From Ostrinia nubilalis (Eukaryota > Arthropoda > Insecta > Lepidoptera > Crambidae): 64,000 nt of DNA. The notes beneath the pieces are model-generated. The model made no database searches and had not been told where the DNA came from. It saw nothing but the letters and a program-made list of their open reading frames with translations. Shown here in pieces: positions 1 to 64,000 of the stretch. Both the position numbers and the translations under genes were made by a program. Numbering within the stretch: position 1 is the first letter of the stretch; each line of letters starts with the position of its first letter. Location: NCBI RefSeq assembly GCF_963855985.1, contig NC_087098.1:13846501-13910500 (forward strand), read 5' to 3'.

Positions 1-87
1 TCAGTATGGAGCAGAATCATAGCATAATGTTCATACACACCGAGTACTCGGCCGAGAGCACTGTCTCGCCCGTTTGCTCGCGTAGCG
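1..87. repeat. Partial copy of a TIR element (same family as 1882-2062)
   Basis: The stretch with the paired motifs CCGAGTACTCGG and CTGTCTCGCCCGTTTGCTCG is repeated almost exactly at about 2003-2045, inside a complete inverted-repeat element. The copy is cut by the left edge of the window, so its other end cannot be seen. Confidence 0.6.
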
Positions 88-124
88 TATTACACTTGAA
101 AATTTCGACAGGTATATCCAGTGT

Positions 125-186
125 CTAAGTAGCTCAGTCGCCCGGCAAGCGGAAGGTCGTGGGTTCGAGTCCCGCCTTAGGCAGTT
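125..186 (+). repeat. tRNA-derived SINE head
   Basis: TAGCTCAGTCG resembles a Pol III A box and GGTTCGAGTCCC a B box, and flanking GTCTAAG and CTTAGGC could pair as an acceptor stem. The segment is about 12 bases too short for a full tRNA and no anticodon arm can be folded, so a SINE head or tRNA pseudogene is more likely than a working tRNA. Confidence 0.5.
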
Positions 187-257
187 CGATTTTTCAAGTT
201 GTTGATTTAAAATTTAATTTGAGAAGTGCCTATTCGCTGAGAAATTTTAATAACCAT

Positions 258-735
258 GTAAGCATAGTCGCGCATCATCATCATTTCAGCCACAGGACGT
301 CCACTGCTGAACATAGGCCTCCCCCAATGACTTTCACATCGCACGGTTGGTAGCGGCCTGCGTCCAGCGCTTTCCTGCTACTGAGTGCTACTTACCTTTA
401 TCACGTCGATCCACCTTGTGGGTGGACATCTCACGCTGCGTTTTCCAGTATGTGGCCTCCGCTCCACAACCATGCTGCTATTACGGTGTTCAGTTCTGCA
501 TACTTTATAATATGCCCTGCCCATTGCCACTTCAGCTTGCTAATCCGTCGGGCTATGTCAGCGACTATAGTTCGTTTACGGATCTCCTCATTTCTGATTC
601 GTTCTCGTAAAGAAACAACGAGCACTATTTCCATAGTACGCTGTGCAATTTTGAGCTTCTTTATGAGGCCTATAGTGAGAGGCCACGTTTCGGAGCCGTA
701 TCGTCCCTTATACTTCAACACCGCGAAACTGCATT
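258..735 (-). pseudogene. RTE-type non-LTR retrotransposon, 3' coding fragment
   Basis: Read on the minus strand this encodes the C-terminal part of a reverse-transcriptase polyprotein, with the recurring stretches GSETWPLT, RERIRNEEIRKRT and ISKLKWQWAGHI. The same protein piece occurs at 11325-11700, and shorter tails recur across the window. Only the 3' end is present, as expected from 5' truncation during target-primed reverse transcription. It is not expected to be functional. Confidence 0.75.
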
Positions 736-777
736 TTCGTAACTTTACCTTTAAAAGAAGTCACATTCTTGTTTATT

Positions 778-1257
778 TATACTTACAATAAATCCGTAGA
801 GAGGTCAATTCTGTACATGAAATATATTTTCAAAATAACTATTAGGGGGTGATTAGTGATCGATACTGATGCCAAAAATGCAATCAGTAAAAATTTTGTC
901 TGTTTGTATGTTCCTTATAGAAACAAAAACTACTCGACGTATTTTAACGAAACTTGGTACAATTATTCTTTATACTCCTGGGCAGGTTATAGTATACTTA
1001 GGAATTCCCACGGGAACGGGAATTAGCGGGAAAATCCTTTTGTATGAAAAATCTAAACCGCTTAGGTTAGACGCTTGAAATTTGGCATGCAGGTACCTTA
1101 GTAAACTTAAAGCTTAGTTACAACAGGATATTGCAAAATTCCCACGGGAACGGGAATTAGCGGGAATATCCTTTTGTATGAAAAAATCTAAACCGCGTAA
1201 GATAGATGAAGGGGGTAAAACGGGATCCACGCGTACGAAATCGCGGGCGGCCGCTAG
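778..1257 (+). mobile_element. Helitron-like non-autonomous element with internal duplication
   Basis: The right end reads GCGGGCGGCCGCTAG followed by T, a Helitron-type CTAG terminus preceded by a GC-rich stem. The left part (GTAGAGAGGTCAATTCTGTA onwards) is shared with a copy at about 53900. A segment of about 60 bases with ACGGGAACGGGAATTAGCGG occurs twice, near 1010 and 1140, so the element carries an internal direct duplication. The exact left boundary is uncertain. No transposase is encoded. Confidence 0.65.
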
Positions 1258-1881
1258 TTTATTATAAACAAGAATTTTTTTCTTTTCTCCTGTAAAGTTA
1301 CGAAAATGTAGTTTCGCGGTGTTGAAATTTAAGGAACGGTATGTCATCACTGGTTTATATACTTTCGTATTGAGGCATTGAGGTATTTTTCACGAAAAAT
1401 GCTATGTAGCTTCCCGGTCACTCACTTATGTAATTTTTGCCAAAACCGAACTGAATTGAAAAGCAAGTTGTATGTTACCTGTTACAGGACCGAGTGCTTT
1501 GACTATCTCTTTGAAATGGCAGTGGAGATGAAGAAACTGGGGTTAGATCCCGCGCACAACCCGGAGACAAGTGAAAACGGACAACTTTAAGTACGGACGC
1601 ATCATTTCAGCCACATGGGGAGCGATTCTCTTGGCACATCCACAATCCAACATTCATTTTCAAGTTAAGTGCCCAATTGTATTTTTATTTTTCATTTATC
1701 GATTTTTTTTTGTCCTTTACATAGACGACAAAAATCAAGATTTTGTTACTAAAACCAAAGATGTAAGTGACTAGCTAAAGTTTTAGATATTTAGAGATCA
1801 GATCGCTCCACTATACTTGACGCAAAGATCCGTGGCAGGCGGGGCCATAAGTAATTTTTGACACTCGCCAATATCTATAAA

Positions 1882-2062
1882 GCCTTGATCACACGTACCG
1901 AGTAAACTGGCGAGACAGTAAAATGTTACTCGGTCGAGACAGTTGGGTGAGCGAGTCACATACTCGAGCGCTCGGCCGAGCACTCAGCGTAATGTTCATA
2001 CACACCGAGTACTCGGCCGAGAGCACTGTCTCGCCCGTTTGCTCGGTACGTGTGATCAAGGC
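1882..2062. mobile_element. MITE with about 36-bp terminal inverted repeats
   Basis: The ends GCCTTGATCACACGTACCGA and the reverse complement of the right end match for about 36 bases with few mismatches. The interior carries CTCGGCCGAG palindromes. No coding sequence and no convincing target-site duplication were found. A partial second copy opens the window. Confidence 0.75.
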
Positions 2063-2139
2063 ACAAAAGCGAAAGGTCACTGACTGACTCACTCACTCAT
2101 CACGAAATCACAGAAACTATAAGCGCTAGGAGCACAATA

Positions 2140-2275
2140 TTTTGTGCTAGGAGTCTCAAATTTTGCATGGGGATTCCTTTTAGAACGTCTAAGACGGAAT
2201 TTTGCAAAATTCAACCCCTAAGAGGTAAAACGGAGTCCACGCGTACGAAGTCGCAGGCAGCTGCTATTTATTATA
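2140..2275 (+). repeat. Degenerate Helitron-like 3' end
   Basis: GAGTCCACGCGTACGAAGTC followed by GCAGGCAGCTGCTA is a decayed version of the terminal block seen at 1230-1257 and 12480-12511. The CTAG terminus is lost. Confidence 0.45.
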
Positions 2276-2508
2276 TAAAACTACCGGCGTTTCGGCGTTT
2301 TTCTATGCCTGCCTGTGTGACGTCATCCATAACCAGTGTGAGTGCGACGAGAGAAAACGTGATATGCACTGTTTTATTATTACACCGCCTGCCTGCCACG
2401 AGTCTTTGAACCGAGATTAACTGATCCACAGCAATGGATGGACAGATGACGGCACTTCAAACTTGTGTTTAACGTCAGATACAAACAATGACGCAATAAA
2501 CACAATTA

Positions 2509-2708
2509 GGCCCAGAACAGACGGTGAAACGCAACTGCAACGAAACTGCAACTGCTAGTTACTTTTGTGTTGCATCTAAGTTTCTGCCATAGCGTCCGTT
2601 GAGAGACCACACATGACGCGACCAGTTTGAAACTTTCAGTTTCATTCATCAGAATCATCAGAAAGTAGCAGTTTCGTTGCAGTTGCGTTTCATCGTATGT
2701 TCTGGGCC
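2509..2708. mobile_element. PIF/Harbinger-like MITE (TTA target duplication)
   Basis: A 200-bp foldback starts GGCCCAGAACA and ends TGTTCTGGGCC, with inverted arms of about 45 bp that include AAACGCAACTGCAACGAAAC. It is flanked on both sides by TTA, the 3-bp target duplication expected for PIF/Harbinger elements. There is no coding capacity. Confidence 0.75.
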
Positions 2709-3089
2709 TTAATGTAGGTATAATGTCCAAGAATAAGTTTCCGTCGTCCATACATTAAAGTGTCGGAACAATGAATACATTTTATAGGTAAATAAGCATA
2801 AATTTATATAGTCTATGTATTTTTGATACTTGTTAATATTATGATAAAAGCTGTAGCTCTATGTAAATAAATGTGCCATTTAACTTTATTGTATTTTTTG
2901 GAGATCTGTAGTTCATTAAAAAAATATTCGGAAACTATTGTGCTATTGACGACGACACAATCTAAACATAGCATATTTTCCATCAATATAATCAATAAGG
3001 TAGCTCAATGAATGTGATTATACTTATCGTTAAATTGTTTCTCATTTTGTTATCAAAAATTAAACATACTGAAACAGAAAACACGCAAT

Positions 3090-3544
3090 TTATTTATATT
3101 CTATGTTGCTTTCCCGCCACACCTCTGCCATGATGCTTTGCGATATGACCCCCATATCGTTAGATTCTTCAGGGGACTTCTTCACGGTCCTTCTACTAAC
3201 GCCATGAACGCTAGACGCGCATTTTCTCAGTATCAAATCCTTCATCTCTTGCAATTCTGCTTTTGATAGAAAATTTGTGTTGGAGAACTCATCATCTAGA
3301 GGAGGGCTTTCTCTCTTCGCCATTTCATACAGCGACATCAAATCCAATGTAGTTTTATTCTTCTTGGCGTAAATCGCTTGCTTCCTCCTCAGGATTCTCT
3401 TGAGGTCCTCCAGATAGGTCTTGTTTTCTGTGATCTTACCATCTATAATTTCTATCTCTTTCTCGTTAAGTTTTTTAAGGTCTTCGTTGGAGATGTTGAA
3501 GTTGTTCTTAACTTTTTTGGGCAATTGGCTGAAAGTTACGCTTT
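3090..3544 (-). CDS. Exon 4 (last) of the four-exon gene
   Basis: The acceptor TTTCCAG precedes AAAGCG, and the frame continues from the previous exon with a split Glu codon. It codes 151 residues ending ESNIEYK and a TAA stop. The sequence is rich in Lys and Glu and is likely helical, and it has a Ser/Arg/Lys patch (GVSRRTVKKSPEES) near the end. An in-frame ATG at 3587 lies upstream of the acceptor and is probably intronic. Confidence 0.7.
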
Positions 3545-6500
3545 CTGGAAATATAATGTTACCGATTAAGGTCAATTCTTTTACCAAAGATGTGAAGTAA
3601 AGGATTTGTCACACTGGAGCGATCTGCGGTCAGGTCAAAGTGAACACAGCCACATCATAATGTTATGAACAAAATTGTCCAGTGTGACAAAACTTCTGAG
3701 GATCTACTTCCTTTCCTACCTAATGAAATCGATATGTCAAGTTAATTAGAAAAAAATGTGGGTGCCAAAACGCGTAGACGTAGCGCATAGGTGCACGTGC
3801 ATTTACCTTCACCTTGATTTTCATTTCCGTACGTAGGTTTAATAGAAAAGAATGCTCGGAGTTTCTCCCTGGGCTGCAGACAATCTCCTAGGTATACGTC
3901 ATATTCCACGCAAACCACCTTCTCATCGAGTTTTCTCAACTCGACATTGTTCTTTTTGAATCGAGAAAACTTTTTCGCGATAATTTTGATTCTCGGAATT
4001 TCACTGATGTGGATGTTTTCTGCGAGGTACAGGCCGGAGTCCAATTTATCTGTAAAATCCATTTAAGTCATGTGAGAGAAAATTAAGAATAATACAAATA
4101 ATTAAGTCATTGAAAAGAAATATAAGTTATTTTAATCGATAAAAAATATTGCCAAACAAAGCAAACAAAGTTTTATGCAAAACGATTCCAGGACTTGTAT
4201 CTATAAACCTTTATCTTATCACGTAGACTATTGACTCTCGCTCACCTTTATCTTGGCTTATGTACTTATCAATTTCATCAGCATTATCGATATTTTGCCA
4301 CTGGGATCCCTCTGTGGTTTCTTCGAAGTCTGGCGCTGATACTTTTTTGTCCGACGTATATTGCGAACTATTTACTTTCGGTGAAGTGTTGCACAACACT
4401 TTCCGTAGTTCCTTCAGTTGGTTTATGGTTTCCGGAATGAGCGGGCTTAACGGGTCAAACCCGTACTGCTCTTGAAGGATATTCTGGTACTGGAAAATAA
4501 ATGAAATTTACACTCTGATCCCAGTCAGGAACCAATTCATATTTCGTCGCTTGCCTCTAACTGACGTAACTGACATTTTGCAAAATTTTCAGGCGATTAG
4601 ACAGATCGATTCGTCTTGCGAAATTGATTAAGATGGTGTAGATAGGGCATGCAATTCGGATATCCGGATATCCATATTATTCGGATATTCGCCACATTTA
4701 CTATTCGAATAGCATCTATATAATTATTCGGTTTTTTCGAACAATGCGAATTCGACTTTCCTATTAAAAACTTGTAAAAATATCTGACCGCAAACTACTT
4801 AATAAAACTTAAAACTATTAAAACTGCAGGAAAAAAGTTAGCGGTAAGGTTAGATGAATGGACAAGTGCGCGCTATCGCAGATATCCCTTCAAGTGCCAA
4901 CCAATATTCGCGAAAAAGGTTAAAGTGCCAGGCATAATTATGGTTTCCGATGGTGCTAGTGTTATGGTGTAGTTATCTCCTGTTGTAATGAGATTTTTTG
5001 TTCGCAGTAAATCAGCAGGAGTCCAGTGACTCAGTTGCCCTCAATGGTTTCTCAACTGTCCTGGAATCTACTAAGGAGATTCCTGACACTAGCTCTTTGC
5101 AGTCTGCTGAATAGGAAGCCTTCAATGGTCATGAGTTGTTGAACTGATGAGTTTGGATGATTTGAAATCCTGATTTGATATCCTTGTAGCGGAGTGTGTG
5201 GCTCTTTATTTCCTCTCTGACTGTGGGCAATGGCAAGTCCTGATCCTGATAGATGAGCCTGTTGCTGATATACCACGGGATTTGGTAAATCAAACGTATA
5301 GCTTTTGTCTGGAAGCGCTCGATTATGTCGAGATTGGAGTTGGCAGCTGTTCCCCACAGCTGTATCTCGTAGGTCCAGATAGGTTTAAGGATAGTTTTGT
5401 AGACCATCATTTTGCTACTAGTGTTCAGTTCAGCTGTGACTGGACTCCGACAAGCCACATCATGTTTCTTAGTTTGACATCTAGGTGCTTCCTCTTTGTC
5501 CATGCTTTCTCCAGGTTAGCCTGCGGTCCAAGTGCAAGCCCAGATACCTAACGTCCTCAGCGGCTCAGCCTGAGGTATTTGGATACCATTAAGTTTAACC
5601 GATGGGCAGGAGTTTCTTCTGAGAGTGAAGGTTACATGAACATGCATAGATTTTTCCCCGTTCGCTTTAATATGCCATGAATGGTACCATTTCTCCATTT
5701 CCGTCAGGCTTTCCTGGAGATAGAGTGAGGCCGTAACTGGATCGTCGTGTGTTGCCATTGTTACCGTGTCATCAGAAAAGGTTCCTGTGAATGTATGTGC
5801 AGTTGTTGGCAGGTCTGCGGTAAACAATAGGTATAGCACGGGCCCCAAGACACTACTCTGGGGTATACCGGACGTTATGTTGCATAGGGCAGAACAAGAG
5901 TCTCCAGATCTGACTTCAAAGCATCTGTCTTTCAAATACGACCTAAATATTTCGTAGAACGTACATGGGAGGTTCTGTTTCAGTTTGTACAAGAGCCCTT
6001 TATGCCAGACCTTGTCGAAGGCTTGACTTATGTCCAAGAACGCAGCTGAGCAGTATCGTTTTTTTCTAGTGCTTCTGAGATGATGTTTATGGTTCTGTGG
6101 ACCTGTTCAGTTGTGGAGTCTCTTTCCCGCAAACCAAATTTGTGTTTGAGGTATCAGATCACCGATGTGGGGCTTCATTCGTTTGAACAGTATTTTTTTC
6201 GAATACCTTCGATTTATTTTTCAAGTAGTTATTGAAGTTAGATGATTGTATTAAGCAAATTGATCCTTATTAAAATGATTATGGACAAAAAAGTGTTTGT
6301 TTTAATTTACATTATATTGAAAATAGCAGTATTCGAAAAAATCGTTTTATTCGAAGTATTCGAATACCATAAATTTTAGTATTCGAAATATTCGAATACC
6401 AATATCGAACGAATAATGCATGCCCTAGGTGTAGATAACTCAGTTTCGAAAAAAATGTCAGATACGTCAGTTAAATAGAGGCAAGCGACGATTTAACCGA

Positions 6501-6685
6501 CTTCAAAAAAGGAGGAGGAATTTGTTTGTGGCCACGTATGTGACAGTAGACCCTATAGGTATTGACAGCGCCAATTTTTCAAGAAATGAAGCTGAGTACC
6601 AAAGTATCATTTTCAGACTGGCTAACCATAATATGCTAGCCTATAGTAATCCCATCCCAACTAATATTATAAATGCGAAAGTAAC

Positions 6686-6734
<49 letters not shown>

Positions 6735-9700
6735 TACGCTTTCCCGCTTAAACCTCGCAACCGATTTTGATGAAATTTGGCATAGAGATAGTTTGAGTCC
6801 CGGGAAAGAACATAGGATAGTTTTTATCCCGGTTTTTGAAACAGGGACGCGCGCGATAAAGTTTTTCTGTGACAGACAAAATTCCACGCGGGCGAAGCCG
6901 CGGGCGGAAAGCTAGTATTTCATAAATACTTAAACCAGACTAAAATGAATGTTACGTTCAGCTCTACAGCTTTTTTTAGCTTACTCTGTGTTTAACGTAA
7001 CGTTTAACTTACTTAGGTATTTTAAGCCATAATTTGTCATGCTGGATCAATGCAAAAAGTAAGCTAGGTACCTACTCTTTAGGAACGGGTTTTAGCAAGT
7101 CCGTCCTTATTTATTCCTCCTTATTTATTTGATCACCAACAAGGTTACATTGTATAGCATTGTACTTATCTGGTAGGATTGTCGCGACTCGCTCGCCAGT
7201 ACTATTATTAGCAATGATTACATATCAGTGGTGCCCAGCTTGCCTGCGGTGGTCGGCCGATTGATAAGTAGGTATTACTAGGTATTAACTGAAGTTGTGT
7301 TTTCGTTAGTCATCAATTTGAGGCTAAATATTCTCATCATCCCGAAACTGTTTATTTGCAATAACCCTGGATTGCACATCTAACATTAGGCCTACTTCTA
7401 TCGCACTCAGTGGACCAAAGAAGGTCGCAGGAAGCACCTGTAGCCTTATTCACGTAACAAAACTTCAACGACAACAAATCGCTCAGTTGCGATACTTGCG
7501 ATCCTATCGATTAATCGTTCTATCGAAATGACCCTTGTGAATACGGATCCAGAACTGTTTTTCAATAGGGCGACTTCTAAACGTCAACGAGATTTTGACT
7601 GTGTCAAAATACGTGAATTAGGCCACTGGATGCGGGCAACGCAGGACCGACCATGGAAACCCGTGAGCGAAGCCTTTGTCCAGCAGTGGACCGCATCAGG
7701 CTGACATCGTAGATCGCTTCCCTTCATCCTCAATTCATCAAATTACCTACTTAGGTTAGCAAACAGCGAGGCTGTTAGGTCTTTAAACAGAAAATTGGAC
7801 CGCCAGACAGACCAGCTAGCTACAATTAGTTACCTACATACTCAAATAGTTGGTAGGTATGTAAGTTTCTCGCCTCGGCCGAGTCAACGACCAATGAAAA
7901 TGTACTGATAAACTGCCAACTTTGAACTGTTAATTATTGTGGGTTTTACCGGTAGCATCCACAATACAAATTGTTTATAATAACACGCACATTATGAATT
8001 GAACTCTGTCTAGCTTTATAAATACGTAGGTACCTACTAACTAACAAAACATGAACATGATTAACTTATGATTCTTTTTAGGGTTCCGTAGTCCTGACAA
8101 GGAACCCTTATAGTTTCGATATGTCTGTCTGTCTGTCTGTCCGAGGTTTTGCTTGGAAACTATTGGCACTAGAGAGCTGTAATTTTGTGGAGGTATGTAC
8201 ATATTAGTCACGCCGACAAAAGGGTAGAATAAAAGAAGAACGGTCATCTGTGACCCAGGCCCGACAGAAACGAGACACCTCAGTTTTTTCGTCATGTCTT
8301 AATTAGTTAAATTATATATTTTTTATATTCGAAATCTATGTATAACACCAAATTATTACCCTTTGTTTTTGTTCAGGCGTCATACAAAAACTAATACAAA
8401 ATGCCTATTTATCACCAAAATTGGTAAATGTATGTACCTAAATAGCTGCTATGGAATGTATCTAGGCGACCTGGAGATACAGCCGGATTATACAGGGTGG
8501 AAACGAGAAGTTACAAAATCTAAAAATTCAATGTTACCAGCTTCCATAATCTGTAACCTATTATTGGTACCATTTGAAAGAGCTCGTGAAGCATAGGGTT
8601 TCTGATTTCTCGACTTATATTTTTTCTCGAGTTTCGAGAATTCTCGAGGCCAAAGTCTCGAGTTTTCTCGAGTCTCGAGTCTTTTAATGAAAACTGCTGA
8701 AATCGGTTGAAATTTAATAAAAACACAGGTTTTTTTAATTTAATATACCTACTTTTATGCACAACAATCAATATTAGAATTTAGTACCACTTATTTGGTA
8801 AGGAAAGAAACAAAAAATAAAATCTTCTTTCATAATTAATATTTACTAATAATCATAACAAAAGTCATAAAGTCTCGTGTACTTTAAGGATAAATAACAA
8901 TAAAAATCTGAAGCTACAATTGAATCACTTGTTTTCTAAAGAACACAAGTCCAAATAGCAAAATTACGATAAATAGTTTTTTTTTATGAATAAAAAAAAC
9001 TTTTGAAGAAATTTTTAAATTTCTTACAGATAACGACTTGAATAAACTTTACGAGGAGGCACGAGTACCTAACCTAACGTCTGTTAGGTAAGGTAACTAT
9101 CTAGTTAACAAGTTTTTCAGTCTTTACATCAGGCAGAGTTAAAAATACATAATAATATAATTATCATACTCGTTGGTGAACATTATTATTACTTAGTTTC
9201 GATTAAGATCATTACTTGCAAATCAAATCAGTTAAAAAAGGAAAGACTAGGCCAGTCTTAAAGCAACGTTGACCTATTAAATAATTAAAAACTTACTTTT
9301 GTCTAAGAAAATAGGCTTTCAAGAATATTAAAGCTTCAAAATCGAAACTCGAGAATTCTCGAGCTCCGGTAATTTTTTTCTCGTCTCGAATGAAGCCAAA
9401 TTTCTCGAGTTTTCTCGAGTTCGAGAAAGCTCGAGCAGAAACCCTAGTGAAGCACTTTCAGAATCAGTAACTAGTTTTTCGATATCTTGTATAGTTTAGA
9501 AATAATCGAGTGAGATCACTTATCGTTCCATATGTATAACCACCCTGTATAATCCGGTTGTATCTCCAAGTCACCTAGATATATTCCATAGCAGCTGTAA
9601 TAGACATTTAGGTACATACATTTACCAATTTTGGTGATAAATAGGCATTTTGTATTAGTTTTTGTATAACGCCTGAACAAAAACAAAGGGTAATATTTTG

Positions 9701-10746
9701 GTGTTATACATAGATTTCGAATATAAAAAATATATAATTTAACTAATTAAGACATGACAAAAAAACTGAGGTATGTCTCGTTTCTGTCGGGTCTGGGTTT
9801 TTTTTGTATGGGGCGTGACCGTTCTTCTTTTGTAAAAAAATTTTTTTTGGAGTAGCTCCCCTACATGTAAAGTGGGAATGATTTTTTTTTCTACCCCATC
9901 GTGTGGGGTATCGTTAGATAGGTATTTTAAAATGGGTTAAGTCCTAAGGCACCCCCTTGGATTTTGGGGGTTACCTACCGATTCGACGATTGAAAGACAA
10001 TCGCTCCCCCTCCCCCCGTATCATGACATAAACAGACGCAGACTTGCCATGCAGATGTGCGTCAGTGAGTACTAATCTGCGCGATTTGTGTCACCCCCTG
10101 ATGGTTGGCACCCGGGGCGGACCGCTCAGTCTCAGTCCCTAGCTCTTCGCATTATAAAATCATCGAAACGCTTAGTGCGAGCTGATGGAACGTCGACAAT
10201 GTAGGGATGGTACGCTAGCCTGCGTCTGGTTCCCGGTGATGGAAAGGGGCTGGTGGAATTAGGCCGTATAATTCCTTCGCACATTTTCCGAAGTGTAAAC
10301 CTGTAGAAAACCGGAACTGATTCGAAACGAACCATAAATTATGTACCTAGTTAAAGCTACACTTTGTAACAAATATCCTTCGATCAACAATACCTACCAA
10401 CTAGATATCAAGTCAGCGTAAAAATTACGTTTCGGGAAATAGAGCGCACTTAAGATCTAGTTGGCATTGTTGATCGAAGCAAATACCTATTCCTAAGTAC
10501 TTAGTAAATTCTAAGAACCTGTTCAATTGGTGCCGTAGTATCTGTCAGTTGGCCGAAGTCCTCATGCGTCGGAGCAACATAGCAACACTTGTTCGTTGTA
10601 AACTTGTCTACCTTGATCTGGGTGCCTTTAACTTTTGGAGCCAAGACCTCTTCAAACTCCGCGACTCCCACGCCTTTGTTTTGCCTATCTTTCTCCACAT
10701 TTCTCTTATGATGCATTCGACCAAGCCTGCGTTGGTTTCTGTTCAT
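3090..10746 (-). CDS. Four-exon gene, uncharacterised ~389-aa protein (whole model)
   Basis: Minus-strand model: join 10746-10519, 4489-4246, 4049-3807, 3544-3090. Junctions follow consensus splice sites and phase is preserved throughout (0, 1, 1), giving about 389 residues and a TAA stop. I do not recognise the family. The N-terminus is basic (MNRNQRRLGRMHHKRN), the middle is mixed polar, and the C-terminal third is Lys/Glu-rich and probably helical (KKLNEKEIEIIDGKITENKT). No signal peptide or membrane segment is visible. The first intron is about 6 kb and holds a hAT with a Jockey fragment, a Helitron and nested inverted repeats. The weakest link is the exon 1 donor (CAG/GTTCTT). Exons 2-4 could belong to a gene whose start I have not seen. 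Confidence 0.6.
3605..3692. repeat. Short foldback in intron 3
   Basis: TTTGTCACACTGGA on the left is mirrored by TCCAGTGTGACAAA on the right around a core of about 58 bases. This is a tiny MITE-like hairpin lying between exons 3 and 4. Confidence 0.55.
3807..4049 (-). CDS. Exon 3 of the four-exon gene
   Basis: The acceptor TTTTACAG precedes ATAAATTGG, restoring the split Asp codon from exon 2. Two donors 6 bases apart (GTGAAG at 3812 or GTAAAT at 3806) keep the same phase, and I prefer the second. The exon codes KLDSGLYLAENIHISEIPRI onwards, a basic, probably folded segment of about 80 residues. A read-through ORF beginning with an in-frame ATG just upstream is likely a shadow. Confidence 0.65.
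4246..4489 (-). CDS. Exon 2 of the four-exon gene
   Basis: The acceptor ATTTTCCAG precedes TACCAGAAT, and the donor is AAAG/GTGAGC. The exon encodes YQNILQEQYGFDPLSPLIPE followed by a helical stretch and an acidic, Ser-rich tail (NIDNADEIDKYISQDK). It is open across its full 244 bases and enters exon 3 in phase 1. Confidence 0.7.
4643..6427. mobile_element. hAT-type transposon remnant carrying a Jockey fragment
   Basis: The ends are TAGGGCATGCA and TGCATGCCCTA, flanked by a perfect 8-bp duplication GGTGTAGA (4635-4642 and 6428-6435), which is the hAT signature. Subterminal sequence is rich in ATTCGAATA-type words. Near 4846 the plus strand reads LDEWTSAR, reminiscent of hAT transposases, but the ORF is broken. 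The interior is largely occupied by a minus-strand retrotransposon fragment, so the original hAT coding region is mostly gone. Confidence 0.85.
5040..6185 (-). pseudogene. Jockey-clade reverse transcriptase fragment
   Basis: The minus strand encodes RT palm motifs FDKVWHKGLLYKL, GIPQSSVLGPVLY (usually PQGSVLGP) and FSDDT, the catalytic box usually FADDT. Downstream comes the thumb/C-terminal region with LKPIWTYEIQLWGTA and TKAIRLIYQIPW in another frame. Frameshifts split it into at least three ORFs, and the endonuclease and ORF1 are missing. It lies entirely within the hAT at 4643-6427. It is a dead copy, but the family assignment is firm at motif level. Confidence 0.85.
6655..6915 (+). mobile_element. 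Helitron-like element with (GTCT)n, copy 1
   Basis: It starts TCCCAACTAATATTATAAAT after A and ends GGGCGGAAAGCTAG before T. A hairpin CGCGG-loop-CCGCG lies about ten bases inside the CTAG terminus. These are Helitron end features, and the type is common in Lepidoptera. The body holds a GTCT microsatellite (6686-6734). A near-identical copy is at 37608-37872. It is non-coding. Confidence 0.8.
6928..8070. other. Intronic stretch, no gene seen
   Basis: This is part of intron 1 of the four-exon gene. Apart from RTE tail fragments between about 7385 and 7712 (for example TTTGTCCAGCAGTGGAC near 7676) I see no exon, RNA or clear element. Confidence 0.5.
8231..9831. mobile_element. Element with ~270-290-bp inverted arms, split by a hAT
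   Basis: The left arm 8231-8501 and right arm 9540-9831 are reverse complements over almost their full length. Both carry, for example, GATAAATAGGCATTTTG or its complement. The unpaired centre was later invaded by the element at 8594-9446. No open frame of interest is present. It is probably a long-TIR non-autonomous DNA transposon. Its outer limits may reach farther, since TTTTTAGGGTTCCGTA at about 8077 is another common lepidopteran transposon word. Confidence 0.7.
8594..9446. mobile_element. hAT-type MITE with CTCGAG-rich ends
   Basis: TIRs TAGGGTTTCTG and CAGAAACCCTA are flanked by an exact 8-bp duplication GTGAAGCA (8586-8593 and 9447-9454). Repeated CTCGAG words fill both subterminal regions, a usual place for transposase binding arrays. 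The 853-bp body is AT-rich and non-coding. Confidence 0.85.
10131..10255. repeat. Dispersed repeat, copy 1
   Basis: The segment with CGCTTAGTGCGAGCTG, GTCGACAATG and GCGTCTGGTTCC recurs in the same order at 14911-15026. The family is not recognised and it is non-coding. Confidence 0.6.
10519..10746 (-). CDS. Exon 1 of the four-exon gene
   Basis: The start ATG at 10746 has a favourable ACAAAATGA context. The exon gives 76 residues: a basic N-terminus (MNRNQRRLGRMHHKRN), then KVKGTQIKVDKFTTNKCCYV and an acidic/Thr end TDTTAPIEQ. The donor CAG/GTTCTT is weak but phase 0, matching exon 2. If this donor is wrong, the ORF would run only five codons further before a stop. Confidence 0.5.
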
Positions 10747-10759
10747 TTTGTACAGGATA

Positions 10760-11320
10760 AGTCATTTTACGAGTAATTTAATTCACATCCTCCAACAATA
10801 AATCCTTTGCGTGATAAAAATGTGCGTTGAGAAATACAAAAATTACATTAATGACTTTGACAGCACTAAGTTTTTTCGTTCACCTACTTTAAGTTTTCTA
10901 TTTAACTCGTCTTCACTAAACGAAGAAGGCTTGAACATGGCTTGAACAATGGCTTAGACGATATTTTCACAAAAAAAAACTAAAAATCTTGATAAAGAAA
11001 ATAACATCCATTTAGCTAATAGGTGTAAGCATTTTTAAATCGAGGGTGGCCACCAGGATGGTATTGGTAGAAGAAGATAGTATTAGTAGTTGATTCATGA
11101 TGAGCTGTGTGTGATACCTACCAACAAAAATCGTGGGAACAGGAATACATCGTCCGATGGCAGACCCAAAACTACACACGGATGTTTAATCAAAAAGTAT
11201 GGGTAAATAGCAGTAGGTGATAGGTAACAGTCACACGTTACATTTTATCAGCCAATGATTCGCTGATCTGACATCCCACCAAGGTAAATGTTTTTGGAGT
11301 GAACTCCTTCATGCACATGC
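10760..11320. other. 5' flank of the four-exon gene, no gene seen
   Basis: This is AT-rich sequence upstream of the exon 1 start. No clear core promoter element could be picked with confidence and no ORF of interest is present. Confidence 0.4.
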
Positions 11321-11324
11321 ATCG

Positions 11325-11700
11325 TCTTCGTTTCAGCCAAATAACGTCCACTGCTGGACAAAGCCCTCAAGGATTTCTATAACAATCGGTCCTGCGCTGC
11401 CCGCAGCCAGGCTCTTCCCGCGACCTTCACTAAATCGTCGATCCACTTAGTGGAGGGCCTGCTCACGCTACGTCTTCCAGCACGCGGTCGCCACTCGAGA
11501 ACTATTCTGCCCCAATGGCCATCGTCTCTGCGAGCTATGTGCCCCGCCCACTGCCACTTGATTTTAGCATTTCTGCGAGCTATGTCAGTCACTTTGGTTC
11601 TCCTGCGGATCTCCTTATTTCTCATTCGATCACGCAGGGAAACTCCGAGCATAGCCCGCTCCATCGCCCGCACATGCATATGGCTTGCCAATTTTATGTA
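11325..11700 (-). pseudogene. RTE-type retrotransposon 3' fragment
   Basis: On the minus strand it encodes RAMERAMLGVSLRDRMRNKE, then RRRTKVTDIAR, KIKWQWAGHIARR and STKWIDDLVKVAGRAW. This is the conserved C-terminal block of RTE-like polyproteins in Lepidoptera. It is better preserved than the 258-735 copy but still only the 3' end, finishing at the TGGACGTTATTTGGCTGAAA-type tail. Confidence 0.8.
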
Positions 11701-12302
11701 GACCAATGATATTATAGAACTATAGATATGTTACGTTCATAGAAATTACGATTTTAATCCGTGCCGAGCTATTCCAAATTGCACACATTGACAAATGTAA
11801 CTGATAAGTGAAACAAAAGATACGAAATAGCACGCAAATGAAAGAGATAGCTATAGTTTTAACGATTCTGCACTAACTAATCTATGTCCGCAGCGCACGC
11901 ATCCTTATCGCTCTAACGTCAAAACAAGATCGCTTTCTCTTTCATAACTTGAACATGGCGCATGGCGTCTTGATTGTTTGCATAAATAATTGAAAATATA
12001 AATACTAAATAATTTGGGTGTGTAATGTATGATATAACTACATATCATATAATACTTAGAGGATATAACATCAAATTATATAAAATCATTTAATATAATA
12101 ATTATTTACTATAATAAACGAATAATATAATTTTAAAACGAATAATTTTAAGACAAATAACTATTAACTGATATAAAATGGTTTGATATAATGAATATTT
12201 TCTATAAAACTTACAATGTATAAAATTTAAAACAAATAACATTCAAATCATATAAAAATAAAGTGTCGAACAATCAAATGAGATAAAATTCTTTTCCTAT
12301 AA

Positions 12303-12518
<216 letters not shown>

Positions 12519-12548
12519 TAAAGTTCAATTGTTATAATAAGCATTGCA

Positions 12549-12776
12549 TGCAGCAAGCAAGCAAGCAAACAAGCAAGCTAGCAAACGAGCAAGCAAGCAA
12601 GCGAGCAAGCAAGCTAGCATGCAGGCAAGCAAGCAGGCAAGCAAGCTAGCAAGCAAGCAAGCTAGCAAGCAGGCAAGCAAGCAGGCAAGCAAGCGAGCAG
12701 GCAAGCAAGCAAGCAAGAAAGCAAGCAGGCAAGCAAGCAAGCATGCAGGCAAGCAAGCAAGCAGGCATGCAGCATG
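12549..12776 (+). repeat. (GCAA/GCAG)n microsatellite
   Basis: About 230 bases of imperfect GCAA tetranucleotide repeats with GCAG, GCTA and GCAT variants. All frames stay open because of the repeat, giving Ala/Ser/Lys/Gln or Cys/Leu/Ala repeat peptides that are artefacts. Confidence 0.95.
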
Positions 12777-13451
12777 CAAATTTGACTAAAAACTTGAGAC
12801 TTCTGTCACGGCTCCGGCACTGCGGGGCTCTGGCGGTCCCTCGCGTGCTAATCGTCGCAGATGGCTTTCGCTCGACACCGCGTCTTCGGCTTGCTGGCCG
12901 GCTTCGCCGGCCAGCCTCAGCCGCGGCGCCTCGCTTCCAGCCACCTGCTCCTCAGCCCGCGGGCCGCCTCGCCCCTCCGTGCCTACGCGCTTCTAAATTA
13001 CACTCTAGGGGTAGGGCAGACAAGACTACGTGGAGTCAGTTTTACGGCGATTCGTTTTTGTCACTAAAGTCATTTATAAGTCAAGCTAAAGAAGAACATA
13101 CTAAAAGTTATATCTATCAGAAATAATATCAATTAAAGAGTATACCAAATAGTCGTTATAACAAATAATATTTATTTTATGTAATGGTTATATGAAATAT
13201 TATTTATATTAAACAAAATTACATCAAATGAGTCTTAGATTAAGTAAGGTTTATATCAAATGTCTTTATGCGTTTTGATTGGTATCTGAAATGACATTAT
13301 TAGAAATGATTTATTATATGAAGTAAACATTATATGTTAAAAAATTATATCAAGTGTTATTATAACATACGTTTATTATACAATATGAACGTTATTGAAA
13401 TGAATTTATATCAAATAAACTTATATAAACTGTCACGCACCCAAATAATTT

Positions 13452-14905
13452 TGCATAATCACATGTGGTAAGAGATCCCTTGTATTTTGTTTACTTTAGA
13501 GTCATAATTGGTACACTTTCGAAACACACACGATGGCATTTTTTATTTATTTTGGTAAGAACACAGGAACTTACGGTGTGGTACACGCGATTGCGCACGA
13601 CGCAGGCCACACGAAGACTAAACACAAGACGTCCCAATTGGGACGTATTTGAGTATTCACAGCGCGAGCGCTTATAACATATCTGCTTTTGTTTTTATAT
13701 AATATCATTGATGTAGACTTTATGTATTGGTTATGCAGGTAATTCCCCGTCACTGTAGGTAGGTACAATATCAATAATAACTTACTATCAAAGAAGAAGA
13801 TAATGGTTTTTATCGCCTTTGATACCTAACCATAGCCAGTGCATTGTATGATAAAACAACTTACCTAAGTAGGTACATAGTTCTTAAGTTGTTTTATACC
13901 TATTCGTTTCAATACAATAATATTATTACCTACTTGTTAATAAAAAATGTAATAAGTATTTTTTATGTTTTATTACATAAGAAACCTATAGATTTTAATT
14001 TTTAAGCATAACTGAAATTAACTTTAAATAAAAAAAAAACGGGTAATTTACGCCCATATTCACAAACATTACTATGAGGTCTCACAATGCGCATGGAAGC
14101 ACAGGGTGACACACGAACCAATCACAGAGCGTTACTCAACGCTGTGTGTTCGATTTTCTGCTTCACTTAAGCAAGCATCGTTTCTGAATACCTACAGGCG
14201 AGTTCAGTGTGTTAGGGTGCGTTCCCATCCCACGGGAATTCCATTTGCGGGATCCAGTAATGCAGGGTCCCGCACTGTGTAAACAACATACACTTATTAT
14301 AAGTGTCTGAAATTCGAATAACAAATTCGGATGGATCGGTTTTTTGCGGGACACTGCAAACGGGATGTTCGTGTGAACGTTAATATGTACCTATACCTAC
14401 TGCTAAACGGGATCCTGCAAAAAACAGTTCGGAACAAGCCCTACTTTTGCGCGATTTCTTTAAAAAACTGGGCAGTATTTTTGTGCATATGTGATATGCA
14501 AACTATTTATCTGTCTGTGGAGGAACACTATAATGTGGTCGCGATCCTCATCAGTGAGGGACCGAGGAACAAAGATTAAGAAACTATTTATGTATGATAC
14601 CTATCTGTTTAAGTGTTCTTTGAATCAATTTATTTGTTATTCTTTATCACATCAAACGATATAATATTATTATAAACAATTTAGCAGGCAAGTACTTTCC
14701 AAGTCTTATCATTGTTACTGTAAAAGCTTAAAACTGGACATTGGAAACTGATAGGTTACCTTGTTTATGCTAAACAAAGCAGGTAGCTATTTGACTGCAC
14801 CTGATGTTAATGCAGTCTAGGATGGTACCTACATACCTACCCTGTAAGTGGCTATTCACTCTAGCCTTAAAGAGGGCCGGATTATAGTCGGGAAAGGCAG
14901 TGAAT
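13452..14905. other. Intergenic stretch, no gene seen
   Basis: AT-rich DNA with a short perfect palindrome ACGTCCCAATTGGGACGT near 13630. Small ORFs here have no recognisable product. Confidence 0.5.
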
Positions 14906-14910
14906 GCCAG

Positions 14911-15026
14911 TCCCTAGATGGTCGTATTATAAAAAGAGTTAGCGAAGCGCTTAGTGCGAGCTGGTGGATTGTCGACAATGCAAAGATGGTACGCTAACTT
15001 GCGTCTGGTTCCCCGGTGATGGAAGA
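14911..15026. repeat. Dispersed repeat, copy 2
   Basis: Matches 10131-10255, with CGCTTAGTGCGAGCTGGTGG, GTCGACAATG and GCGTCTGGTTCCCC in the same order. Confidence 0.6.
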
Positions 15027-15115
15027 TAGGTCCCTACTTACCTACATCCTCATTCCTCAATCAATATTCCTTGTTTTCCGCCAATCCACTACGTCAACCT
15101 CCTGGTGATGAGTCT

Positions 15116-15229
15116 TATGCCCGTTTTCACCATCAATCCCTAATAAGTGACCCCTATGGTAACACAACATGAATTTTGTTTTCAATTTGGCCACATAAAA
15201 ATTAGGGATTGATAGTGAAAACGGGTTCT
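15116..15229. repeat. MITE-like foldback (family of 56985-57118)
   Basis: The left arm has CCGTTTTCACCATCAATCCC and the right arm ATTAGGGATTGATAGTGAAA. A second member with the same arms and the shared motif GTGACCCCTATGGTAACACA lies at 56985-57118. Confidence 0.7.
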
Positions 15230-15506
15230 TGGACAGGCTACTAATTTTACTGCACAAAAAATATTCTGTAATTTTAAGTAATCATTCTGTTGGCCATTTA
15301 TTGTGTCCAGTTAACGGATTGGCGTATTGACTGTGACATAAATAAACCGCGATAAGATAAACATATTATGAATACAGTATTTTGTGGTATTACTTACATT
15401 TGTGCGCATCGGTTCGTACGTAACAGTCGCTGGATTAAAGAACTGTCTGATATCATCTTCAATACAATGTGGTTACGGAATTCATGAAATTTCTTTCATT
15501 GCAAAT

Positions 15507-16148
15507 GTAAGTTTTACACTAACGTATTTTTATGTAGCCTCCAAATAAAGTGCACTTACCTTCTAAATACTTAATTCATTAATTGAAGCGTAATAAGGGT
15601 GTTATGTGTGAACGAACTGTTTATGTAAGATTTTTACTATCGAGGCGTTTTGAAGCGTCTCAATGTGAAAGACAGTGAGTGAAAATGAAACTGAAAATAG
15701 CATTGTAAGTACATAAAGCTGCGAAAAAAGTCGATCTATTGCAAAAATAAGCACTTATGTGACAAAGGTTGAATTCCCAACAGAGGTATAGGGATTTAAT
15801 TCAAATGGAATCATTTTTAATTAATTTACTCAGTAATTATGGAAAACTGAAGGGAAATTGTGGATTAAATGGTAATGGTTGAAAAAAAATATAGGTACTT
15901 CACATAAATTAATCTCCGAATGTCAGCAAATCACATCAGAACGCGGCATCGTCTACATATTTTGGTTATTATTTTGTGTTTGTAAAATTTAGTTGGACGT
16001 GTTGTTTGAAATTAAATTACTGAGACATCAAAATTAACCCATAATACCTAATACATTAGATTAATAATAACTTTTACTGTAAAATTATTACTTTAGACAT
16101 GGATAAGATTTGAATTTGCATTTCATTAATTAAACTATTTTGTTTTAG
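15507..16148 (+). promoter_or_regulatory. Putative leader intron and regulatory region of the NACHT gene
   Basis: Two consensus donors lie upstream of the ORF (CAAAT/GTAAGT at 15507 and CATT/GTAAGT at 15705), and TTTTGTTTTAG at 16138-16148 is a good acceptor 32 bases before the ATG. The coding region is intronless, but a spliced 5' leader is plausible. The motif GTGAAAATGAAACT at 15679-15692 matches the vertebrate ISRE consensus GNGAAANNGAAACT exactly. Whether anything in a moth binds it is unknown. Confidence 0.35.
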
Positions 16149-16180
16149 AAAACTGACAAAAAATTTGAACAATAACGATA

Positions 16181-19100
16181 ATGGATCAAATCACGGAAAA
16201 TCTTTTTACATCGTTGCGCTCAAAGAAAGGCGAGGACGAAAAATATCAAGAGGTGCTCGGATATTTAGACAGCGGAGCCAATCCTAATGCCGCTGATCCT
16301 AAAAGGAAGGATAACAGACCCTTGCACATAGCTGTGCAAAATAGTGATTCAAAAATCGTTGAACTCTTACTTGACAGGGGAGCTGACGTGACTTTGAAAA
16401 ATGGTCTCGACAAAAATCCATATGAGTTAGCCAAAGAATTACCTGAAGTCGATGAAGAAGTAGTAGCCTTACTACAAACAAAATTCGGGCAATTAAACAT
16501 CGTCTCGAATGAGGTTTCAAGAAAAATACAAGGCAAAAATCTTACCCACAGTAAAAAACAACTAGGTTTCGACAAAAGAGAGGGCACTGCTAGTGGTATC
16601 GACGGTCAGTTTTACGAATCAAAAATATTAAGTCTTATATTATTTCGATGCCTTACTGATGCGACAATCGAGTACTTTTATTTGGGTACGAATGTTAATA
16701 ATGTAGGAGCACTGGATGACGTCTGCTTGAGATATAAAATATATGGAGAGTCAAAGGACAGAATGCTCTTCATGCAAGCTAAACATAGACAACAAGACGG
16801 CATAGCAAAAAAAGTAATAACTTTAGACGATTTAAAAAACTCCAATGATTATAAGCTTATTAAATATTTTGAGAGTTATGAACAAATCAAAAACAAATTC
16901 AAAAGTAACAAAGATGACATCATGTTCAAAGGCTCCTACGAGGACGTAGATTGTGATTTTGTACTATTCACGCCTTCTGACAATATTATTGAAAGAAAAC
17001 ATAAAGCAGAAAACTCTATTTTGCGGGGCCACCGATTCGAAAAACTTTTTTGCTCTCGTAAAAATATAACATTTAGCAACACAAACGAAAATTTTCAAAT
17101 AAGCGATGTAGCATTACTTCAAAATTTAATTATATTTAAGCACGTTGAAGCTTTAGGTGAATTATTAAAGGCTTTTATCTTGACTGACAATGAGAAAACA
17201 TATTCTACTATGTTGAAAAAGGACAATATTGTACAAAAGTACCATGCCCTTTTGACACAAAAAGTAATCCATGTAGGTGCTATTGAACAAAAAATACTTG
17301 AAGAAAAAAAACCTAACTTAACAAATTTTGGTGAAGGAACTTCATCACAGTCTTCAATTCAGGAAAGTAAGGTTTCAGGAAAAGAAATTGAAAATGCAAA
17401 TCTAGTGGAAAAGTATCGAAAAGGAACTTTCCATAGCAGCTTCTTTGACGATGAAGATGGCTGTATGCGTTTATTGAGGGAAAAATTTTTTGAAAATAAT
17501 AACCCATCCCAAAAAGGTGAAGAAAAAAAACGAAAAGATAAAACTAATAAAAAAAGTTATGAAACTGAAATTGAGGAATTTAAATTGCAAAAAAAATCTT
17601 TCAAACTTCCTGTATCGTTCGGGAAGCTCGATCTGACACTCAAGAAAGGTAAGGAAAAAACCAGAATAGAATATTTAGTACAGACAATTATTATGTTGGC
17701 AAATATTGCCAAATATGAAAAAAAGAATGTAATCAGAATTGATAAAAATATTTTCTGTAAAAACAAAGAAGAAGAAAAACATGTTAATAAAGGATTTATT
17801 GATAACGAAGGTGGAATTGCAGGTTTAGTTGGTAATTTGCTGACTTTTGACAGTGAGACAGAAACTTATCAATTTCGCGATGTAGAAAAAGAAAATAAAA
17901 CACATGAATTGGAAGCAAATAGCAAACTTTTTTTAGAAGAACTAAATAAGCAATGTATAGAGCAATGTGAAGAGAAATGTAAAGATCAATGTAGAGAGCA
18001 ATGTGAACATAAATTAGATATATATCAATTTAGATTTGACATTGCCATAGACGACTTTCCAAAACTTGCTTTTTATTGTACCGAAGATGAAAAACTTAAT
18101 GCAAATGATTTTTTAAATAAATATTGGGTTTTAAGTAATCAATGCTCACAGAGTGAAATAGAAGATATTTTAAAAATGGAAATTGAGTCTCAATTGCGCC
18201 AAGAAAACAAAAATCGATTACTCCGAATACAATCACATGCAATTTTCTTAAAATTTCATGACCAAGTTCAAAAATGGTGGATGAAAAATAAAAAAGCTAA
18301 TTATAAAACCAAGATGTGTCAATACTATGAAAAAGCTAAAAAAGAAATAGTCGATAGCCCTATATTGTCTGTTTTAAATTTTATTATGTTAAACAGTATC
18401 AAAAAGAATCTCTTCAAATTTAAAAGCGATATTATTGATACATTAGGGTTACAAATATTTATGAATGATCCAAACACAAACGTGTTTAACATCACTGCAT
18501 CTGAAGGTTTTCTAACCATTATCAAATTAGCTCAGTTTTTCGAAAACCACGGAAACACTGCGTTTTTGGACTTTGAATATATTCTGGAAAATAAGTACTT
18601 TGAAGATATGAAATCGGAACTACAAACAACTGAGCTCGACACTTTCATATTCCTTCAAAAAAATCAGCAGAACACCCAAAACCTCTGCCAAGTTATTGAT
18701 ATTGTCAAGGAAAATAAGAAAAAGAAATGTTTTCTAGTGACTGAGAAAAAGATTGTTGATATCGTCAAATCTCAATGCAATGTCGAATGCCTTTGGCAAG
18801 ACGACAATATTTGCGACCTAAATTCTGTTTGTGATAGTGATGATGTGTCCAAAAATTGGACTCTTATTTTTCAAGAAGAAGAAGTCAAATTTAATAGAGT
18901 TATAGAAGAAGAATCAAAGAGATTAATTAATTCTCACATACTTTTAAAGCTTATAAAAGGAGAAAAAATTGAAATAGGTAATCCCTTAACAAATATAAGA
19001 TACAACGAGGTTAAACAATATTGCATTCCTCGTAATTTAGATCGCGGTGAAGAATTTATGATTAAATCTTTTAAAGATATCAACGAAAATGTGGTACTCA

Positions 19101-21295
19101 TCGTGGCAGAGCCTGGTATGGGTAAATCGGTATTGATGAACCAACTCGCTATTCAGACAAAAGAAATAGAACATGAATTTTCTGATCTCAGTTCGTGGAT
19201 ACTATATGTAAATTTAAATGACTACTCGTCTGAATTTTCAAAGTGGCCTAACGATAACATATCGAAAGAAGAAGCAATAAGATTTATTTGTAAGACTGCT
19301 ATAAATAAACTTTGCACAAACAATGGAACACAGAATATCGACAGAAGAACAAATGAAATAAATGCGTTCAAAATCAAAGTGGATGCAGGAAATAATGTGC
19401 AAGTAGAAAGTTTCATTAAGGACCCACTAGTCTCGTTTGAGTTGCGCCTGTTCATAGATTATTTAAACAGGGGAAATCTAATAATGATATTTGATGGGTT
19501 TGATGAAATCTGTCCACAATATGAAAAGAAAGTAATATGTTTACTAAAACATCTTACAAGAACCTTTCATCTACCATATTGTGAGTTGTTACAACCATTT
19601 GATCCTATGATCAATGTTAAAAACGTTATATCTTTGCTACAAAAAACAGAACCATCAACTTCGAAGACCTGTAATTGTCCTCGAATGGGTGCAAACCAGA
19701 ACCGCATATGGGTAACTACACGATCATACAATCATATCAAAAACGTTCTAGAAACGGAGCTGGGAAGAACTGGATTTACACTTCGCCCACTTTCGAAGCA
19801 TGAACAGACCATTTATTTAATGAAATATTTTGAAATACACTTTCGAATATCGGACTTGAAAAAAGAAGAAATAGACAACCTGAACATCTTTTTCGATTAT
19901 ATGCTTAATAGACTATCTGATGAAAGCCGACACATAACAATGGTAAGTGTCCCTCTGTACACTGTTTATGTCACACTAGTGAGCTTTTTTCATAACAAAT
20001 TTTCTGCAAATCCATTAAATTGTTACTCAGATGATGAAGTGAGAGATTTGAAAAATAAATGTGCTGATGTTTACTCAGTTTTGACTAGTTATGGACCAGT
20101 TTTCGAACGACAGTCAAATGTTCGTGCACTTACTGCAGTATCAGAAAATCCACTTCACCTATACATGGCAGCGGAATATTTTTACAGCCAAATCAAATAC
20201 AATGAGAGTGAAGACCAAGGTTATGATAAATGGGATATTAACACAGAATCGTTCAATTTATTCAAGAAATTCCTTGACATCAAATTCAAAAAAATACTTT
20301 TTGAACAAAAAAACTATGTGGATCCAAGCAAGTCTGCTATCGAAGAGACTTTGGAAAATCAAAGGTTAAAATTTGTTGAAGACCATAAAAAAATGGCCCT
20401 GTGCGCAATATTTAACCGTATCGATTTGGAACGGTTACTACCTGAAAGTGTTTTAGACGATATAGACAAAATCATGATACAAATAAACACTGGGAAGGAA
20501 AAAACTGGTATCATAGTAACAGTCATCGATAAAGTTCCAAGATTTGTACATTTAGTCTTTGCAGAATATTTTGCTATCGAGTATATATGTGATTTGCTAA
20601 TTAAAAGTTCGAATTCTGAAATGGGTAGTCCTGATATAGAAGAACTATGGCGTTTTATAATGAATATAGTGCTATACAAAGCTAGTGGGGGCGTCCGTAC
20701 ATTCTTTGATCATAAACTAAGAAACGATTCTGGGTTTATGAATGTAATAAATTCAGAGCAAAATAAAAAGATAGTTTTCAAATCATTCATACAACAGGGG
20801 AAAGAAAACCAAGTAGTTCCGGAAGGTTTTAATTTTTCAATTCTCAAAACATCCCTGAATATTGCTGTTGAGGAAAATTTATTAGATATACAAAATTATA
20901 TATTTGAGTGTATTCAATGTAATTTGAATGAAGAGAATATTGATGAATTTACGGAACTCACATCCAATAGTTTACTTCTTTTCAGTGCCCTTGGATCTAA
21001 CAACGATGACCTAATACATAGATTTAAACAATGCTTAAATAATATATGGGATGATGATGATGATAAGTTTATTGACTTTGTTTTTCCGGCGTTTGTAAGG
21101 AAAATACTTCCATTCAAAATAAATCTACAAAATTTCATGTCTATATGGAGAATGGTGCAACGCATGATACCCCAACTTGCTGACGTGGACATCGATACAG
21201 CAACTGAAATTACGCCAAATATGAGAAGTGCTCTCTCAGATTACATAAAATTATTTTGGGAACTGGTTACTGATACATATAACTCTCAAAGTTAG
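16181..21295 (+). CDS. NLR-like STAND protein: ankyrin - PD-(D/E)XK nuclease - NACHT
   Basis: A single 1,704-codon ORF without introns. Seen: ankyrin repeats at about 23-100 (RPLHIAVQ, IVELLLDRGADV). Next, about 135-320, is a candidate PD-(D/E)XK nuclease like the DUF4297/Cap4 type, with E146 (GQFYE), D179/D180 (GALDDV) and Q199-A-K201. A Lys/Glu-rich linker and helical region follow (about 390-960), with a Cys ladder at 592-608. The NACHT NTPase has Walker A 976-983 (AEPGMGKS, Ala where Gly is usual), Walker B 1100-1109 (LIMIFDGFDE), a sensor at 1179-1181 (TTR) and the NACHT-tail motif FVHLVFAEYF at 1455-1464. The last 240 residues look helical, without LRR or WD repeats. Known: NACHT proteins oligomerise on ligand sensing; bacterial Avs proteins pair such nucleases with STAND modules. 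Inferred: a cytosolic immune sensor that cleaves nucleic acid. Start chosen: first ATG, CGATAATGG context. Confidence 0.9.
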   Translation: MDQITENLFTSLRSKKGEDEKYQEVLGYLDSGANPNAADPKRKDNRPLHIAVQNSDSKIVELLLDRGADVTLKNGLDKNPYELAKELPEVDEEVVALLQTKFGQLNIVSNEVSRKIQGKNLTHSKKQLGFDKREGTASGIDGQFYESKILSLILFRCLTDATIEYFYLGTNVNNVGALDDVCLRYKIYGESKDRMLFMQAKHRQQDGIAKKVITLDDLKNSNDYKLIKYFESYEQIKNKFKSNKDDIMFKGSYEDVDCDFVLFTPSDNIIERKHKAENSILRGHRFEKLFCSRKNITFSNTNENFQISDVALLQNLIIFKHVEALGELLKAFILTDNEKTYSTMLKKDNIVQKYHALLTQKVIHVGAIEQKILEEKKPNLTNFGEGTSSQSSIQESKVSGKEIENANLVEKYRKGTFHSSFFDDEDGCMRLLREKFFENNNPSQKGEEKKRKDKTNKKSYETEIEEFKLQKKSFKLPVSFGKLDLTLKKGKEKTRIEYLVQTIIMLANIAKYEKKNVIRIDKNIFCKNKEEEKHVNKGFIDNEGGIAGLVGNLLTFDSETETYQFRDVEKENKTHELEANSKLFLEELNKQCIEQCEEKCKDQCREQCEHKLDIYQFRFDIAIDDFPKLAFYCTEDEKLNANDFLNKYWVLSNQCSQSEIEDILKMEIESQLRQENKNRLLRIQSHAIFLKFHDQVQKWWMKNKKANYKTKMCQYYEKAKKEIVDSPILSVLNFIMLNSIKKNLFKFKSDIIDTLGLQIFMNDPNTNVFNITASEGFLTIIKLAQFFENHGNTAFLDFEYILENKYFEDMKSELQTTELDTFIFLQKNQQNTQNLCQVIDIVKENKKKKCFLVTEKKIVDIVKSQCNVECLWQDDNICDLNSVCDSDDVSKNWTLIFQEEEVKFNRVIEEESKRLINSHILLKLIKGEKIEIGNPLTNIRYNEVKQYCIPRNLDRGEEFMIKSFKDINENVVLIVAEPGMGKSVLMNQLAIQTKEIEHEFSDLSSWILYVNLNDYSSEFSKWPNDNISKEEAIRFICKTAINKLCTNNGTQNIDRRTNEINAFKIKVDAGNNVQVESFIKDPLVSFELRLFIDYLNRGNLIMIFDGFDEICPQYEKKVICLLKHLTRTFHLPYCELLQPFDPMINVKNVISLLQKTEPSTSKTCNCPRMGANQNRIWVTTRSYNHIKNVLETELGRTGFTLRPLSKHEQTIYLMKYFEIHFRISDLKKEEIDNLNIFFDYMLNRLSDESRHITMVSVPLYTVYVTLVSFFHNKFSANPLNCYSDDEVRDLKNKCADVYSVLTSYGPVFERQSNVRALTAVSENPLHLYMAAEYFYSQIKYNESEDQGYDKWDINTESFNLFKKFLDIKFKKILFEQKNYVDPSKSAIEETLENQRLKFVEDHKKMALCAIFNRIDLERLLPESVLDDIDKIMIQINTGKEKTGIIVTVIDKVPRFVHLVFAEYFAIEYICDLLIKSSNSEMGSPDIEELWRFIMNIVLYKASGGVRTFFDHKLRNDSGFMNVINSEQNKKIVFKSFIQQGKENQVVPEGFNFSILKTSLNIAVEENLLDIQNYIFECIQCNLNEENIDEFTELTSNSLLLFSALGSNNDDLIHRFKQCLNNIWDDDDDKFIDFVFPAFVRKILPFKINLQNFMSIWRMVQRMIPQLADVDIDTATEITPNMRSALSDYIKLFWELVTDTYNSQS

Positions 21296-21308
21296 AATTG
21301 AAAAAGTA

Positions 21309-21314
21309 AATAAA
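21309..21314 (+). promoter_or_regulatory. Poly(A) signal of the NACHT gene
   Basis: AATAAA lies 14 bases after the TAG stop, giving a very short 3' UTR if used. Other AT-rich candidates follow. Confidence 0.5.
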
Positions 21315-22228
21315 AGCTTGTAAAAAGAGAGATTTTATGCCGAAAACAAATATTATGACCAAATTAATTAATGCTTAATTATTATACAGTGGCCCCGGGC
21401 AAGTAGTGATAAAATTTCTATAGAAAATTTTATTGTGATTTTGATTGATGACTAATGAAGTATAATATTATGTAGATATAAGAATAGATGTTCTCATTTA
21501 TTTTTCCTAGACATACAAATATACTATCTCGCTGAAATGTAACTCTCCTTCGCACTCACCCACACTCCTCCCCGCGTTCGTCCCGTCGCGTCTGTACCAT
21601 CAACGTGACGTCACGGCTGCCTGGTGCGCAGTTAACTTAATTGGGTTGTAATTTTTTACCGATAATTTAAGGGTAAACTTAGTATTTGTTATTAACCCTT
21701 ATCGCTAAGTTCTCGGAATAAAACGATTAATTATTATTGTTATAATAACAAATTATTTAATAAGAACAAACTAATTATATTGATTTTAATGTTAATTATT
21801 ATACATGTATGAATGTTATATTGATTTATATCGATAATAGCCTATCTACATTATTATATTAAAAAATATTATTATGATAGTTGTTTTTTATTTATTTCTT
21901 CGAATTACCTAAGTACCTACCTACTCCAGCCGTTTTTGAATTTTCTATGAAATTACAAATAAAATATTTAAATGAAAACAAAACAATCATTTTAAGAAAG
22001 TAGGTATTTAATAATAATTCTGTAAAGAAAAATTTTACGTGGCATACCTACATTACAACCGGACTTCTTTGATGACTTCGATCTATCACATCGTATACAG
22101 GGTTAAATTTTAACTTCATACTTACTCGAAACTTTTCATTAATGTTTGCATTTTGCATAAATTCGCAGTCTTACCAATTACTAAGCATTCGCATACTTTG
22201 CAACTGCACGCTTTCTTTTATTCTTCTT
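21315..22228. other. Intergenic, no gene seen
   Basis: AT-rich. A GC-richer patch at 21540-21630 contains the CRE-like palindrome GTGACGTCAC but no ORF next to it. No RNA gene or clear element was recognised. Confidence 0.5.
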
Positions 22229-23320
22229 ATAGCCTGACCAAAAACATAAAAACCCTCGCCATGTTGCGGAAAACTAATGGTACTAATTTCTTTTAATGGC
22301 AACAGTAACTGAAAACTTCATTGACATGTCACCTTGCATGTCAGTCTATTGCTGTCAAAGTATAAACAAACTTTATTTTAAATGTGCGCAATTGATTTTG
22401 TGAATTAAATTGCTAGAATCTTTTTATAGTCGTGAAAGAAAACTGGTTCACAATGTGTTAAAGTATTTGTCGAAGAGAAATACTAAGGGTTCGGACAATA
22501 TTTTCATTGAATAATGTTTTCGACAAAGGGTGTCAAATTGACTGACATGTTTATCGTATAGTACAGTCCACTATGAAAATTAGCTGTGATTTGTTTCAAC
22601 TACCTATTTTAAAGTTTTTTATCACTTTCTAAGTGTTGAATTTTATGGAATTGGGAAAGAAGTACCGAGTTTGAAGCGTTCATGAGCAGACATTGCAGTT
22701 GAATATTCAATTTCTGAATTTGATTATTCATGAATAATAAAATAAATCCTACTAACTCGATTGACGGTTTCATTTAATTTAAAGGCACTGGGTCTCTATC
22801 AGAAGGAACTCTAGGGGTGGAATCTCCATTGGCGTGGGTTAACGGGCAAGGAGATAATATCTTGGATGGTTGACAATCACTTTTCCTACAATTTAACGTT
22901 CCACCAAACTCAACACGCTCTCAAAGATAACCTCGCAGCCGCCTGCTCACACTTGACATGACACAACTCATTGACAGTTATCTTTTTCTGCGCATCAGTC
23001 GGGTGTTACGTTTAGGAATCACAAACCTTCTGCTCTACAGATTTCTACAGATAACATAATATTAAGATTGGTACTATTAATCATCAATAATAATTTGCAG
23101 CATCTGTGTCCGGCGCCGACAAATTTATTTAAACCAGGTTACCTATAATAATATTTTTTCGTTAATTCATGAAAATATCAAATTAGCCCGTAATCCTGAA
23201 TCCTGATACATAAAGTTAGCCTATTAATTTAACACAGGTACGACTGTACTCAGTGTTGCACTATCAAATGCAATTGACGCGCCTCTATGCCAGGGTTTTT
23301 ATGTTCCTGGTCAGGCTATA
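22229..23320. mobile_element. 1.1-kb DNA element with ~30-bp TIRs
   Basis: The left end ATAGCCTGACCAAAAACATA is mirrored by the right end (TATGTTCCTGGTCAGGCTAT with two mismatches), and both are followed inward by an AAAACCCT word. It is flanked by TA. The interior is non-coding. The superfamily is uncertain. Confidence 0.65.
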
Positions 23321-23966
23321 ATATTCATATTTCATAAACTTAGTTGGTTTTGGTAAAGGAGTTTCTGGTTTACTATGAGATATTGAGTCGGTAAAATCTT
23401 TGTACGGCACTTTCATAATTTGTGCACTTATCTGAGCTGCATTCGTATCAAATTCTTTGTTGCGAGTTGCGAGAGCTAGTGACGGTCGCGCTTAGAGAAT
23501 GTGAGAGTTGTAATGTTTCAGTGGACAATGTGGACAATGGACATATTGTTACTATTATATTTGTAAGTTTTTTTAGACATGAGGACATTTGAGGACGCTC
23601 TTTGAGGCAGTTTTTTTCAGGCGTTTTAAAGGAATATTTGCTTGGGCTTCTTACTCCCCTGGAAATATTTTTGAGCTTTGTCTTGTTTACATGGACAGCA
23701 TACTTTGTTTCATAGTGCAAAGCGTTCGAAAGAATCGCGGTTGGTGCACGAACAAATCGATATTTTTCTTCTCTACCTATGTGGTGGTTTACGCAAAGTT
23801 TTTAAATTTGAAAGTTTCATGCTGGCTTATATTGACAGTCGTGCTTCTTCGGGGGTTCTTTAGGTTTCGGCTCTTTTTTCGGTCGCGTGATAGATGCTGC
23901 ACTGCGACAACATAAATTTGCTGACTTCACGACCTGCAAAATAGTTTGAATTTAGAACCCACCTAA

Positions 23967-24024
23967 GGGTGAGGCCCCATAAGTCCGTTGCGCTGCGTTG
24001 CGCAACGGACATGGGGCCTCACCC
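23967..24024. mobile_element. 58-bp perfect foldback with TAA target duplication
   Basis: GGGTGAGGCCCCAT at the left and ATGGGGCCTCACCC at the right form the outer stem, continued inward by GTCCGTTGCG/CGCAACGGAC. TAA flanks both ends, as for Harbinger-type MITEs. It is among the smallest elements in the window. Confidence 0.7.
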
Positions 24025-24283
24025 TAAGGGTCATTGGCTTATTAGGTAGAGGTACTACATGATGTCAGGCTGGATTATGCGCACTGGTTTCGAAAACGGG
24101 GTCTGTTGACGGCCGCTCACGCGCCGCCACCGCCCCGCTGCCCGTAAAATTCGAGGTAAGGCGTCCACTATCATCGCCCGCACCGAGCTAGCATTTATGC
24201 AGTGCTAGTAAATCATACAACGCGAGCCAATGGACGCGTACCTACCTCTAGGCAACATGGTATTCAGGTAGGGGCTTCCATTG

Positions 24284-24474
24284 CAATGAGGGTTTTCGCG
24301 ATTGAAAAATCCACCAAATGGCAATACGTAGACGCGAGGTCCAAATGCTGCGTGATTGGTGGATTTTGACATATCTGTCAATGTCATGTCAAAAATAACC
24401 AATCATGCAGCATTTGGACCTCGCGTCTACGTATTGCCATCTGGCGGATTTTTCAATCGCGAAAACCCTCATTG
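24284..24474. mobile_element. 191-bp foldback MITE, arms ~75 bp
   Basis: Arms begin CAATGAGGGTTTTCGCGATT and are mirrored at the right with a few mismatches, including CAATACGTAGACGCGAGGTC near the loop. The high arm identity suggests recent insertion or strong hairpin conservation. It is non-coding. Confidence 0.8.
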
Positions 24475-25905
24475 GCACTCTTGATCATAATAACAAAGTT
24501 CAAATTCGTTACTTCGTTATTCGGCCCTTTGACTCAGGCGCATTTACCGATAATTTTCGGAAGTGAGACAAAGCGAAACGAAATGAAAGGGGTGCTTCTT
24601 ACACTATCCATTTCGGTCATAGTCGCGTGTATGCATAGACACTATTATTACGAGATACATAGGTTGTAAGTATCAAAATAAAACACCAGTTTAAATAATA
24701 TTTTTTAATTCGTCGAATAAAATTAATCTTTTTGTAAATAAAATCATTTTTTAAAGTAGACAAAGATACAAATCGCTAATTCGTGAGTGACGTTAGATAC
24801 AAAATAACAAATTGATTTGTCAAAACTATTTACAACGGAAAAAAAAACTTCGAAAACGCAATAAAATTATTGGCACGAAAAACGATGAGTCAAAAAATCC
24901 GTAGTAGGTATCACACAAGCGATTAAAGTTTTTTGAAGACTAACGCGCTTAGTCTCTTTGCATTTGGTATCTAAAACAAGTTTGTTTTAACCCAAATAGC
25001 GACTCGAAAGGCCATAATGGCGCCTTAACACTTTACAAGTTTTTAAAACTTTTGCAAAGGTCAATAAATTGCAGTCTGAGATTCGAAATAAAAATATTTG
25101 ACAACAAAGAGCGGACGTGTTACAATCTGGGGACAGAATATTCAGCTTACCAGGCATTTTTCATTATTTAGCTTTTAAAAACTCCATAGGCGATTAATGC
25201 CATTGGCTAAATTAGTCACAAAGCGTTCTGTGAAGAGAAATAAATACCCCGCGAAAAAGTTGCAAAGTACCGGTGAAAAAAATACAAGATTCCCCAATAT
25301 CAATAAAACTGTCAGTCAACTTACATAAAATCGCTAATGTGATGTGACCTTAAAAATTAATTGTTCGATTTTTTTACATCGATTGAAGGTACGATTGTTC
25401 GATATGTTTCGCTTACGTTTATTATAAAGAGTATTATTATAATTCTATAATACAAACATTATGTACATTTCGTTATATTTAACTGGCTTAACTAATGAAG
25501 GCACCAGAGTGAGGTCGGTGGAGGTTTAACACCTGTAATGGAAACAAAGTTTTATACATTAGGCAAGTATTAGAAAAAAAGATATCTCTGTATATTAAAA
25601 TGACGTTATTACGTTTAATTAATTAAGGTCAAACTAAAAAAACGTTTAATAATTCACATGTTGCTCAAAATTCTATAATAGATTTCTTACTATTTACATG
25701 TTAATAAAATTATAATTATTTCGTGTTATAATGTGGATTGCTTGTGCAGAATGCATTTTTTTTGCATTATATTTTAGATTATTTCGTTTTTATAATGTGG
25801 ATTGCTTGTGCATAATGCTTTTTTTTGCACTATATTTTAGTTTAGTTTATGTGTATTAATTATTAAATTAATATGAACTTACACAAATTCGCACAACTAT
25901 CGTCT

Positions 25906-25962
25906 CTAAACGTCTGTGCTCCAAACTATCGCATTTGTACCCAACGCACAAGATGGACAATT
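25906..25962 (-). CDS. Coiled-coil gene, last exon
   Basis: The acceptor TTTTTTCAG precedes AATTGTCC. It encodes NCPSCALGTNAIVWSTDV then TAG, in phase with the exon at 26789. A GTAAGT donor at about 25873 lies after the stop and would matter only for a 3' UTR intron or another isoform. Confidence 0.6.
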   Translation of the reverse strand, partial: NCPSCALGTNAIVWSTDV

Positions 25963-28900
25963 CTGAAAAAACATAACAAATTATAAATACAATTTTTATT
26001 TTATTTTAAACCTATAAATTGGCAAATTTTTTTGTAGAGTAGATCCACTCATTCCACTCCCATTCTTCCTGTGAATGTCGTAAAAGGTATCTTTTCACTG
26101 AAGAATAAACTTATCATTTTACATATTTCCCATACTGAAACTGTTAATATGCCAAACCTATTCTTCAGTTAAAAGTTATCCGACGATTGAAATATTAGCC
26201 CTAAATCCAATAAATAAATCTTTATTTTACTCACACAAAAATCGTACATAGTTACATAGTGAATGTATAAGATAAGTTTGATGTTCATTCTTGTGTGAGT
26301 CAGATGCCTATGCTACGAGTAGGTATTTAGTATACCTGTGGGTCTAGACAAAGTGCACATTATAATCGCAAACCAGTCGAAAAGTGGTCGAAAGGCCTTT
26401 TTTTGTATGGAGTTTTGACAGATTCGATTTTGCATTTAATTTTTGTCTAGGGGGCTGTATTACAGAGCCCCGATTACGGTAACTTTTAACGTTTCCAATC
26501 CAGACGCGCTTCATCGATTCTGCGATAAGATTGGTCAAAACAGCTGACGTACGCTGTTGAACGACCAATCGTATCGCAGAATCGAGAAGCGTGTCTGGAT
26601 TGGAGACGTTAAAAATTACCGTAATCGGGGCTCAGGTCAACTAAACCCAACCGGTCTAGCCAGGGTGGGGAGTGTAGGTCAAATCCTCCATTTGCCTCTG
26701 GTAAATAAGTATGGGGCATGCTCCTACAGATAAGTCTAAATGACCTGTGATGCTGATAATAAATTTAAAAAGAAACATGGATACTTACAACAATACTTTC
26801 AATGGCATTCGCTAACTGCTCCTCCATAATCTTAACATCTCCATGGTCTAGCACTTCCTGTAACAATTGAAACAATATTTAATCAAAAGGCAAATTTATA
26901 TTATAGTTATAGACAGACCAACCTACGCTATCAGATTCTACTCTGATTATGTGAATATGAATTATTGAATGCAGTTCTCTTTCTTTCCAAAAATAAAGGA
27001 ATGTTTTCTTTAAGTAAAATTTTCTATCTACAGTATTAAGAGTACTTTCCCTCCAGGTGGCATTACAAAATTCCACCCTGTATATGTATAACTCAAAGGT
27101 GACTGACTGACATAGTGATCTGTCAACGCACAGCCCAAACCACTGGATGGATCGGGCTGAAATTTGGCATGCAGGTAGATGTTATGACGTAGGCATCCGC
27201 TAAGAAAGGATTTTACGAAACTCCACCCCTAAGAGGGTAAAACGGGATCCACGTGTACGAAGTCGCGTGCGGCCGCTAGTTGAAGTATAATTTGAAAACA
27301 CAAAATGAAAGAAATAAATCTCTCTGTGCATGTCTCTCCCCAACTTTTCTGGCCAGCATAGGAAGTGTCCACAGCTGGATAAAGGCCTCCCCCAAGGATT
27401 TCCACAAAGACCGGTCCTGCGCCGATCGCATCCAGGCACCACCCGCGACCTTCACCAGATCGTCGGTCCACCTAGCTAGTGGGAGGCCTATCGCTACGTC
27501 TTCCGGTTATCCTTCGGCTTGGCTATCCTTGGGGGAGGCTTGTCCAGCAGTGGACATATTTCGGCTGAAAAGAAGATAGGAAGTGTATTGTGCCGGTATG
27601 CACAATACTTAATCTCTTCATATCTTATCTTGATCACGTTCACAGTGTCAGCACATTTATCACGTATAGTGTTGATGCTGTGACGTCATTTACCTATAAC
27701 CTACATCGTATAAATACTCGTGTAGTACAGACTAAAGCCTGGTCCGTGAGCACGTAGAATCCCGTCCAATCAACGTCCAACCCGCACAGTCGCGACAGCA
27801 ATATAATTACGCGCGAGCGATAAAGGTGGGTAGCTTGGGATCATTGGACGGGATTCTACGTGCTCACGGACCAGGCTTTAATATCAGAGACTAATACCAA
27901 CTTTTGTCTCATTTATACGGTCTCCTAACATGGCACATGTATCATACCTCCTGACAGAGCTTGACGCTATCCGCTATCTCGGGCACGGCGGCGCACAGGC
28001 GCGCGGCGGCGCACGCGCAACTCACGCTGGCCAGCCGCGCGGCGCCGTGCACCACGCCCGCGTTGCCCGCCAACCGCAGCGACGCGAACTCGCCGCCCGC
28101 GCCCGGCACGGCATACGTCATCGAGGACACGGCGCGCTGCCACTCCTAAAACACGCGGCGGTATAAACCCGAACCCCTTTCGAAATAGACAACTGATTAC
28201 AAAAAATATAGCACCTATCCTACTAATATTATTTCTGTTACCCTTTCACGCTACATATATTTGCTACCCTTCAAATGGCACTCGCCGCCGGCGCCCGGCA
28301 CGGCGTACGTCATCGAGGACACGGCGCGCTGCCACTCCTAAAACACGCGGCGGTATAAACCCGAACCCGTTTCGAAATAGACAACTGACTACAAAAAATA
28401 TAGCACCTATCCTACTAATTTATGTCTGTTACCCTTTCACGCTAAATATATTTGCTATCCTTCAAATGGCACTCGCCGCCCGCGCCCGGCACGGCGTACG
28501 TCATCGAGGACACGGCGCGCTGCCACTCCTAAAACACGCGGCGGTATAAACCCGAACCCGTTTCGAAATAGACAACTATCTGAGCAACTGACACTACAAA
28601 AAATGGCTGTGACATACGGACGGACAGACAGACAGACATGACGAATCTATGAGGGTTCCGTTTTTTGACATTTGGCTACGGAACCCTAAAAAGGGTTGGA
28701 CCTATCCTACTAATTTATGTCTGTTACCCTTTCACGCTAAATATTATTTGCTACCCTTCAAATGGCACTCGCCGCCCGCGCCCGGCACGGCGTACGTCAT
28801 CGAGGACACGGCGCGCTGCCACTCCTAAAACACGCGGCGGTATAAACCCGAAACCGTTTCGAAATATACAACTATCTGAGCAACTGACACTACAAAAAAT

Positions 28901-31900
28901 GGCTGTGACATACGGACGGACAGACAGACAGACATGACGAATCTATGAGGGTTCCGTTTTTTGACATTTGGCTACGGAACCCTAAAAAGGGTTGGACCTA
29001 TCCTACTAATTTATGTCTGTTACCCTTTCACGCTAAATATTATTTGCTACCCTTCAAATGGCACTCGCCGCCCGCGCCCGGCACGGCGTACGTCATCGAG
29101 GACACGGCGCGCTGCCACTCCTAAAACACGCGGCGGTATAAACCCGAACCCCTTTCGAAATAGACAACTGACTACATAAAAAATTCACCTATCCTACTAA
29201 TATTATTTCTGTTACCATTTCACGCTAAATATAATTATTTGCTACCCTTCAAATGGCTATCGCCGCCCGCGCCCGGCACAGCGTACGTCATCGAGGACAC
29301 GGCGCGCTGCCACTCCTAAAACACGCGGCGGTATAAACCCGAACCCCTTTCGAAATAGACAACTGACTACATAAAAAATTCACCTATCCTACTAATATTA
29401 TTTCTGTTACCCTTTCACGCTACATATATTTGCTATCCTTCAAATGGCACTCGCCGCCGGCGCCCGGCACGGCGTACGTCATCGAGGACACGGCGCGCTG
29501 CCACTCCTAAAACACGCGGCGGTATAAACCCGAACCCGTTTCGAAATATACAACTATCTGAGAAACTGACACTACAAAAAATGGCTGTGACATACAGACG
29601 GACAGACAGACAGACATGATGAATCTATAACGGTTCCGTTTGTTGCCATTTGGCTACGGAACCCTAAAAAGGGTTGGACCTATCCTACTAATTTATGTTT
29701 GTTACCCTTTCACGCTAAATATATTTGCTACTCTTCAAATGGCACTCGCCGCCCGCGCCCGGCACGGCGTACGTCATCGAGGACACGGCGCGCTGCCACT
29801 CCTAAAACACGCGGCGGTATAAACCCGAACCCCTTTCGAAATAGACAACTATCTGAGCAACTGACACTACAAAAAATGGCTGTGACATACGGACGGACAG
29901 ACAGACAGACATGACGAATCTATAAGGGTTCCGTTTTTTGCCATTTGGCTACGGAACCCTAAAAAGGGTTGGACCTATCCTACTAATTTATGTCTGTTAC
30001 CCTTTCACGCTAAATATAATTATTTGCTACCCTTCAAATGGCACTCGCCGCCCGCGCCAGGCACGGCGTACGTCATCGAGGACACGGCGCGCTGCCACTC
30101 CTAAAACACGCGGCGGTATAAACCCGAACCCGTTTCGAAATATACAACTGACTACAAAAAATATAGCACCTATCCCACTAATTTATGTTTGTTACCCTTT
30201 CACGCTAAATATAATTATTTGCTACCCTTCAAATGGCACTCGCCGCCCGCGCCCGGCACAGCGTACGTCATCGAGGACACGGCGCGCTGCCACTCCTAAA
30301 ACACGCGGCGGTATAAACCCGAAACCGTTTCGAAATAGACAACTATCTGAGCAACTGACACTACAAAAAATGGCTGTGACATACGGACGGACAGACAGAC
30401 AGACATGACGAATCTATGAGGGTTCCGTTTTTTGCCATTTGGCTACGGAACCCTAAAAAGGGTTGGACCTATCCTACTAATTTATGTTTGTTACCCTTTC
30501 ACGCTAAATATATTTGCTACCCTTCAAATGGCACTCGCCGCCGGCGCCCGGCACGGCGTACGTCATCGAGGACACGGCGCGCTGCCACTCCTAAAACACG
30601 CGGCGGTATAAACCCGAACCCCTTTCGAAATAGACAACTATCTGAGCAACTGACACTACAAAAAAGGGTTGGACTTATCCTACTAATTTATGTCTGTTAC
30701 CATTTCACGCTAAATATAATTATTTGCTACCCTTCAAATGGCACTCGCCGCCCGCGCCCGGCACGGCGTACGTCATCGAGGACATGGCGCGCTGCCACTC
30801 CTAAAACACGCGGCGGTATAAACCCGAACCCGTTTCGAAATAGACAACTGACTACAAAAAATATAGCACCTATCCTACTAATATTATTTCTGTTACCCTT
30901 TCACGCTACATATATTTGCTATCCTTCAAATGGCACTAGCCGCCCGCGCCCGGCACGGCGTAGGCCATCGAGGACACGGCGCGCTGCCACTCCTAAAACA
31001 CGCGGCGGTATAAACCCGAACCCGTTTCGAAATAGACAACTATCTGAGCAACTGACACTACAAAAAATGGCTGTGACATACAGACGGACAGACAGACAGA
31101 CATGATGAATCTATAACGGTTCCGTTTGTTGCCATTTGGCTACGGAACCCTAAAAAGGGTTGGACCTATCCTACTAATTTATGTTTGTTACCCTTTCACG
31201 CTAAATATATTTGCTACTCTTCAAATGGCACTCGCCGCCCGCGCCCGGCACGGCGTACGTCATCGAGGACACGGCGCGCTGCCACTCCTAAAACACGCGG
31301 CGGTATAAACCCGAACCCCTTTCGAAATAGACAACTATCTGAGCAACTGACACTACAAAAAATGGCTGTGACATACGGACGGACAGACAGACAGACATGA
31401 CGAATCTATAAGGGTTCCGTTTTTTGCCATTTGGCTACGGAACCCTAAAAAGGGTTGGACCTATCCTACTAATTTATGTCTGTTACCCTTTCACGCTAAA
31501 TATAATTATTTGCTACCCTTCAAATGGCACTCGCCGCCCGCGCCAGGCACGGCGTACGTCATCGAGGACACGGCGCGCTGCCACTCCTAAAACACGCGGC
31601 GGTATAAACCCGAACCCGTTTCGAAATATACAACTGACTACAAAAAATATAGCACCTATCCCACTAATTTATGTTTGTTACCCTTTCACGCTAAATATAA
31701 TTATTTGCTACCCTTCAAATGGCACTCGCCGCCCGCGCCCGGCACGGCGTACGTCATCGAGGACACGGCGCGCTGCCACTCCTAAAACACGCGGCGGCAT
31801 AAACCCGAACCCCTTTCGAAATAGACAACTGACTACAAAAAATATAGCACCTATCCTACTAATTTATGTCTGTTACCCTTTCACGCTAAATATATTTGCT

Positions 31901-34900
31901 ACCCTTCAAATGGCACCAGCCGCCCGCGCCCGGCACGGCGTACGTCATCGAGGACACGGCGCGCTGCCACTCCTAAAACACGCGGCGGTATAAACCCGAA
32001 CCCGTTTCGAAATAGACAACTATCTGAGCAACTGACACTACAAAAAATGGCTGTGACATACGGACGGACAGACAGACAGACATGACGAATCTATGAGGGT
32101 TCCGTTTTTTGCCATTTGGCTACGGAACCCTAAAAAGGGTTGGACCTATCCTACTAATTTATGTTTGTTACCCTTTCACGCTAAATATATTTGCTACCCT
32201 TCAAATGGCACTCGTCGCCGGCGCCCGGCACGGCGTACGTCATCGAGGACACGGCGCGCTGCCACTCCTAAAACACGCGGCGGTATAAACCCGAACCCGT
32301 TTCGAAATATACAACTATCTGAGCAACTGACACTACAAAAAATGGCTGTGACATACGGACGGACAGACAGACAGACATGACGAATCTATAAGGGTTCCGT
32401 TTTTTGCTTTTTGGCTACGGAACCCTAAAAAGGGTTGGACCTATCCTACTAATTTCTATTTATTACCCTTTCACGCTAAATATATTTGCTACCCTTCAAA
32501 TGGCACTAGCCGCCCGCGCCCGGCACGGCGTACGCCATCGAGGACACGGCGCGCTGCCACTCCTAAAACACGCGGCGGCATAAACCCGAACCCGTTTCGA
32601 AATAGACAACTATCTGAGCAACTGACACTACAAAAAAGGGTTGGACCTATCCTACTAATTTATATTTGTTACCCTTTCACGCTAAATATAATTATTTGCT
32701 ACCCTTCAAATGGCACTTGCCGCCCGCGCCCGGCACGGCGTACGTCATCGAGGACACGGCGCGCTGCCACTCCTAAAACACGCGGCGGTATAAACCCGAA
32801 CCCCTTTCGAAATAGACAACTGACTACAAAAAATATAGCACCTATCCTACTAATATTATTTCTGTTACCCTTTCACGCTACATATATTTGCTACCCTTCA
32901 AATGGCACTCGCCGCCCGCGCCGGGCACGGCGTACGTCATCGAGGACACGGCGCGCTGCCACTACTAAAACACGCGTCGGCATAAACCCGAACCCGTTTC
33001 GAAATAGACAACTGACTACAAAAATGGCACTCGCCGCCCGCCCCCGCCACGGCGTATGTCATCGAGGACACGGCGCGCTGCCACTCCTAAAACACGCGGC
33101 GGTATAAACCCGAACCTCTTTCGAAATAGACAACTGACTACAAAAAATATAGCACCTATCCTACTAATATTATTTCTGTTACCCTTTCACGCTAAATATA
33201 ATTATTTGCTACTCTTCAAATGGCACTCGCCGCCCGCGCCCGGCACGGCGTACGTCATCGAGGACACGGCGCGCTGCCACTCCTAAAACACGCGGCGGTA
33301 TAAACCCGAACCCGTTACGAAATAGACAACTATCTGAGCAACTGACACTACAAAAAAGGATTGGACCTATCCTACTAATTTCTATTTATTACCCTTTCAC
33401 GCTAAATATAATTATTTGGATTTGAAGTACACAATGGATTTCGTTTAAACTTTACAGTAGGTATTATCGTTTTACATCAGACTGACATGTAGGCGTATTC
33501 ATAACGATATTTCTGTGACAAATGTGTGGAAAAACTCACACATTATGTGAAAAGGAAAGATGGAGGGATGTATTGTTTCTTACTCGTTTAACATAAATAA
33601 ATAAACCGTTTGGTAGGCATAAAGAAAATTTGAGACCCAGGGAAAATATAGGATAGTTTTTATAAATATTGACGCATTTCAATGGTCAAACTGAAATATA
33701 ACATTTATGTAAGAATTAAGAATATGGTTTTTAGCAGAACCGTGTTTATCCCATCGGTTAAGCTTTCAACCACCATTTAGTAAGAATAAAGAACTCAGTT
33801 AACAAGGTATTTTAGTCACAACCTATTACGGTATTAGAATATAATCCACAACCATACTGACCTCTGTATCAGTCTTAGCGTCGGCGTCTCCTATGGACCT
33901 AACGAGCTCCTTCGAAATCGCCATTAAGAGGTAATTAGTAATTTTTGCTTTGGTTTCAACAGTCACTTCTCTGCCGCAGACGGGGGTTATGTCTTTGCAG
34001 AGTCTCGTCAGATCGTCGTCTGCGGTGTTATGTATTCTATCGAACAGGTCTTCGATCAGTTGGCTGACTAGCTGGCTCCTCATGGACGGGCAGGAGCACC
34101 TGGCGTCCGAGGTGATGTAGCTCATGCTGTGATGCATCCTCCCATAGTCGGTCTTCTTTGGCACGGCCGTATATATTGAATAGCCCTCGTCTATGTATTC
34201 CGTTCTCTCCGGCTGGAGTTCCACTCGCGACGCGTGGTACGACTGCCGCATAGTCTCACTCCTCAATTCCTCTAACTCCTCAGTTTTTATCGACAACTCG
34301 TGGCTGAGAGTTTTGATTTTTTCGTCACATTTCCTTTTGCACTGTTGCAATGCTTTCTGAGTTATAGCTAGCTGCTTTTCCAGAGATTCCACCTGAGAAC
34401 ACACGTCTTCTTAGAAGGTCTTCCATGACACCGCTGCATGCATATTTACATTCTTCCGCCATGCATTTTGTGAGCCCAACAATAACACCGTCGATTCCGA
34501 GTGGGTAAAGCCAACATGCGTCGCGTTAACGAAACAAACAAAGCGCAAACATTCAAAGCGTTAGCAAAAAGAGTGCCAAAGCATCAACACATTCAAATTT
34601 TAACTACTGTTTAATCCGAAACCATAGTTATCTAGTCATATTTTTAATCTTCTAATTAACCTTAATTAAACAAGGCATGAAAGTTCGTCAACAATTAGAC
34701 GAAACATAAATCGGTCTGTTTTTATGTTCATTTTGGCAGTTATAAATAGGTATATTTAAAATCATGCGGAGCTTAAAATTCATTCAGTTAGATGTCATTG
34801 TACAATTAAGTGGTTATTAAGATTTTTTTTCAAAAACTAAATCTTTGATATCTCAATGTTAAGACCTTTCGCTAGTTAATTAGAAGATTGTAATTCAGTT

Positions 34901-37638
34901 AAAATAATCCCAAGTCGGAAATGGTGAGTTAGCATCAATCGTTACCTCTTCCTTCAGTTCGCTGTTGGTGACTTCCAAATCTTGGTTGTTCTTGCACGTC
35001 CTGTGCAGCTCCTTGCGAATGCACTCCAGGTCACCCATGAAGCTGACCTCTGTCTTCTTGGAAGACTCCCTGTGGCTCTTCAGATCGTCGTCCAGCTGTT
35101 TGTTGATCTTCCGCAGCTGCTCCATTTCTTTCTGAAAAGTTATTAAGGGACGTATAAAGTACGGATTTTTCAATACTAAAAAAGAACACTGCCAACAATT
35201 TGATTTTTACGCAAACACGCGTGAATAAAGTGGGTCCCTAATCCAAGATAATGATTTTACTCAAACTTCCATCGCAAACTGAAAACTAAGAAAGTAAGTG
35301 TTAGTACCTAGTTGAAAAAAACGAGCTTCACAGTAGTGTTTCCTGTATTCACACATTTTATTTCTTTAGAAAAGTTGGGAAATTTAATGGCAGTGGTCGC
35401 CGACATTTAACACAAAACTCCCGTGTTCACATCACCAACGTAGTCGTTTCGCTGTTATGGTTCCGTGGCGAAGGTGTGCTATAGGAGTCTCCCTATGGTT
35501 CTAGTAAAACCTACCTATTTCATACTAATGTTATCCAAATAAGGTCCCAAGGTGGACCGACGACATCATAAAGGTAGCAGGGAATCGCTGGACGCAGGCC
35601 GCTACCAAACGATTAACATGGAAAGCATTGGGGGAGGCCTATGTTCAGCAGTGGGCGTCCTATGGCTGAAATGATGATATCCAAATAATGCACCTTAAAC
35701 TTCGCATCCAAAGCCTTGAAAGCCGTTTCAGATTTCTTGGCCTCGGTATCTGCTTTGCCAAACATTGCCACCAAGTTGGTGTTTTGAGCCTTCAACGCCT
35801 TTGCATCTCTTTCGGACTTCTCCAAGGCTATACGGAGACCAGATTCGGATTCTTCTACTTCTCGCAGTTTCTTCTTCATTGGTTCAAAACACTTCTTGTA
35901 AGTGTCCCGCTCGGATTCCAGTTTCTTTACCTGAAATGCACACAATTTTAAGGACAATCTTTTGGGTGACTGTGAAAAGCTATGTATTATATTTGAACAT
36001 AAATACATAAAAGTTGTTGGATTATACCTATATCTATAATTTGTATTACCTACTTTCAACATGTGCCAAGTTTCATACATAGTCAGAGGAATTATTCGGA
36101 AGTTAGGACCGCTGACCGATTGCCCTGTCCTACAATGTTGTTCATACGTGATGCGGGCTGCGTTCACTTTGACCTGATCGCAAACCGCATCCTGTATAGA
36201 AAATAATGAAACGCTGAATATCCAAGTGATGCTGGCATTGCCACTTCAGCTTGCTGATGGGGCAACAAGGTTCTGGAGGCCACGTATGTACCGGAAAACG
36301 CAGCGTGAGACGTCCAAGGTGGAGGTGTTGGTGGAGGGTAGCAGGAAGGCGCAATCCGTTACCAACCGGGCAATGTGGAAATCATTGCCTATGTTCAGCA
36401 GTGGATATCCTGTGGCTGAAATGATGAACCAAGAGATACTTTACCTTCCCTTTCAACTGATTCTCCGTGGTCTGCGACTCCTCGATCTTCTTCTTGTAGC
36501 CGCCTTCCATCTCCGCCCACATGTCGTCGGCCTGAGTGAGCATCTCCAGGTAAGCTTGTTCGCGTCGCTCCAGCTCTGCCACTCTGCTCTTCAACTCCTG
36601 CTCGGTGATCAGTAGCGCTCGTATCTTGCTCCCCATAGTTGGATCTACTGGCAGCTGAAATTTGCATTTTATAAAGTTAAAGGGGAAGGTTGAGGGCACA
36701 AGAGCGCGCGGCACGTCGCCCATGCGCTGGACTGATCCAAACCGCACTCAATGATTCACTCCACGAGTGTACAAGAAAGGCCGCAATGAGGGAGGAATGG
36801 CGACGGATTGTAAAGCTTGCCACCAAATCAGGTGTGACGACCACGACCACTCTGGCGAGAGTGTAGCGACGAAGAAGGAAGATTATGTTTGAATTATGTT
36901 TTCTGACGAGGAAATAGCTTTAGATAGTAGGGAAGTACCTAATGTACAGTCGACAGCACATCAGACTACATTTTCGTTGCAAAGTCGCCCCTATCACAAC
37001 TACGTAAGATACCACAGTGTTTACGTTGACGTGCTGTCGACTGTACGCTCCTTAACTGAGCCCTAGCATGTATAACTAGATCCATGAATTATTATAATGC
37101 TTTTATAGGTAACATTCATGTGCACGTACGTAGTTATTATGATTAATAAATTAATTAATTTTATCCATAATCTAATGACTAGTCTAATACTCTTAATTTT
37201 GGAGATAGATAAATTACTGTGTGAATAGATAGAAATATCTATAGGTATATTCATGTAAACCATACAAGAATGATACAAGAAATACCAAATCGAAACGGCA
37301 CAATTTAAGCGGTCTCATCGGTAACAAGCAATCTCTTCCAGGATACCCTGGGAGTGATGATAGTTAAACAATAGGTATACTAAAAGGTATAAGTTGCACT
37401 AATTTCATCAACCAAACTAAATATTCTAGTAAAATGTTTAAAACTACACATCGATCACATTCTTAGATGTTCTGAGACTCTCAAGTCAATGACACGATAA
37501 AAATAATTGGAGTGCTTTCTACAGTGCGTTCAGTGCACATTACCGTTTGTTTGTTGTGTTCTAAGAGCAATTGCTTATATTGACGCGATCGTAAATCCCA
37601 ACTAATATCCCAACTAATATTATAAATGCGAAAGTAAC

Positions 37639-37691
<53 letters not shown>

Positions 37692-40600
37692 TACGCTTTC
37701 CCGCTTAAACCTCGCAACCGATTTTGATGAAATTTGGCATAGAGATAGTTTGAGTCCCGGGAAAGAACATAGGATAGTTTTTATCCCGGTTTTTGAAACA
37801 GGGACGCGCGCGATAAAGTTTTTCTGTGACAGACAAAATTCCACGCGGGCGAAGCCGCGGGCGGAAAGCTAGTCACTAATAAATGTGCCGTCTTGTGATT
37901 CAATCATAAAGCACGATGATTGTGTTTCATCAGAGGAATCGTCATGGTCAAGGAGTTTAACGTTGTTACATGTTACGTACATTCTTAGTACGGTCTGATA
38001 ATGATGTGTTACAGTGAAACATTCTATAGTAATTTTACTTATTTTGTTTCATTTAACTTCGGGAATTTGAATGAGATTTCAAATTATTTGAACAAATCGA
38101 CTTTCCATTGAATTATTTTGTATCAGAAGAACAATAGATTTGACTCCATCTATTAAATTCAAACAGCATCAAATTATTCGATTACTATTCTGCATTACAT
38201 TCTCATTGTCAGTCACAGTGGAAAGTTGTAAGGACAAAAATTCGACTTGTTAAATTACTTATTGATAAATAGTACCTATACTGCTGGGGCAAGTGAAGCC
38301 TGTATTACAAAACTTGTGAACACGTAATGATCGCAGGTAGAAGAACAAACCTTCTCGTTTTCTTTCTCCTTGAGGATTTCGTTTTCAATCTTGTTGATCT
38401 GCTCATTCAACTTTCCTTTCTTGACTTCAGCGCCGCAGACCGCCGCCGCCATTTGCCGTTTGGTCGTTTCCAACTCTTCTTCTAATTCCTTTATCCTTTT
38501 CTCAAGTCCCTTCCTGATTTTTCCTGTTTGATCCTCAATTTGCTTCTTCTCTGTTATGAGTCTGTAATCAACGTCAATTGTTATTAGATAATTAAAGAAT
38601 CTTTTATACTCATGAACACTTTTTAATTAAGTAAACTGTGTACTGACATCATAACAAATAAAACAAACACTACCCAACTAAGTTTGTGTTTATTTATGTT
38701 CTAAAATATGGCCTTACTTTTACTATACATTGTTTATAAAATATTTAATTGCACTATTTTAATTACACTTAACAATATTTGTTACACAATTAAAATAATT
38801 GAAATATTACTGGTCTGTTATTGTTATAAAAACGATTTTTTTTCTTAAATAGCAAAATTTTCTTTGCAAACAGATGCAACGTCAATCATAATAATTAGTG
38901 CCTTTTTTGGACTTCGTGCATATCTGGTCCGCGTGATAGGAAAAACAAGACGTATAAATTGCAATAGATCCGCATGCTTGCCGAAATCCGCGTTACAGGA
39001 AAAAGGCACTTACACCTACGTAGTACTTAGTGCTCAGGACACATCGTGGCTTTTCTTTATTGCCATTCATAACACGAATTTTGCGATGTGGACGTTTTGC
39101 AGTGATTACAAAGCGTTGTGAGTTGTTTTTTCGCTCAATGATCGCAGAGACGATGGCCGTTGGGGCAGAAAAGTTCTCGAGTGGCGACCACGGGCTGGAA
39201 GATGTAGCGTGGGCAGGCCTCCTACTAGGTGGACCGACGATCTGGTAAAGGTTGCGGGAAGAACCTGGATGCGGGCAGCGCAGGACCGTTTATTAAGGAA
39301 AACCTTGGGGGAGGCCTTTGTCCAGCAGAGGACGTTATTTGGCTGAAACGACGATCTTTTCCAGTCTTGATTCTGAGCATAACCTACTTATTTAGAACGT
39401 TTTGTTTGCTTTTGATCGTAACAGGCAAACAGCTAAGAAACTTACTTGAGAACTTGTTGTTCCAACTCCTTGGTCGTGGGCGCGGACGACGTGTTGATGT
39501 CATTCCACGCCACCAGCGCGCCGCAGCCGGCTGGCTTCTGCGACTCCTGCTTCACTTGCGCTATGAACGCCTTCGTGTCTTGGCTGTACGGCGCCATTCG
39601 ACTGATCAGCGCTCGCTGCAATCACGAATAATGGAAAATTCAGGGCCTGTCTCCTTTAGATGCTGATAGAGTCCCTAAAGCTTAGTAGGAACTTATACCA
39701 TAATTTTGCGATACACAGATCTTGGATGGACATATCTGGTGGGAAAAGTCACCGGTAATAAGCAACCTGTATCAGGAACAAGACAAAATGGCCTTTACTA
39801 ACGGATTGAATAAACAAAATGTATGGTGAAGCTTGTAGCGCAAGCTCAATTTGTCGCCAGTTTCCGAATCTTTTAGACGAATCAATATTTCATCAAAAAT
39901 CGCCCAATTCAAAGGCCTCATCAATTATTTAATTGTCACACGTTATGTATTAAATGTAATGTATTAGCACAACTAGATGCAACCAAAAACTCGGCTTTTT
40001 AAAATTACCTGTCCCCCTGGCGACATGTTAACTCCAATAGCTTGCACGACATTCCATGCTATTAACGCTGGAACTGCCTTTTCTAACTTATCCAGCCTCG
40101 TTAAAAGTTCATTCTGGAACAATGGGTTAAGTAAACGTTAAACTTTCTTCTTAATTCAAATAACTACCAAACAGCGTCAACAGTTTATACGATTACCTCT
40201 CTAGCTTTCAAAGTACATTCCCTTTTACTAAGCTCGCCCATAAGCCTTTCGGCTTGCGCCCTTGAACACTCACGCTGCTCTGTCATGTCTCTTAGTTGTG
40301 CTGAGCAAAGCTCATAGTCCATTTCAAGCCTAAAAATAAAATAAAAATTAAGAAACCCGTCATTAATGGTGATACCCACTTGCAGAAAACTTTCTGAAAA
40401 CACTTACTGCTGCCAATGCAATCGGGTGTCATTTTCGATTTCTTCTAATTCACAACAATCTTCCTCTAATCTTTCATACTTCTCTTGAAGTTCTGAAAGC
40501 TGTGATTCAAGCTCCTGTAAAAACAATCACATTATTTTTACAAGTTATCGTGAGAAACTTTGTGGAGTTTTTACCAGCAATGCGTTTTGGATGGTCAATA

Positions 40601-43600
40601 TTAATTACCTGTATTCGATTCTCAAGCTGGAATTCTTTCTGTAACCTTTGCGCTAACTTAGCCTCCTTCACGTCCTGTGCTGCTTCATATATCGAGATTT
40701 TTCCCTCCAAAAACTTAAGCCTCCTCTCGTAATACTGCTTGTGTTTCTTCCCCAACTTCACGCACCTGCACTCCAGGCCATCTCCATCGTCCTTAGTACT
40801 TAATGTTCTATTTCTAACACCTTGCCTTTCAAGTTTCTCTCTTATACTATTCAGTCGCTGTATTTCGGTGTTCAATTCACCGCTGCATTCGAAACTTTCG
40901 TTGACGTCTGTCTGTGTACTTTTACACTCTGTCTCAACTTCTTCGAAAATTCCACTCTCTTGTAGAACGTTATTCGGTTTCCTCTCTTCGCTACAAAGAC
41001 TTTCTAGGGATTCGCACTTATAACCTTTTTGTTGGTATGGTGTTACTGTTGCGATTGCCTTTTGAATTTTGTGCGATGGAATGTCAGGTTCAGATTTCAA
41101 TTTCAGATCACATAATCTTCTAGGTTTAGCCTGTAACACAATTTAATTTATGTATTTGGTTCACAGGGAGTTCAATTTTTAATTCAAACAAACATTTCAG
41201 ATGTCTCCTATGACCATTTTGCCAAATGTGACATTGTCAACTTTTAAATACAATTATTATAGGTACCTATTTAAGATCAAAAAATAGGTTGATTATGATT
41301 AAAATAAAAGAACACTAAACTTACTTGATAGCACTCATCTTCACTGACGGAACTACTTAAAGCTTGGAAATTGTAGAGCAACATCTGGACTTGCTCTAAG
41401 CACGTCCTATCCTCCGCGGATGCTGCGTTCAGTATCATTTGCTCGAGGTGGTCTTTCACTGGGTTGCTCTTCAACGAATCACTGGCTTCTGAGTTCCTGT
41501 CCAATATGTCGGCCAGGACTTGTGCCTTCGCAAAGTCTTCTTTGAAGTCATCGTGGGGGGTGCCTAAATGCCTTCGGGGGTTGCAAGGGCTGCTAGGTGT
41601 GTGTGGGGACTTGTAGCCGGAGTCCATCCGCTTGAGCTCAGGCGACGCGGAGTCCTTGATACGGGACCCCGGAGACACACAGCCTGAGTCAGAATCTGTC
41701 AGGTTGTCCCTAGTTCCCTGCAAAGAAAATTAAGCTTGAACCAGGAAAATATAAAAGTAACGTGTTAGGTAACGTGAGTGAATTGTTGAAATCCTTATCA
41801 ATTTTCGGATTAACGCCAGACAAATGTCCACCTCTGTAAGTTTTTTAATTAAAGAAACCATAATGACTCTAACATTCACTGGGAAAATGTCTAATTGTAA
41901 AAAGAATATAAGTTGTGATTATGATAAAATATCTGACTTGACTGGGTGATTTGCGCATTATAACTCTAATGTTTTCACATATCGCCCACGCAGAGCGATT
42001 AGTGTAGGAGGCAACACTGTAAAAGGCAGTTCGAAAAATATAGTCAGCGTTAGATTTATTTACGAAGCGAACGATAATTATTTTGTTCAATAATATTTAT
42101 AACAGAATCACAGCCGACATTTAACTTAGGTACTGTAAAAAATATAGACCGTTTGCAGGCACAATGTGGAAGAAAACATTAACATTTAACCTGTGGTTAA
42201 AGCAAGTAAATTACTAATGTAAATAAAATCCACACGTATTTTTGCAAGAAAACTAGGTACATTTTGACTTGCAAGAAACTACCCTCCTGAGATGTTTATA
42301 AATACACCATCAGGTGATCCGTCTGCTCGTTTGCCTGCTGTCACATAAAAAAAACTACTACATAAAAGTACTACAGTAGTGGCTAATACTCTTCCAAGGC
42401 TTCCAAGTTTGCAATGCACACTACTAGCATCATTAAGAATCATTTGATCCATTTGCGTCAATAGCTCCCGTCTTTTCCTAAGCACCGTATGGCCTCCTCA
42501 TACCAGCAATGGCTGACCTCAGGAAATGAGCATAGAAGGCTGGCTCCGTACAAGGCGCGCGCGTCACGAGGTGAGCGAACGCCGTGTCCGCGTCCGCAAA
42601 ACTATGGTGTGGTTACACATTGGGATATTACATTACACCAACAATATGTGAACCAATACCCCAAGAAAATTCTGGAGCCCACATATAAATTTTTCTAAAT
42701 TCAAAATGTTAATTCTTTGGGATAAAAAGAGGAGAGTTTAGTAATGTACAGTTTAGTAATCATTCGCCAAGGTTTTGTGTAAATTGGTTGAAATATGAAG
42801 ATAATAATAAATAAATGCTATATTTCTATAAATAGATATAAGTATCAAGTAAGTCGGTAATTCTGTGACAAACTGCATTTCACATGAGCGTAGCCGCGGG
42901 CAAAAGCTAGTACCTTATTAAATACACAGTCGCGATTGACACAATCGACTGATTCGACACGAGCCCGTTTCAAGGAGACGTCTGCCTACGTAACGATGAC
43001 CTAAGTAGGTAAATGTTTGGCTTACCGGTTAGGACTTGAGATGATAAAACATAGTTTTTGGATTGACCAAACATCTTATGGAGCTTACACATGGTGACTT
43101 TTTGCAGCGATACAAACGCGCGTTTGACATCGCGATCGTCATCGCGATCAACATATAAAATCAATTCATACGCGTATTTAAATCGATGGAAACATGCTGC
43201 ATCGCAGTTGCATCGAAGGGTGCTTCGCTAGTTATACACACACAAACGCAGTAGAGGACAAAAGAAGTTGGTATCGTCGCGTTTGTATCGATCCTGTATC
43301 GCGCTAACATCGATGCTGTATCGCGACTGTATCACGATTGTACCTATCGCTGCTTTTGGTAACGTGTATGTGTAAAGGTAGATATTCTGCATTGTTAGAT
43401 GAGAGACGACGCCCAGTTTCCACTTAAACGAAGCAAGAGAGGAGATGTGTTTTAACTTCCAATTTTTTATTATTTCTTCATCTCTCCCCTCAACATTGGT
43501 TCGGAAATTAATGTGATCCATGGTTATTCAAATACATTAAACTCCTTTTCTCTCCACGTTGGTGGAAACCGGCCCTAAGACTTCATAATTAGAAGTTCAT

Positions 43601-46600
43601 TATGCACTCTAAGGTGCAATTTGTGCATAATTTTAGTTTAATATGACTCGTGAGCTGACGTCATGTCGTGATGTGGTCTTACTCGTAAGTCATTTCCATA
43701 CATTCTGTTGTGACTGGTCGATTCCATCAACGAATATAAATAAGAATAAAGTAATACTTGAATACATCAGCATCTAGTCTTAACCTAAGAAAAGCTTGTA
43801 TTATTACCAGACGACAGATATTGTTATATTTTAAATTTAATATGACATTATAACATTGATAGCTAGTCTATCTAGGCTCTACGGGTCCCCTACGTTGTTT
43901 CGAACGCCGCTGTAGCGACGAATGCTGTTGCGATTTTTTTTGCACTGCCTGTTTTTCGAAATAGCGTCGTTCGCAACTACATCATTCGAGTTCATAATGT
44001 TTCGAACCTATGAGGCAGTGGAAAAAAATTCGCAACAGCGTTCGTCGCTACAGCTCCATTCGGACCTACATAGGGGACCCAGGCTCTACATGGTATAGCA
44101 TAGTTCCTCCGTCTGTCTTTATGCTTTAATATAATTATTAAACTACACCACAGATTTTACTGTAGTTTTTATCAATATAATTAGACTCATTCAAGAGGAA
44201 GGGTTTATAAGGTTTACCTACATAGTTATCAGTTTTTGCACCCGAGCGACGCCAGGCCAGTCGCTAATATAATGTTATAAACATTAGGGAATAATAATAT
44301 GTGTTAATGTATTAAAATGCAAGTAAAGTGTTATATTAAATTATCGTACAAATTTTAATTATCGTAGTAATATTGCAATGTTATTTTAGTCGGGTTGAAT
44401 TGAATACGATGAAAGGCAGCCGACTTTCCCTGCCTATGTATTATTAATGTTTCCACACGTACCTACCACTGCGAATGGGAAACAGTTTCGCGTTCACACT
44501 CAATTAACATACTTGAACAATTATATCAATAACTTCTACACTTACGAAGTTACGTAGGTACAAATAGTACTTGAATCACAGAACATAGAAATCTATGTTT
44601 TGTGACTTGAATAATACAGGGTGACGGGAACGGACTTTTACTTAACATTAAATGGACAAAATTTTTTTTTATCGGTAAATGTAAATGCTATGAAGTTTGA
44701 CCATTTCATTGCAGGCAAATCTGTATTAGTAAATGTCTTAATTAATTGGTTACTGTTTAAAAATTAATTACTAAGCGAAGATACAAAATTTCGGAAACGG
44801 AGAAGATTTGTTACTTGGAATTTTGTATTTTCCTGTGTTGTTTTTAAAAGCAGAAATGGCATGGCAAGCTATGAGTTCTCCGGCTAAGCCCTTCACCTAT
44901 ATCAGGGTTAGAGAAAGGCAGTCAGTCGATCAAGTTAGGTTTTTGATATTATGATGCTAACAAAATATCAAAATACACAATTAACACATCCTCTATAAGA
45001 AAAACAATAAATTATTACACATAATGATCGCTGTGGATAGAAAAAATATCGGAATATCGGATAGGAAGCTCTTGGTCTGCATCTCAAGTTCTCAACTGAT
45101 GGAAAGTGATGATCAGGCCGAAGATGGAAGCGAGCTTCAACCGGAATGCAAACACAGAGGAACTCGCTATCTTAACTCTAACTGCTGGAACACAACAATG
45201 CTATCATTGTTATTATGGTGAATTGGCGACTGACTAAGATGGTGGTAGCTAGCCAGGCGGACTTAGTAGAAGCCCTACCGCCCTACCACCAACCAACCCA
45301 AACAGAAAAATCTGCCCCCACTGAGAAACTAGGAGTTCAAAGTTAATGATGATCTCTACATTACATAATCTATACTTTAATATTATAAAGAGGAAAGATT
45401 TGTACCTATTTTTGTATGTTTGTAATGAATAGGCTCAAAAACCACTGAACGGATTTTGATGAAACTTTACAGTATTATTGTTCATAATCCAGAATAACAT
45501 ATAGGCTATAATTTATGACGATCTGTGACAAACGAAATTTCTCGCGTACGAAGCCGCGGGCGGAAAGCTAGTACTACTTATATGAAATTAATTACACTTA
45601 TTGCTTAAAAGTTACTGTGTATGTAGTATGTAGTTAAAGTTCAGCCTAACGATGGCGATCAATGCTTTTAAGTCTGGTCGCCATCGCACGCCGGCTGATC
45701 GCGTTGGTTTGGCTGTACCTTTACGTTCTTTAGGAAGGAATCTGGTATTTGTTTTTTCCTCTCACAAGACTAATGAGCAGAAAAACTGCACACACAAAAT
45801 AAATAAAATAAAGAAGGTTCACACTGAAAGTAATCCGAGTTTTAAAGTTATTAACAAATTGATAATAAATTAGTTGATATAGTCTGACATTATAGGTTAG
45901 TAGTACTTACCAATACTTCATAAATATTATGGTGAACTACTTTGTAATATTATGTAGAGTCATAATAATATGTTAGTTAGATGAGATGGCTTTTAAATCA
46001 CATTGGCAATACAACAATTTATATGTCTAAAACATAATAAAATAATAGGAGCCCTACATAACCTACCCTGTCCCCGCAGGGTAGGTATGCAATTTAATGC
46101 ATTTTTACCCGAAAATACAGATGATTTTCCAACCGACCCATTTTCTTTGCGATCCAGTATTCACTATTTGGTAATTGCCTGTAAGTACCTACTTACATAC
46201 CTACTTACTTATAAAAAAAACAATGTTTAAGTAGTTAATTTGCTAATGAACAAAATGCCATTGTCAATTCTGTCCTTTACTTGCCCAATGCTTAGCTATA
46301 ACGGCAACATTTTGTAACTTCCTTTTGAATCAGGCGCATTGTATTAGCATAGGCCATTGCGAATAAGAAACCAAGAATGTGAATAAATACTACAATACTG
46401 TGTTGGCGCTCGCGTGTCTTTCACAATATATCGTATGTAATTGATTTTATTTCACTCATTCTAAAGATATAATCGAGAAATGGTTTATTCGTGTACGTTA
46501 TGTTATTTATTAAAGGCTAGCTTTTGCCCGCGGCTTCGCCCGCGTGAAAGTTGGCTTGTCACAGATCGTTATAAATTGTTATTCTGATATATAAACAATA

Positions 46601-49600
46601 ATACTGTAAAGTTTAATCAAAATCCGTTCAGTAGTTTTTGCGTGAAAGAGTGGTACGATGTTTTAAACTTCATTTGAAAATGATGACCCTTTTTTCAGGA
46701 TAGTAGGATTATAATATTACATAGTAGGATAGAATGCAGAAGTGGTTCTAAACTACCATAAAACTCAAAATGTATTTGGAAATTCATCGATAAGTGGTAG
46801 CTTGACGAGCTAGTGACTGTATGTACACTGTACAGTCTGTATTTAAAATCACATAATATAAAAGTTAAAACTGGTTGACGTACGTAAGTTTCATAATCCA
46901 TCGAATCCAGGCAATCCGTTGAGGTAAACTAAACACTTATTAATACACTACATCAATTACCGCTACACAGAATACAATTCAAACTAAGTAAGCCAGTAAG
47001 TAATCGCCAAGGCTTTCAAAAGAGAACTGCAAAATTAAATTATCCAACACCTCTACCTACCGCAATTCAAATGTATATTATTTCAACAAAACCAACAAAC
47101 TTACTTCCTACAACTACAATTTTCTTACAACCTTGCTAATCACTCATGCATACACTGTATTGTTTTCAAACATCAGGTAGAAGATAAGAAAATAATCTAA
47201 CTTGATTTATATTAAATTAATATAAAAAATCAATTTAATTGGACATATAATTTACTGATATAAGTACTCGCACACCAGTGTACCTCAAAAACAAATGCCA
47301 CATTAAAATTCCACTATTGTCTTTTGTTTTTCACAAATAAATTTGTAATGGCCTCCAAACTACGCGTCAAAATAAAACAAATGCTGATCGATTTTCGAAC
47401 AGCACCAGTCTTCTTTTGTTTTGTTTTATGAAAATGACGTGGATTCGGCTTACCTTATCAGGGTGCGCGTCTTCCAACTCCAGAAGTCTGAACTCCATGA
47501 GCTCGATTTGATCGCGCGCGTCGCGCAGTGCGTCCGCTAGCCGCGAGCACTCGCGCGCAGACGCGGCCGCGCGCTCCGCCGCCGATCGGCATTGCCCGCA
47601 TGACTGTACAACGATAGGCGGACCATGAGTTATGCAAGAAGCGGGATAGTCGCAGTTTGTACGGTTAAGCCTAGACGCAAACCACCGATTTTTTATCGGC
47701 CGATAGTTTAGTCGGGCAGTTAATCAGTATGGGCACGAGTATGGACGTGCGCACATTACTCCGATTGTCTCTTCATACAAATTAGAATCAAGCCCAACTA
47801 TCGGCCGACTAAAAACCGGTGGTCTGTGCATAGACTAAATGAGACACCAAAACCAGCCGGGCTAGGATGCGCACCTTGTACGCTTATCGACGCCAAAATG
47901 TATGGGCAAAATCGATAAAATGGCGTGATAACCGCTTATCGCGGCGCGCATCTTAGGCCTGCAGCAATACAATATTAAAACAGTGCCGTTGTAGCATAAA
48001 TGCTCAGATATTTTCTGCCGAAGTGTAGACGTAGGGTTCAGAATGTTTTATGTCTAGTCACTCAATCAAGTTGATTTAACTCTAATATGATTTCATAAAT
48101 CAGCTAATGAGGTTCAAGGTGTTATTATGCTTGAGAATTAAATTAAATACGAAGTGTGGTAAGGTAATGTACCTTACCCTATTCACAAGTTAAAAGTCGC
48201 AACTCATTATTCGGCTATGGATCAAACGACTTAAGGCAATAAACTGAATGAATAAGCTTTACGTGAAAATATTTGAGCCTCTCACACATTTGTAATAATC
48301 TGTTGAATCTAGGATGTGTGTTAAAAATTATAAGCTATATCTACAATAATCTACATCTATCATATTTACATTGACTTTAAACTTGTATTAAATTTAGGTA
48401 ACTGAAAACTTTTACTGCATGATTAATGTCATGTATGCAAAAAAACTCATTTTCTTCCTTTTTACAAACGGCTAGACACTTTCGGATTAAGAAATTAATA
48501 AATCAAGTGGATTTACGTTAATGAAACTTTCACACCGCATGTATTTTGTCGGATGTTGCTATTTGGTCGTAGTTTTCTTTCAATTAAGTTTCGTTTTGCA
48601 CTATTTATTTTACGAGAAAGGCTTATTACTGAATTTATTATAAATAATGTTCATGAGTGTAAGAACGGTACAAGATTGTATGTAACAGGTATTTCCACTT
48701 AACTGTATTCAAAGCTTTGCAATGTAATCTACTAATTAATATAAAAATAACTGAAAAATAACATGTCATTCCCAATACATATTATTATGTTCTTATTCAT
48801 CATCATCATCGTCATTTCAGCCATAGGACGTCCACTGCTGAACATAGGCTTCTCCTAATGATTTCCATGTTGATCGATTGGTAGCGGCCTGCGTCCAGCG
48901 CCTTCCTGCTACCTTTATGATAGTTTCCTATTATGAACCCACTAATATATAATTAACACACATTATGTGTGTATAGAATGTTGTTTGTTTTCCTAAAAAT
49001 AACATAAAAATATTTTTTTGTGTGAGATATTTATGAGTGTTTATATTTAGAATAAATCAGATTTAAACCATGTTATGTTCATCATGTCATTAATAGTGAG
49101 TATGTAAGTGTGAGAGACCGAAATTGACAAAAGCGTTGTCATGGGTATTGGGCACGAAAATAAGGGTTAGCATACTTAATAAACAACTCAGAGAAATGAC
49201 TGGATGATCTTTCATAAGTATAAGATGCAAGGATTTGGAATGTTCCTTCAATTTCAAAGACCACGGTCACCCTACTCTGTATGTCACAATGACGCAACGT
49301 CAACCAATAGTTCACTGGGTGACAACTAAATGTTTGAATTGCAATCCTGACATTTTGTACGACGATGTTCTCTTGCTAGACCCAAGGTCGTACCGGATTC
49401 CTTGCGTTGTTAGTGTAGGTCGATGTTATGTTTCGATCTACGCACCACCAATGCATATTGATTAGTTTTAATTAACGATAAACGACATAAAAGACATGGT
49501 ACAGATACATAATATTATTTAAAAATATCAATAAATAATTTGATCCTTTTTTATATTTTATGCTTTACATAAAAAATAAGTTCTTGAACCTCATCAAATC

Positions 49601-52600
49601 ATGTTGACATGAAAAAAACAGAAGGAAATTAGGTTTATGTAAAAGACTAAATAATAAACCCTCTTATAAACACATTAAGTTAGTTTATAATCTAATATTT
49701 AATTAAAAACTTAGTTCTTGTAAGTTAAAGAAAACTGTTTTAGAAACGCCTTACAGAACATCTTGAGCAAATGTGTCTTAATGTGAATTTAAGCATTGCA
49801 TAACATAGAATTTCTATGTATGTTCTGTCATCTGCTGTGCTTGTGCCTGCTAATTTTGACAATCTCATGTACCTGACCCAGACAAACTAAAAATGTCGCT
49901 TCAATTCACATTAAGACACATTTGCTCAAGATGTTCAGTAAGGCGTGTAGGCGCTTCGTAAGCTCTAAGTTAGCAGGTCATAGGATGTACAGAATAACCC
50001 GTTGTAACGTTATAGTGCCTTGTGTTAAGGTCCTGTCATATCTAAGAATGTTTACCTACCCACATATCGTTGAGCGGTTGTGGCGAGAGAGAAGCAGGCG
50101 CTGATGATACCGCGGAATCTTCGTCCGACGGGTTCTCCTGGAATGACGAGACTTTTGAGCAAGTCTATAAGCGTGGCAGGCAGCGGGAAATTGATGATGC
50201 AGTGTGGTTTAATACATACAGGGTGACTTTGCAAAGTGTTGCCAAATCTTTAAAGGAGCGACTCAGAATCAGTAAAATTTCGTACTTAAATAAAGTGTAA
50301 ACTCTTTTTTAACGGCAAACACCTAATAACGATGGAATTTGTTGGCTTTTTTATTTATCTTGTTCTCTATCCGATTTACCGTGTCGAAAAATGCTCAGTC
50401 CTTCAATGTCGTCAATATAGAGTTTACACTGTATTTCAATCTGTTGCGTGAGTTTTAAAATTGGCACACATTGATCATAGAAAAATACGCACACACAGTT
50501 AACTGCAAAGATAATTATATGTGGAAATAAGCTCTTAGCCTTTAAAACGTAAGATTATGGGCACCCGCGAGTTATACATATTTTTTTTTTATAAAATTAC
50601 TACCATAAAAATAATTACGATATAGTTTATAATGTTCCATAGAGCTAAAAAAAATTTCAACACCTTGCAATTTCACTCTGTATAACCAGGCCCCAGGCAA
50701 GCAAGTTTTTGGTGGACACCATAGTGAGGCGACAATAGGCCAAACGGTGTCGGACTGGCCGAGTTGAGATACAAGGAATGCTGCAACGAGTGTTCCAATG
50801 ACTTGGCCGACTTTTAGCTTGGTCCACGGGCCAAGTTGCTGGAATATTTTTTTTAATATTATTTCATCCAGCAACTGGGTGGGCCCAGTCTTAGAATAAA
50901 ATTATACTCTTAAGAGTAGATTTTTGTCGTTTAATTTGTTAATAAAAACATTGAAGGTGGACCCAGTAGCTGGCAGGAAAAATATTTAAAAATTCAAACC
51001 GGTGACTTGGTCCGTGGACCAAGCTAAAAGTGGGCCAAGTTGTTGGAATACTCGATTGTGCGACGTATGGTAAGCAAGTGAAAAAGGTCTTTTTGTAATT
51101 AGCTACTCGTATTACTTTATGGTACATTATTTATTTTACTGCTTCCAACATGATTACTATTACCTACTATTTTCTAGGCTTGCTTAGATAGTGAATTCGG
51201 ATAAAATAAACTTACCCTGTAAAATGTTTCTTTTCTATGCTGTATGTCTGTTTTCAAATCTTCGCGGTTGGTCTTCTCTTTACCCTGCAACAATAAGAAA
51301 TAAGATTGAGTTTTAAACAAATAGGTAGTTATAAAAATAAATGAAATAAAAAAGGAGTCTTCCAGTGACTTGGCCCACTTTTAGCTTGGTACACCGTCAA
51401 GTCGCTGATTTGAATTTTTAAATAGTTTTTCTTCCAGTTACTGGGCCCATCTTCAATGTTTTTTAAATAAATGAAACACCAAATCAACAAAAATCTACTC
51501 TGGAATCAAAACTCAAAAACAAGACCCTTTATTTTCCATAGTGATTAATGATTAACACAAATAAATAACAATGATTCGTTATCGTGCATGCCGACCTATG
51601 ATTAAATACTATATTGTTTTCTATTTTTTTCACATAGCAAGTTAAAAGGGACTGAAACCTCTGAAATCTGCGCTAAGTCCTGCCTCCTGGTGATATTGTA
51701 AATATGAAAGGATATGAGGATGGATAGATGGTAGGGGCTTTGATGCTGGATGTTTGTTACTCTTTTACGATTAAACAACTGAACCAATTTAGTTGAAAAG
51801 TACCTGTAAGAGTTTAAAAGAGAGTTTAACTATGCCAGTTTTTATCCAGAACTATAGATACTTATAAGGCAAGATTGCATTGAAACACCAGCCTACAGTT
51901 GGATAACAATTAATGTTGTCTCTATTATATAAACACCCTGTATTTATCAATATGCCGGTAGTTACCGATAAGATTTCACTAGTCTAGGACAGGAAAGGCA
52001 ACCGAAAGTGAACTGTCCCACGCGATCGGAGTATTAACGCGATCGAAAGTAAAACGCGATCCCAATACACATCTCAGTGCCCAGGCGGCATTTACACTGG
52101 ACTACATCATTTTCTGAGTGTTCCAGTGACTTGGCCTACTTTTAGCTTGGCCCACGGGTCAAGTCGATGGATTGAATTTTTACCTGACTGCGCGAGAAGG
52201 AGGGTTATGTTCTTTAAAAAAAAATTCTTCCAGCAACTCTAAGATTCTAGAGTAGATTTTTGTTGGTTTGTGACAAGTCACTGGAAGAGCCCATTTTTGA
52301 TGACCTTAGATTAGACACGATTTGAAACTGTTAAAACTGTTTTTTTTTTTATTTGAAATCAAGTCGGTGTCTTTGAAAAACAAAACTTTACCAAACTCGC
52401 CCACCCGCGCCGACAGGAGTCACCGACTTATAACGTGTTTTCAAAAGTCACAGACGACAAGTCGTCGACATGATTCTTCTAAGGCCGACACCACGACGAC
52501 GTCGTGAGGTCGGTGGGCTTGGTTGGAGTCCTTTAATTAGGTTGATTGGGATTGTTTTTAAGGCTGTAATTAAAGCGACAATTTATGGAATTTCCCACCA

Positions 52601-55600
52601 TATTTTTCCAAGTTATTCCTAAGTAATAACGCAAGGTGTAAATCCGCTGTTTGAAAACTCCACGGTTATATTCAGTAAGATCCCAGAAGACTGCAATGCG
52701 TGCTGCGAATACGTTATCGCGATTTCTTCACTGAGATCCAAAACACACTTTCACTGGGCATTGTTTGGGTAATAATTAGTAAAAGCTGCGAAAGTCCGTT
52801 CTGTATGGAGCTAATCTTCAGGTTATTAGAGGAAAACCTGGTTATGATAATCAAGCGAGGTATCTTAATTTGTTGCCGTAATTCTTTGTAATAAGATTGA
52901 AAGTTGCGTTGCGGATTTCTGTTCAAGGATTTAGGACGTAACTGTGCACGCACTGCTCCTGCTAGAATTTTTATTTAAAAAACCTAAACATAAGTTCTGT
53001 TGAAAATATTATCATTATACTTTTTTAGTATTCTCAATAATTTGGTTACTCCCAAGTTGATAAAAGCTTTTATTTACCTAGGTTGGTTGACTGATTTTAA
53101 TTTATTACTGTCATTGAGACCATTAAATATCAAACAGACAATTTTGTTTACAAGAGGTTTGTTTAATGACATTATGGTAATTGTATTAATATATTTTGTA
53201 ACCACAGCTTTTGCTGCATCTCACCAAATGGAAAGTGTTGATCAGGCCGAAGGTGGAAGCATGTTTCACGCTGCAACGAATCATCAAGTCTCTACATTTT
53301 TGAACTTTAAGAGCAAAGTTTGAAGAAATCATTAGCAAATATTGAAATCTGACCGTTTATACTTCCACTAGAACATAACATCCTGTGTTGCCAGTCGTAT
53401 GTCCTTGATGCAGTTATGTCTCCGACAAGGCCCATTTAAAACCGTCTAGTTGCCCCAGTTCCCAGCTTGTATCGGAATGGTCTAATAGCAAACCTATAAA
53501 TTACATACTATCACCGTTAAAAGCATTGAAGTAATATTACTTTAAAAAGTACAAATAAAATAGGTGTAAAATGGAACAAAAAAGCCGGCCAAGTGCGAGT
53601 CGGAATCACGCACCGAGGGTTCCTTACAAAACTTTAAATGTAAATTCGCAGTTTTTCTTTTTCTATGACATTTAGACACAAACGAATGAAGCCAAAATAA
53701 TTTCATTCATAATACAAGTACTAGATTGACTGATTGGCATTAATTAATTCATTTAGGAATAGCACCTTTCTAATTTGATGCCGGTAATTACGAAGTAGAG
53801 CTACGAGTATTCGTAGATTTTCATTGACAACTTTCGATTTATCAAAGTCCCCCTAGAGAAATATTTTACTCGATACATTAATCTATCTATACTTATAATA
53901 AATCTGTAGAGATGTCAATTCTGTACATGAAATATATTTTCAAAATAACTATCAGGGGGTGATTAGTGATCGATACTGATGCCAAAAATGCAATCAGTAA
54001 AATTTTTGTCTGTCTGTCTGTCTGTCCGTCTGTATGTTCCTTATAGAAACAAAAACTACTCGACGGATTTCTTCTGAAATTCTTATGAAATTTTGTGTGT
54101 ATATTCAGTAGTTTTAAGAGTAGGATGTTAGCTATTTTTCTTATTATCCTAGGTTAAGGGTTTTTCACGCAAACTATGTCACGGGCACAGCTAGTATAAT
54201 ATAGCTGCTCTATGAAATTCGTTGCAAGCTCTCTGACCCCATTGGAAATGTCAACTGAACCATCCATCTACGTAAACGAGTCGGCTTAAAAGCGAAATGC
54301 ATTGTTTGATGCGGTTGAAACAATAAGCCATGGGAAAGTTTGACCCCCTGTCACGACCTACCACAAGGTACAGTCGTACGCACAAGTGGAAGAGTATACT
54401 CACCTTAAGGAAATTAACGCAAGGAAATCGAAGCTTAATACTAGATTTCGATCGTGTTCCTCCGTGGTTGAGGATTCCGGGTGAAGCTTGCTTCCACCTT
54501 CGGCCGTATCATCACTTACCATAACTCACCTGATGGTAAGTCACAGGCCAAGAGCTTCCTCGTTGTATATAAAAAAAAAGATTTAAATTCGAGCCTAAAT
54601 CAATCCTGTCATTCTTTTAACTTAATTTTAGGAGCAGGATATCGTTTCTTGATTCAGCCTCAGATTCGTAAATACGGATTGATTCTATGTACTTTTTATG
54701 TACTTGACAGTAGTTGACAGTACGAGTCTCAGATCATAGAAGGGTTTTAGGGAAGAAACCTTCTATGATCAGTCTGAGGTACGAGCTAACCATTATGATA
54801 TTAGAATTTGACAGCGGCGGCGGCAGGGCGCTGTGCGGAGCTGTGCGGAGCGAAAAAGAGATGTGGAAATAATGAGATCTGATTGGTTATTCAAAACACA
54901 TCTCCGCTCCGCCTTGGTGGGACTTTAAAAATTAAATGCGCATGCATTTTCCATGCGCAAACGCGAGTGAACGGCCGGCCAGGGCCAGAGGTGCTGGCAT
55001 GACCAATGCACTTATGATAACGATCGGTGTTGCAATGCAAGGCTTTATAGGCTTTGACAATATGCTAATCCACTGCGACGTGCTTTTAAGCGATTCTGTC
55101 AAAAATATTATAGGCAGGTAGATAATAACTCACAAGATAGGTCCCCTAAACGTCCGTAGTGCATATCTTTTCTTAAAAGTTACTTAAACCTTTGTTTTGT
55201 CATGTGTCATCCGCTTTGCACTGGAACTCACTCGAACCTTAACTTCAAACTCGTTCTATTCTTCTGATTAATTTCGTTGCGGGTCCAATGACAGTTTAAC
55301 TTTCCCCAGGAAAAACTTGAGCTTTACCGGGAAAAACGTATTATTGGCGGCCAAGCTGTAGGTCCTGGCTACACAGGAGTTGCATCGGTGGGAACGAGAG
55401 GTGGGAATAGTCCCGTAATCCACTGGGAGAAGCTACAGGCTGTGTAACATTGAATGAATGCTTCACCAGACGTTATAAGCCCATAAAATAATGTTCTAGT
55501 CAATATTTTAACCCTCCTCTCCCTGTGTAGTCTGGATGAGATGATATTACCTAAGTTTAACCGTTAACAAAAATTTCTATTTTTAACCGACTTCAAAAAA

Positions 55601-58240
55601 ATTCATTGTTTTTTATAATTCGTAATTTGTTTATTAAAGAGTACCTACCTACTTACTTTTTTTATCAGTCGATTGTAACATTTGATTTGGAAGATTTCAC
55701 TGTGGGTAAGATCAGTCAAGTCAAATGTTGGAAAACTAAAAATATTCTACAAAATACGAGAATGAATAATTGATTTGTTTTTAGTATTTCATCACACCAA
55801 TAAAATGACATAATACACGCGTGGGTAAACGTAGTAAAACACGAAAGCAGGTGTCATCGGAATCAGTAATCGGTATGTAGGTTGCACCTTCAAAACTTGG
55901 TGCACGTCAACTTTCTCCGGACTGCCGAATGCCGATGTTCCAAATCGATTAACGATTATAATTCGATTACGCAAGCGAGGATCGTTTCATTCCGATTCCG
56001 GAGTATCAATCAAGTTCTTAAAAACAAAAGAACGATATGGTAATTCAAACGTGTGACGCAACGAGGGAAACGAGCGTGCATTAAATTGGTTAAATCGACC
56101 TCACCGCGCGTGGCTGATCGTTAAATTCGATTAATTGTTGAACCAACAAGTTCTAAACCGTTTTATGTCTTCATACCACCTTCTATTCGGACACAAAGTA
56201 CGTGGAAAGTGTTTTATGTGTGCTCAAATTGTTTCCTATTGAGTAATATTACTATTTTGTTCGCAAGCGTCATTATATTTATTTGGTAGGCTAAATTTTA
56301 TTGCAAAATACATAACGTAATCTTATATTGCTTTTTGTAACTATCCAAAATATAAATTACTCCATCTATAAACGATAAATGTTTCCCACATTCATCGGTT
56401 ATAAATTAACTTAATATTCAAAACTTTAGTATCATACTTAAATGTGTAAAATGTAAGTATAATAATTATTTATTGAGATACTTTAAGACCGTCTGGTCAA
56501 AATTGATAGCAACTCTTTAATAAAGACAATGATATTTTTCTGAACTAAACACTATTTCTAATCAAATAGAGATCAGATCAATGGATGACAGCAGATCGCG
56601 GTCGAATATAAATTCAATTAGTCTAATAGTTGTGATGTAAAGTGACAGTGGCCATTTTTCTTAGCTGGCAGTACCTCAGGTGTCCCGAGTGGGCGCGGGA
56701 CAAGTGGCTCGCGTCCCACATATGGCCACTTTCCCAAACGCGCCGACAGCCGCGGGCGCAGGTCAAAAGTATGGCCACCTACTTTTAAACCCTGGGCTCT
56801 ATAACTGTGCAAGACGATTTCAATTTATGGTCCCTATTCACACTTTGGTTTTTATATGCATTTCGGGCGGATTTTGATCCTAATTATCTTTTTCTATAGG
56901 TTTTAGGTTATAAAAGAATCTTATTTCGATCCCCACCGAACGCTATTGGTAAACCGATATAAACATACAAATTACTAATGCCCGGTTTCACCATCAATCC
57001 CTAATTTTTAAGTGACCCCTATGGTAACACATGACAGGAATTTCGTTTTCATAGGGGTCACTTAAAAATTAGGGATTGATGGTTACCATCAATTTTACCA
57101 TCAGATGGTAAAACGGGCATAAAACTCTTTTAAAACTTAAAAAAAATGCTTAAATGTTCAAAGGACGTATTCAAAGCGCACCACACTGGATCGAGCCCAT
57201 ACAAAGCGTTGGACATCGCTTCCTTACTCAGTGTTTTTAAAATAAAATGAGATTGCGTCAACGTAGTAACTTCAAATTTTTACAGTGTAAGGTTGACAAG
57301 TTTATCTTTCTAATGTGATAGATTTTACTTATTAGATGGCAATTAATATAAGTGAAAAAAAATCTTAAAATATAGTGATGAAAAACTTGTATTTATTGTT
57401 CAATTAAAAGCAAATACTCACTCATTTTGGTCTGTTTCCATATTTAAAGAGTAACATAGTCTAACAATACTCTAAATTTATTCTCATTAAGTGTTAAAAT
57501 TATTAAAGAAATATTTTTGTAAACGCCTGATTTTTCATTGCACACAATCACTTTGTTCGATTTTGTCGAGCTTGTTTTCATATTCTGTTAACTGTTAGAT
57601 ACATAATCTAACAATACTCTAAATTTATTCTCATTAAGTGTTAAACTTATGAAAGAAATGTTTTTGCAAACGCCTGATTTTTCATTGCACACAATCACTT
57701 TGTTCGATTTTGTCGAGCTTGATTTTATATTCTGTTAGCTGTTAGATACATACTAATGCAATTTTATAGGGACTTAGCGGACTACAAAACTGACTCCAAT
57801 CAACAGATTGCCTAAGCCAATCTACGTTTGTAGCTAAAAACTGGTGCTCATTATAATGACACTACTTCTTCTTGCGACAAACAATGTCAATGAAATTATT
57901 GTTTTTTTTTTATAGTTATCTGATAAATAAAATGTGTAACTCAGTACCTACCTAACACAATCATAAATGAAGAAAAAAATACATACAAAATGTATGTATG
58001 GTATGTACTAAATTCAACGACAATCTTTTGAGATGATGACAATATGATTTTTTTACTATATCTGTTTTATAGTATTTCTTTATGTTCATAAAGTATTAAC
58101 TACGTTAGTACTTACCTCTGTTTATCTGAAGAGAGTGTATGCGAAAACAGCTCTAGTATCCTAGCTAAAGAACTAGCGCGATCTTTCATCGTGGTTTTTA
58201 ATAATGCATACAAATCTCTATTTGACTTGAGGTTTTTCAT
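25906..58240 (-). CDS. Multi-exon coiled-coil protein gene (whole model)
   Basis: Minus-strand model with 17 exons: 58240-58116, a missing exon, 51284-51216, 47603-47454, 41717-41325, 41130-40609, 40514-40408, 40329-40197, 40113-40009, 39615-39446, 38561-38351, 36654-36445, 36191-36054, 35930-35694, 35131-34946, 34392-33862, 28145-27948, 26857-26789, 25962-25906. From 51284 onward the frame is continuous for 1,161 residues. The protein is dominated by coiled coil (for example KKLESERDTYKKCF), with a Ser/Pro-rich segment (SPGSRIKDSASPELKRMDSG) and a C-terminus with Cys and Ala-rich helix. No membrane segments, catalytic motifs or known domain were recognised, so a structural or scaffold role is only an inference. 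Nearly all internal exons are phase 0 on both sides. Confidence 0.75.
26465..26633. mobile_element. Foldback MITE in an intron
   Basis: GAGCCCCGATTACGGTAA on the left is mirrored by TTACCGTAATCGGGGCTC. The arms extend about 75 bases and include TCGATTCTGCGATA on the left, mirrored by TATCGCAGAATCGA on the right. Confidence 0.75.
26789..26857 (-). CDS. Coiled-coil gene, penultimate exon
   Basis: The acceptor ATTGTTACAG and donor GTT/GTAAGT bound 23 codons, EVLDHGDVKIMEEQLANAIE then SIV. Phase is 0 on both sides. It is too short to be seen as an ORF and is supported by splice consensus and frame. Confidence 0.7.
27090..27279 (+). mobile_element. Helitron-like element, partial
   Basis: Ends GCGTGCGGCCGCTAG before T and contains TGAAATTTGGCATGCAGGTA, shared with the element at 778-1257. 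The left end is not defined. Confidence 0.6.
27332..27575 (-). pseudogene. RTE-type tail fragments
   Basis: A minus-strand RTE 3' piece is visible as CTTCACCAGATCGTCGGTCC on the plus strand, equivalent to the DLVKVAG region. It is followed by a short opposite-oriented tail TTGTCCAGCAGTGGACATAT. Confidence 0.6.
27733..27880. mobile_element. MITE with 37-bp near-perfect TIRs
   Basis: TAAAGCCTGGTCCGTGAGCA continuing to CGTCCAAT is mirrored exactly at the right end. The core of about 75 bases is GC-richer. It lies in the intron after the exon at 27948-28145. Confidence 0.8.
27948..28145 (-). CDS. Coiled-coil gene, third-last exon (source of the tandem array)
   Basis: The acceptor GTGTTTTAG precedes GAGTGGCAG and the donor is GAG/GTATGA. 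The 66 codons begin EWQRAVSSMTYAVPGAGGEF and continue as an Ala/Cys-rich helix (ARLASVSCACAAARLCAAVP). GC content is far higher than the surroundings. The first ~57 bases and the acceptor are reproduced in every unit of the upstream array (28146-33420). Confidence 0.75.
28146..33420. repeat. 5.2-kb tandem array of exon-acceptor units
   Basis: About 22 units follow the real exon. They are spaced mostly 191-196 or 295-299 bases, with exceptions of 122 and 210. Each has the GC-rich exon start with its 3' splice site, an intron piece (AAACCCGAAC, TTTCGAAATA, CAACTGACTA), and TATCCTACTAATATTAT, which resembles a Helitron 5' end. Long units add ATGGCTGTGACATACGGACG, GGACAGACAGACAGACATGA and an ACGGAACCCT/AGGGTTCCGT hairpin. 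A block from about 29592 is repeated 1,486 bases later, so the array has higher-order structure. Plus-strand ORFs here are repeat artefacts. Confidence 0.95.
33862..34392 (-). CDS. Coiled-coil gene exon (177 codons)
   Basis: The acceptor GTTCTCAG precedes GTGGAATC and the donor is GAG/GTCAGT. It encodes VESLEKQLAITQKALQQCKR (coiled coil), a Tyr/Ser-rich middle, and a C-terminal part with CSCPSMRSQLVSQLIEDLFD and AKITNYLLMAISKELV. Reading through the donor reaches a stop 12 codons later, so this could be an alternative last exon. Splicing to 28145 keeps phase 0. Confidence 0.8.
34946..35131 (-). CDS. Coiled-coil gene exon (62 codons)
   Basis: The acceptor ACTTTTCAG precedes AAAGAAATG and the donor is GAG/GTAACG. 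It encodes KEMEQLRKINKQLDDDLKSH onwards with clear heptad-like spacing. Phase is 0 on both sides. Confidence 0.85.
35538..35680 (+). pseudogene. RTE tail fragment
   Basis: Plus-strand AAGGTGGACCGACGACATCA, GGACGCAGGCCGCTACC and ATGTTCAGCAGTGGGCGTCC form the 3' terminus of an RTE-like element, inserted in an intron. Confidence 0.65.
35694..35930 (-). CDS. Coiled-coil gene exon (79 codons)
   Basis: The acceptor CATTTCAG precedes GTAAAGAAA and the donor is AAG/GTGCAT. It encodes VKKLESERDTYKKCFEPMKK and on to DTEAKKSETAFKALDAKFK. Phase is 0 on both sides. Confidence 0.8.
36054..36191 (-). CDS. Coiled-coil gene exon (46 codons)
   Basis: The acceptor TTCTATACAG precedes GATGCGG and the donor is AAA/GTAGGT. 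It encodes DAVCDQVKVNAARITYEQHC followed by a less charged stretch ending MYETWHMLK. Phase is 0 on both sides. Confidence 0.75.
36229..36428 (+). pseudogene. RTE tail fragment
   Basis: Starts GCTGGCATTGCCACTTCAGC and ends ATGTTCAGCAGTGGATATCC then TGTGGCTGAAATGATGA, the usual RTE 3' end with a short TGA-rich tail. Confidence 0.6.
36445..36654 (-). CDS. Coiled-coil gene exon (70 codons)
   Basis: The acceptor AAATTTCAG precedes CTGCCAGTA and the donor is AAG/GTAAAG. It encodes LPVDPTMGSKIRALLITEQE and a long helix with RVAELERREQAYLEML. Phase is 0 on both sides. Confidence 0.85.
37608..37872 (+). mobile_element. Helitron-like element with (GTCT)n, copy 2
   Basis: Near-identical to 6655-6915 from end to end, with the same TC start, hairpin and CTAG end. 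The GTCT tract is slightly longer. The 12 bases ATCCCAACTAAT are doubled at the 5' junction. Inserted in an intron of the coiled-coil gene. Confidence 0.85.
38351..38561 (-). CDS. Coiled-coil gene exon (211 bases)
   Basis: The acceptor TTGATTACAG precedes ACTCATAAC and completes the split Lys codon of the previous exon. The donor is AAG/GTTTGT. It encodes a strongly charged coiled coil, for example RIKELEEELETTKRQMAAAV. Confidence 0.85.
39136..39350 (+). pseudogene. RTE tail fragment
   Basis: Contains GGTGGACCGACGATCTGGTA, GGTTGCGGGAAGAACCTGGA and TTTGTCCAGCAGAGGACGTT followed by ATTTGGCTGAAACGACG. Confidence 0.65.
39446..39615 (-). CDS. Coiled-coil gene exon (170 bases)
   Basis: The acceptor GTGATTGCAG precedes CGAGCGCTG and the donor is CTCAA/GTAAGT (phase 2). 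It encodes RALISRMAPYSQDTKAFIAQ then GCGALVAWNDINTSSAP. GC-rich third positions contrast with the intron around it. The WN motif also occurs in the next upstream exon (IAWNVVQAIG). Confidence 0.85.
40009..40113 (-). CDS. Coiled-coil gene exon (35 codons)
   Basis: The acceptor ATTGTTCCAG precedes AATGAACTT and the donor is CAG/GTAATT. It encodes NELLTRLDKLEKAVPALIAW then NVVQAIGVNMSPGGQ. Phase is 0 on both sides. Confidence 0.8.
40197..40329 (-). CDS. Coiled-coil gene exon (133 bases)
   Basis: The acceptor TATTTTTAG precedes GCTTGAAAT and completes a split Gln codon. The donor is GAG/GTAATC. It encodes LEMDYELCSAQLRDMTEQRE onwards, a coiled coil. Confidence 0.8.
40408..40514 (-). CDS. Coiled-coil gene exon (107 bases)
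   Basis: The acceptor TTTTTACAG precedes GAGCTTGAA and the donor is GCA/GTAAGT (phase 2). It encodes ELESQLSELQEKYERLEEDC then CELEEIENDTRLHWQ, a typical acidic coiled coil. Confidence 0.8.
40609..41130 (-). CDS. Coiled-coil gene exon (174 codons)
   Basis: The acceptor TGTGTTACAG precedes GCTAAACCT and the donor is CAG/GTAATT. The first half is polar and probably disordered (KSEPDIPSHKIQKAIATVTP). The second half is coiled coil (YERRLKFLEGKISIYEAAQD). Phase is 0 on both sides. Confidence 0.85.
41325..41717 (-). CDS. Coiled-coil gene exon (131 codons)
   Basis: The acceptor TTTCTTTGCAG precedes GGAACTAGG and the donor is CAA/GTAAGT. It encodes a Ser/Pro-rich, probably phosphorylated stretch (DSDSGCVSPGSRIKDSASPE, YKSPHTPSSPCNP) followed by helix with DHLEQMILNAASAEDRTCLE. 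Phase is 0 on both sides. Confidence 0.85.
41740..43870. other. Intron, repeats only
   Basis: Contains a word common in lepidopteran repeats (CAGGTGATCCGTCTGCTCGT at 42311-42330), a decayed Helitron end (GTAGCCGCGGGCAAAAGCTAG near 42890), and a block rich in ATCG words at about 43100-43350. The block begins near CTTACACATGGTGACTTTTT and ends near a mirrored GTGTATGTGTAAAG, perhaps a DNA element. No exon was seen. Confidence 0.45.
43882..44080. mobile_element. hAT-like MITE with 8-bp TSD
   Basis: GGGTCCCCTA at the left and TAGGGGACCC at the right are flanked by AGGCTCTA on both sides (43874-43881 and 44081-44088). The arms continue inward with CTGTAGCGACGAA and its mirror TTCGTCGCTACAG. Confidence 0.75.
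45369..45571 (+). mobile_element. Helitron-like element
   Basis: Starts TCTATACTTTAATATTATAA after A and ends GCCGCGGGCGGAAAGCTAG before T, with the CGCG hairpin just inside. It contains ACGGATTTTGATGAAACTTT, a shared internal word of this group. Confidence 0.75.
46517..46735 (-). mobile_element. Helitron-like element, inverted
   Basis: On the plus strand it begins CTAGCTTTTGCCCGCGGCTT and ends near ATAATATTACATAGTAGGAT, the reverse of the usual TC...TAATATTAT start. The 5' end is slightly rearranged. Confidence 0.65.
47454..47603 (-). CDS. Coiled-coil gene exon (50 codons)
   Basis: The acceptor TTGTACAG precedes TCATGCGGG and the donor is AAG/GTAAGC. It encodes SCGQCRSAAERAAASARECS and on to IELMEFRLLELEDAHPDK. 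GC-rich, with a Cys-x2-Cys start and an Ala/Arg-rich helix. Phase is 0 on both sides. Confidence 0.8.
47668..47840. mobile_element. MITE with ~40-bp TIRs
   Basis: CAAACCACCGATTTTTTATC and TATCGGCCGATAGTTTAGTC on the left are mirrored by GACTAAAAACCGGTGGTCTG on the right. A smaller foldback follows at about 47868-47960 (GGATGCGCACC mirrored by GGCGCGCATC). Confidence 0.65.
48800..48922 (-). pseudogene. RTE tail fragment
   Basis: ATCATCATCGTCATTTCAGC, CGTCCACTGCTGAACATAGG and TAGCGGCCTGCGTCCAGCGC form the reverse complement of an RTE 3' terminus. Confidence 0.7.
49746..49946. repeat. Inverted repeat, ~47-bp arms
   Basis: ACGCCTTACAGAACATCTTG onward to about 49793 is mirrored at about 49899-49946 with one or two mismatches, around a loop of about 105 bases. 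It may be a small MITE or an RNA hairpin if transcribed. Confidence 0.75.
50070..50300 (+). other. Unassigned 76-codon ORF
   Basis: Reads as a hydrophilic peptide with SSSDGFSWNDETFEQVYKRG and RVTLQSVAKSLKERL, more gene-like than neighbouring ORFs. An AATAAA overlaps the last codons. No homology is recognised, and it runs opposite to the coiled-coil gene inside its intron. It could be a transposon fragment or a terminal exon. Confidence 0.2.
50787..51054. mobile_element. MITE, 'CTTGGCC' family, complete copy
   Basis: The left end CGAGTGTTCCAATGACTTGG and the right end, read inverted, CGAGTATTCCAACAACTTGG continue inward with ACTTTTAGCTTGGTCCACGG on both sides, giving TIRs of about 50 bp. Two further members lie within 1.3 kb. 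Confidence 0.75.
51216..51284 (-). CDS. Coiled-coil gene exon (23 codons)
   Basis: The acceptor TTGTTGCAG precedes GGTAAAGAG and the donor is AGG/GTAAGT. It encodes GKEKTNREDLKTDIQHRKET then FYR. Only this frame is open, so the exon needs an upstream exon ending in phase 0. Confidence 0.7.
51354..51506. repeat. MITE, 'CTTGGCC' family, partial copy
   Basis: Begins GTCTTCCAGTGACTTGGCCC and carries ACTTTTAGCTTGGTACACCG. It ends near AAATCTACTCTGGAATC, lacking the full right TIR. Confidence 0.6.
52115..52290. repeat. MITE, 'CTTGGCC' family, third copy
   Basis: Begins GAGTGTTCCAGTGACTTGGC and ends with a short mirrored CAAGTCACTGGAA. The interior AGAGTAGATTTTTGT is shared with the other two copies. 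Confidence 0.65.
53890..54195 (+). mobile_element. Helitron-like element, relative of 778-1257
   Basis: Shares GTCAATTCTGTACATGAAAT, GGGGGTGATTAGTGATCGAT and CCAAAAATGCAATCAGTAAA with 778-1257. It then has a GTCT tract and ends near GTCACGGGCACAGCTAGT. Confidence 0.65.
54720..54784. repeat. Hairpin
   Basis: GTACGAGTCTCAGATCATAG is mirrored by CTATGATCAGTCTGAGGTAC around AAGGGTTTTAGGGAAGAAACCTT, itself partly paired. Confidence 0.7.
56985..57118. repeat. MITE-like foldback (family of 15116-15229)
   Basis: TTTCACCATCAATCCCTAAT is mirrored by ATTAGGGATTGATGG, with CCCGGTTT/AAAACGGG outer ends. It contains GTGACCCCTATGGTAACACA as in the other copy. An extra TTACCATCAATTTTACCATC lies near the right end. 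Confidence 0.7.
57461..57755. repeat. Two-copy tandem duplication, unit 147 bp
   Basis: CTAACAATACTCTAAATTTA begins at 57461 and again at 57608. The units differ at only a few positions, suggesting a fairly recent duplication of non-coding intron sequence. Confidence 0.85.
58116..58240 (-). CDS. Coiled-coil gene, putative first coding exon
   Basis: The ATG at 58240 (TAAAATGAAAAAC) starts MKNLKSNRDLYALLKTTMKD then RASSLARILELFSHTLSSDK, and the donor CAGAG/GTAAGT is strong (phase 2). ATTCAG at about 58260 may be an acceptor for a non-coding first exon. An alternative start at 58318 adds a hydrophobic N-terminus and seems less likely. The link to the downstream exons is inferred from strand and location only. 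Confidence 0.5.
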
Positions 58241-58319
58241 TTTAATGAGTATTTTTACTGAATTGCACACGATAAACAACTCATAAACCAAAATAAACAT
58301 CTTTGGTTTACCTGACATT

Positions 58320-61300
58320 ATTTTAGTGTAACGAATTTTACCTAAGTTAATTTTGCTATGCGGAAAAATGAGGCGCTTTTATTTAGTTTTTTGTGATTTT
58401 CTCGAAAATAGGGATGAATAAGGGTCTAAAAACTGAGTAATAATATCGCCCACGTTGTCATCTATCATCTCTCATTCATGGTTTGTTAAAGATCGCCCAA
58501 GATGTCAACTAAAACACGCAGTTTTCATTAAAAAAAATACCTTTTAAAAATACGTCAAAATAGCCAAGCTAGAAGTTTTTTAGGCACTCATTTTAACACA
58601 CAGATTAAGATAAAGGTATAAGATAATACATTAATAAGTAATAACATAAAACCAGTGAACGAAATTGGATAAATTGACAATACAAACAGAAGTCAGAAAA
58701 TCCATGATTTTGACTTTGTTCACTTTACGGTCGCACCACATAACTATGATAGTAGATCATGACTTGATATTAGTGATATTTGATAGAATGAAGTCTCATC
58801 TTTCAATTTATATGCAAATCAATCTTGTTTTAAGTAGTTGCATTTAAAGCACCATGTCCAACACCTTGTATGGGCTCGATCCACCGTGCGCACCTGAGAA
58901 TGCCGGCTCTTCCGTACATTATTATACAATAATTACACATTATGACCACAAAGTGGGATTAATATGAGTCATGTAAGTCCGACGTTGTGTCCGACGTGTC
59001 AAATGAATCATAAGTCATGATTGCACAATCGATGTCAAAGCGTTTGTAAAGATACGAGAGAAAACTATCATGGAAGATCTTATAGTAGGTTGTTAAATGA
59101 TGGATTTTGTCAATTTCCCTGATTTTTCTGAGCTCGGCCTCTTGGGCCTGGGGCCCGTGGCATTCTGCCAGCCCTGGCACCCGATAGTTACACCACTGTT
59201 TGGTGGTCCACTGCTATGTAATTATCTATGCACATTGCACAGTGACACTGGTGACACTGTGCATGCATAATTTTCATTGAAGCAGAGTTCAGCAGACCAC
59301 CAAATAGTGGCGTAACTATAAGGTGGCAGGGCTGCCTTTTGACAGACAAAGTCATGCTTCATGGTCGAGCTAAACTCTTATGTTGCAATTGTTGCAAACC
59401 CATGCAAGTATAATATCGCTCGGAAGTAGATATCCGCTCCCAATCGATTAGTATCAACGGATATTGTTCTTATAAGACTTTTATTGGACGAAAGAAATGA
59501 ATCCGACATAATATTTTGCAATTATTAGTTCTCACTACAAAAAACTTCATTCTACAAGAAGCATGTAAGTAACGATTTAATTAATTAACCTAAATCTGCT
59601 GGATAGCTAGTATACTTATCCATTTTGTGTGTAACTGGCCTTAACTATTTATTATGCAACAAAATCCCTTAAAGTCCCTCAGTCACGATGGTTTTTATGG
59701 TTTTACTGAATGAAACCAAACACAAAACCTGTCTTGAATGCATTGCACGCCCATGGGTAGGGTAACCATACTACAGGATGTCCACAACCCATCCTACAGC
59801 TGATTACGCTATTGCTAGATATTTGACCCTAATAGTTTTTTATTATAGGTGTTAAAAATGATGCGTTGCGATTATGATGATAGTGATTTATATACATCCA
59901 TACATTTTTTATTGTGACGTGATAAAAACAACAAAACAAATAATATAAAAGAAATGCAATTGCATTGATAGTCAAAAGAAGTGTGGATATGCAAACGGGA
60001 CTCTAGATTCTACTTGGTTAAATAAAATAGAGTCAAATCAGTCCACAAATGGTTTATGAAATTAAATAACTATAATGTCCGGGAAAAAATACTTAACTTT
60101 GGGCCAATCTTCATAAGATACGAGAGGTGAACCTGTATCCTTAATGCACCGACAAAAAAACTTATGCAGTTTTTTACGGCGTAATCCTTCTTTCCTCAGG
60201 TGTAAAGTCGAAAGTGGTCTAACACAAAAGTTGGAAAAAAATTGTCATAAAAAGAAGGTTCCGTGTAATGTTTTATGAACGTAGATAATGTAGGGTTAAA
60301 AAAAGAAGTTAACTTTGGTACGAAACAAGACAAATTGTTAATAACAAGTGAGATAAAATTGTTAATAAACAAATAACATAAAATACCAAAAATATTTACA
60401 ACAACAAGGCAAATAATTAAAAAAAAATCATGGGACAATATACGAAAGTTATACTTGCTTATTATAATCTATACATTATATTAGTATAGATTCTACTTAT
60501 ACTAATACGATACTTTATTATCATAGAGCTGAAGAGTTTGTATGTTGAACATTTTAATGTAAGGAACTGCTGCAATCCTGTTCCTATTTGAGAAATTACT
60601 TGTGTTGGATAGTCCATTTATCGACAAGATTATAACCGTCTTGTTACAACCAATAGGAGCAGAGCATCAGTGACAAATGTTGCGAAGACGTGAAAAGACA
60701 TTCAAAACTCATCAGTTTTATGAAAATTCGAGGAGCAGAGAAGTGTCTTTAATAACCAATCAGTTTTCATTCTTTCCACATCTCCTCTCCACTCAGTTTC
60801 GATGCAAATAAATCGCGTGGAAATTAAGAGAGAAGTCTCATTTTTCTATAGAATTTGACAAGGGCGGCGGCGCAGAGCGGTGCGGAGTGTGTTTTCCTTT
60901 CACAACAGCTGAGAGTTACGCATCGCCCAGAACACAATATCTACTCTCTTCTCCGCTCCGCTTTGGTAGTAATAAAGTTAATGTTCCTTCGGAATAGAGC
61001 AACAACCACGAGCTGTCAAACGAAACCAATTTTGCGTGTCACTGAAGTGTCAGTGTCAGGATTATTTCACTGTTTTGTACAATAAATCAATCACTGATGA
61101 CTGGCATCACGTTTCTAAAGCACTTTTCTCATAAACATCCACGATTTCACTCACGTAAAATCTGAAAATATATCAGAATTCAAATTTTCAGCGTCACACT
61201 GCGTACCTCTGAACTGTCAAATAGTTGCAAAAAATGGTTCTGTTTGACGTGGCAGCGACAGCATTACTCATCTAGTTTTATCACACAGTGTTGCTAGTAG

Positions 61301-61990
61301 TGACATCTCGCTCACTCAGTTCTTTGTTGCTCTATTCCGCTAGGTATATTAACTTAATGAAATAGCCTGCTACCTTCGCCGCACATCTCTCGTCTCCGCT
61401 CCGCTCCGCTGGTGAAAACGTGGCCTTACTTTTGGCGCGGACCAAGCTTGGTTACGTTTGCTTTCGTCACGCGTTCGTTGGCCGCGATGCGCGTGAGCAG
61501 GTTTCACGGGTTCGAGATGTGGAGCATTGGGTTATGTTAAAAGAATAAATGTTAAATAAATACTAATAAATTCTTGGATATTATTCACCGCTATCCAGTC
61601 TCAAACTAGATTGTATCATTGATAATAATACATCAGAATATAAACTTAACATTTACTGCTTGGATTAGCTTAACACTGTTAAAAAATAAGTAAATAAATG
61701 AATCTGTTTTCGATCTTCCAAGAAAACAAATTATTTTATATTATCTACTTCCACAAACATTATGAATCAGTCATAATCTTTTGATATACTTACATAAACA
61801 GACTGACAGACAAGAAAGCTACTTTGTTTTCTACTATGTAGTGATTTACCAGAGACAAACGGAGTTACGGCGTATACGTCTATTGTACTCTCGTCTCCAA
61901 ATATTATATCGAGAGAAGAGAAACTTCACCACAGTGACACCATGACTTGTGTATTCGGTGTTCCCACGACGTCCTATCTACACACGAGAT
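58320..61990. other. Intergenic, no gene seen
   Basis: Upstream of the coiled-coil gene. Holds the foldback at 59169-59334 and GC-richer blocks with TCCGCTCCGCT near 60950 and 61400, shared with 54830-54920. No exon was recognised. Confidence 0.45.
59169..59334. mobile_element. 166-bp MITE with nested palindrome
   Basis: CAGCCCTGGCACC and ATAGTTACACCACTGTTTGG on the left are mirrored by CCAAATAGTGGCGTAACTAT and GGGCTG on the right. The centre holds GCACAGTGACACTGGTGACA with GTGTCACTGTGC-type symmetry. Confidence 0.7.
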
Positions 61991-61998
61991 GAACCTAT

Positions 61999-63129
61999 GG
62001 GTGCGTGACAGTTTATATAAGTTTATATGATATAAATTCATTTCAATAACGTTCATATTGTATAATAAACGTATGTTATAATAACACTTGATATAATTTT
62101 TTAACATATAATGTTTACTTCATATAATAAATCATTTCTAATAATATCATTTCAGATACCAATCACAACGCATAAAGACATTTGATATAAACCTTACTTA
62201 ATCTAAGACTCATTTGATGTAATTTTGTTTAATATAAATATTATTTCACATAACCATTACTTGTAATAAATATTATTTGTTATACTCTTTCATTGATATA
62301 ATTTCTGATAGATATAACTTTAAGTATGTTCTTTTTTAGCTTGACTTCTAAATGACTTTAGTGACAAAAACGAATCGCCGTAAAACCGACTCCACGTAGT
62401 CTTGTCTGCCCTACCCCTAGAGTGTAATTTAGAAGCGCGTAGGCACGGAGGGGCGAGGCGGCCCGCGGGCTGAGGAGCAGGTGGCTGGAAGCGAGGCGCC
62501 GCGGCTGAGGCTGGCCGGCGAAGCCGGCCAGCAAGCCGAAGACGCGGTGTCGAGCGAAAGCCATCTGCGACGATTAGCACGCGAGGGACCGCCAGAGCCC
62601 CGCAGTGCCGGAGCCGTGACAGAAGTCTCAAGTTTTTAGTCAAATTTGCATGCTGCATGCCTGCATGCCTGCTTGCTTGCTTGCTTGCCTGCTTGCTTGC
62701 TTGCTTGCTTGCCTGCTTGCTTGCTTGCTTGCCTGCTTGCTTGCCTGCTTGCCTGCTTGCTAGCTTGCTTGCCTGCTTGCTAGCTTGCTTGCCTGCATGC
62801 TTGCCTGCATGCTAGCTTGCTTGCTTGCTCGCTTGCTTGCTTGCTTGCTGCATGCAATGCTTATTATAACAAATGAACTTTATATAAAATTTTATTATTG
62901 TTATATGATTTAAGTTTTATAGGAAAAGAATTTTATCTCATTTGATTGTTCGACATTTTATTTTTATATGATTTGAATGTTATTTGTTTTAAATAGTATA
63001 CATTGTAAGTTTTATAGAAAATATTCATTATATCAAACCATTTTATATCAGTTAATAGTTATTTGTCTTAAAATTATTCGTTTTAAAATTATATTATTCG
63101 TTTATTATAGTAAATAATTATTATATTAA
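61999..63129 (-). mobile_element. Mutator-like element, copy 2, inverted and interrupted
   Basis: Reverse complement of 12016-13442, starting GGGTGCGTGACAGTTTATAT. It includes the same GC-rich core with hairpin (62395-62620) and the GCAA-type microsatellite. It lacks the nested Helitron. Homology stops at TTAA (63126-63129), where another element begins. Confidence 0.8.
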
Positions 63130-64000
63130 CCTTTAACCGACGACGTGATTTTTTTGTCACGCCGTCTGCGACGTGCGGTCTGTGGGACCGCTATACTGTT
63201 TACTCAAAAAGTAATATTTTTTTGTATAAAAGTATATTGGTTTTATATTTTTTGAGAACATTATAGTATTACAAATAAACATACGTATAATTTGCGAGGA
63301 ATCAATGTATATTTTTTATTTAAATATGGCTAAAACTTTTTTGACCCTTAATTTCATTGAAATTACACTAGAGCTCAATAATACCTATATAACTTGTAAA
63401 TTTTAATCAAAGCAAGAAAAACTATACTCCTTCCTAAATATAGTGAACATAATGAATAAAATAAAAATAAATGACACGTGTACATTACATGCACAAAAAA
63501 AATTGACGTAGGGTAAACATCAGGCAAAATCAGGACATTTTTTTTACTGCATGCCAAGCATTTTCGGAATGCATAGGTAACACCTGTAAGATAATTTCGT
63601 TTTCAATTTAGATGGACTAAAATGTACGTCTTTTTTGCAGCTGGTGCAATGACATCAGGCTGATTTGGCATGTCAGAGCTTAGAATACAGTCACTGTTTG
63701 CTTTACCACCCGTTTCGCGGTATTTTTTTTACAGACTACCATCTTTTACATAATATTATGTTCAAATATCAATATATCATTAGGAAATGTCTTTTCCTAG
63801 GTTGTGGTGGCCCAGGATCCATCATTTTTACGAAAAATTAGTCGTCTAAAACAAAAACGCCATTTTCAGTATGGTACAAAAATGTCACGTAGTCTGCGAC
63901 GTGCGGTCCCACAGACCGCTGTTGAACTTTAAATCGAATTATCTTATTAAAACTGCCCTCGTCGATGTAACCACTACCTGTAATGGCGTTTGGGCAACTA
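63130..64000. mobile_element. Probable piggyBac-like insertion, runs off the window
   Basis: It begins CCTTTAACCGACG immediately after a TTAA that is uninterrupted in the other Mutator-like copy, the target specificity of piggyBac elements. TCTGCGACGTGCGGTC occurs at about 63167 and again at about 63893. The right end is outside the window and no transposase is visible, so the assignment is tentative. Confidence 0.4.

Follow-up and report, generated by a model that had tools for sequence, protein, structure and literature searches.

An NLR-like protein of the moth Ostrinia nubilalis with a putative PD-(D/E)XK nuclease domain ahead of its NACHT NTPase, and relatives in arthropods and Rickettsiales

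In the Avs proteins of bacteria a single chain holds an effector followed by a STAND NTPase, the effector being a nuclease in some of them, and their TPR-type sensor binds phage terminase or portal. The nucleases of the Cap4 and Lamassu type are partnered with SAVED or SMC proteins. The pairing of REase effectors with STAND NTPases in bacterial systems is described in the available excerpt of PMC8195603. Drosophila is reported to be without NLRs, and a 2024 survey (PMC11508797, in its excerpted part) presents arthropod NLRs as lacking an N-terminal effector domain. Among the literature matches listed, no title or abstract opening described an insect nuclease-NACHT protein. Here we analysed a stretch of 64,000 nucleotides from Ostrinia nubilalis (contig NC_087098.1, in the following "the window"), in which the product of one gene is probably an NLR-like (STAND) protein of arthropods, with a putative PD-(D/E)XK nuclease close to the Cap4/Lamassu type as its effector. 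A conserved nuclease-like effector ahead of a NACHT would give arthropod NLRs an N-terminal effector and, if the reading is true, animals including crop pests and a mosquito would possess a bacterial-style defence that destroys nucleic acids.

The gene sits within a 16.7-Mb contig of the 495-Mb genome, and its features are collected in Table 1. The initial annotation had described one intact open reading frame, which was borne out by the 1704 codons read from the ATG with zero internal stops. The Ostrinia furnacalis protein LOC114356505 (1704 aa) is 98% identical to it and a relative in Loxostege sticticalis (1718 aa) shows 55–59% identity. When the whole genome was searched with the protein, the gene itself was the one match at E ≤ 0.001 (15 scored candidates). 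A genome search for NACHT domains matched nothing and is uninformative on paralogues, since it missed the open reading frame at 16181–21295 as well. The candidate splice acceptor, read from the sequence, would mean that a non-coding 5' exon precedes the ATG. It is hardly conceivable that the gene represents bacterial contamination of the assembly. Its single long exon and its bacterial relatives would agree with such an origin, but the size of the contig, the matching or similar lengths of the O. furnacalis and Loxostege relatives, and the candidate splice acceptor and poly-A signal all argue against it.

Table 1. Positions in the window and basis of assignment for the gene and the parts of its product
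Feature	Position	Strand	Basis
Candidate 3' splice acceptor (AG behind a T-rich tract)	16131..16148	+	32 bases before ATG; read from sequence
Single-exon CDS	16181..21295	+	1704 aa, from ATG, no internal stop; P0001 of equal length, 98% identical
Layout of the 1704-aa protein: ankyrin, PD-(D/E)XK-like, middle region, NACHT, helical arm			
Ankyrin repeats, about residues 2–105	16184..16495	+	Pfam Ank 1.3e-6; model; ankyrin fold matches
PD-(D/E)XK-like nuclease domain, about residues 130–290	16568..17050	+	predicted topology, conservation, weak similarity to Cap4/Lamassu nucleases
E146, motif I glutamate, helix 1	16616..16618	+	36-row alignment
D179-D180, motif II	16715..16720	+	36/36 rows
Q199-A-K201-H202, motif III (QxKH)	16775..16786	+	Q and K in 36/36 rows; H in 35/36
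Middle domain, about residues 725–917	18353..18931	+	P-loop NTPase-like, without Walker A
NACHT NTPase, about residues 960–1200	19058..19780	+	PF05729 6e-7 in C-terminal part; NLRP3/NOD2 fold matches
Walker A, AEPGMGKS 976–983	19106..19129	+	
Walker B, LIMIFDGFDE 1100–1109	19478..19507	+	
TTR 1179–1181	19715..19723	+	
Helical arm after NACHT, about residues 1201–1620	19781..21040	+	aligned with NLRP3/NOD2 helical domains
FVHLVFAEYF 1455–1464, arm motif common to relatives	20543..20572	+	
AATAAA, candidate poly-A signal	21309..21314	+	close behind stop; read from sequence

Ankyrin repeats had been proposed for the N-terminus, and both Pfam, with its best Ank stretches within residues 28–84, and the AlphaFold2 model, with repeat helices within residues 2–105, confirm them. 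In this model (residues 1–500, mean pLDDT 74.5) the core of the following nuclease-like domain consists of helix 139–159, strands 163–169, 181–187 and 193–200, helix 226–242 and strand 256–263. The predicted order helix-strand-strand-strand-helix-strand equals the alpha-beta-beta-beta-alpha-beta arrangement of PD-(D/E)XK enzymes. E146, D179/D180 and Q199-x-K201, which had been named as the nuclease-like motif, stand exactly at these positions: in the model E146 is located on helix 1 and D180 just ahead of strand 2, while strand 3 ends with Q199-x-K201. The pLDDT is 74–90 in most of the ten-residue blocks that make up the core, and 54 in the block 201–210, which begins with K201. Regarding the proposed PD-(D/E)XK fold, the predicted topology thus fits, while the comparison with solved structures gave ankyrin matches only. 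The model used in these fold searches included the repeats, and since ankyrin matches filled the results no match to a solved nuclease structure was obtained. Profile searches of PDB sequences with the nuclease-like domain matched no solved nuclease either.

Our third search for relatives, carried out with a reordered profile, scored 7,999 candidates, of which 27 proteins reached E ≤ 0.01. The named ones come from O. furnacalis, Loxostege, Helicoverpa, Trichoplusia, Heliothis, Culex, Planococcus, Periplaneta, Blattella, Diploptera, Ignelater and Daphnia, and the remainder are metagenome proteins. The family is therefore spread over several arthropod groups: moths, Culex, a mealybug, cockroaches, a beetle and Daphnia. 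Alignment A4 comprises 26 rows; P0004 (ankyrin only), P0019 (cut) and P0023 (without the domain) are outside both A4 and the 20-row alignment A6, which further omits P0001 and P0022 as near copies, P0009 and P0018 with the domain missing or cut, and P0027 and P0028 with a changed motif. We extended A6 to 36 rows by P0022 and 15 bacterial rows from 14 genomes. The latter were chosen from the 23 matching genomes described below; loci that overlapped, near copies, and pieces that were short, split or interrupted were omitted, and L035 was dropped. Of the 21 non-bacterial rows, eight are metagenome proteins (P0003, P0005, P0015, P0016, P0017, P0020, P0022, P0026).

Only five columns of the 20-row alignment are invariant, namely G142, D179, D180, Q199 and K201. 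As four of these five belong to the proposed active site, the motif is not due to chance. The same four residues are present in all 36 selected rows (21 arthropod or metagenome and 15 bacterial), a count from which the damaged-motif rows P0027, P0028, L026 and L035 were excluded. Among the named lepidopteran relatives, E146, D180 and K201 are kept in all four whose sequence includes the domain (O. furnacalis, Loxostege, Helicoverpa, Trichoplusia), as the initial annotation had anticipated; the fifth named one, Heliothis P0009, has a gene model without the domain region. The excluded rows show what damage occurs: D179 is changed to V and D180 to E in P0027, D179 to G and K201 to Q in P0028, D180 to Y in L026/L049, and L035, on a long branch, has E at position 179. 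In addition L038 is without either motif-I glutamate. Pseudo-nucleases occur in the PD-(D/E)XK superfamily, and the damage in P0027, P0028, L026 and L038 would agree with a fold that is retained for nucleic-acid binding or as a scaffold, the protein signalling without cutting. We regard this as unlikely, however, because the motif makes up four of the five constant columns and is constant in the 36 selected rows, and because the motif-I glutamate is relocated rather than lost in 35 of the 36.

This relocation concerns positions 146 and 171, which read E/N in 19 of the 36 rows including the O. nubilalis protein (E146), Q/E in 16 and A/N in one. A single motif-I glutamate at either position, never at both, is found in 35 rows. 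All 16 Q/E rows, and no others, lie on one side of a branch with support 99/96, and since the E/Q split follows one tree branch we count it as one evolutionary event. The aligned residues show that one glutamate is retained, predicted to lie either on helix 1 or on strand 1. Inspected by eye, the fetched Cap4 proteins have YQ together with E on strand 1, as in the Q/E subtype.

The spacing of the motif had been likened to that of DUF4297/Cap4-type nucleases. In favour of a likeness, it shares the order YQ/YE..D..QxK and the spacing with Cap4/DUF4297 (PF14130) and Lamassu LmuA/LmuB nucleases, and weak profile matches connect them. In a PADLOC scan of 20 domains nine models were matched, seven of them nuclease or DUF4297 effectors; the best E-values were 1.7e-4 for LmuA (four members), 8.3e-4 for LmuB DUF4297, 0.0018 for Effector endonuclease (CBASS) and 0.0023 for SAVED_PDDEXK. 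The other two models were a 2TM effector (0.011) and RmrA (0.053). The O. nubilalis domain itself had no PADLOC match, and in a repeat scan four of ten members matched the N-terminal part of models and six did not match. Using hhalign, the family aligned to six Cap4_nuclease proteins, taken from 6 of 249 genomes, with an E-value of 4.7e-4 (probability 32.5%), and the non-bacterial rows alone did so with 2.8e-4 (40.9%). The alignment is colinear through YE/YQ, D and QxK. Nine decoys, one reversed and eight column-shuffled, gave E-values of 0.38–0.98, so that the profile match appears weak but specific. Membership in DUF4297, by contrast, was not borne out. PF14130 was absent from Pfam results for the O. 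nubilalis protein, its nuclease piece, eight arthropod or metagenome pieces and seven bacterial pieces, and also among the 25 Pfam families, out of 65, listed for 26 members; neither Pfam nor NCBIfam scans of the nuclease-like domain gave a nuclease match. Because Pfam is silent and PF14130 is not reached, we treat the group as a new family near Cap4/DUF4297 and not as a DUF4297 member. Compared with the Cap4/Lamassu nucleases it forms a subfamily of its own, marked by DD and QxKH and without PF14130, and its fusion partner is NACHT instead of SAVED or SMC. The same silence of Pfam and the lack of a sequence match to a solved structure could also be taken to mean that the domain is no nuclease, but a new alpha/beta domain using E..DD..QxKH for a different function such as metal or nucleotide binding. 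This is very improbable given the predicted topology and spacing, the nuclease or DUF4297 identity of seven of the nine PADLOC models, which matched at the right segment, and a Cap4 profile match above the decoys.

The second half of the protein was said to hold a complete NACHT module, and all four of its motifs (AEPGMGKS, LIMIFDGFDE, TTR, FVHLVFAEYF) were indeed found; TTR is presumably a sensor-type motif. Only the extent given, residues 960–1480, proved too narrow: in the structural comparison module and helical arm together span about residues 894–1619. The whole protein reaches 25.8 bits with PF05729 against a cut-off of 26.7 bits, and its C-terminal part alone exceeds the cut-off with 29.9 bits. 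According to Foldseek the best fold matches of the NACHT half are NLRP3 and NOD2. Compared with the animal NLRs NLRP3, NOD2 and NLRC4, however, Pfam detects no CARD/PYD and no LRR, and a nuclease-like domain is found instead; by Pfam, the protein lacks an LRR sensor or a death-fold effector and is not a canonical NLR. The middle domain is possibly a decayed second NTPase, and AVAST5 is among its structural neighbours (VIA list).

In layout the protein resembles Avs3 (8dgc), Avs4 (8dgf) and AVAST5 (9nc9), a putative nuclease being, by prediction, fused ahead of a STAND NTPase. Avs4 and Avs3 are also among the Foldseek matches listed for the NACHT half, where the Avs matches are long, loose (rmsd over 30 Å) and mixed with dynein and p97. 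It differs from Avs in that it is an animal protein, begins with ankyrin repeats and has no TPR match in Pfam; moreover the Avs3 and Avs4 superpositions are loose and non-specific and no Avs model is among the PADLOC matches. Its C-terminal arm was matched to NLR helical domains. We call the protein Avs-like by layout and do not file it as Avs.

We infer an immune setting, enzymatic activity and gating by the NTPase, and the earlier suggestion of an animal immune nuclease is plausible. In the mechanism that we propose, the NACHT switch would rest closed and bound to ADP. When either the ankyrin repeats or the helical C-terminal part sense a trigger, ATP binding and oligomerisation would follow, and the clustering would bring the nuclease domains together. 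E146, D180, Q199 and K201 would then cut DNA, or less likely RNA, with the help of a metal ion. The target might be the nucleic acid of an intracellular invader or the infected cell's own.

The family also has bacterial members. Six relatives used as queries against genome contigs yielded four loci, three of which (L003–L005) matched the NACHT part alone and were rejected as relatives of the whole protein. The fourth encodes a 1875-aa protein on a contig of Candidatus Midichloriaceae. A family profile built from residues 505–1704 of the window's protein and 24 relatives aligned to it over 999 columns, from the nuclease through the NACHT, with 12% identity and a pairwise E-value of 1.7e-37. The same genome holds further relatives of parts of the 1875-aa protein. 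Adjoining the Midichloriaceae nuclease-NACHT gene we observed a gene for ankyrin repeats and a patatin-like phospholipase (L002:2-2836, + strand). The domain profile matched 23 of 262 genomes in the order of this bacterium at E ≤ 0.01 (best 7.1e-57), some of these matches being weak or interrupted by stops. In 15 of 20 genomes with a locus the carrying contig is over 1 Mb, which makes arthropod contamination unlikely. Three of four large bacterial proteins join the domain to ankyrin repeats and NB-ARC, one of them also to OTU and one to TPR; the fourth has a NACHT score of 26.6 bits, just under Pfam's 26.7. The frame of genome G237 (L036:5856-14000, − strand) is very large and encodes OTU, the nuclease domain of this family and NB-ARC between two sets of ankyrins. 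As the bacterial relatives partly carry OTU, ankyrin or TPR modules, their older role could be that of effectors against hosts.

We analysed whether the 15 bacterial sequences form one clade within the 36 rows. Constraining them to do so lowers the log-likelihood by 78.3 units (AU p = 0.0003). The well-supported branches force at least two changes between the labels bacteria and arthropod. Relative to the 99/96 branch, the bacterial rows L036, L017 and L038 fall together with those of the moth and Culex. A single bacterial clade is thus rejected, and the simplest account of the label changes is transfer between bacteria and arthropods, without any direction being implied; judging from the tree, horizontal transfer between arthropods and Rickettsiales appears to have spread the family. 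Possible, although held only tentatively, is the wider reading that the protein is a complete STAND immune receptor armed with a nuclease, an arthropod counterpart of Avs, that its nuclease-middle-NACHT cassette crossed between arthropods and their intracellular Rickettsiales at least twice, and that the catalytic glutamate, always a single one, shifted between helix 1 and strand 1. If true, host and symbiont would hold the same weapon. Because Rickettsiales share the family, an exchange of immune machinery between host and symbiont can be put to a direct test.

The placement of L036, L017 and L038 with moth and Culex on one side of the 99/96 branch would also agree with the moth protein being a domesticated symbiont effector, descended from a Rickettsiales protein active within arthropod cells and used by the host for something other than pathogen sensing, for example for countering reproductive manipulation or selfish elements. 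The presence of ankyrin and NB-ARC in three of the four large bacterial relatives, with one OTU and one TPR, resembles symbiont effectors (PMC12445526 and PMC7750005, as excerpted) and adds to this possibility, which we nevertheless consider fairly unlikely. NACHT and nuclease motifs are both retained in moths, mosquito, cockroaches and others, which speaks against domestication, and for another shared gene the parsimony argument in the excerpt of PMC5062602 favours the direction from arthropod to phage WO.

That source, in its available part, describes a gene of prophage WO that combines NACHT, ankyrins and a further module and whose NACHT had relatives in animals alone, and names Bombyx mori, Culex and Daphnia among the arthropods with NACHT relatives exchanged with prophage WO (PMC5062602). 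Judging from the species named there, the NACHT of prophage WO may be that of the moth family. The ankyrin neighbours are alike, but no nuclease domain is named in the excerpt of PMC5062602. The other shared protein of phage WO, gwv_1093, was tried as a relative of the nuclease-like domain and rejected (hhalign probability 0.1, E 0.77). Structures of CinB are deposited in the PDB, whereas the moth-family profile matched no PDB sequence. CifB/CinB of Wolbachia and their kin are nonetheless comparable as PD-(D/E)XK nucleases that belong to modular proteins of Rickettsiales, in part together with ankyrin and OTU (PMC12445526, excerpt).

Further collections were searched with individual members. 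Viral contigs contained no relative of the moth protein. Plasmids gave no match to P0026 or the Midichloriaceae protein and one match to the moth protein, in its ankyrin part. The Culex protein found 13 phage records, matched at the ankyrin ends of the query, and genome contigs searched with P0026 alone gave no relative. P0026 itself is a divergent nuclease-NACHT protein of the Q/E type with 1326 aa, encoded on a metagenome contig of 143,784 bases. Its owner could be bacterial, in which case the labels of the clade test would shift.

With respect to its surroundings, the gene has a G+C content of 32% (29% at third positions) compared to 38% for the window. A genome search for Cap4_nuclease gave one weak match (E 0.49) in a frame that we read as a LINE and rejected. 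The window also contains a reverse transcriptase piece at 5516–6037 (− strand; PF00078, 1e-14), a mobile-element remnant. At 29938–31993 (+ strand) we noticed three adjacent open frames that are perhaps the gag region of a retroelement; the zinc-knuckle match in one of them is very weak (E 2.8).
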